Positions 1 through 64,000 of a stretch of 64,000 nucleotides of DNA are shown piece after piece. Positions within the stretch are counted from its first letter, which is position 1. Every line of letters begins with the position of its first letter. The stretch is from positions 62,001-126,000 of the forward strand of contig NZ_JAGQBA010000001.1 in NCBI RefSeq assembly GCF_024345395.1, in the 5' to 3' direction. Under the pieces are notes generated by a model that made no database searches, had not been told where the DNA came from, and saw only the letters and a program-made list of their open reading frames with translations. The position numbers were made by a program, and so were the translations under genes. This DNA comes from Cyanobium sp. Tous-M-B4 (GTDB lineage: Bacteria; Cyanobacteriota; Cyanobacteriia; PCC-6307; Cyanobiaceae).

Positions 1-2
1 GC

Positions 3-1805
3 ACCAATGCGGCCATCCGCATCGGCAGCTCCCAGGAGCTGGCGATGCGGATGGCCCAGGTAGGTGCAAACCCCGCCCTCGGCCTCAGCGGCCATCCACC
101 CGTGCGGATGGAAACGATGGCTACGGCTCGCCTGTACCGGCAGGGAACCAGCTGTTTAGCGTTTTTCCCAGCCGTGCTGGAGGAAGACACCTTCTACCTG
201 GCAGACGATCCTGAGCAGCTCGTGGACGCCGTGACCGCCGAACTGCGCCTGTTGCAGCGCCACTGGCGCGGAAGCGGCGCGCCGCTGCTGCTGCTGCCGA
301 TCGCCGAGGGAGCCTTCCAGGCCAACCCAGATGCCTTCCTGAGGCTGGGGCAGAAGTTGCAGGCAGGTTTGCTGGACGGCGTCCCCGTGCAGCTGGCCCC
401 GCTGGCAGAACTCATCGACCAGGGCAGCTGGGTAGAGCTGCCTGCCCAAGCGCCAGGGACCGTGCTTCTACCGCCTGCGCCCATAGCCACCCCGTTGCGG
501 GCTGGCACCAGCCAGACCCCCCTTAGCGCCAAGGAGGAGCAAGAACTCGAACGCGAGGACATCAGCATTGGCGAACTCGCCGATCGGCTCTGGCGCAGCT
601 CCTCCCTGGAAGAGCAGGGCGAGGTGCTGGAGCAGTTAGTGCGGCGCCTAGGACCCGACTCCCGGCTGCAGGGGCCGGCCGGCAGCCAACCAGTGCGCCT
701 GCATGACCTGTTGGAGGAGGTCTACCGCCGCGCCCTGGCCGAAGCCGACTGGAACGTGGTGCGGCGGGTTGCTGGCGCCCTCGATCTGGTCCATCCCCAG
801 CTGGAAGATGCCCTCACCGACCTGCTGGTGCGCCAGAAGCAGGTGGTGGTAGGACGCAACTACACCAGCGATTCGCGCATCAGCGAGCCCCAGGGCAGCG
901 CCAGCATCGCCGCCATGATCCGTCGCTTCAGCGGCGAAGACGGCCGTGAATGGATGCTGCAGCAGGAATTGCTACTTGCCCTCGACAGCCTGGCCCGCCA
1001 CGAGCCGGCCCTGCTGAGCGGCAGCCTCACCCTGCAACTGGGACAGCTGCTGCTGCTACTCACCGGCGAACTGGCCAGCGAAGCCGAGCTCAACCCCATC
1101 GACGCCTTCGAAGCCCTTTGCGATCAGCCCCCCCACGCCATCCAGCGCCGGCTGCGGACCGTGCTGGCTGATCTGGAACATGCCAAAGCCTCCCTGCAGC
1201 GCCAGGAGCAACTGCATGTGAGCGGCCGGGTGCGTTGGGACGTTCCCGATCCCCTGGCAGAGCTACCCAAGGGCGGCTGCTGGCTGCAACATCGGCTGCG
1301 GCTCGGGGCCCTAGGGCGCGTGCCCCGCGATTTCTATCCCGGTATCTGGGATCTACTGCACCACTGCCACGGCATCGTCATCGGCGACAAGCTGGAGAAG
1401 CGCAACCGCCTGGACAGCGGTCCCCTATTGAGTGAAAAGACACCTGGCGAACGTAATTTCGCCGCCCTTGTCGATCACCTGCTCAGCAAAATCGAAGCGC
1501 CCGACTATCGGCAGCTGTGTACGGAAACCCTGCTCACCTTGATCACCTTTATGGGTACTAATCCCGAGGTGGTATTTGACGACGACCTGGTGTTAGACGT
1601 GGTGATCGGTCACGCCGTGAGGGTGGGCTGGCAGCAACGCCACCCAAATATTCCTGAATCCCAATACGGCCTGCACAAGGCAGACGCCTGGGATCAGTTT
1701 TATCTGGCTTCGCCAGCTGATTGCCGCCGCTGGCAGCTGGCAGCTCTGCGCCAGCTCACCAGCCTGGAAATAGCCCCAGCCGCAAGGGCAAGTTCGACGA
1801 CCTAG
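3..1805 (+). CDS. Phosphorylase kinase alpha/beta-like GH15-related protein, C-terminal part
   Basis: The reading frame is open from the window edge, so the N-terminus (expected to carry the glucoamylase-like alpha/alpha barrel) lies outside. About 600 residues are visible. The last 200 resemble the C-terminal region of eukaryotic phosphorylase kinase alpha and beta subunits: a GALGRVPRDFYPGIWDLL segment, then HCHGIVIG, a SEKTPGERNF stretch and a PDYRQLCTETLLTL helix. In animals these regulatory subunits control glycogen phosphorylase kinase; the bacterial relatives have no established substrate, so a role in glycogen or glucan metabolism is inference. A low-complexity linker near visible residues 150-180 separates two parts. 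The stop codon overlaps the convergent oxidoreductase gene by 4 bases. Annotation pipelines usually call such proteins glycoside hydrolase family 15; catalytic activity cannot be judged from this fragment. Confidence 0.75.
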   Translation, partial: TNAAIRIGSSQELAMRMAQVGANPALGLSGHPPVRMETMATARLYRQGTSCLAFFPAVLEEDTFYLADDPEQLVDAVTAELRLLQRHWRGSGAPLLLLPIAEGAFQANPDAFLRLGQKLQAGLLDGVPVQLAPLAELIDQGSWVELPAQAPGTVLLPPAPIATPLRAGTSQTPLSAKEEQELEREDISIGELADRLWRSSSLEEQGEVLEQLVRRLGPDSRLQGPAGSQPVRLHDLLEEVYRRALAEADWNVVRRVAGALDLVHPQLEDALTDLLVRQKQVVVGRNYTSDSRISEPQGSASIAAMIRRFSGEDGREWMLQQELLLALDSLARHEPALLSGSLTLQLGQLLLLLTGELASEAELNPIDAFEALCDQPPHAIQRRLRTVLADLEHAKASLQRQEQLHVSGRVRWDVPDPLAELPKGGCWLQHRLRLGALGRVPRDFYPGIWDLLHHCHGIVIGDKLEKRNRLDSGPLLSEKTPGERNFAALVDHLLSKIEAPDYRQLCTETLLTLITFMGTNPEVVFDDDLVLDVVIGHAVRVGWQQRHPNIPESQYGLHKADAWDQFYLASPADCRRWQLAALRQLTSLEIAPAARASSTT

Positions 1806-2809
1806 ATCGGCGCCTCCAGGCTCATGCAGAGATTGGGCTGCTCGACGCACTGCTCAATCAGGTCAGCCAGCTGCAAAGCCCGGGAAGCCTGCAAGCCATC
1901 CACCGCCGGGGTCTCCACACCCCGCACGCACTGGAGGAAATGCTCTAGTTCGGCGTAAAGGGGCTCAATGGAGGTGGTACTGACCTCTTCAATTACTCCA
2001 TCGGATCTGTAAACCAGCTCGCCGTGATCTGCGCTCACCGACTCGTGAGCGCGGCGATGAATGTGTAAGGTGCGATTAAGAAAATCCGTCTCTACCAAGC
2101 TGCCGCGGCAGTGGGCACTAAGGCTGCGAATCTTGCGATGGGCCATCTTGCTAGCCGTCAGGCTGGCCACCACACCATTAGCAAAGGCCAAGGTGGCGTT
2201 GACGTAGTCGATTGGTCCCTCAGCACTGCGACCTCCGGCCGCCGCCAGGCGAATCACTGGCGCCCCAGCCAGCTCCAGCACAAGGTCAATGTCGTGGATC
2301 ATCAGGTCGAGCACCACCGACACGTCATTGGCGCGGTCTGGGTTGGGACTGTGACGGCGCGCTTCAAGCACTACCACCTCCTCATTGGCCACAACCTTGA
2401 CCAATTCCCGGAAGGCGGGATTGAAGCGCTCGATATGGCCCACCTGCAGCAGACGACCGGCCTGCTCGGCCGCATGGATCAACTCAACCGCCTCCTCCTG
2501 ACTGGCCGCAATCGGCTTCTCGATCAGCACGTGCACCCCGGCCTTCAGGCAGGCCAAGCCGACGCGGTGGTGAAGCAGGGTGGGAACGGCGATACATACA
2601 GCGTCCACCTCGGGCAACATTTCCTCGTAGGAGGGGAACCAGCGGCAACCGAACTGCTCGGTAGCTAGCTGACCGCGGCTCCCATCTGGATCAGCCACCC
2701 CCACCAGTTCGGCGTCTTTGATCAGGCTCAGCACCCGGGCGTGGTGCCAACCCATGTTGCCGATGCCGATGACACCCACGCGCACAGGGTTCAAGGCAGG
2801 GGCTCTCAA
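1802..2809 (-). CDS. Gfo/Idh/MocA family NAD(P)-dependent oxidoreductase
   Basis: A protein of 335 residues with an N-terminal Rossmann fold (GVIGIGNMGWHHARV, a GxGxxG-type loop) followed by the family's EKPIA motif near residue 97 and the C-terminal alpha/beta domain. Family members oxidise or reduce sugars, nucleotide sugars or biliverdin-like substrates with NAD(P). The GHIERFNPAF segment is typical of the sugar-dehydrogenase branch, including UDP-N-acetylglucosamine 3-dehydrogenase-like enzymes, but the substrate is not determined here. No ATG lies upstream of the Rossmann loop, so a TTG start at 2809 is used; a TTG or GTG a few codons later is equally possible. The gene converges on and overlaps the upstream gene by 4 bases. 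Confidence 0.85.
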   Translation of the reverse strand: MRAPALNPVRVGVIGIGNMGWHHARVLSLIKDAELVGVADPDGSRGQLATEQFGCRWFPSYEEMLPEVDAVCIAVPTLLHHRVGLACLKAGVHVLIEKPIAASQEEAVELIHAAEQAGRLLQVGHIERFNPAFRELVKVVANEEVVVLEARRHSPNPDRANDVSVVLDLMIHDIDLVLELAGAPVIRLAAAGGRSAEGPIDYVNATLAFANGVVASLTASKMAHRKIRSLSAHCRGSLVETDFLNRTLHIHRRAHESVSADHGELVYRSDGVIEEVSTTSIEPLYAELEHFLQCVRGVETPAVDGLQASRALQLADLIEQCVEQPNLCMSLEAPI

Positions 2810-2849
2810 CTGAGGGCATTATCGGGGGTACGGGGGCCCAGACCGCTGA

Positions 2850-4184
2850 TCAGCCGCCCTCGGTGCGCTCCGGTTCGACGACTGGACGCTCGATCTGCAC
2901 TCGCTCAATGCGCGGGCCATCCATGGCCAGCACCCGAAATTGGTGGCCTTTCCAACGCAAACCTTCACCGGCCGAGGGAATGTGCTGCAAGCGCTCAAGC
3001 AGGAAGCCAGCAAGCGTGTGATGACCTTCCGCCTCAGGCAACTGCAGCGCTAGCTGCCTGTTGAGTTCGAAGATTTCCAGGTCACCTGCCACCGACCAGC
3101 AGCCTTCGCCGAGTTGCTGCAGATCCTGGGCCGCCTCAAGGGAATCTTCTTCCTCGCCAACAATCTCGCTAGTGAGGTCGGCCACCGTGACCAGCCCCTC
3201 CGTACCACCATGCTCATCCACCACCACCAGCAGGGGCTGACCACTGCGAATCAGGGGCAGGAGCTCCGCCAGGGAAGTGCTCTCCTGCACCAGCGCCACG
3301 GGGGTGATGTAGGGAGCCAGGGGAGTGTCGGCGCTGAGCAGGCCCCTGGCAATGGGATCAGCAAGACGCCGCAAGTCAAGCACCCCACGCACGTCGTCGA
3401 GGGAGCTGCCGATCACCGGGAAGCGGGCGTGGGCGGTGTCATGGACCTCGCGCATCAGCTCGGCAAAACTCACATCCAGGGGCAGGGTGACCATGCCGGA
3501 TCTGGGCACCATCACCTCCCTCACCAAGGTGTCCCGCAGCGAAAAGACTCCCTCCAAAATGTTGCGTTCGTCGGGCATAAGACCGGTGACGTTGCCGGTT
3601 TCGATCAAGGTTTCAAGCTCGCCAGCTGACAGGGCAGGCACCAGCTCATCCCAGTTACGGGGTAAGCCCAGCAGGTGCAGCAGCACTCCGCTGCAACGCT
3701 CAATGAGGGAAAGCAAGGGGGACAGGTTGCGACTCACCGCAGCCAGCAATGGCGCCAGTCGCAAAGCCGAGCTTTCGGGACGATGCAACACCCAGGCCTT
3801 GGGCAGTAAGCCGCCCAGCACGGTGGCAAGCATTACCAGGACAAGAAATAGGCCGGCATCAAGCCAAACCTGGGGAATGGCTCCAGCACCACTTCTGGCG
3901 GCAATAGCCAAGCCGAGCTGTTCAGCCAAGCCGCGACCGGCCCAGCCCAATGCCACCAAAGCGAGCGCCGTACCCAGCTGGGTAGCCACCAGGACTCGCC
4001 GGAGACGGTGTTGCAGCTTGGCAACGGCTTGGGCACCGGGCTCACCGGCCTCCTGCAGTTGCTGCACCCGGCTAGGCCGCAGGCGAATCAGGGCGAATTC
4101 CCCAGCGGCAAAAAAAGCCAGCAGAGCCAGCAAAACGGCCAGCGCCAGGACTTGAATCACAGGAAGCCCAGCCAGGAGAGCCAT
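2850..4184 (-). CDS. CNNM/CBS-domain membrane protein (hemolysin C / CorC family)
   Basis: The N-terminal third is a DUF21/CNNM transmembrane module: the first helix is VIQVLALAVLLALLAFFAAGEFAL, followed by an LVALGWAGRG helix and a third near residues 105-125. A CBS pair follows (VREVMVPRSGMVTLP and the later VVVDEHGGTEGLVTVADL), then a C-terminal CorC_HlyC domain (WSVAGDLEIFELNRQL...HHTLAGFLLERL). The length of 444 residues is normal. Relatives act in Mg2+ or Co2+ efflux or homeostasis at the inner membrane; the old hemolysin name is historical. It starts from ATG and lies 65 bases upstream of tRNA-Met on the same strand. Confidence 0.9.
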   Translation of the reverse strand: MALLAGLPVIQVLALAVLLALLAFFAAGEFALIRLRPSRVQQLQEAGEPGAQAVAKLQHRLRRVLVATQLGTALALVALGWAGRGLAEQLGLAIAARSGAGAIPQVWLDAGLFLVLVMLATVLGGLLPKAWVLHRPESSALRLAPLLAAVSRNLSPLLSLIERCSGVLLHLLGLPRNWDELVPALSAGELETLIETGNVTGLMPDERNILEGVFSLRDTLVREVMVPRSGMVTLPLDVSFAELMREVHDTAHARFPVIGSSLDDVRGVLDLRRLADPIARGLLSADTPLAPYITPVALVQESTSLAELLPLIRSGQPLLVVVDEHGGTEGLVTVADLTSEIVGEEEDSLEAAQDLQQLGEGCWSVAGDLEIFELNRQLALQLPEAEGHHTLAGFLLERLQHIPSAGEGLRWKGHQFRVLAMDGPRIERVQIERPVVEPERTEGG

Positions 4185-4249
4185 CAGTGCCCTGACGATA
4201 GGGGTTGCTGGGCAATCAGACCGCTGGGGTTGACTGAACCAAGGTGAAA

Positions 4250-4322
4250 TGGGGGTCCCGAGGATCGAACTCGGCTAAGGCGAATTATGAGTTCGCTGCA
4301 TTCACCAGATTGCTAGACCCCC
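4250..4322 (-). tRNA. trnM: tRNA-Met (CAT)
   Basis: The reverse strand folds into a complete cloverleaf of 73 nt. The acceptor stem is GGGGGTC/GACCCCC with discriminator A, the D-arm GCA...TGC has the GG pair in the loop, the anticodon arm is GCGAA-CTCATAA-TTCGC, and the T-arm is CCGAG-TTCGATC-CTCGG. The anticodon is CAT. The first base pair is a normal G-C, which argues against initiator tRNA; elongator Met is most likely, with tRNA-Ile2 (lysidine-modified CAT) the alternative. CCA is not encoded. Confidence 0.93.
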
Positions 4323-4334
4323 GAGCCAGCAGTG

Positions 4335-4919
4335 CTACCAGAGGCCACGCACCGGAGCACCATAGCTGGCACCGCCATCCTGCCAGCCGCGGCCATCAGG
4401 CTGGGAGCCAGCGGATCCCAGCCTGCCGGAATAGCCATTTGAAACATCCCCCGTACGCCAGGGCATGGGATCACTCTGCTGCTGAAGTAACACTTGATAG
4501 GTATTTTCCACTGCCGTGCCATCCCAGATGATCGTTTGATCGGGGAAGCCGAAGCCCATCACCCTGGTGCCATCACCACCACCCATGGCGATGCCAAATA
4601 GATCGGTGATTTGATTGGTGAGGCTCACGCCGCGAGCAAATGGTGCCGTGTAGCTGTAAAAGCGTTGCTCCATCAGCTGGGGCGTGGTCTGCACGACGCC
4701 ACAGCGGGTAACTTCAACGGGTCCGGCAGCTCCCCCATCGACTGCCTGCCCAGTGCTGTTTGGGGCCTCCAAGGTCGTGGTGCAAACCACAGGGCCCGCC
4801 GCTGCAGGGGCCGAGACCAAGGCTCCAACCGAGCACCATGCGGCTACAGCCGAGGACCCTGCGGCTACAGCCAAACCCAAAGTGGACCTTAAGTTGGTGC
4901 CGTAAGCCATTGATCCCAT
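4335..4919 (-). CDS. Secreted conserved hypothetical protein
   Basis: A 194-residue protein beginning with a long hydrophobic Ala-rich segment (LGLAVAAGSSAVAAWCSVGALVSAPAAAG) that looks like a signal peptide with cleavage near AAA-GP. The mature part has two cysteines (PVVCTTTLEAP, VTRCGVV), then a conserved-looking core with TAPFARGVSLTNQITDLFGIAMGG and GFGFPDQTIIWDGTAV, and a Gly/Trp-rich tail ending VRGLW. No enzyme motif is recognised; it resembles uncharacterised proteins restricted to picocyanobacteria. An alternative ATG lies three codons inside (4910). It ends 12 bases from the tRNA gene and is divergent from pyrE. Confidence 0.7.
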   Translation of the reverse strand: MGSMAYGTNLRSTLGLAVAAGSSAVAAWCSVGALVSAPAAAGPVVCTTTLEAPNSTGQAVDGGAAGPVEVTRCGVVQTTPQLMEQRFYSYTAPFARGVSLTNQITDLFGIAMGGGDGTRVMGFGFPDQTIIWDGTAVENTYQVLLQQQSDPMPWRTGDVSNGYSGRLGSAGSQPDGRGWQDGGASYGAPVRGLW

Positions 4920-4972
4920 CAGCCCAGGGCTGATCCTGTCGTGATGGTCGCAAACTAGTCAACCAATCGCAG

Positions 4973-5593
4973 ATGCACCAGATGTTGTCGACCGTTTCCC
5001 TGGCTGCCACGTCATTCACTGCCAGCCCCGCAGAGATGCGCCTGGCCCTGCTTCCCCTGCTCGCCTCCCAGGCCTACCGCCACGGCAACTTCACCTTGGC
5101 TTCCGGGCGGAGTAGCCACCATTACGTCAATTGCAAGCCAGTCAGCCTCAGCGGAACTGGCTTGGCCCTGCTCGGCGCCCTGATGCTCGACCAGGTGGAA
5201 ACGGAAGCGCGGGCGGTTGCCGGCCTCACCCTGGGGGCAGACCCCCTGGTGAGCGCAGTGGCGATGAGGGCTGCCTTGGAGGGCCGGGAGCTCAATGCTC
5301 TGATCGTGCGCAAAGAGGCCAAGGGCCACGGCACCGGTGCCTGGCTGGAGGGGCCGCTGCCGGAACCGGGCAGCACCATCACCGTGCTTGAAGACGTAGT
5401 CACCACTGGCGGCTCTTCCCTAAAGGCCGTGCAACAGCTGCGGGAGGCTGGCTACACGGTGAGCCGGGTAGTGACAATCGTTGATCGCCAGGAGGGGGGC
5501 GTCGAGGCGATGACGGCTGCCGGGCTCGAGCTGCGCAGCCTGTTTCTGCTGGACGAGGTGGCTACCACCGCCGCGGGCCTGGCCAACTCATGA
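4973..5593 (+). CDS. pyrE: Orotate phosphoribosyltransferase
   Basis: Catalyses orotate + PRPP to OMP in pyrimidine synthesis. The PRPP-binding loop is the typical [13 protein letters not shown] near residue 145; upstream is the substrate-binding [12 protein letters not shown] segment and the flexible-loop lysines in [10 protein letters not shown]. The 206-residue length is slightly long because of about 20 N-terminal residues before [12 protein letters not shown], so an internal start near 5035 is possible. The stop overlaps the next start by 4 bases (ATGA), implying co-translation with ygfZ. Confidence 0.93.
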
Positions 5594-6543
5594 GCTCCGA
5601 TCCCTGGGGCTGGCAGCCCAGCGGCCCGTGTCGAAGCGAGCAAGCGGGCTACCTGATCCGCCTGGATGGCCCAGATACGGGCAGATTTCTACACGGCCAA
5701 ACCAGCTCGGCAATCGAAGGCCAGCAGCCCGGCAGCTGGATACCCAGCTGTTGCACCACCGCCACCGGTCGCCTGAGGGCCCTCGCCGAGGTGTTGGTGG
5801 ATAGGGATGGGGCCTGGCTGCTGCTGCGCGGCGCTGATGGCACCGCCCTTTGGCAGGCCCTTGAGCGGGTGCTGTTCCCCGCCGATCGGGTGCAACTGGG
5901 TCCGGTAACCCCGGTGCGTTGGATCACACCACTTGGGGCTGGCTGCGACGGCCTGCCTCAGGTTGCTGATGGGAGCTGGATTGCTCTGGAAGATGGCAGC
6001 GGCTGGTTGCTGGGCCGCCAGTTGGTCCTGCTGGCCAACGCCGAGCTGCCCGCCTGGCTAGCCGATCGAGCGCCCCTGCCGGCCAGGGAACAGCAGCGTT
6101 GGCGCATCCAGCAGGGGCTGCCGGCGGCCCCAGGTGAGATCAACGACGACACCAACCCCTTCGAAGTAGGGCTCGCCGATCGGGTGAGCCTCAGCAAGGG
6201 CTGCTACGTGGGCCAGGAAACCCTGGCCAAACTCGCCACCTACGACGGCGTTAAACAACAGCTGCGGCGCTGGTTCTGGCGCGGAACCCAGGGCCCTGGA
6301 GAGCCAGGAACTGTCTTATTTGGCGCCAAGACGGGCGACGAGACCAGCAGCCCCCGGGCGGGCCTGATCACCTCCAGCCTGGCCCTGGAAGATGGCCTCT
6401 GGATTGGCCTAGCTCTGGTGCGCCGCCAGTCGCTTCAACAAACCTGCCTGCGCGCCGGCCCCGATCCCGATGGCGCACTGCTGGAGCTATCTCGCCCGCC
6501 AGCCTGCGTTGATCCACCGGTGGGTGCCGGCCGTAAATCCTGA
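5590..6543 (+). CDS. ygfZ: Folate-binding YgfZ/GcvT-like protein
   Basis: A 317-residue member of the GcvT-like folate-binding family. The diagnostic motif [13 protein letters not shown] (K-G-C-Y-x-G-Q-E) lies near residue 200, preceded by [15 protein letters not shown]. YgfZ/IBA57 proteins bind tetrahydrofolate and assist maturation or repair of certain Fe-S enzymes in the cytoplasm. The N-terminal [16 protein letters not shown] segment matches the family's folate-domain start. It overlaps pyrE by 4 bases and converges closely on the nuclease gene (4-base gap). Confidence 0.9.
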
Positions 6544-6547
6544 AGCG

Positions 6548-8035
6548 TTAGGGCTGAGCCAGCAGCCAGCGCACCACGGCCCAGGTGGCCAGGCTGTCGT
6601 CGCGGTTGTAGAGAAATATCCGCTGCAACTGATTGCGACTGGCCTGGCCCCGGCTGCCGTCTTGGCGGTGCCATTGACGCCACTGGCGCCACCAAAGCAG
6701 GCAGCGGGCGCCATCCACCCCTTTCTGGCTCCAGGCAAAGCCCAGCCAGCCGGCCACTGCCTTGAGCCCGTAGCTGCTCACCGGCAGGCGCCAATGGCGC
6801 CGCAACCGGGCGTGCACATCCAGCATCCGGCCCCGCAACCGGGCCACCTCAGCCTCACTGGCCCCCTGGCGCTGGGCCAGGCGCACCAGGCCAATTACCT
6901 CGGTTTCGCCGTAATGCAGCACCGGCCAATCGGGATAGCGGGCGAGCAAACGCTGCAATCGCTGCCACAGGCGCTGCTCACCATGCTCCTGCAAGGCCAG
7001 CAGGGGCTGGTAGCGGGCGGTTTGCTCTAGCCAGCCCCCCGCCCCGTCGCTCTCCAGCACCACAAAGCCGTGCAGGAAATCATCGCGGGCATCGGGATCG
7101 GATTCGATGTCGTAGAGCAGCACACCAGGTGCTGTTGCCAACTCGGGCAAGACCGGCCCGCGGCCAAGGCGCTGCGGCAGGCCAGAGGCCTGCACCCGGG
7201 CCTGGGCCACCAACTCAGCGGCAATCTCGCGGTGCTGCTCTCCGTAGGCGGCAAGGGCCTCGGCCAACAGCTCTGGATCGCGGGCAGCCAGGTCCGGCAG
7301 GCTGGTTACCCCCTGCTCCAGCAACATCTCGCGGCGCTTACCGCCGATACCACTCACCTCGCTGAGATGCCCCATGGCGGAGGCCTCCTTATCGCAGACG
7401 CCTCGCCAGCTGCACAGGGTGCACTTTTTGCGATCGCTCACCAAGGGCGGTGGCGTGGACTGGGCAAGATCAGCCGCCAGGCGCTGCAGGCTCTCATCGA
7501 GCTGGTGCTGCAGGCCGCTAGCCAATGCCAGGCGCTCCCGCTGCAGGAACCTGCCTTCACCGGCCACCACCAGACCATGGGGCACTGCTGCCTGCTGGTG
7601 CTCCGCCAACAGGCGCCCCCAAAGCGCCAGCACCACCCGCGCTTCCCGGGTTAGACGTCGCCCCTGGCGAGCCAATACCGGCCGGTATGCATAGGCACCC
7701 CAACGGCTTTGGCCAGCGATGCGCTCCAGCAGGGAGGGATGGGATTCCAATCTCACTCCCTGGGGACCAGCCCCCCGCAGCCGCAAGCCCACTACCCCAG
7801 CCGCCCCTGCGGCGCAGGCCGCCTCGCCGTGGCCAGGCCGCTGGGGCAGCAGGGTCTGAAAGCTGCGCAGCTGGTCGCTCAAGGCCAGGGCCCGGTGGGC
7901 ATTCCACTGCCGCTCGCTGGCAACCCCAAAGCGATCCAGCCAGGCGCGGCGCCTGCATCGCAGCCAACTGCGCAGCAAGCGATCCGTGAGAGCCGGCTCG
8001 GGCCCTGAACGTTCAATTTGGGGCCGGGAAGTCAA
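6548..8035 (-). CDS. TM0106-family RecB-like nuclease with HhH and DEDD-type exonuclease-like domain
   Basis: A 495-residue protein of the TM0106/RecB-like putative nuclease family. The N-terminal half resembles Cas4/RecB-type PD-(D/E)XK nucleases and ends in a cysteine cluster, KKCTLCSWRGVCDKEA, that could hold an Fe-S centre. It is followed by a helix-hairpin-helix (SEVSGIGGKRREMLLEQGV) and a C-terminal RNase-H-like region starting LLYDIESDPDARDDFLHGFVV, with a closing YNRDDSLATWAVVRWL motif consistent with DEDD exonuclease residues. It is likely to act on DNA ends; no physiological role is established. The start is TTG at 8035, the only start upstream of the conserved LLRSWLRCRRRAWLDRFG region. 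It is divergent from the phosphohexomutase gene. Confidence 0.82.
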   Translation of the reverse strand: MTSRPQIERSGPEPALTDRLLRSWLRCRRRAWLDRFGVASERQWNAHRALALSDQLRSFQTLLPQRPGHGEAACAAGAAGVVGLRLRGAGPQGVRLESHPSLLERIAGQSRWGAYAYRPVLARQGRRLTREARVVLALWGRLLAEHQQAAVPHGLVVAGEGRFLQRERLALASGLQHQLDESLQRLAADLAQSTPPPLVSDRKKCTLCSWRGVCDKEASAMGHLSEVSGIGGKRREMLLEQGVTSLPDLAARDPELLAEALAAYGEQHREIAAELVAQARVQASGLPQRLGRGPVLPELATAPGVLLYDIESDPDARDDFLHGFVVLESDGAGGWLEQTARYQPLLALQEHGEQRLWQRLQRLLARYPDWPVLHYGETEVIGLVRLAQRQGASEAEVARLRGRMLDVHARLRRHWRLPVSSYGLKAVAGWLGFAWSQKGVDGARCLLWWRQWRQWHRQDGSRGQASRNQLQRIFLYNRDDSLATWAVVRWLLAQP

Positions 8036-8118
8036 TGCTGGCGTCCACAGACGCCGACGCTAGGGCTGGAGCGCCGCCGGCACCGCAGAATTGCCCCAGC
8101 TCGGCATGTCCACCCCCC

Positions 8119-9588
8119 ATGGCCTCAGCCCCCCTACCCCTGGAGGCCAGCCCAATCGCCTTCGGCACCGATGGCTGGCGCGGCATCCTCGGCGTGGACA
8201 TCACCCTGGATCGACTGCTGCCGGTAGCTGCCGCTGCAGCCCGGGAGCTGGCCCACTCAGCCCCCGAAGGCCTGAAAAGCCGCGAGGTAGTGATCGGCTA
8301 CGACCGCCGTTTTCTGGCGCCCGAACTAGCTGAGGCGATCTGCAGCGCCGTTAGAGGTTGCGGCCTGGAGCCCCTGCTTTCGGCCACAGCCACTCCCACC
8401 CCTGCCAGCAGCTGGGCCGTGGTGCAGCGCCAGGCCCTGGGCGCCCTGGTGATCACCGCCAGCCACAACCCGCCGGAGTGGCTCGGCTTAAAAATCAAGG
8501 GACCGTTCGGCGGCTCGGTGGAAGGTGACTTCACCCGCCGAGTGGAGACCCGTCTGGAAGCCGGTGGCATCACCGTGCCGATCCCGGGGGACCCCCAACG
8601 CTTCGATGCCCTGGGCACCTACGTGGCGGGCCTGCAGACCAAGGTGGACACTGCAGCACTGGCGGCAGGCCTAGAGCGTCTGGGGCTCACGGTGATTGTC
8701 GATCCAATGCACGGCTCAGCAGCCGGTGTGCTGCCGGCCCTGCTGGGCGATGGAGCCAGATCCAGTGGCGTCATCCGCGAGATTCGGGCAAACCGGGACC
8801 CCCTATTTGGCGGCAACCCTCCCGAGCCGCTGGCCCCTTACCTGCAGGAATTGATCACGGCCGTAACCGCCAGCACCGCAGCTGGCAGGCCCGCCATGGG
8901 CATCGTGTTTGATGGTGACGGCGACCGCATCGCCGCCGTGGATGAGCGCGGCCGCTTCTGCAGCACCCAGCTGCTGATGCCCCTATTCATCGACCACCTG
9001 GCCCGGGCTCGCCAGCTGCCGGGCTGCGTAATCAAAACCGTAAGCGGCTCCGACCTGATGCAGCTTGTGGCAGAAGGCCTGGAGCGCCAGGTGCTGGAAA
9101 AGCCCGTGGGCTTCAAATACATCGCTGCCGAGATGCTGAGCGGCGAGGTGCTGGTGGGCGGCGAAGAATCGGGCGGCGTGGGCTTCGGCATGCATCTGCC
9201 AGAGCGGGATGCGCCCTTTGCAGCCCTGCTGCTGATCGAAGCGCTGGTGGAGGGGGGCGTGCCCTTGGGGGAGCGGATCGATGCCCTGCAGCAGCGCTGC
9301 GGTGGTGCCGCCGCCTACGACCGACTCGACCTGCGCCTGCCAGACATGGCAGCCCGCGAGCGCCTCGAGGCAAAGCTGGCCGCAGCACCTCCCAGCGAGG
9401 TGGCCGGCAGCCCCGTGCTGGAGGTGATCACCACCGATGGGGTGAAGCTGCGCCTAGGCCCCAGCCACTGGCTAATGTTGCGCTTCTCCGGCACCGAACC
9501 GCTGCTGCGGCTCTACTGCGAAGCCCCCAGCGAAGCCCGGGTGGCTGAGGTGCTGGGCTGGGCGCGGCAGCTCGCCGAGGGGATCTGA
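8119..9588 (+). CDS. Phosphoglucomutase/phosphomannomutase family protein
   Basis: An alpha-D-phosphohexomutase. It opens with the conserved IAFGTDGWRG; the phosphoserine loop is VITASHNPPEWLG, the metal-binding loop is DGDGDRIAAVDERG, the sugar loop is GGEESGGVGFG, and the phosphate-binding loop RFSGTEPLLRLY is near the C-terminus. It interconverts hexose 1- and 6-phosphates and would supply glucose-1-phosphate for glycogen and UDP-sugars. The frame is open 28 codons upstream to 8035, but those residues are Ala/Pro-rich and overlap the divergent promoter, so the ATG at 8119 (489 residues) is preferred. One base separates it from rdgB. Confidence 0.92.
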   Translation: MASAPLPLEASPIAFGTDGWRGILGVDITLDRLLPVAAAAARELAHSAPEGLKSREVVIGYDRRFLAPELAEAICSAVRGCGLEPLLSATATPTPASSWAVVQRQALGALVITASHNPPEWLGLKIKGPFGGSVEGDFTRRVETRLEAGGITVPIPGDPQRFDALGTYVAGLQTKVDTAALAAGLERLGLTVIVDPMHGSAAGVLPALLGDGARSSGVIREIRANRDPLFGGNPPEPLAPYLQELITAVTASTAAGRPAMGIVFDGDGDRIAAVDERGRFCSTQLLMPLFIDHLARARQLPGCVIKTVSGSDLMQLVAEGLERQVLEKPVGFKYIAAEMLSGEVLVGGEESGGVGFGMHLPERDAPFAALLLIEALVEGGVPLGERIDALQQRCGGAAAYDRLDLRLPDMAARERLEAKLAAAPPSEVAGSPVLEVITTDGVKLRLGPSHWLMLRFSGTEPLLRLYCEAPSEARVAEVLGWARQLAEGI

Positions 9589-9589
9589 A

Positions 9590-10177
9590 GTGCTGGTGAT
9601 CGCCAGCGGCAACCCAGGCAAAGTCCACGAGTTCAGCCACCTGCTCACCGGGCTGGGCCTGGAGATCCGGCCCCAGCCCAAGGGCCTGGAGGTGGAGGAA
9701 ACCGGCAGCACCTTCGCCGAAAATGCCCGCCTCAAAGCCACCGCCGTAGCCCGCGCCACAGGCGCCTGGGCCCTCGCCGACGACTCGGGCCTGGCCGTCG
9801 AGGCCCTCGGCGGTGCTCCGGGCGTCCACTCGGCCCGCTATGCCGACACGGACGTCGCCCGGATCGCGCGCCTGCTGAAGGAGCTAGCCACTGCCCAGGC
9901 CGCCGACCCTGCCGCCAGCCGTGCGGCCCGGTTCACCGCCGCCCTGGCGGTGGCGGATCCCAGCGGCACCATCCGCCTGGAGGTGGAGGGGATCTGTCCG
10001 GGCACGATCCTCAAGGCACCACGCGGATCTGGTGGCTTCGGTTACGACCCGGTCTTTCTCGTGGATGAAGCCGGGCGGACCTTCGCGGAGATGGCCAAGG
10101 CGGAGAAGGCCCGACTTGGCCACCGCGGTCGTGCCTTCGCCCTGCTGGAGCCCCAGCTGCGTGCCCTGCTGGGCTGA
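9590..10177 (+). CDS. rdgB: Non-canonical purine NTP pyrophosphatase (RdgB/HAM1)
   Basis: Hydrolyses dITP/XTP/ITP to monophosphates, protecting DNA and RNA. All family motifs are present: IASGNPGKVHEF at the start, ALADDSGLAVEALGGAPGVHS, GSGGFGYDPVF, FAEM and the C-terminal GHRGRAFALLEP. Its 195 residues are full length. GTG start one base after the mutase stop. A second, divergent copy of the last ~28 codons of an rdgB gene survives at 12311-12397, beyond the sigma factor cassette, so this intact copy may be a replacement of the original gene. Confidence 0.95.
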   Translation: MLVIASGNPGKVHEFSHLLTGLGLEIRPQPKGLEVEETGSTFAENARLKATAVARATGAWALADDSGLAVEALGGAPGVHSARYADTDVARIARLLKELATAQAADPAASRAARFTAALAVADPSGTIRLEVEGICPGTILKAPRGSGGFGYDPVFLVDEAGRTFAEMAKAEKARLGHRGRAFALLEPQLRALLG

Positions 10178-10180
10178 CGA

Positions 10181-10684
10181 TCAGCCCTTCAGCGGCGCCC
10201 AGGCCATGGTGGCGTTGAACTTCTCGCACCAGATCAGCACCGAGCCCTGCTTGCTGAGATCGATCGAGGCGGGAATGGTGTAGCTCTGCGCTCCCATACT
10301 GGTTTTCAGCGGCGCCAGGATCGTGTAGCTACCGGGCTTGAGCGGATAGCCGGGCGCCTTGGTGCTGGCCAGGGGCGTAGTCGAGGCGCTGAAGACGATC
10401 TTCAGATCGGGGGCCATGTCGCTGGTCTTGAAGTCCTTGCTGAGCGTCAGCATCTTCTTGCCGCCTTCGCTATGGATCAAGAAGCCGCCGCTCACGGGTT
10501 TCTCCGCCATCCGGAAACTTCCCTTGGCCATCGCACCGGCCATCGTCCCGGCAGCCTCTTTCTGCATGGGTTTGATCATCGGCTTGGACATGGATTCGGC
10601 GTGGAGCGCCGCGCCCGAGAGCAGGGAGGCACCGACCAAGGCCAGGGCAGCGGAGCGGGCCAGGGTGGAGGAGAAGGGCGTCAT
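10181..10684 (-). CDS. Secreted DM13-domain protein
   Basis: A 167-residue protein with signal peptide (ARSAALALVGASLLSGAALHA) followed by a methionine-rich stretch (SMSKPMIKPMQKEAAG, then MAGAMAKGSFRMAEK) and a DM13-like beta domain: GGFLIHSEGGKKMLTLSKDFKTSDMAPDLKIVFSAS is the recognisable core, and WCEKFNATMAWAPL is the usual C-terminal strand. DM13 domains are proposed redox or electron-transfer modules of the cell envelope; the Met-rich segment could bind metal or act as an oxidation sink (inference). The longer open frame to 11011 is rejected because the true ATG at 10684 opens the signal peptide. It is divergent from the ECF sigma/anti-sigma pair, suggesting it is their target, much as SigK/RskA control secreted FAS1 proteins in mycobacteria. 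Confidence 0.8.
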   Translation of the reverse strand: MTPFSSTLARSAALALVGASLLSGAALHAESMSKPMIKPMQKEAAGTMAGAMAKGSFRMAEKPVSGGFLIHSEGGKKMLTLSKDFKTSDMAPDLKIVFSASTTPLASTKAPGYPLKPGSYTILAPLKTSMGAQSYTIPASIDLSKQGSVLIWCEKFNATMAWAPLKG

Positions 10685-10773
10685 GACGAACGAGGAGTGG
10701 GGGCGTGTGTGCTGCGCAGTGGGAGGGGGTGAACCAACCGAGTTGAACCCAACGGGATCGACCTCTGCGTCCA

Positions 10774-10884
10774 GGGATACCGCTAGGCCTCGATATCGGA
10801 TTGGAACGCCCTCACTCCCAACCCATGCAGTCCTGCCGTCGCTGGGCGTTCCGCCAATCCGATCGGGCTGCCCAGCGGTATCCC
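10774..10884. promoter_or_regulatory. Large inverted repeat in the DM13/sigma divergent promoter region
   Basis: Left arm 10774-10811 and right arm 10844-10884 are near-perfect inverted copies. Both, read inward, contain GGGATACCGCT, then GGC, then ATCGGATTGG, then GGAACGCCC, differing only by small indels. The loop is 32 bases and contains CATGCAG. Each arm places GGAAC, an ECF-type -35 element, 16-17 bases from the shared central CATGCAG/CTGCATG, one pointing toward the sigma gene and the other toward the DM13 gene. This fits a pair of face-to-face autoregulated promoters. A long hairpin in RNA is the alternative. Confidence 0.6.
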
Positions 10885-10928
10885 CATCAGTCGATTCCCG
10901 CTGAGAGTGCCTGAACGGCCATCCCCCT

Positions 10929-11513
10929 GTGAACTTTCCCGCCCAACAACCAGATGCCGCTGCCGCCAGGCCGCTGCTGCAGGGGTTCGCGTCTGATCCG
11001 CCGAGCCCCACCGATCTCGGTGCGCTCTACGACTCATACGGCGGCCCCGTTTACCGCCTGGCGCTGCGGCTATGCCGCTCGAACCAGGAGGCGGAAGACC
11101 TCTGCCACGACGTCTTTCTGCGGTACTGGAAGCAGGAGCGCTACGAGCCCTCCCGCGGGCCAGTGCTGGCCTACCTGCTGCTGCTGACCCGCTCGATGGC
11201 AATCAACCGCCTCAATCAGCGGAGCAATCACTGGCAGCTGCTGCAACGCTGGTCGGAGCAGCTGTTCCCGCAGGCCGTGCGCAGCCCCCAAGAGTCCGCC
11301 GAGGTGGATGACCTCAGCCAGCGGGTGCGCCATGCCCTGGAGACAATCCCCGCCAATCAGCGGCAGGTCCTGGAGCTGGCTTACTACGAAGGGCTAAGCC
11401 AGTCTGCGATCGGGCAGCGGCTGAACCTGCCGCTGGGCACCGTCAAGACCCGTTCCCGCCAGGGCCTGATCCGCCTGCGGGAGTTGCTGATCGATTTCCG
11501 GAGCACACCATGA
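10929..11513 (+). CDS. ECF-type RNA polymerase sigma factor (SigK/RpoE-like)
   Basis: A 194-residue sigma-70 family factor with region 2 (ALYDSYGGPVYRLALRLC, then EAEDLCHDVFLRYWKQ) and region 4 (ETIPANQRQVLELAYYEG, SQSAIGQRLNLPLGTVKTR) and no regions 1 or 3, the ECF pattern. It directs polymerase to a small envelope-stress-type regulon. GTG start. The stop overlaps the anti-sigma start by 4 bases (ATGA), the standard sigma/anti-sigma coupling. It lies 45 bases downstream of the inverted repeat, whose left arm carries a GGAAC box on this strand, suggesting autoregulation. Confidence 0.93.
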   Translation: MNFPAQQPDAAAARPLLQGFASDPPSPTDLGALYDSYGGPVYRLALRLCRSNQEAEDLCHDVFLRYWKQERYEPSRGPVLAYLLLLTRSMAINRLNQRSNHWQLLQRWSEQLFPQAVRSPQESAEVDDLSQRVRHALETIPANQRQVLELAYYEGLSQSAIGQRLNLPLGTVKTRSRQGLIRLRELLIDFRSTP

Positions 11514-12241
11514 CACCGCACGACGCCAACGCAGAGGCCGCCAAACCTGACACCGCCATCGATGCCCTGCTGGCAGGCCATGCCCTGGGAGATCTGGACG
11601 AAGAGGAACGGCAGCAGCTGACGCTTCTGCTGCAGCGACACCCGGAGCTACGCCAGCGGCTGGAGGAATTCCGCACCACGCTCGAACTGCTGCCCCTGGC
11701 CCTGCCGGAGACAGAGCCGGCACCAGAGGGCGTGCGCCACCGCCTGCTGCGCCTACCCATGCAACCCCAGGTCAGCCGCCGTGTTGCAGCGCCGTCCTGG
11801 CTGGTGCCTGGCCTGCTCTCTCTGGGGCTGCTGATCCTCGGCATGGAGCTGCAGCAGACACGCCAGCAGCTGGCGCAATTGCAGTTGAGGGTGGCTCCGG
11901 AACCCACTCTGACGCCGGCTGGCCGGCGCCTGCCCCTGCGGGCGATACCAGGGAACGGCCAGGGGTTCGGCGAGGTACTCGTGACCGGCAACCCCACCAA
12001 CAACATCCTGATGCTCAATGCTCTGCCGCCGCCGCCGCCGAAACACGTCTATCGGCTCTGGGCCAACGTGAACGGGCGGCAGGTGGGCTGCGTCTCCTTC
12101 AAACCCACCGCCCAGGGCCATGTGGCCATGCTGATCCCCCCTTTCCCCACCAGCCAGGCCAGCAGCCTCAGCGTCAGTGTGGAAGCAGACCCCCTGGGCG
12201 CGGCACCCACTGGCCCGCGGGTGTTGACCAGCACGATCTGA
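11510..12241 (+). CDS. RskA-like membrane anti-sigma factor
   Basis: A 243-residue protein with the arrangement of anti-sigma K factors: N-terminal sigma-binding helices (DALLAGHALGDLDEEERQQL, RHPELRQRLEEFR) without the zinc-binding HxxxCxxC of ZAS proteins, one transmembrane helix (WLVPGLLSLGLLILGMEL, around residues 97-114), a short coiled segment (QQTRQQLAQLQL), then an extracytoplasmic beta domain with the typical VTGNPTNNILMLNAL, HVYRLWANVNGRQVGCV and a Ser/Val-rich end. It would hold the ECF sigma factor at the membrane until an envelope signal triggers release. Translationally coupled to the sigma gene. Confidence 0.87.
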   Translation: MTPHDANAEAAKPDTAIDALLAGHALGDLDEEERQQLTLLLQRHPELRQRLEEFRTTLELLPLALPETEPAPEGVRHRLLRLPMQPQVSRRVAAPSWLVPGLLSLGLLILGMELQQTRQQLAQLQLRVAPEPTLTPAGRRLPLRAIPGNGQGFGEVLVTGNPTNNILMLNALPPPPPKHVYRLWANVNGRQVGCVSFKPTAQGHVAMLIPPFPTSQASSLSVSVEADPLGAAPTGPRVLTSTI

Positions 12242-12262
12242 GCCTCTCCATAGTTGGGAGGC
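12242..12262 (+). terminator. Possible hairpin after the anti-sigma gene
   Basis: Directly after the stop codon, GCCTCTC and GGGAGGC can pair (one G-U) around a short loop. No T-tract follows, so this is at best a weak or Rho-assisted terminator. Confidence 0.3.
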
Positions 12263-12310
12263 GTCGACACGAAGCCTCATTCACCCCACGCGTGCTTGCC
12301 GTCAACCGGC

Positions 12311-12397
12311 ACCGATGCTCTCAAAAGCGAGATCGGCCACAGGGGCCAAGCTTTTGCCCAGCTGGAGCCCCAGCTGCTCTCCCTGCTGGGCAGCTGA
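12311..12397 (+). pseudogene. Relic of a second rdgB 3' end
   Basis: In one forward frame this stretch reads TDALKSEIGHRGQAFAQLEP then QLLSLLGS and a stop. This matches the C-terminus of the intact RdgB at 9590-10177 (KARLGHRGRAFALLEP, QLRALLG, stop) and the family's C-terminal HRG motif. No start or upstream domain is present. It differs from the intact copy at several residues, so it is not a fresh duplication. Its stop abuts the stop of the convergent carotenoid oxygenase gene. It marks the far border of the DM13/sigma/anti-sigma cassette. Confidence 0.75.
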
Positions 12398-13921
12398 TCA
12401 GGCAGTCGCAGACCAACTGCCGTGCAGCCCATAGGGAATCGCCAGGGGAAGCTCAAGCACGGCTTGCTCTGTCATATCGGCAGCGTTGAGGATCACCAGA
12501 TCCGTAGCGCAGCGAGCCCCGTTCCAAACCGGCACCAACACCCAGCCACTATCTTCAGCGGCCACTTCTTCGGGTGAGCCATGAGTTAGGCGGGGAACCA
12601 TCACCGGTTCGGTGACAAAACCGCGGGGGGCCGCACTCCAAACCAGGCGTTCGCCGGTTTGCAAGTCGAGCTTCTCAATCGCCTGGAGCGGATCATTACC
12701 CCGCTCCCGCTGCGCCACCGCCATCCAGGCAAAGCGCGCGTTTAGGCCCTGCTTTGCCGGATTAACCATGGCGAACTCACAGCAGCGCTGCTCCAGCCAC
12801 TCGCTCTGAACCTTGCCGCTGCGGGGGTCTATCCGGCAACGGCGCAACTGCCCCTCAGGTATGGAGTCGAAATCGATCTCGCGGTAGTCAACCTCGGGGC
12901 CTATGGAAGGGAAATCGTCGTAGTAGATCGAATCCACCACCACCTCGCCGGTGGCCGGATCCTCAAAGGCATTGAGGTGGTGGAACACAAAGCCTTCTGG
13001 AGCAGGTAGCAGCAGCGGGCGGGCGCCAGCGTGATGACCCGGCTGGCGAGGCACCAACCAAAACTTGCCGGCCTCACCGGGTTTGGAGGCCAGGCATTGG
13101 GCCGCCCCCTTCTGCCCCAGCACAAATGGCAGGGGGTTAAACGCCACAGCGTTCTGCAGAAACACAGCCCAGCTGGGTGTGATCGCAAAATCATGCAGGA
13201 AGGCAAAACCCTTGAAGCTGTGGCGGCTGTCAGCCACCAGATCGCCGGCGCGCACACCATCTGGCTGGTCTGCGCTGGCAAATTCCATCAAGCGAATGGT
13301 GCTGGTGGGGCCCGCCTTGACGCCAAAGGTGACCATGCGGGGCTCGCCGTGGTGACCAGGATCGAAGCGCGGGTGGGCGCTGAAAGCTTCGCCTGGCTTG
13401 AGCAGACCCTCCAGCCGCGAGAGCCCCCTGGTCTCGAGGGTGCGGGGATCAAGGGCGTGGGGCTCGGCCGCTTCCCAGAGCGCCAGCAGCTGGTCACCCA
13501 GCTGCACCACATGGGTATTGGCAATATTTTTGAGCCTCAGATCGAAGGCGTTGGCGAGTGGCCCGCCAGGCTTCTGAGTGCCGAAGACCCCCCGGTAAAC
13601 AAAGCGACCGGCTTGCTCCTCTGCCAGCCAGCCCTCGGTGCGCACAAAGCGGTTGGTGAGTCGGGCTTGCCCCCCTTCAAACCGGAAGGCGCTGATCATG
13701 CCGTCGCCATCAAATGGGTGATGAACCCAATGGCCACCACGCTCAAGCCGGCCAGGCCCATTGCGGAACAAAGTGCCCTTGAGCTCAGCCGGGATCGTGC
13801 CGCGCACGGGCTCTAAGGGAACGTCGCTTAGTTCAACACCGACGTTGCGAAAGGCGCTGGACCAATCGTGGCGCTCATAGGCAGGCTGAAAACCGGTGGG
13901 CTGAGAAGCGGCAATTGTCAT
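12398..13921 (-). CDS. Carotenoid cleavage oxygenase (RPE65/CCD family)
   Basis: A 507-residue non-heme iron dioxygenase that cleaves carotenoid or apocarotenoid polyenes. The iron-ligand histidine regions expected for the family are visible: AHPRFDPGHHG, FLHDFAITPSW, FHHLNAFEDPATG and the C-terminal PYGLHGSW. The N-terminal GTLFRNGPGRLERGG and HPFDGDGMISAFRF motifs are also canonical. No signal peptide. Whether it prefers full-length carotenoids or apocarotenoids cannot be read from sequence alone. Its ATG overlaps the stop of the MsbA-like exporter (ATGA), so it may be the last gene of that operon, although its function is unrelated. Confidence 0.92.
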   Translation of the reverse strand: MTIAASQPTGFQPAYERHDWSSAFRNVGVELSDVPLEPVRGTIPAELKGTLFRNGPGRLERGGHWVHHPFDGDGMISAFRFEGGQARLTNRFVRTEGWLAEEQAGRFVYRGVFGTQKPGGPLANAFDLRLKNIANTHVVQLGDQLLALWEAAEPHALDPRTLETRGLSRLEGLLKPGEAFSAHPRFDPGHHGEPRMVTFGVKAGPTSTIRLMEFASADQPDGVRAGDLVADSRHSFKGFAFLHDFAITPSWAVFLQNAVAFNPLPFVLGQKGAAQCLASKPGEAGKFWLVPRQPGHHAGARPLLLPAPEGFVFHHLNAFEDPATGEVVVDSIYYDDFPSIGPEVDYREIDFDSIPEGQLRRCRIDPRSGKVQSEWLEQRCCEFAMVNPAKQGLNARFAWMAVAQRERGNDPLQAIEKLDLQTGERLVWSAAPRGFVTEPVMVPRLTHGSPEEVAAEDSGWVLVPVWNGARCATDLVILNAADMTEQAVLELPLAIPYGLHGSWSATA

Positions 13922-15666
13922 CCTGGCGATCCCGCGTCAGCGTTTGCGAATTGTGTCGAAAATAGGTCGGCATAAGTGCCGCCGCGAGCCAGCAGGGTGG
14001 CGTGATTTCCCGACTCAACCACTCGGCCACCCGCAATCACACAAATGCAGTCGGCATTAACGACAGTGGAGAGGCGATGGGCCACTACCAAGGTGGTGCG
14101 GTCAGCCATCAATCTGTCTAGGGCTTCTTGCACCACCTGCTCAGAAGCTGAGTCGAGCGCAGAGGTGGCCTCATCCAGAAACAGCAAGGGCGCATCCTTA
14201 ATTAACGCGCGCGCAATTGCAATCCGCTGACGCTGGCCGCCGGAGAGCATCGTGCCATTTTCTCCAATAAGGGTGGCATAGCCCTCGGGCAGCTGAATAA
14301 TGAAGTCGTGAGCATTCGCAGCCCGTGCAGCAGCCTCAATCTGGGAAGGCGAAGCTGACGCCAATCCATAGGCAATGTTGTTAGCAACAGTGTCGTTAAA
14401 AAGGAATGTATTTTGATCAACAACTGAGATCAAGGAGCGTAACGATGCCAGGGAAAGCTGGCGAATATCAATGCCATCGATTGATATAACTCCCGAGCTA
14501 GGGTCGTAAAAGCGGCAAAACAAGTCAATTATGGTGCTTTTCCCGCCGCCACTAGATCCAACCAAAGCGACAGTGCTGCTGCAAGGCAGCTCTAAAGATA
14601 AGTTATCAATAACCAGATCATCGCCATAAGCAAAACAGACATTACTGGCCACAAGACCTTCGGAAACACTGTTTAAAGACTTGGGACTGGAAGCCTCAGG
14701 AGGTTCAGGCTTGGTATCGAGAATATTGAATAAATCACTGGCAGCAGAAACACCTTGCTGCAATGTAGAATTAGATCTAGCAATCCCCTTAAAGGGCGCA
14801 TAGCACAGATAGAGAGAAGTTAAAAAGGCAAAGAAGTTGCCAGTAGTACGCGTACCGGCAATTACGTTTTCACCGCCATACACTAAAACCGCACTAAAGC
14901 CAATCGCGCCTATTACTTCCATTAGGGGCTGGTTGGCAAGCTTTGCCCTTGTTGTCTTTAGGGCAGCCCTTAAAACCGATTGATTCTCTTGATCAAACCT
15001 CGACAACTCATAAGCCTGCATGCCGAAGATCTTGACCACCCGCAAACCGATTACCGACTCTTGGAGGAATGACGCCAACTTGGCCAGGCTGAGCTGCCCT
15101 TTACTAGAGTGACGCCTAACTTTTTTAGATGAGTTAAGAATGGGTAAAATCGCTAAAGGGAAAAGTATGAAAGCGATCAACGACAGCAGCCAATCCTGAT
15201 AGAAGGCCACGCAAACCAAAACCAGAAGGGTTAGGGAATCTTTAAATATAGATGAAAAGCCATCAACAATTCCGCTCTTGACGAGTGACACATCAGTGAG
15301 TACTCGAGACACCAACACGGTGGAGGAATTGCGATCCACATAGGACTGGGGTAAATCTAATATTCGCTCGGCGAGTTGATGGCGCAAGTCGGCCGTGATT
15401 GACTGGCCTACAGTTTCAGTTAGATAGGCTCCTAAATATTGGGAAACCGCCCTAAGCACTATCACTACCAATATGACTACAGGCGCCAAATACAAGCGAC
15501 TTCGATCGCTCGAAGGCAAAATATCATCAAAAAGGTAGCGAATTACCAATGGCACGAAGCCGGTGGACGCGCCATACAGAAAATTAAAGAATAAGGCTAG
15601 AGAAAAGCCCGGCCACAAATGGCGACGTCCATAAAAAGCCAGCCGTTGATAAATTTGCTTACTCAC
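13918..15666 (-). CDS. msbA: MsbA-like ABC exporter (fused membrane and ATPase domains)
   Basis: A half-transporter of 582 residues: about six membrane helices in the first 310 residues, then a nucleotide-binding domain with Walker A GSSGGGKST (about residue 370), signature LSGGQRQRIAIARAL (about 470), Walker B LLFLDEATSALD and H-loop VAHRLSTV. Homodimeric exporters of this type flip lipid A or other lipids across the inner membrane; position immediately downstream of lpxB, with a GTGA overlap, supports lipid A-core export. The gene is visibly AT-richer than its neighbours and uses many A/T-ending codons, suggesting separate ancestry or relaxed composition. Multidrug export is the alternative. 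Confidence 0.85.
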   Translation of the reverse strand: MSKQIYQRLAFYGRRHLWPGFSLALFFNFLYGASTGFVPLVIRYLFDDILPSSDRSRLYLAPVVILVVIVLRAVSQYLGAYLTETVGQSITADLRHQLAERILDLPQSYVDRNSSTVLVSRVLTDVSLVKSGIVDGFSSIFKDSLTLLVLVCVAFYQDWLLSLIAFILFPLAILPILNSSKKVRRHSSKGQLSLAKLASFLQESVIGLRVVKIFGMQAYELSRFDQENQSVLRAALKTTRAKLANQPLMEVIGAIGFSAVLVYGGENVIAGTRTTGNFFAFLTSLYLCYAPFKGIARSNSTLQQGVSAASDLFNILDTKPEPPEASSPKSLNSVSEGLVASNVCFAYGDDLVIDNLSLELPCSSTVALVGSSGGGKSTIIDLFCRFYDPSSGVISIDGIDIRQLSLASLRSLISVVDQNTFLFNDTVANNIAYGLASASPSQIEAAARAANAHDFIIQLPEGYATLIGENGTMLSGGQRQRIAIARALIKDAPLLFLDEATSALDSASEQVVQEALDRLMADRTTLVVAHRLSTVVNADCICVIAGGRVVESGNHATLLARGGTYADLFSTQFANADAGSPG

Positions 15667-16796
15667 TTAAGCAAGCCCACTAATTCATCGGCCGCTCGCC
15701 TGGATGCGCCAGGGGGGCCCATGGTTACCTGCAACTCCTGCACAGCTTGATTAAACAAGGCCCGATCAGCGTCGAGGCTGCGCAGGGATCTCACAATTTT
15801 GTCAGCCGTCACATGCCTCTGAACTAACTCGGGAAACAACTGGCGTCCGAGGATAACATTGGGCAGCCCCATAGAGCGCTGGCCAATTACCAGCCTGGCA
15901 ATCAAATAGGTAAGCCAGGAGAAGCGATAAAGAATCACATGGGGGCAACCCAGCAAGGCCGCCTCGAGCGTGGCTGTGCCAGAGGCGATCACACCAGCAT
16001 CGGCAGCGTGCAGCAGGTTATGGGCATCGCCATCAACTAGGGAAACCGGCAGTGCCTCTCCACCATTCGCCTGCTCCAAATAGGAGCGATCGATGGTGGG
16101 CGCCTTAAGTAAGACAACCTGCCAACCATCAAGTTTGAGCTGATTGGCAGCTTTCAACATGGCGGGCAACAGCATCCGCACCTCAGCCCGGCGACTGCCA
16201 GGCATCAGCACAAGCAAGGGCTGCTCTAGGGATAACCCATGGCGAAGCCGCGTCTGCTCACGGGAGCAACTGACTTGGAGCTCATCCACTAGTGGATGGC
16301 CCACATAGCGAGCAAAGTCGCGGCCATGGGCATTAAAGATGGGCTCCTCAAACGGGAAAATTACTGCCAGGCGCTCAATTAGCCGCTCCATCTTTTTAGC
16401 CCTTCCTTGGCCCCATGCCCAAACCTGGGGCGCGATGTAGAAAAAGACAGGAATGCCGCGCTTCTTTGCCTCCTTAGCTACAAACATATTGAAGCCGGGA
16501 TAGTCAACCAGCACCACCACATCCGGGCGATGGTTATCCATCTGATGCTTCAACAACTCCATCACGCGGTGGTGACGGCGAAGACTGCTGATGATCTCCA
16601 CCAAGCCAACCGCAGAAAGCACTCGCACGTCGGCCAGGATGTCAATGCCGCAGGCGCGCAGTTGGTCACCGCCCACCCCTGCTATCTCTACCCCCGGCAC
16701 TTGGCGCTGCAGCTCGCGCACCAAGAAGCCGCCATGGAGATCTCCCGACGCCTCACCTGCCACAAACAAAACCCGCCGCCGTCCCAGATCAGCCAT
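15663..16796 (-). CDS. lpxB: Lipid-A-disaccharide synthase
   Basis: A GT19 enzyme joining UDP-2,3-diacylglucosamine and lipid X to make the lipid A disaccharide at the inner membrane. The N-terminal LFVAGEASGDLHG motif, VVLVDYPGFNMFVAKEAKKRG, YIAPQVWAWGQGRAKKM and LVLMPGSRRAEV are all typical. The start chosen is the ATG just before ADLGRRRVLFVAG, giving 377 residues and an 8-base overlap with lpxK; a further in-frame ATG eight codons upstream is less likely. It is followed by the exporter gene with a 4-base overlap. Confidence 0.95.
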   Translation of the reverse strand: MADLGRRRVLFVAGEASGDLHGGFLVRELQRQVPGVEIAGVGGDQLRACGIDILADVRVLSAVGLVEIISSLRRHHRVMELLKHQMDNHRPDVVVLVDYPGFNMFVAKEAKKRGIPVFFYIAPQVWAWGQGRAKKMERLIERLAVIFPFEEPIFNAHGRDFARYVGHPLVDELQVSCSREQTRLRHGLSLEQPLLVLMPGSRRAEVRMLLPAMLKAANQLKLDGWQVVLLKAPTIDRSYLEQANGGEALPVSLVDGDAHNLLHAADAGVIASGTATLEAALLGCPHVILYRFSWLTYLIARLVIGQRSMGLPNVILGRQLFPELVQRHVTADKIVRSLRSLDADRALFNQAVQELQVTMGPPGASRRAADELVGLLK

Positions 16797-17808
16797 CGAA
16801 CCGAACACCCGACAGAGCACAAAGACGCTGATCCAGCCAATTCAGCAAGGGAGCCAGACTGGCACTATCCACCTGAAGCGGCACCAAGCTCACCGCCTGG
16901 CGAAAACGGTGGGGCAGGCGTTGTCCATCCTTGACGGTGGTGACCAACCGTGCGCCATTGGCGTGGGCCAAATCCAACAAACGCTTCAGGTCTGATTCAG
17001 CATAAAGGTGGTGATCCGGGAAGGATTCCGTTGCCACCAGCTGGAGTCCGCAGGCCCGCAGAGCTGAAAAAAACTTCTCCGGCAAGCCGATACCGCAGAA
17101 GGCCACCAGACGCTCCTGCTGGAGCTGGGGCGGCGGCACCAAACAGAAGCGCACAGCAAACCGTGGCTTCTGGCTCGGCCAACCCACGGGAATAGGCGGC
17201 AAAGGCTCAACAGGCTCTGCACCGGTGAACACCAGCCCATCGGCCCGGGCCAATTGATCCAGGGGCTCCCGTAGTGGGCCCGCCGGAAACACCAGACGGT
17301 TTCCCAGTCCGTGCTTTCGATCCAGCAGGGACAGGTCCAAATCACGGCCCAAGGGCCAGTGCTGCAAACCATCGTCCAGCAAGATCACAGTGGCCCCAGC
17401 CGCCACTGCCAACGCCGCACTCCGGCGGCGGTTCGAGCCCACCCACGCCACACCCTCCCCGAGGCTTTGGGCGTACTCCAGGGCCTCATCCCCCACCTCC
17501 GCGCAGAAGCTGGTCGCAGAAACCGGGCACGAGTTTAGGCGCCGGGTGCCATAGCCCCGCAGCAGCACCGCCACCCGCCAGCCGCGCTCCTCAAGGCCCC
17601 TGGCCAAGGCAATACCTAGAGGGGTCTTGCCCGTGCCCCCCAAGGTGAGGTTGCCGATCGAGAGCACCGGCACCGAACAAGGCCATCGGCGGGTATTGCG
17701 CCGGTGCAAAGTCACGGCGCAGCCATAAAGCCAGCCCAGTGGCCAGAGCAGCCAGGCCTGCCAGCCACGGCGGCGCTGATACCAAAAACGCGGCGTAGTT
17801 AAGGGCAT
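16789..17808 (-). CDS. lpxK: Tetraacyldisaccharide 4'-kinase
   Basis: Phosphorylates the 4' position of the lipid A disaccharide. The N-terminal membrane-associated helix (WQAWLLWPLGWLYG) precedes a P-loop, SIGNLTLGGTGKTPLGIALA, and the DDGLQHW motif near residue 143 (YGTRR and VGDEALEYAQ between) is diagnostic. The C-terminal FCGIGLPEKFF and FPDHHLYAESDL segments also fit. 339 residues, full length. Overlaps lpxB by 8 bases. Confidence 0.95.
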   Translation of the reverse strand: MPLTTPRFWYQRRRGWQAWLLWPLGWLYGCAVTLHRRNTRRWPCSVPVLSIGNLTLGGTGKTPLGIALARGLEERGWRVAVLLRGYGTRRLNSCPVSATSFCAEVGDEALEYAQSLGEGVAWVGSNRRRSAALAVAAGATVILLDDGLQHWPLGRDLDLSLLDRKHGLGNRLVFPAGPLREPLDQLARADGLVFTGAEPVEPLPPIPVGWPSQKPRFAVRFCLVPPPQLQQERLVAFCGIGLPEKFFSALRACGLQLVATESFPDHHLYAESDLKRLLDLAHANGARLVTTVKDGQRLPHRFRQAVSLVPLQVDSASLAPLLNWLDQRLCALSGVRFDG

Positions 17809-17868
17809 TAGATCATTGGCATCTCATTAATTTCGTCGAATCAGCGGCACTGCATCAGCGGCAGCAAA

Positions 17869-19143
17869 TCAGCAGCATTGCTTCAGCAGCAGTGAAGCAA
17901 GCAGCTGGGAGGGGCCGCGCAAGCGCAGGCCCTCCCCATGCCCCCGCGGCAATGGCTGAACCAACAGGGGCAGGGCAGCCGTCAGGGTTGCTGCCACATC
18001 GGCGCACTGCTGCAGGCAGCCAGCCGCCAGCAACGGCTCCAGCAGGTCAGAAAAGTTGGCCATATCGGGGCCGCAGAGCACGGGACGCCCCAGGGCCACG
18101 GGCTCCAGGGGGTTCTGGCCACCAAGGGCCCGGCCCTGGGGATAAAAACTACCCCCCATCACCACCACGGCCGCTGCGCTGATCCAGGTGCCCATCTCGC
18201 CAATTACATCAGCCACCAGCACATCGGGGTTAGGAGCCAAGCCCCCGCCAGCCAGGTCACTCCAGAGCACCGCCGAAAGGCCCAGCTGCCGCGCCTGTAC
18301 AAGCACCTCCTGGGCCCGCTGGGGATGGCGCGGTGCCAATAGCAGTCCAAATGGGCGCTGCGTCAGCTTGTTTTCCGCCCAGGCTTCAAGCCATTGCCGC
18401 TCTTCACCGGCATGGCTGCTGGCCAGCAGCAGCACCGACCTACCGGCAAACACCTGCTGCACCAGCTCAAGGTGAACGCTATTGACCGGCGGCGGATCGG
18501 CATCGAGCTTGGTGGAGCCCAGGGCGCGCACATCGCCGGCCCCCAGACGCCGAAAGCGCTCGGCATCGGCCTGGGACTGGGCCAGGCACAGCTCCACCCG
18601 CGCCAGCAACCAGCCGGCATAAACGGGTAGCCGCCGATGCCGCAGGTAGGAGCGTTGGCTCATGCGGGCATTGATCAAGTGCAGGTGGGGCATCGCCTGC
18701 ACCAGCTCAGGCCAGAGCTCCGCCTCGGCCAATACCCCCAGGCAGGGACGCCAATAGCAGCGAAAGGGCAACAGGGCCAGCCAATGATCTAACGGCACGT
18801 ATTGGTGAATCGCAGCAGGCGGCAATACCCGGCCAGCCAGGGCGGCGGAGGTGCGTGTCACCGTTGTCACCAGCAGCACTGGCGCTCCTGCACCCTGGCC
18901 CAGCGCTCGCAACACGGGCAGCAGGCTGTTGAGTTCGCCCACACTGGCGGCGTGAAACCACAGCAGCGGCCCAGCTGGGCGGCGGCGGCTGGGCCAGCCC
19001 AGGCGCTCCCCCAGCCGGCGGGGATCCTCCTTGGCCTGGGCCAGGCGCACCAGCAACAAGATCAGCCAGAACGGGGTCAGGCCAAGGGAGAGCAGTCGAT
19101 AGAGCCCCAGCAGCAACCAGGCCTGAGCTCGCTTCACGGGCAC
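17869..19143 (-). CDS. waaA: 3-deoxy-D-manno-octulosonic acid (Kdo) transferase
   Basis: A GT30 enzyme transferring Kdo from CMP-Kdo to lipid IVA. After an N-terminal hydrophobic anchor (ILLLVRLAQ region), LWFHAASVGELNSLLPVLRAL carries the catalytic Glu; later motifs are LINARMSQRSY, GSTKLDADPP, LLLASSHAGEER, APRHPQR and GGQNPLEPVALGRPVLCGPDMANF. GTG start overlapping the acyltransferase gene by 10 bases. Its donor would be made by the kdsD/A/C/B genes at 55-58 kb in the same window. Confidence 0.95.
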   Translation of the reverse strand: MPVKRAQAWLLLGLYRLLSLGLTPFWLILLLVRLAQAKEDPRRLGERLGWPSRRRPAGPLLWFHAASVGELNSLLPVLRALGQGAGAPVLLVTTVTRTSAALAGRVLPPAAIHQYVPLDHWLALLPFRCYWRPCLGVLAEAELWPELVQAMPHLHLINARMSQRSYLRHRRLPVYAGWLLARVELCLAQSQADAERFRRLGAGDVRALGSTKLDADPPPVNSVHLELVQQVFAGRSVLLLASSHAGEERQWLEAWAENKLTQRPFGLLLAPRHPQRAQEVLVQARQLGLSAVLWSDLAGGGLAPNPDVLVADVIGEMGTWISAAAVVVMGGSFYPQGRALGGQNPLEPVALGRPVLCGPDMANFSDLLEPLLAAGCLQQCADVAATLTAALPLLVQPLPRGHGEGLRLRGPSQLLASLLLKQCC

Positions 19144-19790
19144 TCACCAGCCAGGCCGGCCCCATGGCGCAATCGCTCCGCCAGCAGCTCCTGGCTATCC
19201 ACCAAGCTGTCGTGCAGCCATAGCGGCTCGCCCAGCTGCACAACCACTCGCGACAGGGGCAAGGGCAACACCGACCGGTCCCAGGAGCGCAAGCGATAGC
19301 TGCGGGAACAGGAAACAGAAACCGGCACAATCGGGCAGCCCGATTGCTGGGCAAGATGAATAGCCCCACTTTTGACCAACTCAGCCGGGCCCTTAGGCCC
19401 ATCTGGAGTGATGCAAACAGGCTGGCATTGCTGCAGAGCGCGGCGCAGCAAGTAGTAGGCCTGCAGGCCACCACGGGTGGAGGAACCCTCCACCACCACC
19501 AAACCGCGTAAGCGCACTGCCACGGCCACGATCTGGGCATCCCGATGGCTACTGAGCAGCACTGCCACCCGGCGCCGATCAAAGCGACGCAATAAGGGAA
19601 TAAAAAAGGCGTGACGATGCCAGAGGGCGTAAATCACTGCGGCCCCCTGTTCCCGAACCAACCGATAGGTGTCGGGATGGGCCTGAATGCGGATCCGCGA
19701 GGTACGCACAAACAGCTCCCCGTAGCAATTGAGCGCCGTACCGGCAAGGCTTGCCAGCACTCGGTTGTTAAGCAGGGTTCGCTTTTTCAC
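19134..19790 (-). CDS. DUF374 lysophospholipid acyltransferase family protein
   Basis: About 218 residues of the DUF374 branch of acyltransferases: an ALWHRHAFFIPLLRRF motif supplies the H-x-H region, SSHRDAQIVA and VVVEGSSTRGGLQAY follow, and CITPDGPKGPAELVKSG is the characteristic substrate motif. Members lie in lipid A loci and are thought to act as lipid A or Kdo-lipid A acyltransferases distinct from LpxL; this is inference from context. Start is GTG at 19790 (a TTG precedes it). It lies just after the psbEFLJ terminator and overlaps waaA. Confidence 0.85.
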   Translation of the reverse strand: MKKRTLLNNRVLASLAGTALNCYGELFVRTSRIRIQAHPDTYRLVREQGAAVIYALWHRHAFFIPLLRRFDRRRVAVLLSSHRDAQIVAVAVRLRGLVVVEGSSTRGGLQAYYLLRRALQQCQPVCITPDGPKGPAELVKSGAIHLAQQSGCPIVPVSVSCSRSYRLRSWDRSVLPLPLSRVVVQLGEPLWLHDSLVDSQELLAERLRHGAGLAGECP

Positions 19791-19804
19791 CAAAACAACC
19801 CATC

Positions 19805-19846
19805 AAAAAACCCTACAGATCTGCCGAAAACGGCAATTCTGCAGGG
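19805..19846 (-). terminator. Rho-independent terminator of psbEFLJ
   Basis: On the reverse strand an imperfect 16-base-pair hairpin (CCCTGCAGAATTGCCG against CGGCAGATCTGTAGGG) with a TTTT loop is followed at once by six T residues. It sits 26 bases past the psbJ stop and just before the DUF374 start, isolating the photosystem genes from the lipid A operon. Confidence 0.8.
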
Positions 19847-19872
19847 AATCACGAATCAGTTCAGAAGCCAAT

Positions 19873-20073
19873 TCAGGCGGAACCAACGCCCACGTAGGAG
19901 CCGTAGAAAAACAGCCCCACAACAAAAATAACTGCCATACCGCCGGCTGTTGCGACCAGCCAAAGGGGCAGAACCCCTTCTGTCCAGCGAGAGCGCCAAG
20001 CAACAGCAGGACGACCATCTGGCAGACGATCTGGAATCCGGCCATCAGGCAGGTTGGACTTCTTGCCGCTCAT
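19873..20073 (-). CDS. psbJ: Photosystem II reaction center protein J
   Basis: A 66-residue protein with the conserved C-terminal half: one membrane helix, [30 protein letters not shown]. PsbJ lies near the QB/plastoquinone channel and cytochrome b559 in thylakoid photosystem II and affects electron flow and assembly. The N-terminal 25 residues are a polar cyanobacterial extension. Last gene of psbE-F-L-J; 30 bases after psbL; terminator follows. Confidence 0.97.
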
Positions 20074-20103
20074 CGGGAGCTCTCCGGGTTACGTGAAGAG
20101 GGG

Positions 20104-20223
20104 TCAGTTAAAGAAATAGCTTGAAAAAAGAATGCCGATCGTGAAAACGAACAACAGGCCTAGAAACAAGCTGGTGCGGTTTAGTTCAACCGGCAAATTA
20201 TTGGGATTGGGAGAGCGTTGCAT
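20104..20223 (-). CDS. psbL: Photosystem II reaction center protein L
   Basis: A 39-residue single-helix subunit. The translation opens [19 protein letters not shown] and continues into a hydrophobic helix ending SSYFFN, the standard PsbL C-terminus. It sits at the dimer interface of photosystem II and is needed for correct QA function. ATG start, TGA stop, 21 bases after psbF. Confidence 0.97.
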
Positions 20224-20244
20224 GGCTGACGAGCAATTACCGAC

Positions 20245-20382
20245 TCAGCGGCGAACAAATTGCATAGCCGCAAGACATCCCAGGAAAAAGACCGTGGGAA
20301 CGCCGAGGGCATGCACCGACAGCCACCGAACTGTGAAGATCGGATAGTTGCGGGGTGTGGTGGAAACAGGTGCTTGTGTCAT
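20245..20382 (-). CDS. psbF: Cytochrome b559 subunit beta
   Basis: A 45-residue protein with the conserved [20 protein letters not shown] segment; the histidine in SVHALG is the heme b559 ligand, followed by the membrane helix and a QFVRR end. It pairs with PsbE around one heme in photosystem II, where it is needed for assembly and photoprotection. Three bases separate it from psbE. Confidence 0.98.
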
Positions 20383-20385
20383 GGC

Positions 20386-20634
20386 TTATTGCAAGCGCTG
20401 GTCAAGTTGACTCTTGCCCTCATAACGCCGACTCACCACCGGAGCCTTGCTCTCCTGAGCCTGAAAATAGGCGTCAGGGCGAGGGGTTCCAAAGGCGTCA
20501 TAGGCCAAGCCCGTGGACACGAACATGAAACCGGCCAAAAAGATGGCAGGCAGGGTGACCGCGTGGATTACCCAGTAACGGATGCTCGTAATGATCTCGA
20601 AGAACGGGCGTTCTCCAGTTGAGCCGGCAGCCAT
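20386..20634 (-). CDS. psbE: Cytochrome b559 subunit alpha
   Basis: An 82-residue protein: [20 protein letters not shown] carries the heme-ligand histidine at the stromal side of the single membrane helix, and the lumenal tail has [10 protein letters not shown]. First gene of the psbEFLJ operon, which is transcribed away from ycf48; the 110-base gap upstream should hold the operon promoter or a processed junction with ycf48. Confidence 0.98.
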
Positions 20635-20744
20635 AGCGACAAGCGTTCAGCTCATTGATCTTAAGGGTGAGCTGGGGGAGGACGGGGCCGGAATGGCCTC
20701 TTGGTTACAGAAGTTGGCGGCCGCAGCAGCTGGATGGGGCGGGA

Positions 20745-21767
20745 TCAGCCCACCCAGCGCAGCAGGGATCCCCGTTCACCCAGCACGAAGCCCTTGCCAT
20801 CTGACTTAAAGCTGATGCGGGTGAAGTTGGAGGGCTGCTGGGCGCCCACCGGATCTTTCTGCCAGCTTTTGCCACCATCGCTGGACATCAACAAAGTGCC
20901 GCTGCCGCCGCCGGTCCAGATCGAGCCATCAGGAGCCCAGGCCATGTCGAGATAACCGAAGCCATTCGTGATCGGCACCACCGCCTTGCCCCACTCCTCA
21001 ACGTTGCTGGCATCAGGGTTGAAGCGGATCTGGGCTCCCCGGGCCAACATCCAGAGGGAGCCGTCGGGCTGGAAGCCCATCGACTGGAGCCGCTGGCTGC
21101 TCATCCGTTGGTGCGGCTGCCAGGTGCCATCCCCTGGCTTCCAAGTGGAGAAGAAGTTGCCCAGGCCACTGACGCTTACATAGCGACCATCGCCAAAGCG
21201 GCGCAGCTCCCGCACAGCCCCGGCAGCGTCATCCACATCGGCTTGCCAATTGGTGCCGCCATCGGTTGTTTGATAAATCGCGCCCACGTTGGTGGCGAGC
21301 TCGGCCTGATTTGGCCCCAGGGCCGTGATCAGGTATGGCTCGCCTGGCAGCTTGGTATCTAGGAAAAGACGGCTCCAGTTTTGGCCGCCGTCCGTGGTGT
21401 GCAGCAACAAACCAGGCTGGCCAGCAATCCAGCCCTCATCGCCGCGGAAATCAAGGCTGATCAAACGGAAGTTTTCCTCTTCCGGCAGATCGAGGGCCCG
21501 CTCAGCCCAGCTGGCTCCGCCATCGTTGGTTTCCAGTATCAACCTGTTACTACCCACCAGAAAGCCGTGGCGGTCATCGGTAAAGGCCACATCCAGGGGA
21601 TTGGCCTTGGTGGCCAAAGGCACCGCTTGCCAGGGGCTTGCCTCTGCCACAGGCAACCCGGTGGTGACACAGCCGGAGAGGCCAAAGCCCAGCCCAGCAA
21701 CGAGCAGCAAGCTCACTAGGGGCCGCATTAGGGCCTGAAGCTGGCGGAACAAGGGAAGACTGGTCAT
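20745..21767 (-). CDS. ycf48: Photosystem II assembly factor Ycf48 (HCF136)
   Basis: A 340-residue lumenal lipoprotein: signal peptide LVSLLLVAGLGFGLSGC with lipobox LSGC, then a seven-bladed beta propeller built from repeats such as TNDGGASWAERALDLP, TTDGGQNWSRLFL, TTDGGTNWQADV and SSDGGKSWQKDP. Ycf48 binds newly made D1 and chlorophyll-loading complexes during early photosystem II assembly. Its position between rubA and psbEFLJ is the usual cyanobacterial gene order and supports the function. ATG overlaps the rubredoxin stop by one base. Confidence 0.96.
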   Translation of the reverse strand: MTSLPLFRQLQALMRPLVSLLLVAGLGFGLSGCVTTGLPVAEASPWQAVPLATKANPLDVAFTDDRHGFLVGSNRLILETNDGGASWAERALDLPEEENFRLISLDFRGDEGWIAGQPGLLLHTTDGGQNWSRLFLDTKLPGEPYLITALGPNQAELATNVGAIYQTTDGGTNWQADVDDAAGAVRELRRFGDGRYVSVSGLGNFFSTWKPGDGTWQPHQRMSSQRLQSMGFQPDGSLWMLARGAQIRFNPDASNVEEWGKAVVPITNGFGYLDMAWAPDGSIWTGGGSGTLLMSSDGGKSWQKDPVGAQQPSNFTRISFKSDGKGFVLGERGSLLRWVG

Positions 21768-22222
21768 CAGCGCAGGGAGTAGAGGGAGAGGAAGAAGGCA
21801 AAAGCCAAAGCGAAGCCCCCGAAGATCAACACATTCTTCTGGCCTGGGGTGAGCTTGTTGACGCCCAACCCGAAGTTGAGGTTTTCTTCGAAACCGCTGG
21901 GCTTGTTGCGGGGCCCTATGTCCTTAAAGGCCCCCACCCGACTGCGGCAGACGGGGCAGCGGAAGCCGATCGGATCAAGCTGGGTAAAGGGCGTGCCGGG
22001 GGCGATGGCCAGCTTCCGCACCCCCTCTTCCGGGTCGTAGACGAAACCGCAGCTGCGGCATTCAAATCGGTGCGTATCTGGATCCTCCACTGGATCAACT
22101 GACGAATCAACCGACAGATCAACTGACACCGCAGCTTCCACTTGGGGGCCTAGCTCGGCCTCAATGACCTCGCTGGGTTCGCTGGCTTCGGGCTGGGGCC
22201 CAGGCACTTGATCTGAACTCAT
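21767..22222 (-). CDS. rubA: Membrane-anchored rubredoxin
   Basis: A 151-residue protein with an acidic, low-complexity N-terminus, a rubredoxin domain with two metal-binding knuckles ([15 protein letters not shown] and [13 protein letters not shown]) and a C-terminal membrane helix ([18 protein letters not shown]). In cyanobacteria RubA is a thylakoid protein needed for photosystem assembly. First gene of rubA-ycf48-psbEFLJ, divergent from ndhC with about 92 bases between. Confidence 0.95.
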
Positions 22223-22314
22223 CCCTGGGCCTCAGGTGGTGCAGTCACTTTATCGGTCCCACCCCAGGGCCAGGGCACAGATGCCAGACTGGCCTCCAGG
22301 TTGGTATGGCTCGA

Positions 22315-22677
22315 ATGTTCGTGCTCTCCGGCTACGACGCTTTTGTTGGCTTCCTGCTGATTTCGGCGGCGGTGCCAGTGCTGGCGTTGCTAGCCAACAA
22401 ATTGCTGTCACCCCAGAGCCGCAAAGGCGAGCGCGAGCTCACCTACGAATCGGGTATGGAGCCGATTGGCGGCGCCTGGATTCAATTCAATATTCGCTAT
22501 TACATGTTTGCTTTGGTCTTCGTCATCTTTGACGTGGAGACTGTCTTTCTGTACCCCTGGGCCGTGGCATTCCACCGCCTTGGCCTGCTGGCCTTTATCG
22601 AAGCCCTTATCTTCATCGCCATCCTTGTAGTGGCACTCGCCTACGCCTGGCGCAAAGGCGCCCTTGAGTGGAGCTGA
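22315..22677 (+). CDS. ndhC: NAD(P)H-quinone oxidoreductase subunit 3
   Basis: A 120-residue membrane subunit of the photosynthetic NDH-1 complex with three helices; the conserved [20 protein letters not shown] loop and [12 protein letters not shown] are diagnostic. The ATG at 22315 ([10 protein letters not shown]) gives the usual family length; an in-frame ATG three codons earlier is less likely. The stop is 4 bases before the ndhK ATG. Confidence 0.96.
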
Positions 22678-22681
22678 ACCC

Positions 22682-23404
22682 ATGACCAACACACCCTCCA
22701 TAGAAGCTTTAAAGGATCTGCGGGCGGCTAGCTGCAACCCGGTTGGCACGCCAACGATCACCTCAGATCTCTCTGAAAATGTCATCCTCACCACCCTGGA
22801 TGACATTCACAACTGGGCGCGCCTCTCGAGTCTCTGGCCCCTGCTTTACGGCACGGCTTGCTGCTTCATCGAATTTGCCGCCCTGATTGGCTCCCGCTTC
22901 GATTTCGACCGCTTTGGTCTAGTGCCCCGCTCCAGTCCGCGCCAGGCCGACCTGCTGATCGTGGCCGGCACAGTGACCATGAAAATGGCCCCTGCCCTGG
23001 TGCGTCTCTATGAGCAGATGCCGGAGCCGAAATATGTGATCGCCATGGGCGCTTGCACCATCACCGGCGGCATGTTTTCCGCCGATTCCACCACCGCCGT
23101 GCGGGGCGTGGACAAGTTGATTCCCGTAGATCTCTACCTGCCCGGCTGCCCTCCTCGCCCGGAAGCAATCTTTGATGCGGTGATCAAACTGCGTAAAAAA
23201 GTGGGCAACGAAGCCTTGGTCGAGCGCGGCAATCTGCAGCAATCGCATCGCTATTGCACGGTCTCCCACCAGATGAAAGCGGTGGCCCCGATCGTGAATG
23301 GCCAATACTTAGCGGCCGAAACCCAAAGACAGGCCTTAGCCGCCTCCAGCTCCCTTCCAATGCCCGCACCAGCTGCGGCCATTCCTGCTCCAGTCGAAGC
23401 CTGA
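22682..23404 (+). CDS. ndhK: NAD(P)H-quinone oxidoreductase subunit K
   Basis: A 240-residue peripheral-arm subunit carrying the N2-type 4Fe-4S cluster. The adjacent cysteines in [23 protein letters not shown] and [15 protein letters not shown] supply the ligands. It accepts electrons in the arm that reduces plastoquinone from ferredoxin. The tail is a 40-residue Ala/Pro-rich extension. ATG start 4 bases after ndhC. Confidence 0.96.
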
Positions 23405-23424
23405 GCACCACCTCCACGCCCGCC

Positions 23425-24000
23425 ATGCCTGACGCAATCCAAACCAAAGCCGGCGACAACCCCAGCAGCACGGCGCTTGAAACCCCAGCTCCCGGCGCGG
23501 TTGGCAGCTGGCTTGGCAGCCAGGGGTTTGATCATGTTGCGCTTGGCCGCGACCATCTCGGCATCGAAATGATCGGCGTGGAAGCGGTGTTTCTGCCCGT
23601 AATCGCTACGGCACTCAAAAGCCAAGGGTTTGATTACCTGCAATGCCAAGGGGGCTACGACGAAGGAGCCGGTGGCCGGTTGGTGAGCTTCTACAACCTG
23701 GTCAAGCTGGCAGCCATTTCAGATCGCTGTACTGCTGGAGTGATGCCCCCAGGGGAAGCCCCTGAAGAAGTGCGCATCAAGGTATTTCTGGAGCGCGACG
23801 GCGATCTCACCATTCCCACTCTCTATGGCCTGTTCCGCGGTGCCGACTGGCAGGAGCGGGAAACCTTCGACATGTATGGCATTCAGTTTGCTGGCCACCC
23901 CCATCCCAAGCGGCTGTTGATGCCGGAAGACTGGAAAGGCTTTCCGATGCGCAAGGACTACGTGCAGCCCGATTTCTACGAAATGCAGGACGCCTACTAG
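23425..24000 (+). CDS. ndhJ: NAD(P)H-quinone oxidoreductase subunit J
   Basis: A 191-residue homologue of the complex I 30-kDa subunit. [29 protein letters not shown] is the family signature, followed by [23 protein letters not shown]. The ATG at 23425 is preferred over a longer open frame that runs back into ndhK. The stop overlaps the convergent YvcK-like gene by 4 bases. Confidence 0.95.
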
Positions 24001-25328
24001 GAAGCGGAACCACTGCCCCGCTGGTGATTACGGAAAAAACGCATCACCGCTAGGGCGACGCTGCGGGGATCGTGGCGCAACGTGGCCGTAGGCCTTGCCC
24101 CTTGCAGCGGTGCCAACATCACTTCGTAGCCCTGGCGGCGCAGCTGGCGCGTATCACAGGCCACTGGCTCAGCGCCCTGGTGCCGGTAGTGGTCAATCAA
24201 GGCGGAATCGCCCAGATCTTCCTGGGCAAGCACAGCGGTAAATAGTCGCTCCTCCACCCCGAGGCTGGCCAATTGGGCCTCAAGAGCCCGCAAATGTCCC
24301 TCTACATCGAGCCCATCGGTTTCGCCCGGCTGGGTCATCAGGTTGCAGATATAAAGGCGTGGTGCCTTGCTGCGACGGATGGCCTGCACCAGTTCGGGTA
24401 CGAGCAGATTGGGCAGCAGCGAGGTGTAGAGACTGCCCGGACCCAACACAATTAGATCGGCATTGGCGATTGCCTCCAAGGCTCGGGGTAGGGCCGGGGG
24501 ACGCTCGGGCGTGCAGCCCAGCCGCACGATTGGGCTGGAGGCGTGGCCAATCTTCGACTCGCCTTCGATCCGTTCGCCATTCTCAAGCTCAGCCCACAAA
24601 CGCACGTCGGCGTTGGTGGCGGGCACCACCTGCCCCTGCACCGCCAACACCCTGCTACTGGCGGTGATCGCCGATTCCAGATTGCCAGTGATCGCCGTGA
24701 GGGCTGAAAGGAATAAGTTGCCGAAGCTGTGGCCCTCCAGGCCGCTCCCGGCCTTGAAGCGGTATTGGAACAGCCGGGTCAGCAAGGGCTCCTCCCGAGC
24801 CAGGGCCGCCAGGCAGTTGCGGATGTCGCCGGGTGGTTGCACGCCCAGCTCCCGCCGCAGCACCCCGCTGCTACCGCCGTCATCAGCAACCGTGACGATG
24901 GCCGTGAGATTGCTGCTGTAGCGCTTTAGTCCGCTGAGCAGGGTGGAAAGACCGGTACCGCCGCCAATGGCGACGATGCTTGGACCGCGGTTGAGGCGCC
25001 GCTGAGCCAGCAGGGCATCCACTAACAATGTGTCCTTTTCAGGAGCCAAGGCCTGCTGAATGGAGCCGAAACTGCGGCTCTGGCCCAGCCAGATCAGCAC
25101 TGCCCCAACCAGCAAGACCAACGGGCCCGTGAACTTGCGGGGCAACACCCCGGTGACCTGAGCCAGCAGCCATTGAATACTGGAGAGCATCCAGTAGATC
25201 GGCTGCAGATCGGCCCACACCGCCGCGCCGAGCAGGGCCACCAATAACCCCAACCCGGAGGTGAGCACCCAGCGCTTCACCACCAGACCTGGCTGCAACC
25301 AGCGGGCCGCTCGCCGGGAGCGACTCAT
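23997..25328 (-). CDS. YvcK/CofD-like protein with N-terminal membrane anchor
   Basis: The main domain (residues ~115-430) is YvcK/CofD-like: [48 protein letters not shown] and [15 protein letters not shown] are the family motifs. YvcK proteins bind UDP-sugars and coordinate carbon use with cell wall precursor synthesis. Cyanobacterial forms, like this one, add about 100 residues with two membrane helices ([20 protein letters not shown] and [17 protein letters not shown]). The ATG at 25328 follows an AAGGA Shine-Dalgarno-like site; the frame extends upstream to a TTG at 25427, adding a basic stretch of doubtful value. Confidence 0.88.
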
Positions 25329-25553
25329 CAAGTCCTTGCGGCGCAGATCGCCGCGGCCCAGCCAACCCGGTTTCGGCAGCGGTCGGCGGGAGCGCCGCAA
25401 TCGGGAAACCGGAGCGGAGGAGCGCAAAGGGCGGGGAAGGACGCTGCCTCAATTGGCTGAACTTTAAGGAGAGCCATCGGCCTCGCAAACAGCCAGGATG
25501 GAAACCTTCTTCATGAGCCCCCTCTGGCTTCCTCAGCAGCACCGCTGGCCGCA

Positions 25554-26312
25554 ATGGAGAACCTCAGCGTGCGCTGGGGCAGCCGCTGCGTTCTTGACCA
25601 AGTAAACCTGCACGTCGCCCCCGGCGAGCGCCTAGTGGTGGTTGGGCCTTCCGGAGCGGGTAAGTCAACCATCCTGCGTCTGCTGGCAGGACTGCAGCTG
25701 CCCAGCAGCGGCAGCTTGAGTCTCCATGGCATCCCTCAGACCTACTTGCGTCTAGACCAGCGTCAGCCTCAGGACGTACGGCTGGTGTTTCAGAACCCGG
25801 CCTTACTTGGCTCCCTCACCGTGCGTGAAAACGTCGGCTTCCTGCTCTATCGCCACGGCCGCTTAGCTGAACGAGACATAAGGGAGCGAGTGGGCGCAGC
25901 CCTGCAGGCGGTGGGGCTGCAAGGCATCGAGGAGCAAATGCCTGCGGAGCTCAGCGGCGGCATGCAGAAGCGGGTGAGCTTTGCCCGTGCCCTAATCGAC
26001 GACCCGGCCAAGCCAAATGAACAGATGCCCCTGCTGCTGTTCGACGAACCGACGGCCGGCCTGGATCCGATGGCTTGTACCCGAATCGAAGATCTAATCG
26101 TGCGCACCACAGAGGTGGCCCGGGCCACCTCTGTGGTGGTGAGCCATGTGCACAGCACCATCGAACGCTCTGCGGAGCGGGTTGTGCTGCTTTACGACGG
26201 TCAATTCCGCTGGAGCGGCACGGTTGAGGAATACCGCAGCTGCAGCGATCCCTACGTGGTGCAGTTCAGGAGCGGTAGTCTGCGCGGACCAATGCAGCCT
26301 GCGGAGCTCTGA
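25554..26312 (+). CDS. ABC transporter ATPase of the Mla type
   Basis: A 252-residue ATPase: Walker A GPSGAGKST (about residue 32), Q-loop VFQNPALLGSLTVRENV, signature LSGGMQKRVSFARAL, Walker B LLLFDEPTAGLDP, H-loop VSHVHS. The MQKR signature is typical of MlaF/TGD3-like ATPases that drive MCE lipid-transfer systems at the inner membrane. The gene 4 bases downstream encodes an MCE protein. No MlaE-type permease is in the window, so it must be elsewhere. It lies 125 bases from the divergent YvcK-like gene. Confidence 0.9.
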   Translation: MENLSVRWGSRCVLDQVNLHVAPGERLVVVGPSGAGKSTILRLLAGLQLPSSGSLSLHGIPQTYLRLDQRQPQDVRLVFQNPALLGSLTVRENVGFLLYRHGRLAERDIRERVGAALQAVGLQGIEEQMPAELSGGMQKRVSFARALIDDPAKPNEQMPLLLFDEPTAGLDPMACTRIEDLIVRTTEVARATSVVVSHVHSTIERSAERVVLLYDGQFRWSGTVEEYRSCSDPYVVQFRSGSLRGPMQPAEL

Positions 26313-26316
26313 ATCC

Positions 26317-27243
26317 ATGCGCCGCAGCATCCGCGAAGCAGTTGTCGGCTTCTCCCTGTTAGCCGCTATTAGCAGTGCCGTTGGTCTCTCCTTCTGGTTG
26401 CGAGGCATCTCCCTAAGCAGGCAAAACTGGAGCGTCAAAGCCAGCTTCGCCGAAGCATCTGGCCTGGCAGAGCGCTCACCTGTGACCTACAGGGGGGTTT
26501 TGGTTGGCAGCGTGCGGCGCGTAACCGTGACACCCGAGGCGGTGGTTGCTGAGCTGGAAATCAACCATGGCGATTTAAATCTGGCGCGGCCTACTAGGGC
26601 GGAGATTGGCGAAGCCTCCTTACTTGGGGGCGAAGCCGAAGTTGCCCTGATCAGCAGCGGCCCGCCCTTGCCGCCAGGCTCTGCCAAGCCACGCTCCAAG
26701 GCCTGCAATTCGACCGTAGCCATCTGCAATGGCGCCACCATTGAGGGAATTCAGGGGCCAAGTCTCACCAGCGTGACCACGCTGATGCACAAGATGCTGG
26801 TGGAAACCGACCAGATGAAACTGCTGAGCAAGGTCTCAACCGCCGCCAGCAGCTTCGAGCGCACCGCCAAGGACACCTCGGCCTTCATGAAGGATGGCCA
26901 GACCCTGGCCAAAGAACTCGAAACGTCGGTTAAGGCAGCCCAGCCCACGATCACCAACCTCAACAGCAGCAGCGCCCACCTACGCCGGGTGCTCGCTGCC
27001 CTGGACAATCCCCAGACCCTGAAGGATCTCAAGGCCACCGTCAGCAATGCCGAGCAGCTCACCGCCAAATGGAATGCGGTGGGGGGTGATGTGACCAAAC
27101 TCACCGACGACCCACGCTTCATGGACGGCATCCGCAGCGTGGCCGTGGGCTTGGGCAAATTCTTCGATGAGCTGTACCCGGCCCAGACCGAAGCCGCCCG
27201 GGACAAGGCCGCCCGAGAGAAAGCCGCGCAGGCAAAGCCCTAA
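26317..27243 (+). CDS. MCE/MlaD-family lipid-binding protein
   Basis: A 308-residue protein with a single N-terminal membrane helix ([21 protein letters not shown]), then one MCE domain ([51 protein letters not shown]) and a long helical tail ending in an Ala/Lys-rich coil. MCE proteins form hexameric rings carrying lipids between membranes; cyanobacterial and chloroplast (TGD2) versions have the same layout. It pairs with the ATPase upstream. The stop overlaps the convergent chlD stop by 4 bases. Confidence 0.92.
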
Positions 27244-29387
27244 ATCCCGTTGATCGCCTCCATGGCTATGGCGGCGATGGCCTGATCGCTGGCCTTGGGC
27301 AGCTGCACATACTTGCCACCGGCGGCCTCAGCCAGGTCTTTGCCCATGCCGCTGCCGATGAACTTGCGCTCCGTGTCGATCACCAGCAGCTTGATGCCCA
27401 AGGCCCGGTACTTGCTGGCCACCTGCTTCACCTCCTCCTTGAGGTCCACAGGCTCCTCCCCCTCCAGCTGGGGCTGACCCAGGGAGCGGCTGAGGGGCAC
27501 GTTGCCACGGCCATCGGTGATCGCCACCACCACCACCTGGCCCAGATCGCCCGTGGCCAGTGCGTTAGCCCCCACCCGGGCGGCCTGGGAGAGCCCGTGG
27601 GCCAGGGGTGAGCCGCCACCGCAGGGCATCGCCTCCAGACGCCGGCGCGCAGCTGTGATCGAGCGGGTGGGGGGCAGCAGCACCTCGGCCTGCTCGCCGC
27701 GGAAGGGAATCAGGGCCACTTCGTCGCGATTTTCGTAGGCCTCGGTGAGCAAGCGAATCACGGCCCCCTTAGCGCTCTGCATGCGATTGAGAGCCATCGA
27801 GCCGCTGGCATCCACCAGGAAGATCACCAGGGCACCGGCCTTGCGCTGCAGCTGTTTGGCGCGCAGGTCACCGTCCTCCACGATCACGGTGCGGTGGGGC
27901 TGCCGCTCACGGCGAGATTTCTGGTACGGCGCTGCGGCCCGGAGGGTCGCATCGACAGCTATGCGCTTCACCGGGCCGCGGGGCAGCATCGGCTTCACGT
28001 AGCGGCCGCGAGAGTCGCTGAATACCACCGCCCGGCTGCCACTACCGCCGCTCTTGGCCTTGGCCGAGGAGAACAGCAGCAGGTCGGGATCGATAGCGAT
28101 GGCCTCCGGATCCAGCAGGAACTCCTCTGGCACCTGGGGAGGCGCCTTGTCTTCGGGACTGTCGTCTTGGGATTCGTCGTCTTGGGATTCGTCTTCTTCA
28201 GGTTCGTCTTCTTTGGAACTTTCGTCTTCTTGACCGTCTTTGTCTTGCTCGGGCTCCTGCCCGTTCTCAGGCTGGTCGGGATCCTCCGGCGCCTGCTCCC
28301 CCTGGGGCGGTGTCTCTCCCTGGGGCGGTGGCGGCGGGGGTTCAAGAGGCTGGTCGGGATCGGGGGGCGGCATTTGTAGGGCACGAGGTGCAATCACCAG
28401 GCGCACTGCTACTTGAAGGTCGTCGGCCTCGACTCGATCGCGGCCGCTGAGGGCTGCATGGGCCCGGGCCACCCGCACGGCATAGAGCTCGCTGCGATGG
28501 CCCTCGACCCCACCCCGCAAAGCCTCATTCACCAGATAAACGATCTGCTCGCGGGCAATCTGCACATCCGGTAGCCACTGCCGCGCCAGCAGCAGCTGGG
28601 TGGCCAGAGCATCGGTTTCCTCCTGCCAGCGTGCCCCAAAGCCGGTGCTGGATTCGGCCTGATCCATCGCCGAGCGGGTGATTTCCACCCGCTGCTCAAG
28701 CTCCAGCACCTGATTGGCACTTAGGCAGATGGCGAAGCGATCGAGCAGGTGATCGCGCACCGGCCCCTCCTCAGGATTGAAGGTGGCGATCAGCAGGCAG
28801 CGACAAGGGTGGCTGAGGCTGAGGCCCTCCCGCTCGATCCGGTTTTCGCCGCTGCCCACCGCCGCCAACAACAGGTTGGTGACGTTGTCGTCGAGCAGGT
28901 TGAGCTCGTCGACGTAGAGCACACCCCGATGGGCTTCAGCCAGTAGCCCTGGCTGAAAAACAGCCTGGCCACTGGTCAGCGAAGCCGTCACATCGACCGA
29001 GCCGACCAGCCTGTCTTCGGTGATGCCCAACGGCACCTGCACGAAGGGCGCCGGCACCACTGCGGTTGGCAACAAGGCGCTGGTATCCGCTCCCGTGGGA
29101 TCGGCACCCAATTCGGTAAGCCGAATGCAGGTTGCCTCGTCCCAGTCATCGGGTCTCTGGGGATCGATGTTGAGGGCCTGGCCGCCCACATCGAGCACGT
29201 CGATCGGCGGCAGCAGGGCGTGCAGACCGCGAGCCAACACCGACTTGCCAGTGCCTCGACCACCGGCGATCACCACCCCGCCCAGGCCCGGATCAACCGC
29301 GGCCAGCAGCAGGGCCAACTTGAGGGTGCCGTGGCCGGTAATGGCGGCGAGGGGAAAGGCCCTACTGGCAACTCCGCTTGCAACCAT
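27240..29387 (-). CDS. chlD: Magnesium chelatase subunit D
   Basis: A 715-residue subunit of the ATP-dependent enzyme inserting Mg2+ into protoporphyrin IX, the first step of chlorophyll synthesis. The N-terminal AAA+ module has a Walker A-like GGRGTGKSV and [14 protein letters not shown] Pro-rich then very acidic linker (about residues 335-410, repeated ESQDD units) precedes a C-terminal von Willebrand A domain with MIDAS motif DASGSMA. The ATG at 29387 is chosen: the open frame to 29456 would overlap folK. It is divergent from folK with only 23 bases between starts. Confidence 0.95.
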
Positions 29388-29410
29388 GGGAGGGCTAAGA
29401 CCCGATTCAC

Positions 29411-29995
29411 GTGCCAGCCAGTCTCGCTGATCAGCCCAGAGGCAGTGAAGCGGCAACCCTGGCCATCGCCCTAGGCGCCAACCTGCCCAGCCGCTGCGGT
29501 GGCCCGATCGCCACCCTGATCGCCGTGCGGCCCCTGCTAGAAGCCAGCCTGCGCCAGTGGGGCCAGGGCCTCAGCTCGGGGCCTACCGGCTTCCGCTGGT
29601 CGCCTCTGTTTGAGACCGAACCCGTGGGCGGCCCCCCAGGCCAGCCGCCCTACATCAATGCGGTCCTAGTGGCGGACGGCCTGGTGGCAGGGCTGGGAGC
29701 TGATGGGGCAAGGGCAGCGGCCGGTGAAGCTCTACTGGAGCAATTGCAAGCGCTGGAGCATGACTTCGGCCGGGAGCGTCAGGCGCGCTGGGCCCCCCGC
29801 AGCATCGACCTCGACCTGCTCTGGTGGGGGGATCTGAACTGCCACACCCCACGCCTCCAGTTGCCCCACCCACTTTGGCGGCAGCGAGACTTTGTGCTGG
29901 CGCCGCTGGCTGCCCTGGCAGGCCTGGCCCCAGAACCTGGGTGCGCGGTGATCGCGCTAGCTGGCAGACCCGGCTGGCCAGAGCAGCTGGGGTAG
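29411..29995 (+). CDS. folK: 2-amino-4-hydroxy-6-hydroxymethyldihydropteridine pyrophosphokinase
   Basis: Transfers pyrophosphate from ATP to the pterin in folate synthesis. Motifs are LAIALGANL near the N-terminus, [22 protein letters not shown], then [20 protein letters not shown] (the R-W-x-x-R-x-x-D-x-D-x-L signature) and [19 protein letters not shown] start; 194 residues, slightly long at the N-terminus, so the true start could be a few codons inside. Confidence 0.92.
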
Positions 29996-30038
29996 CCCTG
30001 CGCGATGCTGGCCCCACTGACCCGCGACAAGCCCAGCC

Positions 30039-30599
30039 ATGGCGCCCCTCCCCGCTCCTGAGCCCTCGCGTAACCTGGAAACTACCGCGGTGCTCGATGC
30101 CCGCAAGATCCGCTTTGAGGTCAACCGCGTCGAGCTGCCGATGGGCGTGGTGGGCACTTTTGGCTTGATCCGCCACCCCGGCGCCTCCTTGGCGGTGCCG
30201 GTGCTGGACGACGGCCGGGTGGTGGTGCTGCGCCAGTACCGCTTCGCCGTGGCCACCCGGCTGCTGGAATTTCCGGCCGGCACCCTCGATGAGGGCGAAG
30301 ACCCGCTCAGCACCATGCAGCGGGAGCTGCAGGAGGAGGCCGGCTACAGCGCCAGCCGCTGGGATCCCCTGGGAGCCATGCTGCCCTGCCCGGGCTACTC
30401 CGACGAGGTCATCCACCTGTTCCTTGCCCGGGAGCTGACGCCGCTGGCCGAGCCCCCCGCCGGCGATGACGACGAGGACTTGGAGGTGCTGCTGATGGAG
30501 CCCGGCGAACTGGATGCGGCCCTGGCCAGCGGCGACGAGTATCTCGATGGCAAGAGCGTCACTGCCTGGCTGCGGGCCAAGCAACTGCTGGGGATCTAA
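30039..30599 (+). CDS. Nudix hydrolase (ADP-ribose pyrophosphatase-like)
   Basis: A 186-residue Nudix protein. The Nudix box is complete (GTLDEGEDPLSTMQ, then RELQEEAGY), preceded by VVVLRQYRFAVATRLLEFPAG, the pattern of ADP-ribose and nucleoside-diphosphate-sugar pyrophosphatases. PCPGYSDEVIHLFLA is also typical of that branch. Substrate unproven. Its stop overlaps the photolyase start by one base (TAATG). Confidence 0.9.
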   Translation: MAPLPAPEPSRNLETTAVLDARKIRFEVNRVELPMGVVGTFGLIRHPGASLAVPVLDDGRVVVLRQYRFAVATRLLEFPAGTLDEGEDPLSTMQRELQEEAGYSASRWDPLGAMLPCPGYSDEVIHLFLARELTPLAEPPAGDDDEDLEVLLMEPGELDAALASGDEYLDGKSVTAWLRAKQLLGI

Positions 30600-32059
30600 T
30601 GGCTCCGGAGCGCTGGCTTTTCTGGCATCGCCGCGACCTGCGTCTGGCCGACAACCGGGGCCTGGCGGCGGCCGCCGCCGCCACTCCAGCGGTGACGGGG
30701 GTGTTCGTGCTGGATCCCGCCATCCTCTCGGAGCCCAACATGGCCCCGGCGCGGCTGTGGTTTCTGTCTGAGAGCTTGCGGGAGCTGCAACAGGCCTGGC
30801 AGCAGGCCGGCAGCAGGCTGGTGATCCTGAGCGGCGACCCCGCCGAGCTATTACCCCGCCTGGCCGCTGGCCTGGGCGCCGAAGTGGTGGCCTGGAACCG
30901 GGACGTGGAGCCCTTCGGGCGCGAGCGCGACCGGCGGGTGGCGCGGGCGCTGCAGGCGGAGGGGCGCAAGGTGCTGGCCGACTGGGACCAGCTGCTGGTG
31001 GCGCCGGAGGCCATCAAAACCGGCGCCGGCGACCCCTACCGGGTTTATGGGCCCTACTGGCGCAGCTGGCGCCGCTGGGTGGAGGAGGCGAGCGCCCTCG
31101 GATCAGCAGCCTCGGGTGGCCTGGATCCCCTGCCGGCGCCGAGCGCCCTGATGGATTGCGATTCCGCCCAGCTCAGTGGGCTGCCACTGGTGAGCCCAGA
31201 GCTGGAGCATGGCTTTAGGGGCGCTGAGCTCTGCCCCTGCCGGCCCGGCGAACAGGCGGCCCAACAGCAGCTGCAGGCCTTCTGCGATGGCGATGGCCGC
31301 TCCATTGCGCTGCTGGGCTACGAACCGGGACGCAACATCCCAGGCGATGCGGGCACCTCAGGGCTCAGTGCCGCCCTCAAGTTCGGCACGCTCAGCCCAA
31401 GGCAGGCCTGGGCCGCCGCCCAGCAGGCCCGGCAGCTGGCCCGCAGCGAGGAGGAGCTGCACTCAATCCAGGTGTGGGAGCAGGAGCTGGCCTGGCGCGA
31501 GTTTTACCAGCAGGCACTGTTTCACTTTCCGGAGCTGGCCGAAGGGCCCTACCGGCCCCAGTGGCGCGCCTTCCCCTGGGACAACGACAACGGCTGGTTT
31601 GAGGCCTGGCGCGATGGACTCACGGGCATGCCGATCATCGACGCCGCCATGCGCCAGCTAAACGAGAGCGGCTGGATGCACAACCGCTGCCGCATGATCG
31701 TGGCCTCCTTCCTGGTGAAGGACCTGATCTGCGACTGGCGCTGGGGCGAGGCGGCCTTCATGGCGCGCCTGGTGGATGGCGACCTGGCCGCCAACAACGG
31801 CGGCTGGCAGTGGAGCGCCAGCAGCGGCATGGACCCCAAACCGCTGCGCATCTTCAACCCGGCCACCCAGGCCTCAAAATTCGATGCCGAGGGCACCTAC
31901 ATCCGCACCTGGCTGCCGGAGCTGCGCCATGTGGCCACCCGCGACCTGATCAGCGGCGAGATAGCCCCACTGGAGCGCCGCGGATACCCGGCACCTCTGG
32001 TGAACCACAAAATTCAGCAGGCCCGCTTCAAGGCCCTCTACGCCACGATCAAGGGCTGA
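30599..32059 (+). CDS. phrA: Class I CPD photolyase
   Basis: A 486-residue light-driven DNA repair flavoprotein. The N-terminal alpha/beta antenna domain starts WLFWHRRDLRLADNRGLAAA; the C-terminal FAD domain has LSPRQAWAAA, WEQELAWREFYQQ, GLTGMPIIDAAMRQLNESGW, HNRCRMIVASFLVKDLICDW and DGDLAANNGGWQWSASSG, including the tryptophan that serves as electron donor and the active-site Glu in WREFY. The chromophore is probably 8-HDF in cyanobacteria (inference). A separate, split photolyase-like pair lies at 33842-35133. It overlaps the convergent aminotransferase gene by 22 bases. Confidence 0.95.
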   Translation: MAPERWLFWHRRDLRLADNRGLAAAAAATPAVTGVFVLDPAILSEPNMAPARLWFLSESLRELQQAWQQAGSRLVILSGDPAELLPRLAAGLGAEVVAWNRDVEPFGRERDRRVARALQAEGRKVLADWDQLLVAPEAIKTGAGDPYRVYGPYWRSWRRWVEEASALGSAASGGLDPLPAPSALMDCDSAQLSGLPLVSPELEHGFRGAELCPCRPGEQAAQQQLQAFCDGDGRSIALLGYEPGRNIPGDAGTSGLSAALKFGTLSPRQAWAAAQQARQLARSEEELHSIQVWEQELAWREFYQQALFHFPELAEGPYRPQWRAFPWDNDNGWFEAWRDGLTGMPIIDAAMRQLNESGWMHNRCRMIVASFLVKDLICDWRWGEAAFMARLVDGDLAANNGGWQWSASSGMDPKPLRIFNPATQASKFDAEGTYIRTWLPELRHVATRDLISGEIAPLERRGYPAPLVNHKIQQARFKALYATIKG

Positions 32060-33246
32060 GCCACCACGGTGCGCAGCACCTCAACCACCCGCTGCTGCTG
32101 CTCGCCGCTGAGCTCCGGGAAGATCGGCAGGCTCAGCACTTCAGTGCAGAGACGCTCGGTGACCGGCAGGGATCCGGGCCCGTAGCCCAGATCGGCATAG
32201 GCCGGCTGGCGGTGGATTGGGATTGGGTAATAGATGATCGTGCTGACCCCAGCATCCTGGAGCTGCTGCTTGAGCCAGTCGCGGCAGCAGGCCTCCGGCA
32301 AGCCAAAACTGGCGCTATCGGCAGCTGGCGTACAGGAGACACCGGAGTCAGCACAGGCCTGGGCCGCAGCGCACCGGGGCACCCTCAGAACGAACTGGTT
32401 CCAGCTATGGCCATCTGGGCCAAGCTCTGGCAAGGCCACACCGGAAAGGGCGGCCAAATGCTCGCGGTAGTGCCGGGCAATAGCACCGCGGCGCTCAACC
32501 CAGCGAGGCAGGTGGGGCAGCTTGACGTTGAGCACCGCCGCCTGCATGGCGTCAAGGCGGCTGTTGTAGCCCAGAGCCGTGTGCAGGTAGCGGCGGGGCA
32601 TGCCGTGCACCGCCAGCTCCCGCATGGCCTGGGCCAGCTCGGCATCGCGGCAGGTGATCGCCCCTCCATCACCAGCGGCACCCAGATTCTTGGTGGGAAA
32701 GAAGCTGAAACAGCCCACATCCCCCCAGCTGCCCACGGGCCGGCCCGCCCAGCTAGCACCGGTGGCCTGGGCACAATCTTCGACCACCTTGAGGCCATGG
32801 CGCTCAGCGATGGCACACACCCGCTCCATGTCCACGGGCCGCCCAAACAGGTGCACCGGCAGCAGGGCCCGGGTGGCCGGCGTGATCGCCGCTTCCAACT
32901 GATCGAGATTGATCAGGTAGCTGCTCTCCTCCACATCGACAAACACCGGCGTGGCGCCCACGGCGCTGATCGCTTCGGCGGTGGCGAAAAAGCTGAAGGA
33001 AGCGGTGATCACCTCATCGCCTGGACCGATGCCCAAGCCCCGCAGGGCCAGAATTAGGGCGTCGGTGCCGCTGTTGCAGCCGATGGCATGGGGAACTCGA
33101 CAGGCCTCAGCAAAATCCTGCTCAAAGCGGGCGATCGTGGCGCCGCCGATGTATTGACCGCTGCGCAAAACCTCGAGCACAGCCTGATCTAGAGCTGCTC
33201 CCAGCCCTTGAAGCTGCTCGCTAAGGCTGAACGGGGGCACTTGCAT
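32038..33246 (-). CDS. DegT/DnrJ/EryC1/StrS aminotransferase
   Basis: A 402-residue PLP enzyme, the type that aminates keto-sugars on nucleotide carriers. Motifs are NSGTDALILALRGLGIGPGDEV, VEDCAQATGASWAG (PLP-binding Asp) and CFSFFPTKNLGAAGDGGAI with the Schiff-base lysine. The C-terminal half has YNSRLDAMQAAVLNVKLPHL. The ATG at 33246 (MQVPPFSL) is the natural start; the open frame 47 codons further upstream is basic/proline-rich and overlaps the lipoprotein promoter region. Likely part of surface polysaccharide synthesis; no partner gene adjoins it. Confidence 0.92.
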   Translation of the reverse strand: MQVPPFSLSEQLQGLGAALDQAVLEVLRSGQYIGGATIARFEQDFAEACRVPHAIGCNSGTDALILALRGLGIGPGDEVITASFSFFATAEAISAVGATPVFVDVEESSYLINLDQLEAAITPATRALLPVHLFGRPVDMERVCAIAERHGLKVVEDCAQATGASWAGRPVGSWGDVGCFSFFPTKNLGAAGDGGAITCRDAELAQAMRELAVHGMPRRYLHTALGYNSRLDAMQAAVLNVKLPHLPRWVERRGAIARHYREHLAALSGVALPELGPDGHSWNQFVLRVPRCAAAQACADSGVSCTPAADSASFGLPEACCRDWLKQQLQDAGVSTIIYYPIPIHRQPAYADLGYGPGSLPVTERLCTEVLSLPIFPELSGEQQQRVVEVLRTVVAQPLIVA

Positions 33247-33360
33247 AGCGGGCAATTTACGCCTTTCAGGCCTACGCCTTGGTGGCCGGATGCCAGTTGG
33301 TGGTTGAGCCAAGTGGGGCCGGGCCATGATCAGCTCACCATGCGCCACGGGACCCCGGCG

Positions 33361-33933
33361 ATGATCCCAGCTCGGCGAAGACAACATGTCCTGGCCAGTG
33401 GCCTTGCCAGCGTGGTCGGCACCGCCTTACTGAGCGCCTGCGTACCGGCCCACCGCCACCCCAGCTGGGCGATCTATCCGCTGCAGCGGCGCCTGCCCAA
33501 CGACGGCCTGGCCGTGGTGAGTCAGCCCGATGGCTACGGCCTGCACATCTGGATCGACACCGACACCCGCCAGAGTGGCAGCTGCAAGCCCCGCTGGAGC
33601 GCCGATGCGGCCCGGCTGTTTAACGGCAACGGCACGGCCCCGTTCAGCTCGGGCCTGGCGCCACGTCAAGAGTTCTTTCAGGCCGTCGCCCGCCAGGGCG
33701 TGCGCCGGGCCCTGCGCCAGCAGAGCGAGGCCCTCTGTAAGCAACAGTCCCCCCGCAGCAGCTTCAGCTGGCTGGAGCCTCCCCGCAACGCCGCCGAAAT
33801 CAAGCCAGAGCCCTACCCGCTGCTGGAGGAAGCCGACCTGCTCAGCGATCCCAACGACGTGCTGGAGCAGGAGGAGCGGCTGCTGAACCCCGCCCCCACA
33901 GCACCGGCTCAGCCCGGCGCCAGTAGCGACTGA
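33361..33933 (+). CDS. Putative lipoprotein, unknown function
   Basis: A 190-residue protein with a clear lipoprotein signal: basic start IPARRRQHV, hydrophobic LASGLASVVGTALLSAC with lipobox LSAC. The mature part includes a GYGLHIWIDTDTR segment, two cysteines (SGSCKPRWSADAAR and EALCKQQ) and an acidic, proline-rich tail. No family recognised. The ATG at 33361 best fits the signal peptide; 33340 is another in-frame ATG. Its last 92 bases overlap, on the opposite strand, the end of the split photolyase antenna gene. Confidence 0.6.
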   Translation: MIPARRRQHVLASGLASVVGTALLSACVPAHRHPSWAIYPLQRRLPNDGLAVVSQPDGYGLHIWIDTDTRQSGSCKPRWSADAARLFNGNGTAPFSSGLAPRQEFFQAVARQGVRRALRQQSEALCKQQSPRSSFSWLEPPRNAAEIKPEPYPLLEEADLLSDPNDVLEQEERLLNPAPTAPAQPGASSD

Positions 33934-34306
33934 AGCGGCGCAGATCCAGCGGTTCCGGCAGCGCCACGAAGGGTTCAGGCTCGAGCACCTGCAGGGGCAA
34001 CTGGGCGGCGATCTGCTCCCGCAGCACGGCGAAACGCGGATCCACCGCAGCGCTGGTGACCACGCCATCAGCCCCATGGCGGCGAGCGAAGCTCAGCACC
34101 TGCTCCACCACGTCGCCGTGACGCAGGGTCACCGGCAGATCCAGCAGGCACTCATAGAGAAAGCCCAGCCGCTTGAGGCTGAGGCGCTGGGTCTCGATCA
34201 GCTCCCGGTCAAACACAAACACCGCCGGTGCCGCCGGATGGGCCCGCAACGCCGGGTTAGTGGGCCCTAGGGCCTCGCCATGGATCCAGAGCACGGGCTT
34301 CAACAC
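33842..34306 (-). CDS. Stand-alone photolyase-like alpha/beta (antenna) domain protein
   Basis: A 154-residue protein that reads like the N-terminal Rossmann-type domain of photolyases: PVLWIHGEALGPTNPAL parallels the LxWFRxDLRxxDNPAL start of the family, FVFDRELIETQRLSLKRLGFLYECLLDL matches the next helices, and LRHGDVVEQVLSFARRHGADGVVTS the third strand and helix. It starts 7 bases inside the end of the FAD-domain gene, so the two are co-translated. They probably form a two-chain photolyase or cryptochrome with domain order reversed relative to the normal gene. The tail after RRAEPVLWG is low-complexity and overlaps the opposite lipoprotein gene. Confidence 0.65.
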   Translation of the reverse strand: MLKPVLWIHGEALGPTNPALRAHPAAPAVFVFDRELIETQRLSLKRLGFLYECLLDLPVTLRHGDVVEQVLSFARRHGADGVVTSAAVDPRFAVLREQIAAQLPLQVLEPEPFVALPEPLDLRRFSRYWRRAEPVLWGRGSAAAPPAPARRWDR

Positions 34307-35133
34307 GGGCTGGCTCCTGGGAATAGGTCTGCCTGCAACTGCTCGTAGCTGGCTTCAAAGGGGCAGCCCGCACCAGCCAGGGCGCAGTCGCGGCAAAAGC
34401 GGCCGGAGCTGAAGCGCTCCAGGTTTTCCCGGTTAAACATGTAGGGCTTGCTGCTGAAGCTGGAGGCCACCCACTGCCAGCTGAGGTTGTTGCTGGCCGG
34501 ATCGCCATCGAGCAGATGCTGCAGAAACCAGCGGGCACCCGCCTGCCACTGGATCCGCCGCCAGTGCACCACATAGGCCGCCAGCCACATGCGGGCGTGG
34601 TTGTGCAGCCAGCCTGTGTGGATCAGTTCAGTGGCAAAGCCATCCACGCAGGCCAGGCCGGTGCGGGCCTCGAGCAGGTCGGCCGGCAGCGCGGCGGCGT
34701 AGCGCTCGGGGGGATGGCCGGTCTTAAGCGGCTCCTGGTCGCGCCAGATGCCATCGCCCAGCTGGCGCCAGAGCCGCTGCCAGTAGTCGCGCCAGCCCAG
34801 CTCGTTGATTAATTTTTGGGCCGCTACCGGCGGCTGGCCGCTGCGCTCCAGCCAGGCAAACACCGCCTCACGCACCTCCACCAGGCTGAGCACGCCGTGG
34901 CGGATATGGGGCGAGAGGCGCGTCACCGCCCCATCGAGGTGGTTGCGGCTGCGGCCATAGGCGGCCGGATCGATGGCGGCTAGCGCCGTTTCAGCCGCCC
35001 GGCGCCCGCCCTGAATCGGGCTCAACCCACCTGGGGCCTGGGGAAACAGCTGGCGCAGGGTCGCCTCCAGCGCATCGCGATTGGCGAACTGGCGGGGCAG
35101 ATCGCCGGGTGGGAGAGAATCGCCCGATCGCAT
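34300..35133 (-). CDS. Photolyase/cryptochrome FAD-binding domain protein (no antenna domain)
   Basis: A 277-residue protein consisting only of the helical FAD domain: LSPHIRHGVLSLVEV, AQKLINELGWRDYWQRLW, GLACVDGFATELIHTGWLHNHARMW and DGDPASNNLSWQWVASSFS match class I photolyase motifs, including the FAD-contacting Asn pair and the conserved WQW tryptophans. The tail has FCRDCALAGAGC (C-x2-C-x6-C) plus a final Cys, which could bind a metal or Fe-S cluster as in the FeS-BCP photolyases, though spacing differs. Followed with a 7-base overlap by an antenna-like gene. ATG start, 27 bases from divergent fabI. Confidence 0.8.
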   Translation of the reverse strand: MRSGDSLPPGDLPRQFANRDALEATLRQLFPQAPGGLSPIQGGRRAAETALAAIDPAAYGRSRNHLDGAVTRLSPHIRHGVLSLVEVREAVFAWLERSGQPPVAAQKLINELGWRDYWQRLWRQLGDGIWRDQEPLKTGHPPERYAAALPADLLEARTGLACVDGFATELIHTGWLHNHARMWLAAYVVHWRRIQWQAGARWFLQHLLDGDPASNNLSWQWVASSFSSKPYMFNRENLERFSSGRFCRDCALAGAGCPFEASYEQLQADLFPGASPC

Positions 35134-35159
35134 CGTTCCGGCTCCTGGCCACTGCTCCC

Positions 35160-35942
35160 ATGCTCCTCGATCTGCGCGGCAAAAAGGCCCTGGTTACCGG
35201 CATCGCCAACAACAAGTCGATCGCCTGGGGCATCGCCCAGCAGCTGCATGCCGCCGGAGCGGAGCTGGGCGTGACCTACCTGCCAGATGAGAAGGGCCGC
35301 TTCGAGGGCAAGGTGCGCGAGCTCACCGCGCCGCTGGCACCCAGCCTGTTCGAGCCCCTCAACGTGCAGGACCACGCCCAGATCGAAGCCGTGTTCGATC
35401 GCGTCAAGGAGCAATGGGGCTCGATCGACGTGCTGGTGCACTGCCTGGCCTTCGCTGGCAAGGAGGAGCTGATCGGCGACTATTCCGCCATCAGCCCCGA
35501 GGGCTTCGCCCGGGCCCTGGAGGTGAGCGCCTACTCCCTGGCGCCCCTGTGCCGCTTCGCCAAACCCCTGTTCAACCCTGGCGCCAGCGTGATCACCCTG
35601 AGCTACCTGGGGGCCGAACGCGCCATCCCTAACTACAACGTGATGGGAGTGGCCAAGGCGGCCCTGGAGGCCTCGGTGCGCTATTTGGCGGCTGAGCTGG
35701 GCCCCGAGAAGCAGGTGCGCGTCAACGCCATCAGCGCCGGACCGATCCGCACCCTGGCCAGCAGCGCCATCGGCGGCATCCTCGACATGATCCACAACGT
35801 GGAGGCCAAAGCGCCTCTGCAGCGCACCGTGACCCAGGAGGAAGTGGGCAGCACCGCCGCCTTCCTGGCCAGCCCCCTGGCCTCCGGCATCACCGGCCAG
35901 GTGATCTATGTGGACGCCGGCTACTGCATTACGGGGATGTGA
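35160..35942 (+). CDS. fabI: Enoyl-[acyl-carrier-protein] reductase (NADH)
   Basis: A 260-residue SDR enzyme for the last step of fatty acid elongation. [22 protein letters not shown] is the typical N-terminus, and [13 protein letters not shown] holds the catalytic Y-x6-K pair (with the second Tyr in LSYLGAE). The C-terminus ENDS with [13 protein letters not shown]. The ATG at 35160 is preferred over an open frame 17 codons upstream. Its stop overlaps the hisB GTG (GTGA). Also supplies acyl chains for the lipid A genes in this window. Confidence 0.96.
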
Positions 35943-36574
35943 GCGCCACACTGGCCCCAACGGAGATCCCCATGCGCACCGGCAGCATCCACCGCGTCAC
36001 CGGCGAAACAGACGTGCGCGTGAGCCTGGGGCTCGACGGCAGCGGCCGCTGCGCAGTGAATACGGGCGTGCCCTTCCTTGACCACATGCTCCACCAGATC
36101 AGCAGCCACGGCCTGATCGACCTGGAGATCAAGGCGGTGGGGGATACCCATATCGACGATCACCACACCAATGAAGACGTGGGCATTGCCGTGGGCCAGG
36201 CCCTGGCCCAGGCCCTGGGCGAGCGGCGCGGCATCCACCGCTTCGGTCACTTCCTGGCGCCGCTGGATGAGGCCCTGGTGCAGGTGGCTCTCGACTGCAG
36301 CGGCCGGCCCCACCTCAGCTACGGGCTAACGATCCCGGCCCAGAAGATCGGCAGCTACGACACCGAGCTGGTCAAGGAGTTTTTCGTGGCGGTGGCCAAC
36401 AACGCCGGCCTCACCCTGCACATCCGCCAGCTGGATGGGGTGAATTCCCACCACATCGTGGAGGCCAGCTTCAAGGCGTTCGCCCGGGCGCTGCGCCAGG
36501 CGACGGAGCTCGATCCACGCCGGGCAGGTGCGGTGCCGAGCAGCAAGGGTGTGCTGGAGCGCGCTGGCAGCTGA
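35939..36574 (+). CDS. hisB: Imidazoleglycerol-phosphate dehydratase
   Basis: Dehydrates IGP in histidine synthesis. The two metal-binding HHxxE motifs are DDHHTNED and [26 protein letters not shown] and [11 protein letters not shown] are also conserved. 211 residues. GTG start overlapping fabI by 4 bases. Last gene before the accessory island. Confidence 0.96.
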
Positions 36575-36960
36575 GCTGCCGCTGGAGCACCAACAACGAC
36601 GTAAATATAGCCAAGCCGATATTTGCCAGCCGAAACATGCGCGGCATAGATGCTGCGATTTAACAACAAACCTGGAGCGATTACGGGGATCCAGAAAGCA
36701 GCCATCATCAATTGTGCTTCCTAAGTTAAGAAGGTGATGTCAGCCAATCGAATAGTTCAATACCCACAGAGAACTTCTCGCCCAAACCGTCGCAAGCAGT
36801 GAGCCACAAAAAAGCAAATACAATCATGCGGCAGCGCTAAACGCATGGGCAGGGATCTTGCTGTAGCGCATTGGTACAGCCAGATTCTACCTGCCGGAGC
36901 TTTGATGACGCAAAGCTGACTGCTGACATCACGCCATCCATTACACCAGGGTGATTCCCC
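36575..36960. other. 386-base intergenic region before the surface-protein gene
   Basis: AT-richer than the hisB side. It contains no convincing gene. On the reverse strand from 36711 an ORF opens with AGGAAG about ten bases before tandem ATG codons and a hydrophobic start (MAAFWIPVIAPGLLL), but it runs antisense into hisB and is not supported by a family. A perfect inverted repeat, AGCTTTG/CAAAGCT, lies at 36898-36917. An AGGGTGA Shine-Dalgarno-like site precedes the ATG at 36961. Confidence 0.5.
36898..36917. promoter_or_regulatory. Perfect 7-bp inverted repeat upstream of surface-protein gene
   Basis: AGCTTTG and CAAAGCT flank a 6-base spacer, 44 bases before the start codon. It could be an operator or a leader hairpin; there is no T-tract to make it a terminator. 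Confidence 0.35.
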
Positions 36961-39900
36961 ATGGAGAAGCGTAATTCAAAGGAAAAGCAGAACAATCCCA
37001 TGCAAGATTTGTTGGTTGCATGGAGTGGCAACCAACGGCGCTCCAGCTGGGTAGATCAGATTTTGCCAACCGTCAGGCCCGACACAGCTCCTGACACGGG
37101 CATTGCGAACAGTCAGGCGTCGGCTGCCGGCAACCCAAGGGTCAGCACCGACAAGGCCGATTACGCACCTGGTGAAACAGCAGTCATCAGTGCCAGCGGC
37201 TTCAGACCAGGCGAAACGATCACCTTTGCGATTGCCGACGATCCCCTAGATCCCGGCGATGATGGCGATGCCGACGCCTATGCCCCATTCAGCATCACCG
37301 ATGGTGGCGAAGGGGATCTCGACGGCCAAAGGAATGGCAAAGTAACAACCAGCTGGCAGGTGCCCAGCGATGATGATGGCAGTGGCAGCGGTACGCCGGA
37401 TGCACTGAATGCCACGCTCCTACTCACTGCGAGTACCAGTGGTGGACAGATTGCGAACACAACATTCACCGATTCAGGACTTTATCTCGTTACCGAAAAA
37501 AGCGATTACGCGCCTGGAGATGAAGCCCTAATCCTGGCCTCTGGCTTCAGGGCAGGAAGCACGATTGAATTCAGCGTTGAAGTCCTCAGCCCAGGCCTCG
37601 ACACAATCTACGGAACTACCGATGATGTGATTGACGCAGCAGCAACCGCTCTACTTGGAGAAACTCCTTGGACTGTGATCGACGGAAGCCCGCTCGACCT
37701 GGACAATGCTATCGATGGCACGGTTGAAACAAGCTGGTTCGTCGATGCCGACGCGCAGGGCCGCACACTCAGACTGACAGCCAGAGGATTTGGTGTCGAT
37801 GGTTTAAAAAATACAGCAGACGACGAGGTGGCCATCACCTCGTTCACGGACGCGCAAGGGAGTTTCTCCAAGCCCTACGCCCACTGGGCGGATTTTCCCC
37901 TGCCCGGGGATTGGAACAACAACATTCTCAACGACAACAAATCCAACTACTTCGAAGGCGAGGTGATTCCCCATGTCTTCATGTATGGGGCTTCCAACAA
38001 CGCGCAACTCGTGAATGGAGAATCCTACTCATTCAACGTTACGTACAACTACTACCAGCAAAACACCGATGCCGGCGGCTTTGCGTACATGACAGAGTAC
38101 GACCTAAGCCGGCAGCCCAACGTTTTCGACTGGGCTACTCCTGCGATCACGCCAGTTGTTGACAGTATCTTCACCAACAGCGGCGGCATAACTGACGGCA
38201 ACGGTGGCGCGGATGGCGGTGCGAACTTCTGGACGGTCGATGCCGACATCACCGCCGTGAGCGGTGTGACTTACACGGGTACCGGAACCAAGGATGGGGT
38301 CGTTACGATCACGTTCACCTACACAGGGGAAACGACCGGGAACGGTTATGCGGCGATCTACTACGGACTGTACATAGCCCAACCCGGCGAGGTGCCCGAT
38401 CAGAATGCAGGAACGACAAACGGTGCTGCCGCCTGGAGCGGTGGCTCGCTGCAGACAACAGTCGATATCGGCGGCTCGGGCGCTACCTCGATCCAGCTGG
38501 CACCGAGCGCAATCATTCAGGGAGAGATCAGCGGCCTGAAGTTCAACGACCTAAATGGCAACGGTGTCAAGGAGAGCGGCGAACCAGGCCTTGCGGACTG
38601 GACGATCTACCTTGATGACGACACAGACACGACTAACGGCAACCTTGGCTTTGTCCTGACTGCTGATGGAATCACCGACGATCTAGATGGCAACGGCTCA
38701 ATCGATCCGTTGGGCTTCTACTACTTCTCGGTGACACCCGGCACGTACTACATTTACGAAGAGGATCGGGACGGCTGGGTTCAAACAGCCCCATCAACGA
38801 TCTCCTACGGACCGCTGGTTGTCAGTGCCGATACGCCAACGTATCTGAACAAGGACTTCGGCAACCGGATCGCAGAAACCAATGTAGGACTGGAAGGCCA
38901 TAAGTTTCACGACCTGAATGGCGACGGAAGTTGGCAACAACCTGGCGAACCTGGGTTGGCAGGTTGGACGATTTATCTAGACCTTGACAATGACAACTCA
39001 TTTGACGAAGGCGAGCCCTTTGATATCACCGCTGATGACGGAGGCTGGGCGATCACAGCCGAGCTGGTAGATGGCACTTACTACCTGCGAGAAGAGCTTG
39101 AAGACGGATGGATTCAGAGCAACCCCACCACCGCTGTCGACGGGGAGTACAGAATTGAGGTGCTCAATGGAGCATTCACAATATTCAACGGTGACGTCCA
39201 GGTTGTTAGTGGAGATGTTGACTTTGGCAACTTCCAACAAGCAACCAAGTCCGGTACCAAGTACGAGGACCTGAATGCCAATGGCATCCTCGATGACGGT
39301 GATACCGCTCTCGCTGGCTGGACCATCTACATCGATGCCAACGCCAACGACACTCTCGATGACGGTGAAATCTCCACCATCACCGACGGCAACGGCAACT
39401 ACTCCTTCTCTCTTGATCCCGGCACCTACACCTTCCGGGAAGTCCTCCAGGACGGCTGGTTCCAGTCCGGTCCTGATGGCGGTGAATACACCGAAACCTT
39501 CACGTCCGGTTCTTCCTCCACTGAAAATAACTTCTTCAACTTCAGGCAAGCAACCAAGTCCGGTACCAAGTACAATGATCTCAACGGAAACGGCACTCGA
39601 GACGATGGCGAGCCTGGCCTAGAAGGTTGGACCATTTACATCGATGCCAACGCTAACAACATCTTCGATATAGGTGAGACGTCGACCATCACCGACGCGA
39701 ACGGCAGCTACTCCTTCTCTCTTGATCCAGGCACCTATACCTTCCAAGAAGTCAACCAAAGTGGCTGGGTTCAAACTCAAGGTGGCTACACGGAAACCCT
39801 GATCTCCGGAGAAATTTCTGAAAACAACAATTTCGGCAACTGGCAGCCTGGAGTATGCGGATTGACCCCAGGCTTCTGGGGTCAACACCTATGGGCATGG

Positions 39901-40695
39901 GATGGCAATCCCACTACAGACGGCCAAGTGGATAAGCAAGGGCGAACTCTGGCCTCGAAACTCGTCAGTGATGAAGTTCTGAGCTTCGAGGATGTTCTCA
40001 TTGCCATTGACAGCAATAGAGACAATAGCTTCACCGAGTTGGACATCAAAGGCGTTTTGGTCGGAGACACGAATCTGAATGGCTTATGGGATGACGCGGC
40101 AAATGTATTCTTTACACTTAATGATGCCCAGAATCTGATCAACCCCAGCACAAACCTCGTGAATGCAGATCAGCGAAGCAAGATGGCTCGAGATGTGATT
40201 GCGGCTCAGCTCAATCTGCAAAATGGTGCAACCGCAGACAGCGGAGTGAAAGATCTCATTACTGGAGCGGCTCTATGGCTGACGGCAGGTGAACCATATA
40301 ACAGCTTTACGGGTAAGAACAGCAGCTTGACAGGGGATGTTGATACTCTGATTCAGGCAGGAGAACCAGCAGCAGGTGGCTGGGCAGACACCAAATACAC
40401 AAATCAAGGTGTCTTTAATGGCTTTGCAGGCTCAGCAGTTACGGCCAAAATGGCTGCCTGGCAGCAAGAAAAATCATATGAGGATTGCTCTCTCTCAGCT
40501 TCTGAAATCCACGAAACACTTGATGACTTCAATAACTGTCTTATCACTACTGGTATCGACGTATCCACGCAACAGCCCCTAGTGATGGCTCTAGCCGGTG
40601 ACGGCAATGATGGAAATTACCAGGATGATCGCGCAATCGGCACTGGAAGCATGACCATCTTCACTGATTTCATGACTGTTGCTAATCTCGTTTGA
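36961..40695 (+). CDS. Large SdrD-B-repeat surface/secreted protein
   Basis: A 1244-residue acidic protein without a classical signal peptide, so type I secretion is likely. Order: polar leader (1-60); two Ig-like repeats, each opening DYAPG and GF[R]xG (from ~61 and ~176); a unique beta-rich region (~300-520) with many Asn/Tyr; four SdrD B-like domains starting near 521, 642, 761 and 864, each with a Ca-binding-type DLNGNG loop, GLxGWTIYxD and a GWxQ end; then a ~280-residue tail opening CGLTPGFWGQHLWAWDG. B-repeat domains form stiff Ca2+-stabilised stalks on cell surfaces. The TPGFW-type tail recurs as a terminal domain of such proteins, function unknown. Visibly AT-richer than core genes. 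Adhesion or cell-surface coat is inference. An 18-nt upstream spacing and good SD support the ATG. Confidence 0.8.
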   Translation: MEKRNSKEKQNNPMQDLLVAWSGNQRRSSWVDQILPTVRPDTAPDTGIANSQASAAGNPRVSTDKADYAPGETAVISASGFRPGETITFAIADDPLDPGDDGDADAYAPFSITDGGEGDLDGQRNGKVTTSWQVPSDDDGSGSGTPDALNATLLLTASTSGGQIANTTFTDSGLYLVTEKSDYAPGDEALILASGFRAGSTIEFSVEVLSPGLDTIYGTTDDVIDAAATALLGETPWTVIDGSPLDLDNAIDGTVETSWFVDADAQGRTLRLTARGFGVDGLKNTADDEVAITSFTDAQGSFSKPYAHWADFPLPGDWNNNILNDNKSNYFEGEVIPHVFMYGASNNAQLVNGESYSFNVTYNYYQQNTDAGGFAYMTEYDLSRQPNVFDWATPAITPVVDSIFTNSGGITDGNGGADGGANFWTVDADITAVSGVTYTGTGTKDGVVTITFTYTGETTGNGYAAIYYGLYIAQPGEVPDQNAGTTNGAAAWSGGSLQTTVDIGGSGATSIQLAPSAIIQGEISGLKFNDLNGNGVKESGEPGLADWTIYLDDDTDTTNGNLGFVLTADGITDDLDGNGSIDPLGFYYFSVTPGTYYIYEEDRDGWVQTAPSTISYGPLVVSADTPTYLNKDFGNRIAETNVGLEGHKFHDLNGDGSWQQPGEPGLAGWTIYLDLDNDNSFDEGEPFDITADDGGWAITAELVDGTYYLREELEDGWIQSNPTTAVDGEYRIEVLNGAFTIFNGDVQVVSGDVDFGNFQQATKSGTKYEDLNANGILDDGDTALAGWTIYIDANANDTLDDGEISTITDGNGNYSFSLDPGTYTFREVLQDGWFQSGPDGGEYTETFTSGSSSTENNFFNFRQATKSGTKYNDLNGNGTRDDGEPGLEGWTIYIDANANNIFDIGETSTITDANGSYSFSLDPGTYTFQEVNQSGWVQTQGGYTETLISGEISENNNFGNWQPGVCGLTPGFWGQHLWAWDGNPTTDGQVDKQGRTLASKLVSDEVLSFEDVLIAIDSNRDNSFTELDIKGVLVGDTNLNGLWDDAANVFFTLNDAQNLINPSTNLVNADQRSKMARDVIAAQLNLQNGATADSGVKDLITGAALWLTAGEPYNSFTGKNSSLTGDVDTLIQAGEPAAGGWADTKYTNQGVFNGFAGSAVTAKMAAWQQEKSYEDCSLSASEIHETLDDFNNCLITTGIDVSTQQPLVMALAGDGNDGNYQDDRAIGTGSMTIFTDFMTVANLV
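39241..39849 (+). repeat. Tandem ~309-bp intragenic repeat (B-domains 3 and 4)
   Basis: Two direct copies begin at 39241 and 39550 with the same GCAACCAAGTCCGGTACCAA start. They stay highly similar through the segments encoding GWTIYIDANAN and SYSFSLDPGTYTF. They encode the third and fourth SdrD B-like domains. The first two B-domains (from 38521 and 38884) are much more diverged, so copies 3 and 4 arose by a later duplication. Confidence 0.85.
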
Positions 40696-40714
40696 ACTGC
40701 AGGCAAATATAGAT

Positions 40715-40744
40715 AAAGGGGTGGGCTTCGCCCATCCCTTTTTA
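40715..40744 (+). terminator. Rho-independent terminator of the surface-protein gene
   Basis: A 12-bp stem (AAAGGGGTGGGC with GCCCATCCCTTT, one G-U) around a TTC loop is followed by a T-run. It starts 20 bases after the stop codon. Confidence 0.88.
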
Positions 40745-40892
40745 TTGGCAATGGAGCAATTAACAGCCGACCCAGGGCTATTAGTAGTAAAAATTTCTTT
40801 ATAAATGCGTGCAGAGCAACACTCCTTCACACATAGAACATCCCTTTGAGCTTCTTGAAGACCACATTCAGCAGTGGCGAGCCCCATTCTCC

Positions 40893-41734
40893 ATGGCCTT
40901 TCTCCGCAACCGTTATTCAGCAGCTCTCCCCATTGCTGTTGTGTCCCATGTCTCTATGATCACGAACTGCGCCACAGTCCATCCCCTGCCTCACGGCATC
41001 TTTGGTGCTGACGATCGCATCCCGGTCGACTCAAGTCGTTGGCCTTGGCAGGCGATTGGCATTGTGCAGCGACGATTCGGCGGTGCCTGTTCCGACACCC
41101 TCATCGCCCCCAGCGTGGTGCTCACGGCGGCCCACTGCACGTACGACCAACGCAATAGACGGGCCCTTCAGGCAGCTGATCTGCGCTTCCTGACGTCAGG
41201 TCAGCTTGGACAGACCGCACACACGCCATCGCCCTCCACCATTGCCGGCATCGTGCGCCCATCTCTAGGCCATGGCCAGCGCAATCCAACGATCAAGAAC
41301 ATGGCAACCGATTGGGCCTTGATCGTGCTTCGTGCCCCCTCCCCCTGCGGCCCATCCCCCTGCGGGTTGCCCGTCTCCCCGACGGCCAACCGATCGCTCG
41401 TGCGGGATTCAGCGAAGGCGATCGCCTCACGCTGGTGCCTGCCTGCTGGATCCTTTACCGCGATCCAGCTGATCGCTTCTGGTTCACTGACTGCGATACC
41501 CTCGCAGGCGATTCCGGCTCACCGGTGCTCGCTGGAGAAGGGAATGGCATCACCGTGGTGGGCGTCAGCTCCGGTCTCCTCAAGGACGACCGGGGCAGAC
41601 CTGGCAGCGTGGTGGTGCCAGCCCGCATGATTTGGACTCGAATCCAAAAGTTGAGGGTTCCAGGATCGAACCAGAGGCTCTTGACCAGGCTGGCCGATCA
41701 GAAGATGGCCAATGTGGACAAGCTACCGGCATAA
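40893..41734 (+). pseudogene. Trypsin-like serine protease, frameshifted
   Basis: A chymotrypsin-fold secreted protease broken across two frames. The first frame (ATG 40893, probable signal peptide, then WPWQAIGIVQ) carries the catalytic His in VVLTAAHCTYD and the Asp in ATDWALIVL. Near 41335-41360 the sequence shifts by one base at a C-rich run (CCCCCTCCCCC). The other frame then continues with LRVARLPDGQPIARAGF and the catalytic Ser in TDCDTLAGDSGSPVLAGEG, ending at 41734. One missing C would restore a single ~280-residue protein with the complete triad. It could be a real pseudogene, a phase-variable homopolymer or a sequencing error. The 3' end overlaps the convergent metalloprotease stop by 37 bases. 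Confidence 0.8.
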
Positions 41735-44088
41735 CCGGTGATCTCGATCACGCTGTCGCTGCTCGCATTGAACCCTGCTCTGCCGTCATTGAGCGCCAGG
41801 AAGGTGCGCAGGTTGCCGCCATCTCCAAAAGTAAACGTGGAAGCTCCATTCTTGGCGAAGGTCTTGCTGGTCAGCAAGGCTCCAATACCGGCAACATCTA
41901 GGGTCTTCACCATCCCGAGCTGTCTGGGATTGATGGCGGAGCTTCGAGTGAAGGGACTGTCAATCGTATCGACACCGGCCTGAAGGTTGGTGATTCGATC
42001 AGGCGTAACGCTCCAAAAGGCATCACTGAGACGGTTCAAAGTGAAGCTATCGGTGCCGCTTGTGCCGGTGAGGATGTCAGCCTGAGTGGTGAAGACCAGT
42101 GGAGCAGCAACGGAATCGTCGTTGCTGATCGTGCCGGTTACGGCGTTGGTGGTTCCGATGCTGTAGCCCGTGCCAGGAGCAAGCAGCAAGCTCACGGTTT
42201 CATCAGGTTCCACAATGCTGTCAGCCGTGGGATCGATCACAACAGTGGCTGTGGATGCATTCGCAGCAAAAGTCACACTCTGGCTGCTACCTGCCTTTAA
42301 ACCGATGTAGTCGCTGGCATTGGTGGCGGTTCCCGTTACCGTGAAGTTAACGCTCAGCGACTGGGCGCTGGCCTGCGATCGGGTGAACGTATAAACTATA
42401 TTTGCGCTGCCATCCTCATTTACAAGGATGGGAGAGAGGCTCAGTGTGATCACGGGGCTTGTTGTGACATCCGGCGCCGATGTAATCGTGCCACTGATCC
42501 AAAAATCACCAATGCTGGCGTAGTCGGTATAGCCAGTCGGCATACTGGCTGATGGGTCCCCAAAGCCCACACCGTCCAGCTTCAGGAAGTAGGTGCCCGT
42601 TGAGAGCCCCTGCAGAGACATTGATGTAGCCAGTCCGGGGTCATTGGAGGTGTAGAGAAGGTTGCTATTACTGTCATAGAGCTGCACCTCGAGATCAAGG
42701 CTGGCTGCATTGTCGGGATATGGAGTGGTGGAGCGAACATCACTTGTATTACCGAGATAGGCAGTATAACTTCCTCCCCAGACGCCATCTTCATCCACAT
42801 AGGCTCGATACCAGTATGGACTAAAGCTGAGGTCTAGATTGCCGAAGTCGAGAATTTCAAAGGAATAGTAGTCGAGATCATAACGGGTTTCAATGGTGCC
42901 GAACTGGCCGACTGTTTCTCCCACGATTGACAGCGGAGCGGCAGCCAAGGCGCTATTGCCCACCAGATCAGGCCGATAAGAGAATCCGTTACCGCCAACG
43001 ATTACGGCCAGATCACCATCACCTTTGCCGTAATTAGCGGTGCTACCAGTATTGTTACTGCCCGTATAAGTTCCATCGTCCCAGGTGGTGACGTTACGAT
43101 TGTAGCTCCCTCCCATGATCGGGGCCCAGCTGGTCTCGCCTGTGCCGCCATGCCCTGTGTAGTAGGTGGTACTGGCGGTCCCATCGTGTGACAGCCCTAA
43201 CGCATGGCCCACTTCGTGGCTGATTGTCTCACTGACTCCGATGAGCGTTTTGTTGTAGATAAACACAGGAGTGTCTGTGCTCGAGTTGAAACTTCCGACA
43301 AATGCAATTCCAGCCGCCGTCGAAGAAGAAGGTCCGTAACTGCTAATCACCGCCCGTACTCCCCAGCTTTCATCACTGCTTCCTGACCGCGCCAGCCAAT
43401 CAGCAGGCGGCTCCTGCAATGTCACATTGACATCAAACGGGGAAAAATCGTTTGCCACCCGTTGCCAGATCTGCTGGATAGAGATGAGTTCACTATCACT
43501 GAAACGAGTGGGGTCGCCATTCGTGTCGTAGGCAGGAGAGTAGAAAGAACTCCCCATCGTGGAATTGTTCCATGATGTGCCGCTTGTGGTATGGCCATTG
43601 AAGTCAAGATAGATAATCTTCGAGGCACCTGGATGGGAGTTCAGCCTGAATGTGAAGCCTAGATCCAGAAGTGGAGTCGATGACACCACTCCCTGAGTGG
43701 AATCCAGACCCAGCAACGCCTCGGGAGCGAGTTCAATGCAGATCTTCTGGGGGGAATCCGTTTGATGCCGGGAGTCATGATCCCCCTCTGAATGGTCGTA
43801 CGATTGTTCCTGTGATTGCTTCTCAGTCACCCACTGGTGTGCACCAGAGTGAGCGGCTGCGGACAGGACTGTGCTAGCGACTTGAGGATCCTGGCTGTTC
43901 AGACCCTGCTGGCTCGCCTGTTTGCCATCGCGCTCATAAGTCTGATTTTCTACCTCATCGTCCACCTCTGTTTGGCTTTGGAGGGCTTTCGGTGTGCTGA
44001 TGACGTGGTCACTCTGGCGTTCACGTCTGTTTGCTTGTTCAAAGATCCAGGGCAATGCAAGGGGCAGATGTTCAATGTGGCGGGCCAT
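41698..44088 (-). CDS. Metzincin-type metalloprotease with Calx-beta and bluetail-like C-terminal domains
   Basis: A 796-residue secreted-type protein. After a Gln/Ser-rich leader (about 110 residues, no signal peptide) comes a peptidase domain with zinc motif ISHEVGHALGLSHDG (HExxHxxGxxH) and Met-turn APIMGGSYN, then a beta-rich pre-peptidase-C-like region (LQGLSTGTYFLKLDG), a Calx-beta domain (VNEDGSANIVYTFTR ... EPDETVSLLL ... GTISNDD) and a C-terminal segment (DRITNLQAGVDTIDSP ... FLALNDGRAGFNASSDSVIE ...) resembling the bluetail domain of cyanobacterial surface proteins. Type I export is likely. The ATG at 44088 is used; a GTG at 44145 would add 19 residues. Convergent with the broken trypsin gene. 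Confidence 0.82.
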   Translation of the reverse strand: MARHIEHLPLALPWIFEQANRRERQSDHVISTPKALQSQTEVDDEVENQTYERDGKQASQQGLNSQDPQVASTVLSAAAHSGAHQWVTEKQSQEQSYDHSEGDHDSRHQTDSPQKICIELAPEALLGLDSTQGVVSSTPLLDLGFTFRLNSHPGASKIIYLDFNGHTTSGTSWNNSTMGSSFYSPAYDTNGDPTRFSDSELISIQQIWQRVANDFSPFDVNVTLQEPPADWLARSGSSDESWGVRAVISSYGPSSSTAAGIAFVGSFNSSTDTPVFIYNKTLIGVSETISHEVGHALGLSHDGTASTTYYTGHGGTGETSWAPIMGGSYNRNVTTWDDGTYTGSNNTGSTANYGKGDGDLAVIVGGNGFSYRPDLVGNSALAAAPLSIVGETVGQFGTIETRYDLDYYSFEILDFGNLDLSFSPYWYRAYVDEDGVWGGSYTAYLGNTSDVRSTTPYPDNAASLDLEVQLYDSNSNLLYTSNDPGLATSMSLQGLSTGTYFLKLDGVGFGDPSASMPTGYTDYASIGDFWISGTITSAPDVTTSPVITLSLSPILVNEDGSANIVYTFTRSQASAQSLSVNFTVTGTATNASDYIGLKAGSSQSVTFAANASTATVVIDPTADSIVEPDETVSLLLAPGTGYSIGTTNAVTGTISNDDSVAAPLVFTTQADILTGTSGTDSFTLNRLSDAFWSVTPDRITNLQAGVDTIDSPFTRSSAINPRQLGMVKTLDVAGIGALLTSKTFAKNGASTFTFGDGGNLRTFLALNDGRAGFNASSDSVIEITGYAGSLSTLAIF

Positions 44089-44267
44089 CAGGAGGTCCCG
44101 CTGCGAGGCGGGTGAATCAGATGCGATCAGCCTCCAATCCACCACTGATCTGCGTCAAAGCCGCAGGACATCTGAAGCAGCTCGCCGAGGCCCAGCACCA
44201 GCAGAAACGCCCTGCGCTGCAAACTGTTCCGGTTGTCTCAGACCTCCAACAGGAGCCCATCGGATCC

Positions 44268-44281
44268 GTAAACCGATTTAC
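44268..44281. promoter_or_regulatory. Small inverted repeat between metalloprotease and DUF6447 gene
   Basis: GTAAA and TTTAC flank CCGA in the 316-base region upstream of the metalloprotease ATG. It may be an operator. The rest of 44089-44404 shows no gene or clear promoter; it contains one GCGATCGC (HIP1) site near 44393. Confidence 0.25.
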
Positions 44282-44404
44282 ACCGCACCGGTTAGCACCG
44301 CTTCAGGGCTTTGCAACGGCGTGCCTTGCCATCAAAAAGCCAGGGTCTAGCCCCGGCAGGAATAGTGCTGTTAGCTCGATCAAGTTGCGGTGGCGATCGC
44401 TGCT

Positions 44405-44686
44405 TCAGTAGTGATGATCACCATTTCCATCAGGGCTATCTCCACTGGTACCTACAGAGAATTCAGCATTCTCTTCCTCACTCATGGCCTTGCGCAGGCT
44501 TGCGCCGTAGGTTTGCTTGGCTGCCTGCAGATGACGCAGCTCAAATTGCTGCTGGGCAATTTGTTGCTCCAATCGCATCATGTCTTGGAGAAGCAATTGG
44601 GCAGTGCGCGGCAACTCAGAAAATTCATAGTCTCGATCATTGAAGTTCAGCTTCAGATTAGGCTGCGGTGCCGTCGTTGTGGTCAT
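44405..44686 (-). CDS. DUF6447-like small coiled protein
   Basis: A 93-residue protein: LKLNFNDRDYEFSELPRTA, then a helical QLLLQDMMRLEQQIAQQQ, LRHLQAAKQTYGASLRKAM and an acidic, His-ending tail. The pattern (short strand, DRDYEFSEL, long Gln-rich helix, TYGASL) matches DUF6447-type cyanobacterial hypotheticals, often found near secreted proteins. Function unknown. The ATG at 44686 is chosen over the longer frame, whose extra residues overlap the divergent promoter. Divergent from the REC-kinase fusion gene (179-base gap). Confidence 0.7.
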   Translation of the reverse strand: MTTTTAPQPNLKLNFNDRDYEFSELPRTAQLLLQDMMRLEQQIAQQQFELRHLQAAKQTYGASLRKAMSEEENAEFSVGTSGDSPDGNGDHHY

Positions 44687-44865
44687 TGGGGAAGTATCCA
44701 GAGGGCCCATCGGCGAGCTGCACCGATACTGCTTCATAGACACGCGTATTCGCCTTGCCGGGCTGGCAGCATTTCTGCTGCAACCGTACATCGCTTAGAT
44801 CTATTTTACCTCTGGCATTGTCACGCTATTAGCAAGAAACCCGTCAGCCACGGTGAGAAGACAGC

Positions 44866-46452
44866 ATGGCTGGTGATTCACCACCTACAACCGAGGGAGC
44901 TCTAAGTTCATCCTTGGTGGGGGAACTGACCAGCGCACGTTGCGGTGCTCAAATTTGGTGGCTGGAGGATGACCGCCACCTCTGCCGCCTGGTCGAAGCT
45001 CGGCTGCGAGCATGCGGCTGGCGCCTAACCCTCTTCCACAAGAGCCAGGACCTGTTAGACGCCCTCCACCAGGATCAGCCGGATCTGCTGATCCTCGACC
45101 GCCTCCTGCCGGGGATAAATGGCATTGCACTACTGCAAAGCCTGCGCCAAAAACGCCATGCATTCCCCGTGCTGATGCTCTCGGCCATGGGTTCGGCGGA
45201 CGAACGGATCGAAGGCCTAGCACTCGGAGCCAACGACTACCTAACCAAGCCGTTTCGCTGCCGCGAATTGATTTGGCGTCTTGAGCGGTTACTGCAGGGG
45301 GGGCCGCCGCCACTAATACATGGCTCCTCGCGGGAAGGGGGCGTACCCCTCGGCCCCATGGCGCTCGACCGGCGCAAGTGTTGCCTACGCGATGCCGCCG
45401 GAATGGAGTTTCCCCTCTGCCGCGGCGACATCGCCCTCCTGCTGACTTTGTTGGAAATGCCAGGCACGGTGCGCAGCCGTGAACAGCTAGCCCGGGCCAG
45501 TGGCTCCATGGTGAATGTCACCGAGAGCCGCTCCCTCGATGTGCGCCTCTCACGGCTGCGGCGCCTGCTGCAGCGCCTCTCAGCGGGAGACGTGAGCATC
45601 GAAGCGGTGCGCGGGATTGGCTACCGCCTCAAGATGCCCAGTTTTGGCTCCAATCAAGAGGCCCTGGTCTCGATCGTGATCCTGGGCATGAGTATCAGCC
45701 TGTTGGGCCTGCGGACGCTGCTGGCCTTCCCCCCCGGACTGCTTTGGGCCATTGGGGTGGGTGGGCTCCTGATCACGGCGCTGGTGCAGCGGCGCCGCAT
45801 CGTGCGGTTGGAGGAACAGCAAGCAGATCAAGCACTGGAGGCGACCGAACAGCGAGCCCACTGGCAGACGCTGCTGCACGACCAGACAGCTCCGCTGACG
45901 CGACTGGTGCTGCGAGTGGAGGAGCTTCAGCCAAATCAACCCCCTGACCAGGAGCTGGTGGAGGGTCTCAGCTGTGATCTCGAGCTGCTGCGCGAGCTGC
46001 AGGAGCAAATGGGACCATCGCGAGGCCAACCCGGTTCCCTGACGGGCAGCCAGGCTGTTGAGCTGGCGGACCTCTGCCAGCAGATCGCCCGCCACTACCG
46101 CCGTGATTTCGTACAGCTGGCGGTACCCACGCTGAGGCTTCACCTGGAAGTAAATCAGCTAAGGCGGGTGCTGCACAACCTGATCGACAACGCGCTGGAA
46201 CACGGCAGCCCTCCGGTACACATTCGCGCCTATCCCGAGCCGGGAGGTCTGGTGCTTGAGGTGGAGGACCGTGGGCCAGACATGGTCAAGGTGGCTTCCG
46301 ACCTGGCAGGTGGATGGCCCCATGGGGGCCTGGGCCTGGCCTTGGCAATAGATTTCTGTCGTCGCCATGGCGGACGGTTGGAGCTTGAGCCGCAGACCGA
46401 CGGTGGGCTGCTAGTGCGGTTGCGACTTGGTCATGACTGTGTGCTGAGCTAA
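44866..46452 (+). CDS. Response regulator-histidine kinase fusion (REC, OmpR-type DNA-binding, two membrane helices, kinase)
   Basis: One 528-residue chain carries a full OmpR-type regulator followed by a kinase. REC: acidic pocket E34-D35-D36, phospho-acceptor D78 (LLILDRLLPG), S106 and K128 (YLTKPF) are all present. Winged helix ~165-250: GDIALLLTLLEMPGTVRSRE, ESRSLDVRLSRLRRLL, AVRGIGYRLKMP. Two membrane helices at ~266-285 and ~292-307 join through a tiny FPPG loop, so there is no periplasmic sensor. A linker coil leads to a DHp-like helix with H338 (LLHDQTAPLTRL), then an ATPase with N box LHNLIDNALEHG, DRGPD and GGLGLALAIDF. This predicts a membrane-tethered transcription factor with its own kinase. 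Good SD (GTGAGAAG) before the ATG. Likely targets, by position, are the neighbouring exoprotein genes (inference). Confidence 0.9.
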   Translation: MAGDSPPTTEGALSSSLVGELTSARCGAQIWWLEDDRHLCRLVEARLRACGWRLTLFHKSQDLLDALHQDQPDLLILDRLLPGINGIALLQSLRQKRHAFPVLMLSAMGSADERIEGLALGANDYLTKPFRCRELIWRLERLLQGGPPPLIHGSSREGGVPLGPMALDRRKCCLRDAAGMEFPLCRGDIALLLTLLEMPGTVRSREQLARASGSMVNVTESRSLDVRLSRLRRLLQRLSAGDVSIEAVRGIGYRLKMPSFGSNQEALVSIVILGMSISLLGLRTLLAFPPGLLWAIGVGGLLITALVQRRRIVRLEEQQADQALEATEQRAHWQTLLHDQTAPLTRLVLRVEELQPNQPPDQELVEGLSCDLELLRELQEQMGPSRGQPGSLTGSQAVELADLCQQIARHYRRDFVQLAVPTLRLHLEVNQLRRVLHNLIDNALEHGSPPVHIRAYPEPGGLVLEVEDRGPDMVKVASDLAGGWPHGGLGLALAIDFCRRHGGRLELEPQTDGGLLVRLRLGHDCVLS

Positions 46453-46474
46453 ACAACCTTCTGAGATCGAATAA

Positions 46475-47308
46475 CTAGTCCGGACTGGACTCCCGCGACC
46501 ACAAAAACAACCCCAGCCGCTCGGCGTCCGCCATCGTCTGCTCCGCATCCAGCAACAGGGCACTGCGGGCTTCCCAGGCGATGCCCGCCAACCCAGCCGC
46601 CGCGGCTTTCGCCACGGTGGTGGGACCGATGCCGGGCAGGTCCATGCGCCGGTCTTGGTTGAGCTTGGGGGCCTTGTAGAGCACGCCGGAGCGGCCCGTT
46701 TCCGGTCGCTCCGGGCGCGTGGCTGCCACCCACTCGAGCATGGCGTCGGTACCGGGCAGCGCTTCGGTGGCCAGGCACAGCCCCTTAGCCACCACCGCTC
46801 CCTGGCCCACATCCACCTGGGAAATGGCCTCAACGATGTAAGCGGCACGCTCCACATCGGCCCGGTCCAGATCGCTCGGCACGGTGCTGGCATACAGGCC
46901 CGGCTCCGGCAGCAAATTTGGAGCCACATCTTCGATGCCCACCACCTTCAGGCCGTGCTCCTCGATGATCTGGGCCAGGGCCCGCAGGGAGGCATCGTCG
47001 CCATTGCGCAGCGAGGCCAGGATGCGCGGCGCCGCCATCAAGGTGGAGCCCTCAAAGCGCAGCAGGTTGAGCGAGCGCGGCCGCACAAACTTGCCCACCA
47101 TCACGATCTGCTCGATGCCGCGCTGCTGCAGCGACTTGATGAAAGCGATCGAGCGCTCGAAGAAAAACTCCTCAGCCGCCGGCACCTCCACCTCCAGGCC
47201 GTGGGGGTAGCAGGCGATATGGGGCCGCCCCGCACGGCTGAGAGCCTCCGAGAGCATCCGAGGCAACACGCCCTCACCAGCAATGATCGCGACGGTCGGA
47301 TCACCCAT
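46475..47308 (-). CDS. lpxI: UDP-2,3-diacylglucosamine pyrophosphatase LpxI
   Basis: A 277-residue DUF1009 protein that cleaves UDP-2,3-diacylglucosamine to lipid X, the step before LpxB. VAIIAGEGVLPRMLSEAL opens the first domain; VMVGKFVRPRSLNLLRF, VVGIEDVAPNLLPEPG, GQGAVVAKGLCLATEALPGTDAML and GIAWEARSALLLDAE are characteristic. The ATG at 47308 is preferred over a TTG at 47350. It replaces LpxH in many non-proteobacterial lineages. Converges on the REC-kinase gene; 47 bases from hisS. Confidence 0.93.
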   Translation of the reverse strand: MGDPTVAIIAGEGVLPRMLSEALSRAGRPHIACYPHGLEVEVPAAEEFFFERSIAFIKSLQQRGIEQIVMVGKFVRPRSLNLLRFEGSTLMAAPRILASLRNGDDASLRALAQIIEEHGLKVVGIEDVAPNLLPEPGLYASTVPSDLDRADVERAAYIVEAISQVDVGQGAVVAKGLCLATEALPGTDAMLEWVAATRPERPETGRSGVLYKAPKLNQDRRMDLPGIGPTTVAKAAAAGLAGIAWEARSALLLDAEQTMADAERLGLFLWSRESSPD

Positions 47309-47355
47309 CAGGGCCGAAACTGCTCCGCGTCTTGTTGCCTGGTTAGTCAAAGGCC

Positions 47356-48654
47356 CTACACCCTGGCCTGGCCCCCATCGGTGGACAGGTCCTGTGGCGT
47401 CATGGCCTCAAGCAGGGCCTCAGGGGTGAGTCGCTGATCGGCTTGCTCAGTGCCAGCGCGCAGATCCTTGAGCCCCACCAGCCCCTCTAGCGCCTCCTGC
47501 TCGCCGATAACCGCCGCCCAGCGGGCCCCGGAGCGGTCGGCCCGCTTGAACTGCTTACCGAAGGCCGCGCCACTGGCATCCCTCTCCACCGCCAGTCCGG
47601 CCTGGCGGCAGCGCCGCGCCAGGGCCAGAGCCAGCGCTGCCGCGGCCTCGCCACGGCTGACCACATAAAGATCGAGGGCGGGGGCGGCAGCCAGCGGGGC
47701 CTCGGCCTGGCTGAGCAGCAACACCAGCCGCTCCATCCCCAGGGCCCAGCCGATCGCCGGCGTGGCCGGCCCGCCCAGCTGCTGCACCAGGCCGTCGTAG
47801 CGACCACCACCGCACACGGTGGCCTGCGCCCCCAGCTGGCTGCTGGTGATCTCAAAGGCGGTGTGGCTGTAGTAATCGAGGCCCCTTACCAGCCGGGGGT
47901 TGAGCACAAAAGGAATCCCCAGGGCCGAGAGGGCCTGCTGCACCGCCGCAAAGCGGGCCTGGCTCGCGTCGCTGAGAGCGGACGCCAGGCTGGGGGCCGC
48001 CGCCAGCAGGGCCTGCGTATCGGGGTTCTTGCTGTCCAGCACCCGCAGGGGGTTGCTGTGGATGCGGGCCTGGGAATCGGCATCGAGCTGGTCGCGCCGC
48101 TGCTCCAGCCAGGCCACCAGCAGCTCACGGTAGCAGGCCCGGTCTTCGCTGCTGCCGAGGGAATTGAGCTGCAGCTCCAGCCCGCCCACCCCCAGCTCGG
48201 CCAGCAGATCCCAGGCCACAGCAATGGCCTCGACGTCGCTGCAGGCATCGGCAAAACCGAGCAGCTCAAGCCCAATCTGGTGGAACTGACGCAGCCGGCC
48301 CGCCTGGGGGCGCTCGTAGCGGAACATCGGCCCGCCGTACCAGAGGCGCTGGGGACCCTGGCTCAACAGGCCGTGCTGGATCGCCGCCCGCACCACCGAC
48401 GCCGTGCCCTCCGGCCGCAGGGTGCAGCTGCGCTCACCGCGATCGAGAAAGGTGTACATCTCCTTGCCCACCACGTCGGTGGCCTCGCCGATGCCGCGGG
48501 CAAACAGCTCGGTGACCTCCAGCAGGGGGGTGCGGATCTCAGTTATGGCACTGCGGCGGAAGTGCTCGCGGGCCGTAGCTTCAATGTGCTGCCACAGGCG
48601 AATCTGCTCTGGCAGCAGATCGGCCATGCCACGCAGGCTCTGCAGCGATGCCAA
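47356..48654 (-). CDS. hisS: Histidyl-tRNA synthetase
   Basis: A class II synthetase of 432 residues. Motif 1 region [19 protein letters not shown], motif 2 [19 protein letters not shown] (with the following [22 protein letters not shown]), histidine loop [14 protein letters not shown] and motif 3 [14 protein letters not shown] are present. The TTG at 48654 is used because the conserved [12 protein letters not shown] must be included; the first ATG lies inside that motif. Confidence 0.96.
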
Positions 48655-48693
48655 ACCGAAAGCAGCAAGTGGGGTGAGTCTGCCTGCCGGCGC

Positions 48694-49713
48694 TCAGGCG
48701 TAGCTGGCTTGATACCAACGGGCGAAGCGTTCAACCCCCACCTCAATAGAGGTGGAGGGACTAAAGCCCACCCAGGCCTCGAGCAAGCTCGTATCGGCGG
48801 CGGTGGCCTCCACATCGCCGGGCTGCATGGGCTGCAGGTCGCGGATCGCCTGCCTACCTAAAGCCCGCTCGAGCAGATCAATGAAATACAGCAGCTGCAC
48901 CGGCTGGCTGTTGCCGATATTGAACAAGCGGTGCGGCGCCCAGCTGGTGGCAGGGTCTGGAGCCGCGGTGTCAAAACTGGGATCGGCGCTGGCCGGCTTA
49001 TCGGCGCAGGCGATCACCGTGGTCACGATGTCGTCGATGTAGGTGAAATCGCGGCGCATGCGGCCCTGGTTGAACACCCGAATCGGCTCCCCCGCCACGA
49101 TCGCCTTGGCAAACAACATCGGCGCCATGTCGGGCCGGCCCCAGGGGCCGTACACGGTGAAAAAGCGCAGCCCCGTGGCCGGTAGCCCATAGAGATGGCT
49201 GTAGGTGTGGGCCATCAGCTCACTGGCCTTCTTAGTGGCCGCGTACAGGCTCACCGGGTGGTTCACCGGCTGGTGCTCCGTAAACGGCAGGTTGGTGTTG
49301 CCGCCATACACCGAGCTACTGGAGGCATACACCAGATGCTCAACGCCGTGGTGCCGGCAACCTTCCAGGATCGAACCAAACCCCACCAGGTTGCTCTGCA
49401 AGTACACCGCAGGGTTCTCAAGGGAGTAACGCACCCCGGCCTGGGCTGCCAAGTGGATCACCAGCCGGGGTCGTTCGCGGGCGAAGAGGTCCGCGATGGC
49501 AGATCCGTCCTCCAGCTCCAAACGCTGAAAGCACCAGGACTCCCTGGGGGCAGAGGCCTCGAGCCGGCTCAGCCGGGCCTGCTTCAAGGCGGGGTCGTAG
49601 TAGCTGTTGAGGTTGTCTATCCCCACCACCCGTTCACCCCGGGCCAAAAGCCGCTCACACACCGCCGCACCGATGAAGCCGGCCGCACCGGTCACCAGCA
49701 CGGGGCGACTCAT
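48694..49713 (-). CDS. UDP-glucuronate 4-epimerase-like SDR
   Basis: A 339-residue extended [22 protein letters not shown] binds NAD, and SSSSVYG with YAATKKASE supplies Ser and Tyr-x3-Lys. [34 protein letters not shown] and [14 protein letters not shown] are typical of UDP-glucuronate 4-epimerases (GAE/WbtF), which make UDP-galacturonate. The ATG overlaps the UXS stop by 4 bases. Substrate rests on similarity and on the UDP-glucuronate-forming dehydrogenase in the same operon. Confidence 0.9.
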
Positions 49714-50654
49714 GGGGCCAAAAGCTGGCGGAAGTAAGCGATCGTGGGCTCCAGCCCCTGCTCCAGCGCCACCGTCGGCTGCCAGCCCAGCTCGCGGGTG
49801 GCCAGCTCGATCACCGGTTGACGTTGCAGCGGATCATCCGCCGGCAGCGGTTCACAGGTCAGCGGTAGCTCCGGATTAATCCGGGAGCGCACCAGCTCGG
49901 CCAGCTGGCGGATCGTGAATTCACCCGGGTTGCCGATGTTGATCGGGCCGGTGTGCGCCCCATTCATCAGCCGGATCAGCCCCTCCACCAGATCATCCAC
50001 ATAACAAAAGCTGCGGGTCTGGCTGCCATCGCCATAAAGGGTGAGCGGTTCACCGCGCAGGGCCTGCACGATGAAGTTGCTCACCACCCGGCCGTCATCG
50101 GGCAGCATCCGCGGCCCATAGGTGTTGAAGATCCGCGCTACCCGGATCTCCACCCCATGCATGCGCCGGTAGTCAAAGCACAGCGTTTCAGCGATGCGCT
50201 TGCCTTCGTCGTAGCAGCTGCGCAAACCGATGGTGTTGACACAGCCCCGATAGCTCTCCGGCTGGGGGTGCACCTCCGGATCGCCATACACCTCACTGGT
50301 GCTGGCCAGCAGCAACCGCGCCCCCACCCGCCGCGCCAGGCCCAGCATGTTGTAAGTACCCAGGAAGCTGGTTTTGGCGGTCTTGATCGGGTTGTGCTGG
50401 TAGTGCACCGGCGAAGCCGGGCAGGCCAGGTGCCAGATCCGGTCCACCTCCAGCCGGATCGGTTCGGTGACGTCATGGCGGATCAGCTCAAAGCGCGGAT
50501 GGCCGATCCACTGGGCCACATTGGCTTTGCGGCCAGTGAAAAAGTTGTCGAGGCAGATCACCTCCTCCCCGGCCTCCATCAGCCGGTCCACCAGGTGCGA
50601 CCCCACAAAACCGGCGCCGCCGGTGATCAGGTTGCGGGTAAGGGAGGCGGGCAT
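49710..50654 (-). CDS. UDP-glucuronate decarboxylase (UDP-xylose synthase)
   Basis: A 314-residue SDR matching UXS closely: [104 protein letters not shown] (catalytic Tyr-x3-Lys) and [10 protein letters not shown]. Converts UDP-glucuronate to UDP-xylose for exopolysaccharide. Lies 3 bases after the UDP-glucose dehydrogenase gene. Confidence 0.94.
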
Positions 50655-50657
50655 GGC

Positions 50658-52061
50658 TCAGCCCTCCCCCACGGTCCACACCTGCAGCCCCGCGGCACGG
50701 GCTAGGGCGCCGTCGGCCTTAGCGCGCGCATCAAACAGCCAGGCCGGCTGGCGCATCACCGCCGCCACTTGCTGCCAGTCGATCACAGCAAACTGCTGCC
50801 ATTCGGTGAGCAGCAGCAGGGCATCGGCGCCGCTGGCCGCCTGCTGCACCTCCGGCACCTGCTGCCAGCTGCCCTCGCCAGCGCCGGCCGATTGACCCAG
50901 ATCCTGAGCTATCTGGCTCTCGCTCACCTTGGGATCGACGATCTGCAGCACCGCCCCCTCCTCCAGCAGGTCCCGGCAGATCCGGATCGCCGGTGATTCC
51001 CGCGTGTCATTGGTATCGGCCTTAAAAGCAAACCCCAGCACGCCGATCCGCTTGCCGCTCACCGTGCCAAACAGCTTGCTGATCACCAGCCGGGCTATGC
51101 GCTGTTGCTGCCAGTGGTTCAGCCTCACCACCTGCTCCCAGTAGGCCGCCACCTCCTCCAGCCCGTAGTGCCGGCACAGGTAGACCAAATTCAAGATGTC
51201 CTTCTGAAAGCAGCTGCCGCCAAAGCCCGGACCCGCCTGCAGAAACTTCTCGCCAATGCGGCTGTCGGCGCCAATCGCCCGGGCCACCTCGCGCACATTG
51301 GCGCCAGTGGCCTCGCAGAAAGCCGCAATGCTGTTGATCGAGCTGATCCGCTGCGCCAAAAAGGCATTAGCCGTGAGTTTTGAGAGCTCGCTGCTCCAGA
51401 GGTTGGTGCGCAGGATCTTCTGGGGCGCCACCCACTGGCCGTAAATCGCCGCCAGGGCTTCGATCGCCTCGGGGTCCTGGCCGCCGATCAGCACCCGATC
51501 TGGCTTCTCCAAATCGGCAATAGCTGTGCCCTCCGCCAGAAACTCCGGATTGGAGAGCACCGAAAAGCTCTTGGCCGGCTGGGTTTCACCTACATCACTG
51601 CCCTCAGATGCGGAGAGGATTTGCTGAATCACCTCAGCGGTGCGCACCGGCAGCGTGCTTTTCTCCACCACGATCGTGTGACCGCGGGCAGCTTTTGCCA
51701 CCGTGCGGGCACTCGCCTCCACCCACTTCAGGTCGCTGGCCTGGCCTGCACCCAGCCCTTTCGTTTTGGTGGGTGTGTTCACCGAGATGAACACCAGATC
51801 CGCCGCAGCGATTGCCTCCTCCACGGCCGTGGAAAAGTGCAAATTGCGGCCCCGGCAGCGGCCCACCACCGCATCAAGACCAGGCTCGTACACCGGTAGA
51901 CGGCTGAGATCGGCGCCATTCCAGGCTGCAATCCGTTCAGCGCTGAGGTCCACCACAGTCACCTGCACATCCGGGCAGCGATCTGCAATCACCGCCATAG
52001 TTGGGCCGCCCACATAGCCCGCTCCGATGCAGCAGATGGAGCGGATGGTGGGCAATCCCAT
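50658..52061 (-). CDS. UDP-glucose 6-dehydrogenase
   Basis: A 467-residue enzyme making UDP-glucuronate. The Rossmann start is ICCIGAGYVGGPTMAVIADRCP, the catalytic cysteine is in GPGFGGSCFQKDI, and FISVNTPTKTKGLG, KSTLPVRTAE, SNPEFLAEGTAI and LGFAFKADTNDTRESPAI complete the family pattern. The AGYVGGPT and VNTPTKTKG forms resemble the eukaryotic-type UGDH branch more than bacterial Ugd. ATG at 52061 (a GTG three codons upstream is possible). Head gene of UGDH-UXS-epimerase; divergent from galE by 52 bases. Confidence 0.95.
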   Translation of the reverse strand: MGLPTIRSICCIGAGYVGGPTMAVIADRCPDVQVTVVDLSAERIAAWNGADLSRLPVYEPGLDAVVGRCRGRNLHFSTAVEEAIAAADLVFISVNTPTKTKGLGAGQASDLKWVEASARTVAKAARGHTIVVEKSTLPVRTAEVIQQILSASEGSDVGETQPAKSFSVLSNPEFLAEGTAIADLEKPDRVLIGGQDPEAIEALAAIYGQWVAPQKILRTNLWSSELSKLTANAFLAQRISSINSIAAFCEATGANVREVARAIGADSRIGEKFLQAGPGFGGSCFQKDILNLVYLCRHYGLEEVAAYWEQVVRLNHWQQQRIARLVISKLFGTVSGKRIGVLGFAFKADTNDTRESPAIRICRDLLEEGAVLQIVDPKVSESQIAQDLGQSAGAGEGSWQQVPEVQQAASGADALLLLTEWQQFAVIDWQQVAAVMRQPAWLFDARAKADGALARAAGLQVWTVGEG

Positions 52062-52113
52062 GGAACTCACATAGCCAGGAAGAGAGACTATTCCTTAAGC
52101 ACGAATTACCTCC

Positions 52114-53157
52114 ATGGCCCAGCTGCTAATCACCGGAGGTGCTGGCTTCATCGGCAGCCACAGCTGTCTGGTGCTGCTGGAGGCGGGCCACAACTTGGTG
52201 GTGCTCGACAACTTCGACAACAGCTCCCCCGAGAGCCTGAAGCGCGTGCTCGAACTCGCCGGCCCCTCCGCAGCCGGCAGGCTGCAGGTGGTGGAGGGCG
52301 ACATTCGCTCCGCTGCAGATCTGGAACGGGCCTTCGCGGCGGCCCCGGCGGGCCAGCCAATCACAGCCGTGGTCCACTTCGCCGGTCTCAAGGCGGTGGG
52401 TGAATCGGTGCGAGAGCCGCTGCGTTACTGGGACGTGAACCTCTGTGGCTCGCGCCAGCTGCTGGAGGCAATGCAGGCCCATGGCTGCCGCAGCCTGGTG
52501 TTCAGCAGCAGCTGCACGGTTTACGGCCTACCCGAACAAACACCGATCAGTGAATCTGCCGCCATCCAGCCGATCAACCCCTACGGCCACAGCAAAGCCG
52601 CGGTGGAACAGCTGCTGGCCGATCTGGCGGCCAGCGAAGCAGGCTGGCGCATCGCCCGGCTGCGCTACTTCAATCCGGTGGGCGCCCACCCCAGTGGCCG
52701 CATCGGCGAAGACCCCAGGGGCATACCCAACAACCTGTTCCCCTTTGTGAGCCAGGTGGCGGTGGGGCGTCGCTACTGCCTGCAGGTATTTGGCGGCGAC
52801 TGGCCCACCCGCGATGGCAGCGGCATCCGCGACTACATCCATGTGATGGACCTCGCTGAGGGGCACCGGGCCGCCTTGGACGTGCTGCTGGCCGAGCCCC
52901 CCCAGCTGCTCAGCCTCAACCTGGGCAGCGGCCAGGGCCACTCGGTGCTGGAGGTGGTGAGGGCCTTCGAGCTCGCCAGTGGCCGTTCAGTTCCCTACAC
53001 CGTTGTGGAAAGGCGAGACGGAGACGCGGCCAGCACCGTGGCCGATCCGCGCCTGGCAACTACACGACTCGGCTGGCGCACCCGCCGCTCCCTGGAGGAG
53101 ATGTGCCGCGACGGCTGGACCTGGCAGCAGGCCAATCCCGAGGGTTATGGCAGCTGA
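52114..53157 (+). CDS. galE: UDP-glucose 4-epimerase
   Basis: A 347-residue SDR interconverting UDP-glucose and UDP-galactose. [71 protein letters not shown] (Tyr-x3-Lys), RYFNPVGAHPSGRIGEDP and GTRDGSGIRDYIHVMDLA-like (here WPTRDGSGIRDYIHVMDLA) are canonical. Its stop overlaps the SelD-fusion start by 11 bases. Confidence 0.95.
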   Translation: MAQLLITGGAGFIGSHSCLVLLEAGHNLVVLDNFDNSSPESLKRVLELAGPSAAGRLQVVEGDIRSAADLERAFAAAPAGQPITAVVHFAGLKAVGESVREPLRYWDVNLCGSRQLLEAMQAHGCRSLVFSSSCTVYGLPEQTPISESAAIQPINPYGHSKAAVEQLLADLAASEAGWRIARLRYFNPVGAHPSGRIGEDPRGIPNNLFPFVSQVAVGRRYCLQVFGGDWPTRDGSGIRDYIHVMDLAEGHRAALDVLLAEPPQLLSLNLGSGQGHSVLEVVRAFELASGRSVPYTVVERRDGDAASTVADPRLATTRLGWRTRRSLEEMCRDGWTWQQANPEGYGS

Positions 53158-55228
53158 AGCAAGGCTGGTGCTCGCCGGTGGCGGCCATAGCCACGCCCTG
53201 GTGCTACGCATGTGGGCCATGGGCCGGCAGCGGCCGGCCGCCTGGATCACTCTGGTGAGCCGCCACAGCACCACCCTCTATTCGGGCATGGTGCCGGGGC
53301 TGGTTGCCGGTCTTTATGAGCCAGCCGACTGCGCCATCGACCTGCGCCGCCTTTGCCTGCTGGCGGGGGTGACCTTTGTGCAGGCAGAGATCACGGCGAT
53401 TGATCCCGTGAGCCGGGAGCTGGCACTGGCGGGGCGGCCCAACCTGCGCTGGGACTGGCTCAGCCTCGATGTGGGCGCAGAAACCAGCGCCGTAACTCAT
53501 GCGGCCATGGCGGTAAAGCCCCTGGAGCCCTTCTTGCTCTGGTGCAGCCAGCCCAAATCAGGCAGCGTCCGCATTCGCGGTGGCGGTGGCGCAGCCGTAG
53601 AGGTGGCCCTGGCCCTACGGGCGAGGGGCCAGCAGCCCAAGCTGCAGCTACGCGGGACCCAGCTGAATCTGGGCTCAAAGGCAGCCAACCGATTGGGGGG
53701 GCAGCTACTGGAGAGCGCCGGCATTGCCATCGAGGCCAACTGCCCGGACGCCGCCGCCGCCGACCTGGCCTGCACTGGCAGCCGCGCACCCCGCTGGCTC
53801 GCCGCCTCAGGCCTGGCCTGCAACAGCGAGGGGCGCCTGCTCACTGAGGCCTGCCTGCAGGTACGGCAGCAGCCGAGGTTGTTCGCCAGCGGCGACTGCG
53901 GCGTGATCGCCAGCAGGCCCAGGCCCGCCTCCGGTGTCTGGGCTGTGCGCTGCGCCCAAACCCTGGCCCACAACCTGACGGCAGTGGTGGCGGGCCGCCA
54001 GCTGCGGCCCTGGCGGCCCCAGCGCTGGGCCCTGCAGCTGCTGGGCGATGGCAGCAACACCAGGCCCCAGGCGGTGGCCTTCTGGGGTCCATGGGCCCTG
54101 GGCCCCAGCCCGCTGCTGTGGCGTTGGAAACAGGCCGTGGATCGGCGCTTCATGGCCGGTTTCAGCGAGCTGAAGGCCATGGGCCCAGATGGGGGCGCAG
54201 CGATGGCATGCCGCGGCTGCGCCGCCAAACTGGCCGCCAGTCCCCTGCAAGACGCCCTGGCGCGCAATGGCCTCGGCGGCGGCACCCCGGGCAGCGCCGA
54301 GGACGCCGCGGTGATCGCCCAGGCAGGCGATGGGTCCCTGCTGCTGCAGAGCGTCGATGGCTTTCCAGCGCTGGTGGCCGACGCCTGGCTCAATGCCCGG
54401 CTCACCACCCTGCATGCCTGCAGTGATATCTGGGCCAGTGGCGCCCAGGTGGAAAGCCTGCAAGCGGTGGTCACCCTGCCTGAGCTAGCTCCCGCCCTGC
54501 AGGCAGACCTGCTCAGCGACACCCTGGCCGGCATCCAATCGGTGCTGCAACCGCTCGGGGCCCGCCTGATCGGCGGCCACAGCCTGGAGGCCCGCGACAG
54601 CCAAACCAGCCCGGCCAACCCCGCTGGCCTGAGCTTGGTGCTGAGCGTGAACGGCAGGGCAGCCGCTGGGCGGCACTGGGGCAAGGGGCCCTTGCGCAGC
54701 GGCGATGGGCTGTTGCTGTGCCGGCCCATCGGCACTGGGGTGCTTTTTGCCGCGGCCATGGCTGGAGCCGCCCAGCCCCAGTGGATAGATGCCGCCCTAG
54801 CCCAAATGCAGCAATGCCAAGCAAGCCTGGTGGAGCTACTAAACCGCCGCGGCTGCCGGGCCTGCACCGACGTGACCGGCTTCGGGCTGTTGGGCCATCT
54901 GGGCGAAATGCTGGCCGCCAGCCCAGCAAACTGCCGCGTGACGCTGGCGGCAGCAGCTATCCCGGCCCTACCTGGGGCCTTAGCCCTGCTGGGCGCAGGC
55001 TGGGCCAGCAGCCTGGCCCCTTCTAATGCCAGCGCCCTGGCCCTACTGGGGGAGCGGATTGAGCTCCAGGGGCAAGCCGATGCAGCGCATCAAGCCCTGC
55101 TGCTTGATCCCCAGACCTGCGGACCCCTGCTGGCGGCGCTTCCAGGCGACCAGCTGGCTGCGGCCCTGAGCGATCTGCAGCAAGCAGGCTTTGGCGAAGC
55201 CGCTGTGATCGGCCAAGTGCACACCTAA
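53147..55228 (+). CDS. selD: NDH-2-like dehydrogenase fused to selenophosphate synthetase
   Basis: A 693-residue bifunctional protein. Residues 1-355 are a pyridine-nucleotide-disulfide oxidoreductase domain (LVLAGGGHSHALVLRMW, TLYSGMVPGLVAGLY, IRGGGGAAVEVALAL, LFASGDCGVIASRPRPASGV). Residues 360-693 are selenide,water dikinase: the catalytic Cys/Lys in ACRGCAAKLA, ILIQSVD-type LLLQSVDGFPALV, HACSDIWASGAQ, GARLIGGHSLE and TDVTGFGLLGHLGEM. It makes selenophosphate, used for selenocysteine or 2-selenouridine in tRNA. This fusion is known from several bacterial groups and suggests NAD(P)H-linked selenium reduction. The ATG at 53147 gives the natural N-terminus. Confidence 0.93.
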   Translation: MAAEARLVLAGGGHSHALVLRMWAMGRQRPAAWITLVSRHSTTLYSGMVPGLVAGLYEPADCAIDLRRLCLLAGVTFVQAEITAIDPVSRELALAGRPNLRWDWLSLDVGAETSAVTHAAMAVKPLEPFLLWCSQPKSGSVRIRGGGGAAVEVALALRARGQQPKLQLRGTQLNLGSKAANRLGGQLLESAGIAIEANCPDAAAADLACTGSRAPRWLAASGLACNSEGRLLTEACLQVRQQPRLFASGDCGVIASRPRPASGVWAVRCAQTLAHNLTAVVAGRQLRPWRPQRWALQLLGDGSNTRPQAVAFWGPWALGPSPLLWRWKQAVDRRFMAGFSELKAMGPDGGAAMACRGCAAKLAASPLQDALARNGLGGGTPGSAEDAAVIAQAGDGSLLLQSVDGFPALVADAWLNARLTTLHACSDIWASGAQVESLQAVVTLPELAPALQADLLSDTLAGIQSVLQPLGARLIGGHSLEARDSQTSPANPAGLSLVLSVNGRAAAGRHWGKGPLRSGDGLLLCRPIGTGVLFAAAMAGAAQPQWIDAALAQMQQCQASLVELLNRRGCRACTDVTGFGLLGHLGEMLAASPANCRVTLAAAAIPALPGALALLGAGWASSLAPSNASALALLGERIELQGQADAAHQALLLDPQTCGPLLAALPGDQLAAALSDLQQAGFGEAAVIGQVHT

Positions 55229-55281
55229 ACGACAGCGCGCCGAACCGCCAGCGACAATGACTTATCTGCGAGACCGGCGTC

Positions 55282-56310
55282 TTGTCTGCCCTTACCCGCT
55301 GCCTGGAAGAAGAAGCAGCTGCCATTGCCGCCGCCGCCCAGCGCCTCAGCAGCGAACAGGTGGAAGCAGCCCTGGAGCTGCTGGAGGGGTGCCGCCAACG
55401 CCGCGCCAAGCTTGTACTTACGGGTGTGGGCAAGAGCGGCATAGTCGCCCGCAAAATTGCGGCCACCTTTTCCTCTATCGGCCTTACGGCCGTATTTCTC
55501 AATCCGGTCGATGCCCTGCACGGCGATCTCGGCATCGTGGCTGCCGACGACGTCGCCCTGCTGCTCTCCAACAGCGGTGAAACCGAAGAGTTGCTAGCGA
55601 TCCTGCCCCACCTGCGCCGCCGCGGCACGGCCCTGATCGCCCTAGTGGGGCGTCTGGAGTCCAGCCTGGCTAATGGCTGCGACGTGGTGCTGGATAGCTC
55701 GGTGGATCGGGAGGTTTGCCCGCTGAACCTGGCTCCCACAGCCAGCACGGCGGTAGCTATGGCGATTGGCGACGCCCTAGCGGCAGTGTGGATGGAGCGG
55801 GCAGGCATATCGCCCGAAGACTTCGCCATCAACCATCCAGCCGGCTCCCTCGGCCGCCAGCTCACCCTCACCGTGGCCGATCTGATGGTGCCGGCAACAG
55901 CTCTGGACGGGCTCTCTCCCGAGGCACCCCTGGCTGAGGTGATAGGGCGGCTCACCGAAGGCAGCAACGGCAAAGGCAGTCTTGGGGCTGCCTGGGTGCG
56001 AGCCAGCGCGAACCCCGAACTGATGGCCGGGCTGATCACGGACGGAGACCTGCGTCGCACCCTGCAGCACCATGACCCGGCCAGCTGGGCCACCATCCGC
56101 GCCGACGCCATGGCCACTGCTGACCCGATCACGGTTACGCCCCAAACACTTGCAGTCGCAGCCTTAGAGCTGATGGAACGCAATCCCCGTAAAGCCATTT
56201 CGGTGCTGCCAGTTGTGGAGCCCTCCCAACCTCACCAGCTGCTTGGCCTGTTGCGGCTGCACGATCTGGTGCAGGCTGGGTTCAGCAGTACCGCCGCGGA
56301 GCGCCCATGA
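55282..56310 (+). CDS. kdsD: Arabinose-5-phosphate isomerase (KpsF/GutQ/KdsD)
   Basis: A 342-residue isomerase converting ribulose-5-phosphate to arabinose-5-phosphate, the first committed step to Kdo. The SIS domain carries [38 protein letters not shown] and [20 protein letters not shown]; two CBS motifs follow ([20 protein letters not shown] and later [14 protein letters not shown]). A TTG at 55282 is the most upstream plausible start. The stop overlaps kdsA by 4 bases. Confidence 0.93.
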
Positions 56311-57137
56311 CGGCCATTCCCTTCACCTTGATCGCCGGGCCCTGTGTAATCGAAAGCCGCGATCTGGTGCTGCAGATCGCCGAGCAAGTGAGCACGATCT
56401 GCGCTCGCGTCGGCATCCGCTACATCTTCAAAGCCAGCTTCGACAAAGCCAACCGCAGCTCCGGCAAGTCGTTTCGCGGCCCGGGCCCCGATGAGGGGTT
56501 GAAGATCCTCCAGGAGGTGGGCCAGAGCTTCGGGGTGCCCGTGCTCACCGACATCCACGAGAGCTGTCAGGCGGCGGCGGCGGCCCAGGCCGTGGATGTG
56601 CTGCAGATCCCCGCCTTTCTCTGCCGTCAGACCGACCTGCTCGAAGCCGCCGCCAAGGCAGTGGCCGGCACCAGCAAGGTGGTAAACGTCAAAAAGGGGC
56701 AGTTTCTGGCGCCCTGGGACATGGCCCAGGTGGTGAACAAAATGCAGGAATGCGGGCTAGATCCCGCCAGCGGCCGCCTTTGGCTCACCGAGCGAGGCAC
56801 CAGTTTTGGCTACAACGCCCTTGTGGTTGATTACCGCAGCTTCCCCCAGCTCCAAGCCCTGGGTTGCCCGGTGATCTTCGATGCCACCCACGCCGTGCAG
56901 CAGCCCGGCGGTCGTGGCACCAGCACCGGCGGGCAGCGGGAGTTTGTGGCACCACTTGCCAGAGCTGCCGTCGCCGTGGGGGTGGACGGTTTGTTCATGG
57001 AGACCCATCCAGACCCCGACAACGCCCTGAGCGACGGGCCGAACATGGTGCCGCTGCACCGGCTCGAGGCCCTGCTCAGCCAGCTGCTGGCCCTGCGTCA
57101 AGTAGTGGCAGCGGGTGTGGCCCCAAGCAGCCTGTGA
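56307..57137 (+). CDS. kdsA: 3-deoxy-8-phosphooctulonate synthase
   Basis: Condenses arabinose-5-phosphate and PEP to Kdo-8-phosphate. [87 protein letters not shown] and [11 protein letters not shown] are family motifs. 276 residues, full length. ATGA overlap with kdsD and GTGA overlap with kdsC. Confidence 0.97.
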
Positions 57138-57694
57138 TCCGCCAGCTGCTGCAACGAACCCTGCTGCGGCGCCGGAATCTTGCAGCGATTGAATTGCTGG
57201 TTTGTGATGTTGACGGTGTCCTCACCGATGGCGGCTTGCACTACGACGAGCAGGGCCAGGTGGTGAAGCGCTTCGACGTGCGCGACGGCCTGGCGATCCG
57301 GATGCTGCAGCGAGCAGGCATTGAGGTGGCCTTTCTCAGCGGCGGGCGCAGCGGCGCCATCGAGCAGCGGGCCCGGCATCTTCACGTCAATCACTGTCTG
57401 GTGGGCGTCGGCGACAAGCTCAGCGCCCTACGCCAGCTCCAGGCCAACCTGCAGCTGGAGCGCCAGCAAACCGCCTTCATCGGCGACGACCTCAACGACC
57501 TAACAGTGCGCCCGGCTACGGGTCTGCTGATCTGCCCCGCCGACGGCGCCCGCGGCCTGCGCCGCCAGGCCGACTGGGTGCTGCGCCGCCGGGGGGGGGA
57601 TGGGGCCGTGCGTGAACTAGCTGAAGCCCTGCTGCTGCAGCGGGGGCTGTTGCAAAGCCTCAACCGCGAGGGCTGGCGAGACGGCAACGCCTAG
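57134..57694 (+). CDS. kdsC: 3-deoxy-D-manno-octulosonate-8-phosphatase (HAD type)
   Basis: A 186-residue HAD phosphatase removing phosphate from Kdo-8-P. The catalytic motif is [19 protein letters not shown] (DxDGVLTDG), with [31 protein letters not shown] and the metal motif [11 protein letters not shown] start (VIRQLL) overlapping the kdsA stop by 4 bases. The stop overlaps the convergent kdsB gene by 4 bases. Confidence 0.95.
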
Positions 57695-58482
57695 GCGCCG
57701 GCTAGGGCGCGGGCCTGCTCCAGCTGCTCCGGGGTATCCACCGAGAGGCAGTCCTGCGCCACCTCGTAGGTGAGCAGGGGGATACCGGCGTCGATAAGCC
57801 GCAGCTGCTCCAACTTCTCCAGGTCTTCGAGCCGGGAATGGGGCAGGGCCGCCCAGCCCACCAACACGTCGGCCCGATAGCCATAGAGGCCCACATGGCC
57901 CCAATAGGTGGTGTGCTGGGCCCACTGCTCCGGCGGCACCCCGCGCAAATGGGGCAGGGCACTGCGGGAGAAGGTGATGGCGCGGCCGTCGCGGGCCCGC
58001 AGCACCTTCACCACATTGGGATCGTGCAACTTGTCGGCTGTGAGGGGATAGACGGGCGTGAGCACCGGCGGCCGCTGCAGCTGGGCAAACTCAGCCGCCA
58101 TCGCCTCGATAATCGCCGGATCCAGCAGCGGCTGGTCGCCCTGGACGTTGATCACCAGGGTTTGGTCAAAATCAGATGCCGCACCCCCCGCAGCGGCCAC
58201 CAGCTCCGCCACCACGCTGGCCAGGCGTTCACTGCCGGAGCTGCAATCAGGCGAGGTCATCAGCACCGGGAAGCCCCAGCCTTCGGCAACAGCGCGCACC
58301 TGGTCGCTGTCTGTGCACACCACCACGGCCGCCACACCCTGGGCCTGCCGGCAGCGCTCCAACACATGCTGGAGCATGGGCTTGCCGGCAATATCGGCGA
58401 GCAGCTTGCCGGGCAGCCGCGCCGATTCCAGCCGGGCCGGTACGGCCACCACCACTCGGGGAACGGACATCTGGTCAGTCAT
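57691..58482 (-). CDS. kdsB: CMP-Kdo synthetase (3-deoxy-manno-octulosonate cytidylyltransferase)
   Basis: Activates Kdo with CTP. VVVAVPARLESARLPGKLLADI (nucleotide-binding start), VVVCTDSDQVRAVAEGWGF, TSPDCSSGSERLA, VINVQGDQPLLDPAII, FSRSALPH, YWGHVGLYGYRADVL and LEQLRLIDAGIPL are canonical. 263 residues; a second ATG four codons in (MSVPRVVV) is also possible. Convergent with kdsC, so the Kdo genes face each other rather than forming one operon. Confidence 0.96.
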   Translation of the reverse strand: MTDQMSVPRVVVAVPARLESARLPGKLLADIAGKPMLQHVLERCRQAQGVAAVVVCTDSDQVRAVAEGWGFPVLMTSPDCSSGSERLASVVAELVAAAGGAASDFDQTLVINVQGDQPLLDPAIIEAMAAEFAQLQRPPVLTPVYPLTADKLHDPNVVKVLRARDGRAITFSRSALPHLRGVPPEQWAQHTTYWGHVGLYGYRADVLVGWAALPHSRLEDLEKLEQLRLIDAGIPLLTYEVAQDCLSVDTPEQLEQARALAGA

Positions 58483-58512
58483 CCCGCCACGCTAACGAGG
58501 GGTCTGCGGCGC

Positions 58513-59730
58513 TCAGATCCGCTCCAAGCGCAGCCGCTCGGCCCGCAACTGGCGCAGCCGCTGGCCCAACTCGGGGCCTTGCCTCATGCCAGCAGCCAGC
58601 AGGTCGGCGGCGGTGAGCTCGGCCTTGACCTGGCGCCAGCGCAGCAGCCAGCGCAGCAGGGGCCGGCGCGGGCCGCTGCCACAGGCCAGGGCCAGGGCCA
58701 CCGCTTCTGGACTGCAACCAGAAGCCTCCAGCAGGGCGCACCAGTGCTCGGGCAGCGCCGGAGATCCCTCGAGCTGGTGCTCCACCAGCCGGCGCCGCAA
58801 CTCCAACCATTGCGCCAGCAGGCGGTGCTGGCGGTGGGGCAACTGCAGCCGCTCCGCCAGGGCAAGGGGCTGGCGCGCTCCCGCCACCAGGGCCACCAGC
58901 AGCGGCAACCCCAGCCGAGCAGCCCAGCGCAACCGCCGCGACCACTGGGTATCCGCCTGCAGCGCCGGATCAAGCAGCGCCAGAGCGCCCCAGCGCTGCA
59001 GGGCCCCCAGCGCCGCCGGCCAGGGCTCGCGCTCCAGCAGCAACTCCAACTCCATCCGCAGGCGCGTGCCCAGGGCTGACGGCGCCTCAGCCGGCGGATC
59101 ACCCTGGCGCCAAGGCCAAGGCCACTGGGCCAGGGTGGCCGCCGCCTGCTCGGCGCTCAGCGCCTCAAGCTCCAGACCTAGCCGCGCCGCATAGCGGGCA
59201 CCGCGCACCAGCCGGGTGGGATCGTCGCGAACGCTGCCGTGATGCAAAAAGCGAAGCTGGCGCAGCCCCAGATCCGCCTGGCCTCCATGGGGATCGAGCA
59301 GGGTGCCACTGACCAGATCCAAGGCCATGGCGTTGATGCTGAAATCACGCCTGGCCAGATCATCGGCCAGAGAGCCGAAGCTCACCTGAGGATTTTCGGC
59401 TGGCACCGGGTAGGTCTCGCAGCGGGCGGTGGCCACATCCAGCAGCACCTGCTGGCCGTCCAAATTGAGTTCGAGCTCAACGGTGCCGTAAGCGCCATGC
59501 TCCTGGCAGCGCTGCACCACAGCCTCGCCCAGCTGGCCAGCCAGCTCCTTAACCAGCTCTGAAGCCCGGCCCTGCACCACCAGGTCAAGATCGGGCAGCC
59601 CCCGCCAGGGATCGTTGTGCAGCCGGTGCAGCAACAAATCCCGCACCGCCCCACCGACCAATGCCACCGGCCGAACCCCTGCCCGGCTCAGGGCTGTCAG
59701 CAGGGGCGCTGGAATGCCGGGGATTTCCAC
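58513..59730 (-). CDS. CCA tRNA nucleotidyltransferase / poly(A) polymerase family
   Basis: A 405-residue class II nucleotidyltransferase: VALVGGAVRDLLLHRL and LPDLDLVVQGRA supply the catalytic region, CETYPVPAENPQVSFGSLAD and DDLARRDFSINAMALDL the next, and DDPTRLVRGARYAARLGLE the RRD-equivalent. CCA is not encoded in the tRNA gene of this window, so CCA addition is required. The C-terminal half is Leu/Arg/Trp-rich. GTG start, directly abutting pcrA. Confidence 0.9.
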   Translation of the reverse strand: MEIPGIPAPLLTALSRAGVRPVALVGGAVRDLLLHRLHNDPWRGLPDLDLVVQGRASELVKELAGQLGEAVVQRCQEHGAYGTVELELNLDGQQVLLDVATARCETYPVPAENPQVSFGSLADDLARRDFSINAMALDLVSGTLLDPHGGQADLGLRQLRFLHHGSVRDDPTRLVRGARYAARLGLELEALSAEQAAATLAQWPWPWRQGDPPAEAPSALGTRLRMELELLLEREPWPAALGALQRWGALALLDPALQADTQWSRRLRWAARLGLPLLVALVAGARQPLALAERLQLPHRQHRLLAQWLELRRRLVEHQLEGSPALPEHWCALLEASGCSPEAVALALACGSGPRRPLLRWLLRWRQVKAELTAADLLAAGMRQGPELGQRLRQLRAERLRLERI

Positions 59731-62127
59731 CTAGACCGGCTCGATCGGCGCCAGACGCGGGTCAAGGATTTTGGGCCCCATCCCCTGAAATTTCACGGCA
59801 ATCGACACCTTCTCACCACTGCCAAACAGGTGGGTCACCTGACCTTCGCCAAAGCTGCTGTGGCGCAGCCGGTCCCCCACCGCCCAGGTTTTGGCAGCCG
59901 CCCGGCGCCGCACCGCATTGGCGGGAGCACCGGCCGCACCGCCACCGGCCACCTGGCGTGAATCCTCGCGATCCACGCGGGTGAGCCGCTCCAGGCGCTG
60001 CTCACGGCGAATGGAAGCTCCACCGCTATGGGGAATGTCCCCCTGGATCAGGGCGCTGGGCAGCTCCGAAAGAAACACCGAGGGCACCGCTGGCTCGCGC
60101 ATGCCACCCCAAAGCCGCCGCTCACTGGCATGGGAGAGAAACAGCCGCTCCTTAGCCCGGGTGAGGCCCACGTAGCAGAGGCGGCGCTCCTCCTCGAGAG
60201 CAGAGGGGTCTTCCAAGGAGCGATAGCTGGGGAAGAGACCCTGCTCCATGCCCACCAGGTACACCACCGGAAATTCCAAGCCCTTACTGGCATGCAGGGT
60301 CATCAGGGTGACCCGGTCCTGCTCAGTGTCCTTGCTGTCAGCGTCGCTGGCCAGGGCGGCTGAGGCCAGGAAATCCTCCAGGGAGCCCTCCTCGTTTTCC
60401 TCCTGGTATTGCAAGGCGGCATTCACCAGCTCATTGAGGTTGCGGCGCCGGTCTTCCGCTTCATCGGTGCCTTCGGTGATCAACTCGGCCACATAGCCGC
60501 TCTGCTCCATCACCCGCTGCACCAGTTCAGAAGGGGCGATGTCTTGAGCGCAGGCCTGCAAGCCGTTAATCAGCTCGCAAAACTGCAGCAACCCCTTGGC
60601 CGAGCGGCCGCCCAAAGAACGCACTGCTTCAGCATCACGCACCACTTCCCAGAGGGGAATGCCAAGCTGGTTGGAAGCGTCGGTGAGTCGCTCGATCGTG
60701 GTTTTACCGATGCCGCGCTTGGGGGTATTGAGCACCCGCAACAGGCTCACGGTGTCGGCGGGGTTCACCAACAGCTTGAGGTAGGCGAGTACATCCTTGA
60801 TCTCACGGCGGTCGTAGAAGCGCAGCCCCCCCACCACGATGTATGGGATGCCCCAGCGCACCAGCGACTCCTCCATCGCCCGCGACTGGGCATTGGTGCG
60901 ATACAGCACCGCCATATCGCCCCAGCTGAGATCGGGGTGGGCGGCCTCGAGCATGCGCATGCGATGCACCACCGCCTCGGCCTCGGCGATCTCGTCATCG
61001 CAGCGGGTGAGGGAGATCAATTCACCCTCGCCTCGGGTGGGCCGCAGCACCTTGTCGATCCGCTCGGAGTTGTGGGCGATCAGGGCATTGGCCGCCTCCA
61101 GGATCGTGGCGGTGGAGCGGTAGTTCTCCTCCAGCTTCACCATCGTGGCGGTCGTCTCACTGGCGGCCCCATCACCGAAGTCGTCCTGAAAGCCCATCAG
61201 GATCGTGAAATCGGCGGCGCGGAAGCTGTAGATGCTCTGGTCCGCGTCACCCACCACAAACACCGAGCGCCCGTCCCAGTCGTCGTAGTCGGAGGGTTCA
61301 CGACCGTTGGTCACCAGCAGCTTGATCAGGTCGTACTGGGTGCGGTTGGTGTCCTGGTATTCATCCACCAGCACATGGCGGAAGCGCCGGTGCCAGTAGT
61401 CGCGGACCTGCTCGTTCTGACGCAGCAGCTGCACCGGCAGCAGCAGCAGATCATCGAAATCGAGGGCGTTGTTGGCGGCCAGGGCGCGCCGGTAGCGCCG
61501 GTAGGTCTCCGCCATCAACCGACCCCGCTGGCCGCCGGCATCGGCTTCCAGCTGCTCGGGCATCCAGCCCTGGTTCTTGGCGTTGCTGATCGCCCAGCGC
61601 ACCTTCTTGGGCTCAAAGCGCTTGGGATCTAGCTGCAGCTCCTGGGTGACGATCTCCTTGATCAGGCTCTGCACGTCGTTCTCGTCGTAGATCGAGAACT
61701 GGCGCGTCCAACTGAGGCCTTCGGGATCCTTGAACTTGTCGATATCGAAGCGCAGCAGCCGGGCGAACAGGGCGTGGAACGTACCGATCCACAGCTCCTT
61801 GATCACCTCGCGGTAGATGCGCGAGCGCAGCTGGCGCTGCTCCACCGCCGGCAGGGTGCTCCAGGGCTGGCCAAACTGGCTCTGGGCCAGCTTCTGAGCC
61901 AGCAGCAGCTCCAGCCGCTCCTTCATCTCGCGGGCCGCCTTATTGGTGAAGGTGACCGCGAGCAGATGGGCCGGATCGGCGCCGTGGTGGCCGATCAGGT
62001 GGGCGATGCGGTGGGTGAGGGCGCGGGTTTTGCCGCTGCCCGCACCGGCCACCACCAGCAGCGGACCTGTGTGGTGGTCCACCGCCTTGCGCTGGGCGTC
62101 GTTGAGGCCGGCGAGAAATGCACTCAT
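59731..62127 (-). CDS. pcrA: UvrD/PcrA-type ATP-dependent DNA helicase
   Basis: A 798-residue superfamily I 3'-5' helicase in repair and replication restart. Motifs in order: LNDAQRKAVDHH (Q motif), VAGAGSGKTRALTHR (Walker A), HALFARLLR, LVDEYQDTNRTQYDLI (Walker B), FVVGDADQSIYSFRAAD, LEENYRSTATIL, TMLTLHASKGLEFPVVYLVG and LCYVGLTRAKERLFL. The C-terminal basic/beta region (VGDRLRHSSFGEGQVTHLFG) is the PcrA polymerase-interaction type. The ATG at 62127 is preferred over TTG at 62145; it starts 10 bases after the glycosyltransferase stop. Confidence 0.96.
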   Translation of the reverse strand: MSAFLAGLNDAQRKAVDHHTGPLLVVAGAGSGKTRALTHRIAHLIGHHGADPAHLLAVTFTNKAAREMKERLELLLAQKLAQSQFGQPWSTLPAVEQRQLRSRIYREVIKELWIGTFHALFARLLRFDIDKFKDPEGLSWTRQFSIYDENDVQSLIKEIVTQELQLDPKRFEPKKVRWAISNAKNQGWMPEQLEADAGGQRGRLMAETYRRYRRALAANNALDFDDLLLLPVQLLRQNEQVRDYWHRRFRHVLVDEYQDTNRTQYDLIKLLVTNGREPSDYDDWDGRSVFVVGDADQSIYSFRAADFTILMGFQDDFGDGAASETTATMVKLEENYRSTATILEAANALIAHNSERIDKVLRPTRGEGELISLTRCDDEIAEAEAVVHRMRMLEAAHPDLSWGDMAVLYRTNAQSRAMEESLVRWGIPYIVVGGLRFYDRREIKDVLAYLKLLVNPADTVSLLRVLNTPKRGIGKTTIERLTDASNQLGIPLWEVVRDAEAVRSLGGRSAKGLLQFCELINGLQACAQDIAPSELVQRVMEQSGYVAELITEGTDEAEDRRRNLNELVNAALQYQEENEEGSLEDFLASAALASDADSKDTEQDRVTLMTLHASKGLEFPVVYLVGMEQGLFPSYRSLEDPSALEEERRLCYVGLTRAKERLFLSHASERRLWGGMREPAVPSVFLSELPSALIQGDIPHSGGASIRREQRLERLTRVDREDSRQVAGGGAAGAPANAVRRRAAAKTWAVGDRLRHSSFGEGQVTHLFGSGEKVSIAVKFQGMGPKILDPRLAPIEPV

Positions 62128-62137
62128 TCCTGAGACC

Positions 62138-63187
62138 CTAGGCAAGGCGACGGGCCAACCTCTGCCGCCAGCGCTCCAAGCGCAGCTGGAGCAGGGAAGG
62201 GGGCCTCAGTGGCGGCTCACCGGCCTGCAGCCGATCGATGTGGATGTTGATCGCCTCTAGAGCCTGGCGCCAGCGCTGGCGCAGCCGCGGTTCACTGAGC
62301 TCACCAAGCAACTCTTCCAAGCGGCGCGGAGCAGGCAGCCAGGAGGCTGGATCGGCCACCGCCGCAGCGATCCGCTCCCCGTCGGCGGCCAGGCTGCCCA
62401 TGCCGATCTGGTGGGCCAGGCCCCCGGGGTCGAGGTTGTCAGCCAGGGCGTGGTTAAGGCTGCTGAACAGCACGCAGCCACAGGCCAGGGCCTCGATCGG
62501 CGGCAGACCAAAGCCCTCGCTCACCCCACTGCAGCGCCAGTGGTCGGCGGAGTCGTAAACCACCACCTTGGCGCTGTTGAACAGCCCCACCAGATCCTCC
62601 ACCCAGCCGTCCTGCAGCAGCACCGTGAGCCCCCGGGCCCGCAGGGCTGGCACCAGCTGCTCCAGCACGTAGGTGCTGGTCTTGCGCCGCTGGATCAGCA
62701 CATCGATCGAGCGGCCGCCCGGCGCCGGCTCAGCGCCGAAGTTGTGGGGGCGATCACCGCGGGCGATCCAACTGGCCTCCAGGGCGTTGGGCACCAGGAA
62801 CAGCGGATTGCGGCTGGCCCATTGGCCCCAGTAGCCCAGGGTGTTGCGACTCACCGCCAGCACCGGCACCCCGGGGGGCAAGCGGAAGCCGTAGCCGCTG
62901 CTATGGGCGTGATATGCCACCGGCCGGCCCCGCAAGGCCCGCAACTGGCACGGCACATCAAAACCCCAGCTCACGATCCACAGGGCGGCAGTAGCGGCCG
63001 GGCTGCCTAGGGGTTCAGCCCGGAGCAGATCGTCCAGGTAGGGCAATCCGGGCTCCCGCTGCCGATAGGTAACCAGTTCCGTTGGCACCAGTTCGGCCAG
63101 CAGCCGGGCCGTCTGCTGCTCCACCAGCAGGCCGCCGCAGCGGTAGCGACCGCTGGTGCCTGGCACCAAAAAGCGAAGGGGGCGCAA
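62138..63187 (-). CDS. GT4-like glycosyltransferase
   Basis: A 349-residue glycosyltransferase of the GT-B fold. The N-terminal half has VPGTSGRYRCGGLLVEQQTARL; the C-terminal half the sugar-nucleotide E-x7-E signature, GVSEGFGLPPIEALACGCVLF, with FNSAKVVVYDSADHW upstream. No membrane segments. Acceptor unknown; likely surface polysaccharide. No ATG lies upstream of the conserved start, so a TTG at 63187 is used. Confidence 0.82.
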   Translation of the reverse strand: MRPLRFLVPGTSGRYRCGGLLVEQQTARLLAELVPTELVTYRQREPGLPYLDDLLRAEPLGSPAATAALWIVSWGFDVPCQLRALRGRPVAYHAHSSGYGFRLPPGVPVLAVSRNTLGYWGQWASRNPLFLVPNALEASWIARGDRPHNFGAEPAPGGRSIDVLIQRRKTSTYVLEQLVPALRARGLTVLLQDGWVEDLVGLFNSAKVVVYDSADHWRCSGVSEGFGLPPIEALACGCVLFSSLNHALADNLDPGGLAHQIGMGSLAADGERIAAAVADPASWLPAPRRLEELLGELSEPRLRQRWRQALEAINIHIDRLQAGEPPLRPPSLLQLRLERWRQRLARRLA

Positions 63188-63220
63188 GACGCTCAGAGGC
63201 TGCGGCCCGCCAACTCTGGC

Positions 63221-63934
63221 TCAGGCCGCCGCCACTTCCGTGCTGCCCGAACGCTGACGGCGTGTAAGGAAGCCAAACAGCACCTTGCCAATGGCGGCGA
63301 TCAGATTGCCTTCCAGTTCCTGGAACATGGTCATGTTGAGGTGGAAGGCGTGGTTGGCCTCCTCCACAATGCGATCGGCCATGGCCTGGTCGATTGGCAG
63401 GGCGTCGAGGGTGGTGCGGTAGTTGGCCTTGAAGGCCTTCTCATCGGGGATAGACGCGAATTCGTAGAAACGCAGGCCATCGTGCTCGCCCAGGCTCATG
63501 GCCTTCTGGGCGATGTTCTTGAGGATCTGGCCGCCGGAAAGATCACCTATGTAGCGGGTGTAGTGGTGACCCACCAGCAGCTCCGGGCACTCCCGCGCCA
63601 CCTGGTGCAGACGCTCAACGTATTGCTGGGCGCCAGGGGTGGGTTGGACCGCATTGCGCCAGTCGCCACCGAAGTAAAAGGCAAGGTCCTGCTCGAGACT
63701 TTCGCGCCGGTTGAGCTCAGGAAAGGCCACCGGACCCACCACCGGATGCTCCCTAAGCCGGCCAAACTCCTCCTCCATGGCGGAGTACACGAAATAAAGG
63801 TCGGCCACCAGGGTGCGGTAGCTGGCCTTATCCACCACCCCCTTGAGGAAGCAGCTCACGAAGCCGGTGTTCTCCGCCATCGTGTGCGCCTTTTTGGTGC
63901 CTTCACGCAATTGGGAAGCAAGGGCGACGGCCAT
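63221..63934 (-). CDS. ho1: Heme oxygenase
   Basis: A 237-residue enzyme opening heme to biliverdin IX-alpha with ferredoxin as reductant, feeding phycobilin synthesis. The proximal heme ligand is His in LREGTKKAHTMAENTGF; FVSCFLKG, LYFVYSAMEEEF, HHYTRYIGDLSGGQILKNIA (distal helix, GDLSGGQ) and EEANHAFHLNMTMFQELE are diagnostic. ATG start; the rest of the window upstream (63935-64000) would hold its promoter. Confidence 0.97.
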   Translation of the reverse strand: MAVALASQLREGTKKAHTMAENTGFVSCFLKGVVDKASYRTLVADLYFVYSAMEEEFGRLREHPVVGPVAFPELNRRESLEQDLAFYFGGDWRNAVQPTPGAQQYVERLHQVARECPELLVGHHYTRYIGDLSGGQILKNIAQKAMSLGEHDGLRFYEFASIPDEKAFKANYRTTLDALPIDQAMADRIVEEANHAFHLNMTMFQELEGNLIAAIGKVLFGFLTRRQRSGSTEVAAA

Positions 63935-64000
63935 CTGACAGGGGCTTGATACGGGCGAGGCGCCAAGTTAGGCGGGAGTTTTACCGGGGCGCCTGGCAAG

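Follow-up and report, generated by a model that had tools for sequence, protein, structure and literature searches.

The picocyanobacterium Cyanobium sp. Tous-M-B4 carries a single open reading frame in which an OmpR-family response regulator (RR) is fused to a histidine kinase (HK). The gene (44866..46452, + strand) encodes 528 amino acids, contains the Pfam domains of both partners, and its codon usage favours frame 0. Coordinates refer to the window, the whole stretch of 64,000 nt that was analysed, and all parts of the fused gene given below lie on the + strand. The fusion, its parentage and its occurrence in a single genome were observed. By definition, the product is a hybrid transmembrane transcription regulator with an inverted domain order; its history is clear, and its activity is predicted from the sequence. 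The best explanation, in which we have moderate confidence, combines an operon-fusion origin with a product that would act as a self-phosphorylating, membrane-tethered transcription factor.

Domains, catalytic residues and membrane hairpin

The N-terminal 255 residues matched full-length OmpR/PhoB-family regulators (PhoB/RpaB/BaeR-like). Three of the four domains listed in the original prediction were recovered above the Pfam gathering cut-off, namely Response_reg (PF00072, residues 33-138, E 2e-21), Trans_reg_C (PF00486, residues 186-255, E 6e-11) and HATPase_c (PF02518, residues 430-521, E 1e-10). The fourth, HisKA, gave no match to the fused protein at E≤1, and related kinases matched it weakly, below the cut-off. 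In the family alignment, the REC domain (residues ~29-143, 44950..45294) kept all active-site residues, D35, D36, D78 (codon 45097-45099), S106 and K128 (codon 45247-45249), and it was followed by an OmpR/PhoB-type winged helix (residues ~159-255, 45340..45630) with PhoB/RpaB/BaeR-like matches. With REC and Trans_reg_C domains, the active-site Asp, the Lys and the acidic pair, this half is an OmpR/PhoB response regulator.

The DHp region of the kinase (residues ~327-382, 45844..46011) was recognized by an invariant HD..P..R motif, by the helices of a structure model and by a Foldseek match to HK cores. H338 (codon 45877-45879), D339, P343 and R346 were invariant across the family alignment. 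The CA domain (residues 430-521, 46153..46428) kept N438, which is the N-box Asn, N442, D468-x-G470 and G488-x-G490. A phospho-accepting His, an N box, G1/G2 boxes and the HK fold were thus all found, as in a DHp-CA histidine kinase core. The phosphotransfer residues that had been predicted, D78, K128, H338 and the N/G boxes, were present apart from the second Gly of the G1 box, which is also missing from the sister kinases. Two features count against activity: T341 replaces the usual H-box Arg, a position at which some relatives differ too, and the ATP-lid region is shortened.

Between the two halves, 19-residue hydropathy maxima were located at residues 270-288 and 290-308. An AlphaFold model of residues 258-528 (mean pLDDT 80.6, pTM 0.70) showed helices at 264-287 and 290-321, followed by the DHp pair and the CA domain. 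Foldseek matched this model to the DHp-CA structures 4kp4 and 2c2a/HK853 (E ~1e-9 to 1e-10), and LvrB structures were also among the matches. The hairpin (45661..45789) consists of TM1 (~266-287), the loop AFPP (287-290) and TM2 (~291-308). Hydropathy, model and sequence therefore agree with the two membrane helices and four-residue loop originally described, and the model bears out an HK853-type kinase core behind them. The predicted order of REC, OmpR-type winged helix, two-helix hairpin, DHp helix and ATPase was likewise borne out by Pfam, alignment and model.

Two TM helices, a loop of <25 aa and no sensor domain place the kinase half with the intramembrane-sensing histidine kinases. It has no HAMP, and the distance from the end of TM2 to H338 is ~30 residues versus ~60 in relatives. 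The arrangement is consistent with both soluble halves lying on the cytoplasmic side of a hairpin that passes out and back. Beside the fused gene, no transporter or accessory membrane gene was recognised.

Origin from split RR-HK operons and nature of the joint

In ~30 related Cyanobiaceae loci the two modules are adjacent genes, divided at ~residue 255 (for example G003:C403, G285:C14 and G245:C2, and a paralogue in the same genome at G000:C6). The best matches were a regulator (47-50% identical) and then a kinase (37-42% identical) as separate genes, with the RR first and typically a 4-nt overlap, ATGA, to the kinase gene. These split operons share domains, gene order and catalytic residues with the fused protein, and their trees are congruent with it; they differ in being two genes, in having a HAMP-like stretch and in a spacing from winged helix to TM1 that is ~40-74 nt longer. 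The window was sister to the same ten-row clade in the RR tree (98/93) and in the HK tree (95/90), indicating that the halves most likely came from one cognate operon. With 1.48 and 1.96 changes per column, the end branches of the window are long, which makes the exact placement uncertain, and the catalytic residues were kept despite this.

Kinases of the sister clade (324-361 aa) lack a periplasmic domain and have two TM helices joined by a short loop, and more distant kinases have ~120 extra residues in the periplasmic region. The prediction that the protein lacks a periplasmic sensor was therefore correct, but this absence is not tied to the fusion, because the unfused sister kinases share it. 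Judging by these kinases, the sensor loss is older than the fusion and was inherited from the sister clade. The original prediction had also named, as a refuting observation, homologues that are always split at about residue 250, and every related locus in which a pair was found is indeed split, at ~255. This shows that the gene arose by fusion of an RR-HK operon, a derived state known so far from a single genome, and is not a new sensor class.

Among 158 loci with matches, both halves were in one frame only in the two copies of the window locus itself. Searches for further fused copies were negative in ~400 Cyanobiaceae genomes, queried by HK and by RR, in 390 class-wide genomes, in 60 relatives and in three whole genera. 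Some long-frame candidates were inspected one by one, and none of these was fused; the apparent 800-aa frames of G000:C1:169703 and its relatives proved to be normal regulators of 280 aa that lie within long open frames. A scan of genome contigs returned distant RRs only, mostly from Firmicutes, and a plasmid search gave two-piece matches only.

In the sister-clade pairs (L189-L192, L194 and L195), the common downstream genes are one or two unknown proteins and then a polysaccharide pyruvyl transferase, hinting at a possible role in control of cell-surface polysaccharide. The paralogous pair of the same genome (L040, G000:C6:74500-81500, at 1869-3918) has a periplasmic region of ~120 residues and lies near apparent sugar-nucleotide and surface-polysaccharide genes.

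The joint comprises residues 256-265 (45631..45660), as placed by its length and by the position of the split genes, and contains an ATG at M257 (45634-45636), possibly the old kinase start. From GYRL, the regulator's conserved GY.L, to the first TM window there are 24 nt here versus 64-98 nt in 28 split relatives. Codon-usage log-odds, trained on the other long ORFs of the window, were positive in frame 0 and negative in the other two frames over codons 241-300; over the joint alone they were +3.8 for frame 0, -4.0 for frame +1 and -1.0 for the remaining frame. The one stretch in which frame 0 fell slightly below zero was codons 121-160, the linker between REC and winged helix, and there the other two frames scored lower.

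An assembly or sequencing error that joined two adjacent genes, which the original prediction had named as a possible refutation, would fit with the split state of all relatives. Moreover, just past the joint frame +1 runs into a stop at GTGA, where TGA and GTG overlap in a way reminiscent of the 4-nt overlap seen in relatives. However, the joint is shorter than in any split relative by at least 40 nt, which a one-base error cannot account for, and together with the codon scores this length rules out a single-base frameshift. Substitution of a single stop at codon 256 is unlikely, as no relative's RR ends there. The locus also lies on a 585-kb contig of an assembly that is 99.7% complete. Although the joint is seen in one assembly, the continuous frame statistics and its shortened length argue, at the sequence level, that an assembly error is unlikely to lie behind the fusion, and we give this explanation very little weight.

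Island neighbours and a kinase-less sibling

The fused gene ends a lineage-specific island of 9.93 kb (36556..46487). Nine same-genus genomes have an empty site there, with flanks that align at 84-96%. The island adjoins lpxI and has a GC content of ~0.54-0.60 vs 0.65; no clear target-site repeats, target duplication or integrase were recognised at its ends. It encodes an SdrD-like protein, a trypsin-like protease, a reprolysin-like metalloprotease with Calx-beta (41698..44145, - strand), a small coiled-coil ORF (44405..44686, - strand; DUF6447-like by a weak Pfam match) and the fused protein. The trypsin-like gene (40809-41734) lies in two frames, with profile positions 10-100 in one ORF and 166-212 in the other, and there is a frameshift or sequencing indel near 41380.

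A locus of another genus (L202, G273:C87, 2211-6400) has the metalloprotease (70% identical), the small ORF (71%) and a divergent regulator (57%) in the same arrangement. The small ORF of the window was over-called as 44405-44791, and homology to this G273 locus sets its start at 44686, a conserved position that leaves a divergent intergenic region of 179 nt (44687..44865). Because the divergent arrangement is common to both loci, this region is the best guess for the target, and we propose it as a putative operator, with the metalloprotease as a candidate co-regulated gene. No conserved operator-like motif shared with G273 was found in 44687-44865, and no sigma-70-like promoter was found.

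The G273 regulator was the closest found to that of the window (270 bits vs 217 for the next), and when it was added to the RR tree the two paired at 100/98. It is a 266-aa orphan with an atypical receiver and no kinase after it. The position of D78 is Gly and that of D35 is Lys, unlike in all other rows compared, and the fused copy keeps both residues. Kinase and phospho-acceptor are thus both lost in G273 and both kept here, the pattern expected if the fused kinase acts on the receiver of its own protein.

Proposed activity, alternative explanations and known systems

In the proposed mechanism, a co-transcribed OmpR-family RR and its cognate, periplasm-less two-TM histidine kinase became one polypeptide by a deletion of ~40-75 nt that took out the end of the regulator with its stop codon, and also some of the N-terminus of the kinase. 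The protein would reside in the membrane with the REC-winged helix and kinase parts both cytoplasmic, dimerize via DHp and autophosphorylate at H338, and the phosphate would then pass to D78 within the same dimer. Phosphorylated REC domains would pair the winged helices, which may bind promoter DNA while tethered, as in ToxR/CadC, probably at 44687-44865 between the fused gene and the divergent small-ORF/metalloprotease genes. From the gene arrangement, these divergent genes are most likely under the control of the putative factor. Activity may be largely constitutive, or tuned by the membrane state or a membrane partner, given the four-residue loop and the missing HAMP. By analogy with SaeS, whose kinase activity rises when its short extracytoplasmic loop is removed (PMC4388633), a kinase with such a loop and no HAMP may be mostly active. 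We tentatively read the protein as a complete, functioning two-component system contained in a single chain, regulator in front, in which a hairpin kinase would hold the winged helix ~ten residues from the bilayer and phosphorylate it in the dimer, and of which the unfused parents and a kinase-less, Asp-less sibling are still visible.

Several observations were counted against a self-phosphorylating tethered factor: the loss of HAMP, the frameshifted island neighbour, the joint known from a single assembly, and M257, which could permit separate synthesis of the kinase. The fused ORF might be real and its working form two proteins, if an internal start (M257 or another codon) and/or proteolysis at the joint restored a normal two-component pair. 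M257 sits about where the relatives' kinase gene begins, model confidence is low directly after the joint, and DNA is not easily bound by a domain tethered ~10 residues from the membrane. However, no ribosome-binding-like sequence is evident upstream of M257 and a free regulator requires a cut. We consider a two-protein form unlikely. Slightly less likely again is a degenerating system, in which the fusion would be a recent accident, the horizontally acquired island would be in decay and signalling would be slight or absent. Such degeneration would agree with the singleton status among the searched genomes, the long end branches, the frameshifted trypsin gene of the same island, T341 in the H-box and the G273 relative without kinase and Asp, but every catalytic residue of both halves is retained and the frame stays open, with codon bias over almost the entire gene.

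Alternatively, the REC domain could act as the input, an arrangement found in Rec-controlled kinases, of which LvrB is an example; another kinase would then phosphorylate D78 and thereby steer the attached kinase. REC indeed lies N-terminal to DHp-CA, as in LvrB, whose structures matched the kinase model (PMC13269768). LvrB has no DNA-binding domain or TM between them, and its REC alpha5 runs directly into the signalling helix and DHp as one continuous helix, whereas here the winged helix and two TM helices intervene. Given also that the fusion descends from a transcriptional RR and the kinase of that RR, a REC input is highly improbable.

Proteins that join a DNA-binding domain, TM helices and at least one two-component core domain in one chain are defined as hybrid transmembrane transcription regulators (PMC10269533), and the fused protein has all of these. 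They make up 8.2% of transmembrane regulators, are recent evolutionary products and are not genus-conserved (PMC10269533). According to Cock and Whitworth (2007), as cited in PMC3018481, the one- or two-protein state of two-component systems depends on TM sensors and DNA-binding outputs, the reason given being that these need different places in the cell. As represented there, earlier genome surveys suggest that fusion of a membrane kinase to a DNA-binding regulator is disfavoured. Because a TM kinase and a DNA-binding output are joined here, and the parental split pairs, their cognate pairing and the kinase-less sibling are visible, the cost and benefit of membrane tethering are directly testable by re-splitting the gene.

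Like the fused protein, ToxR/CadC have an N-terminal cytoplasmic OmpR-type winged helix anchored by the following TM helix, and they demonstrate that a membrane-held winged helix of this type can activate promoters (PMC5430869). Unlike the fused protein, with its two TM helices and lack of a periplasmic domain, they combine a single TM with a periplasmic sensor and carry neither REC nor kinase. In CadC the linker is long and disordered, at ~50 residues (1-107 and 1-159 constructs; PMC5430869), against 8-10 residues from the winged helix to TM1 here, and this short spacing may sterically hinder binding to DNA at the membrane. SaeS-type intramembrane-sensing kinases share the two TM helices, the loop of <25 aa and the absence of a sensor domain; in contrast, SaeS is separate from its RR, retains HAMP and has a 9-aa loop vs 4 aa (PMC4388633).

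A non-exhaustive literature search found no published account of the regulator-first order with both TM and DNA-binding parts. Hybrid transmembrane transcription regulators, including the HTCS proteins, resemble the fused protein in that a single chain contains REC, a kinase core, a DNA-binding domain and TM helices (PMC10269533). In Bacteroidales HTCS, a large periplasmic sensor comes first and the DNA-binding domain last. The order in the fused protein is inverted relative to both hybrid kinases and HTCS, as had been claimed: the regulator comes first and the kinase last in one chain, with no sensor.
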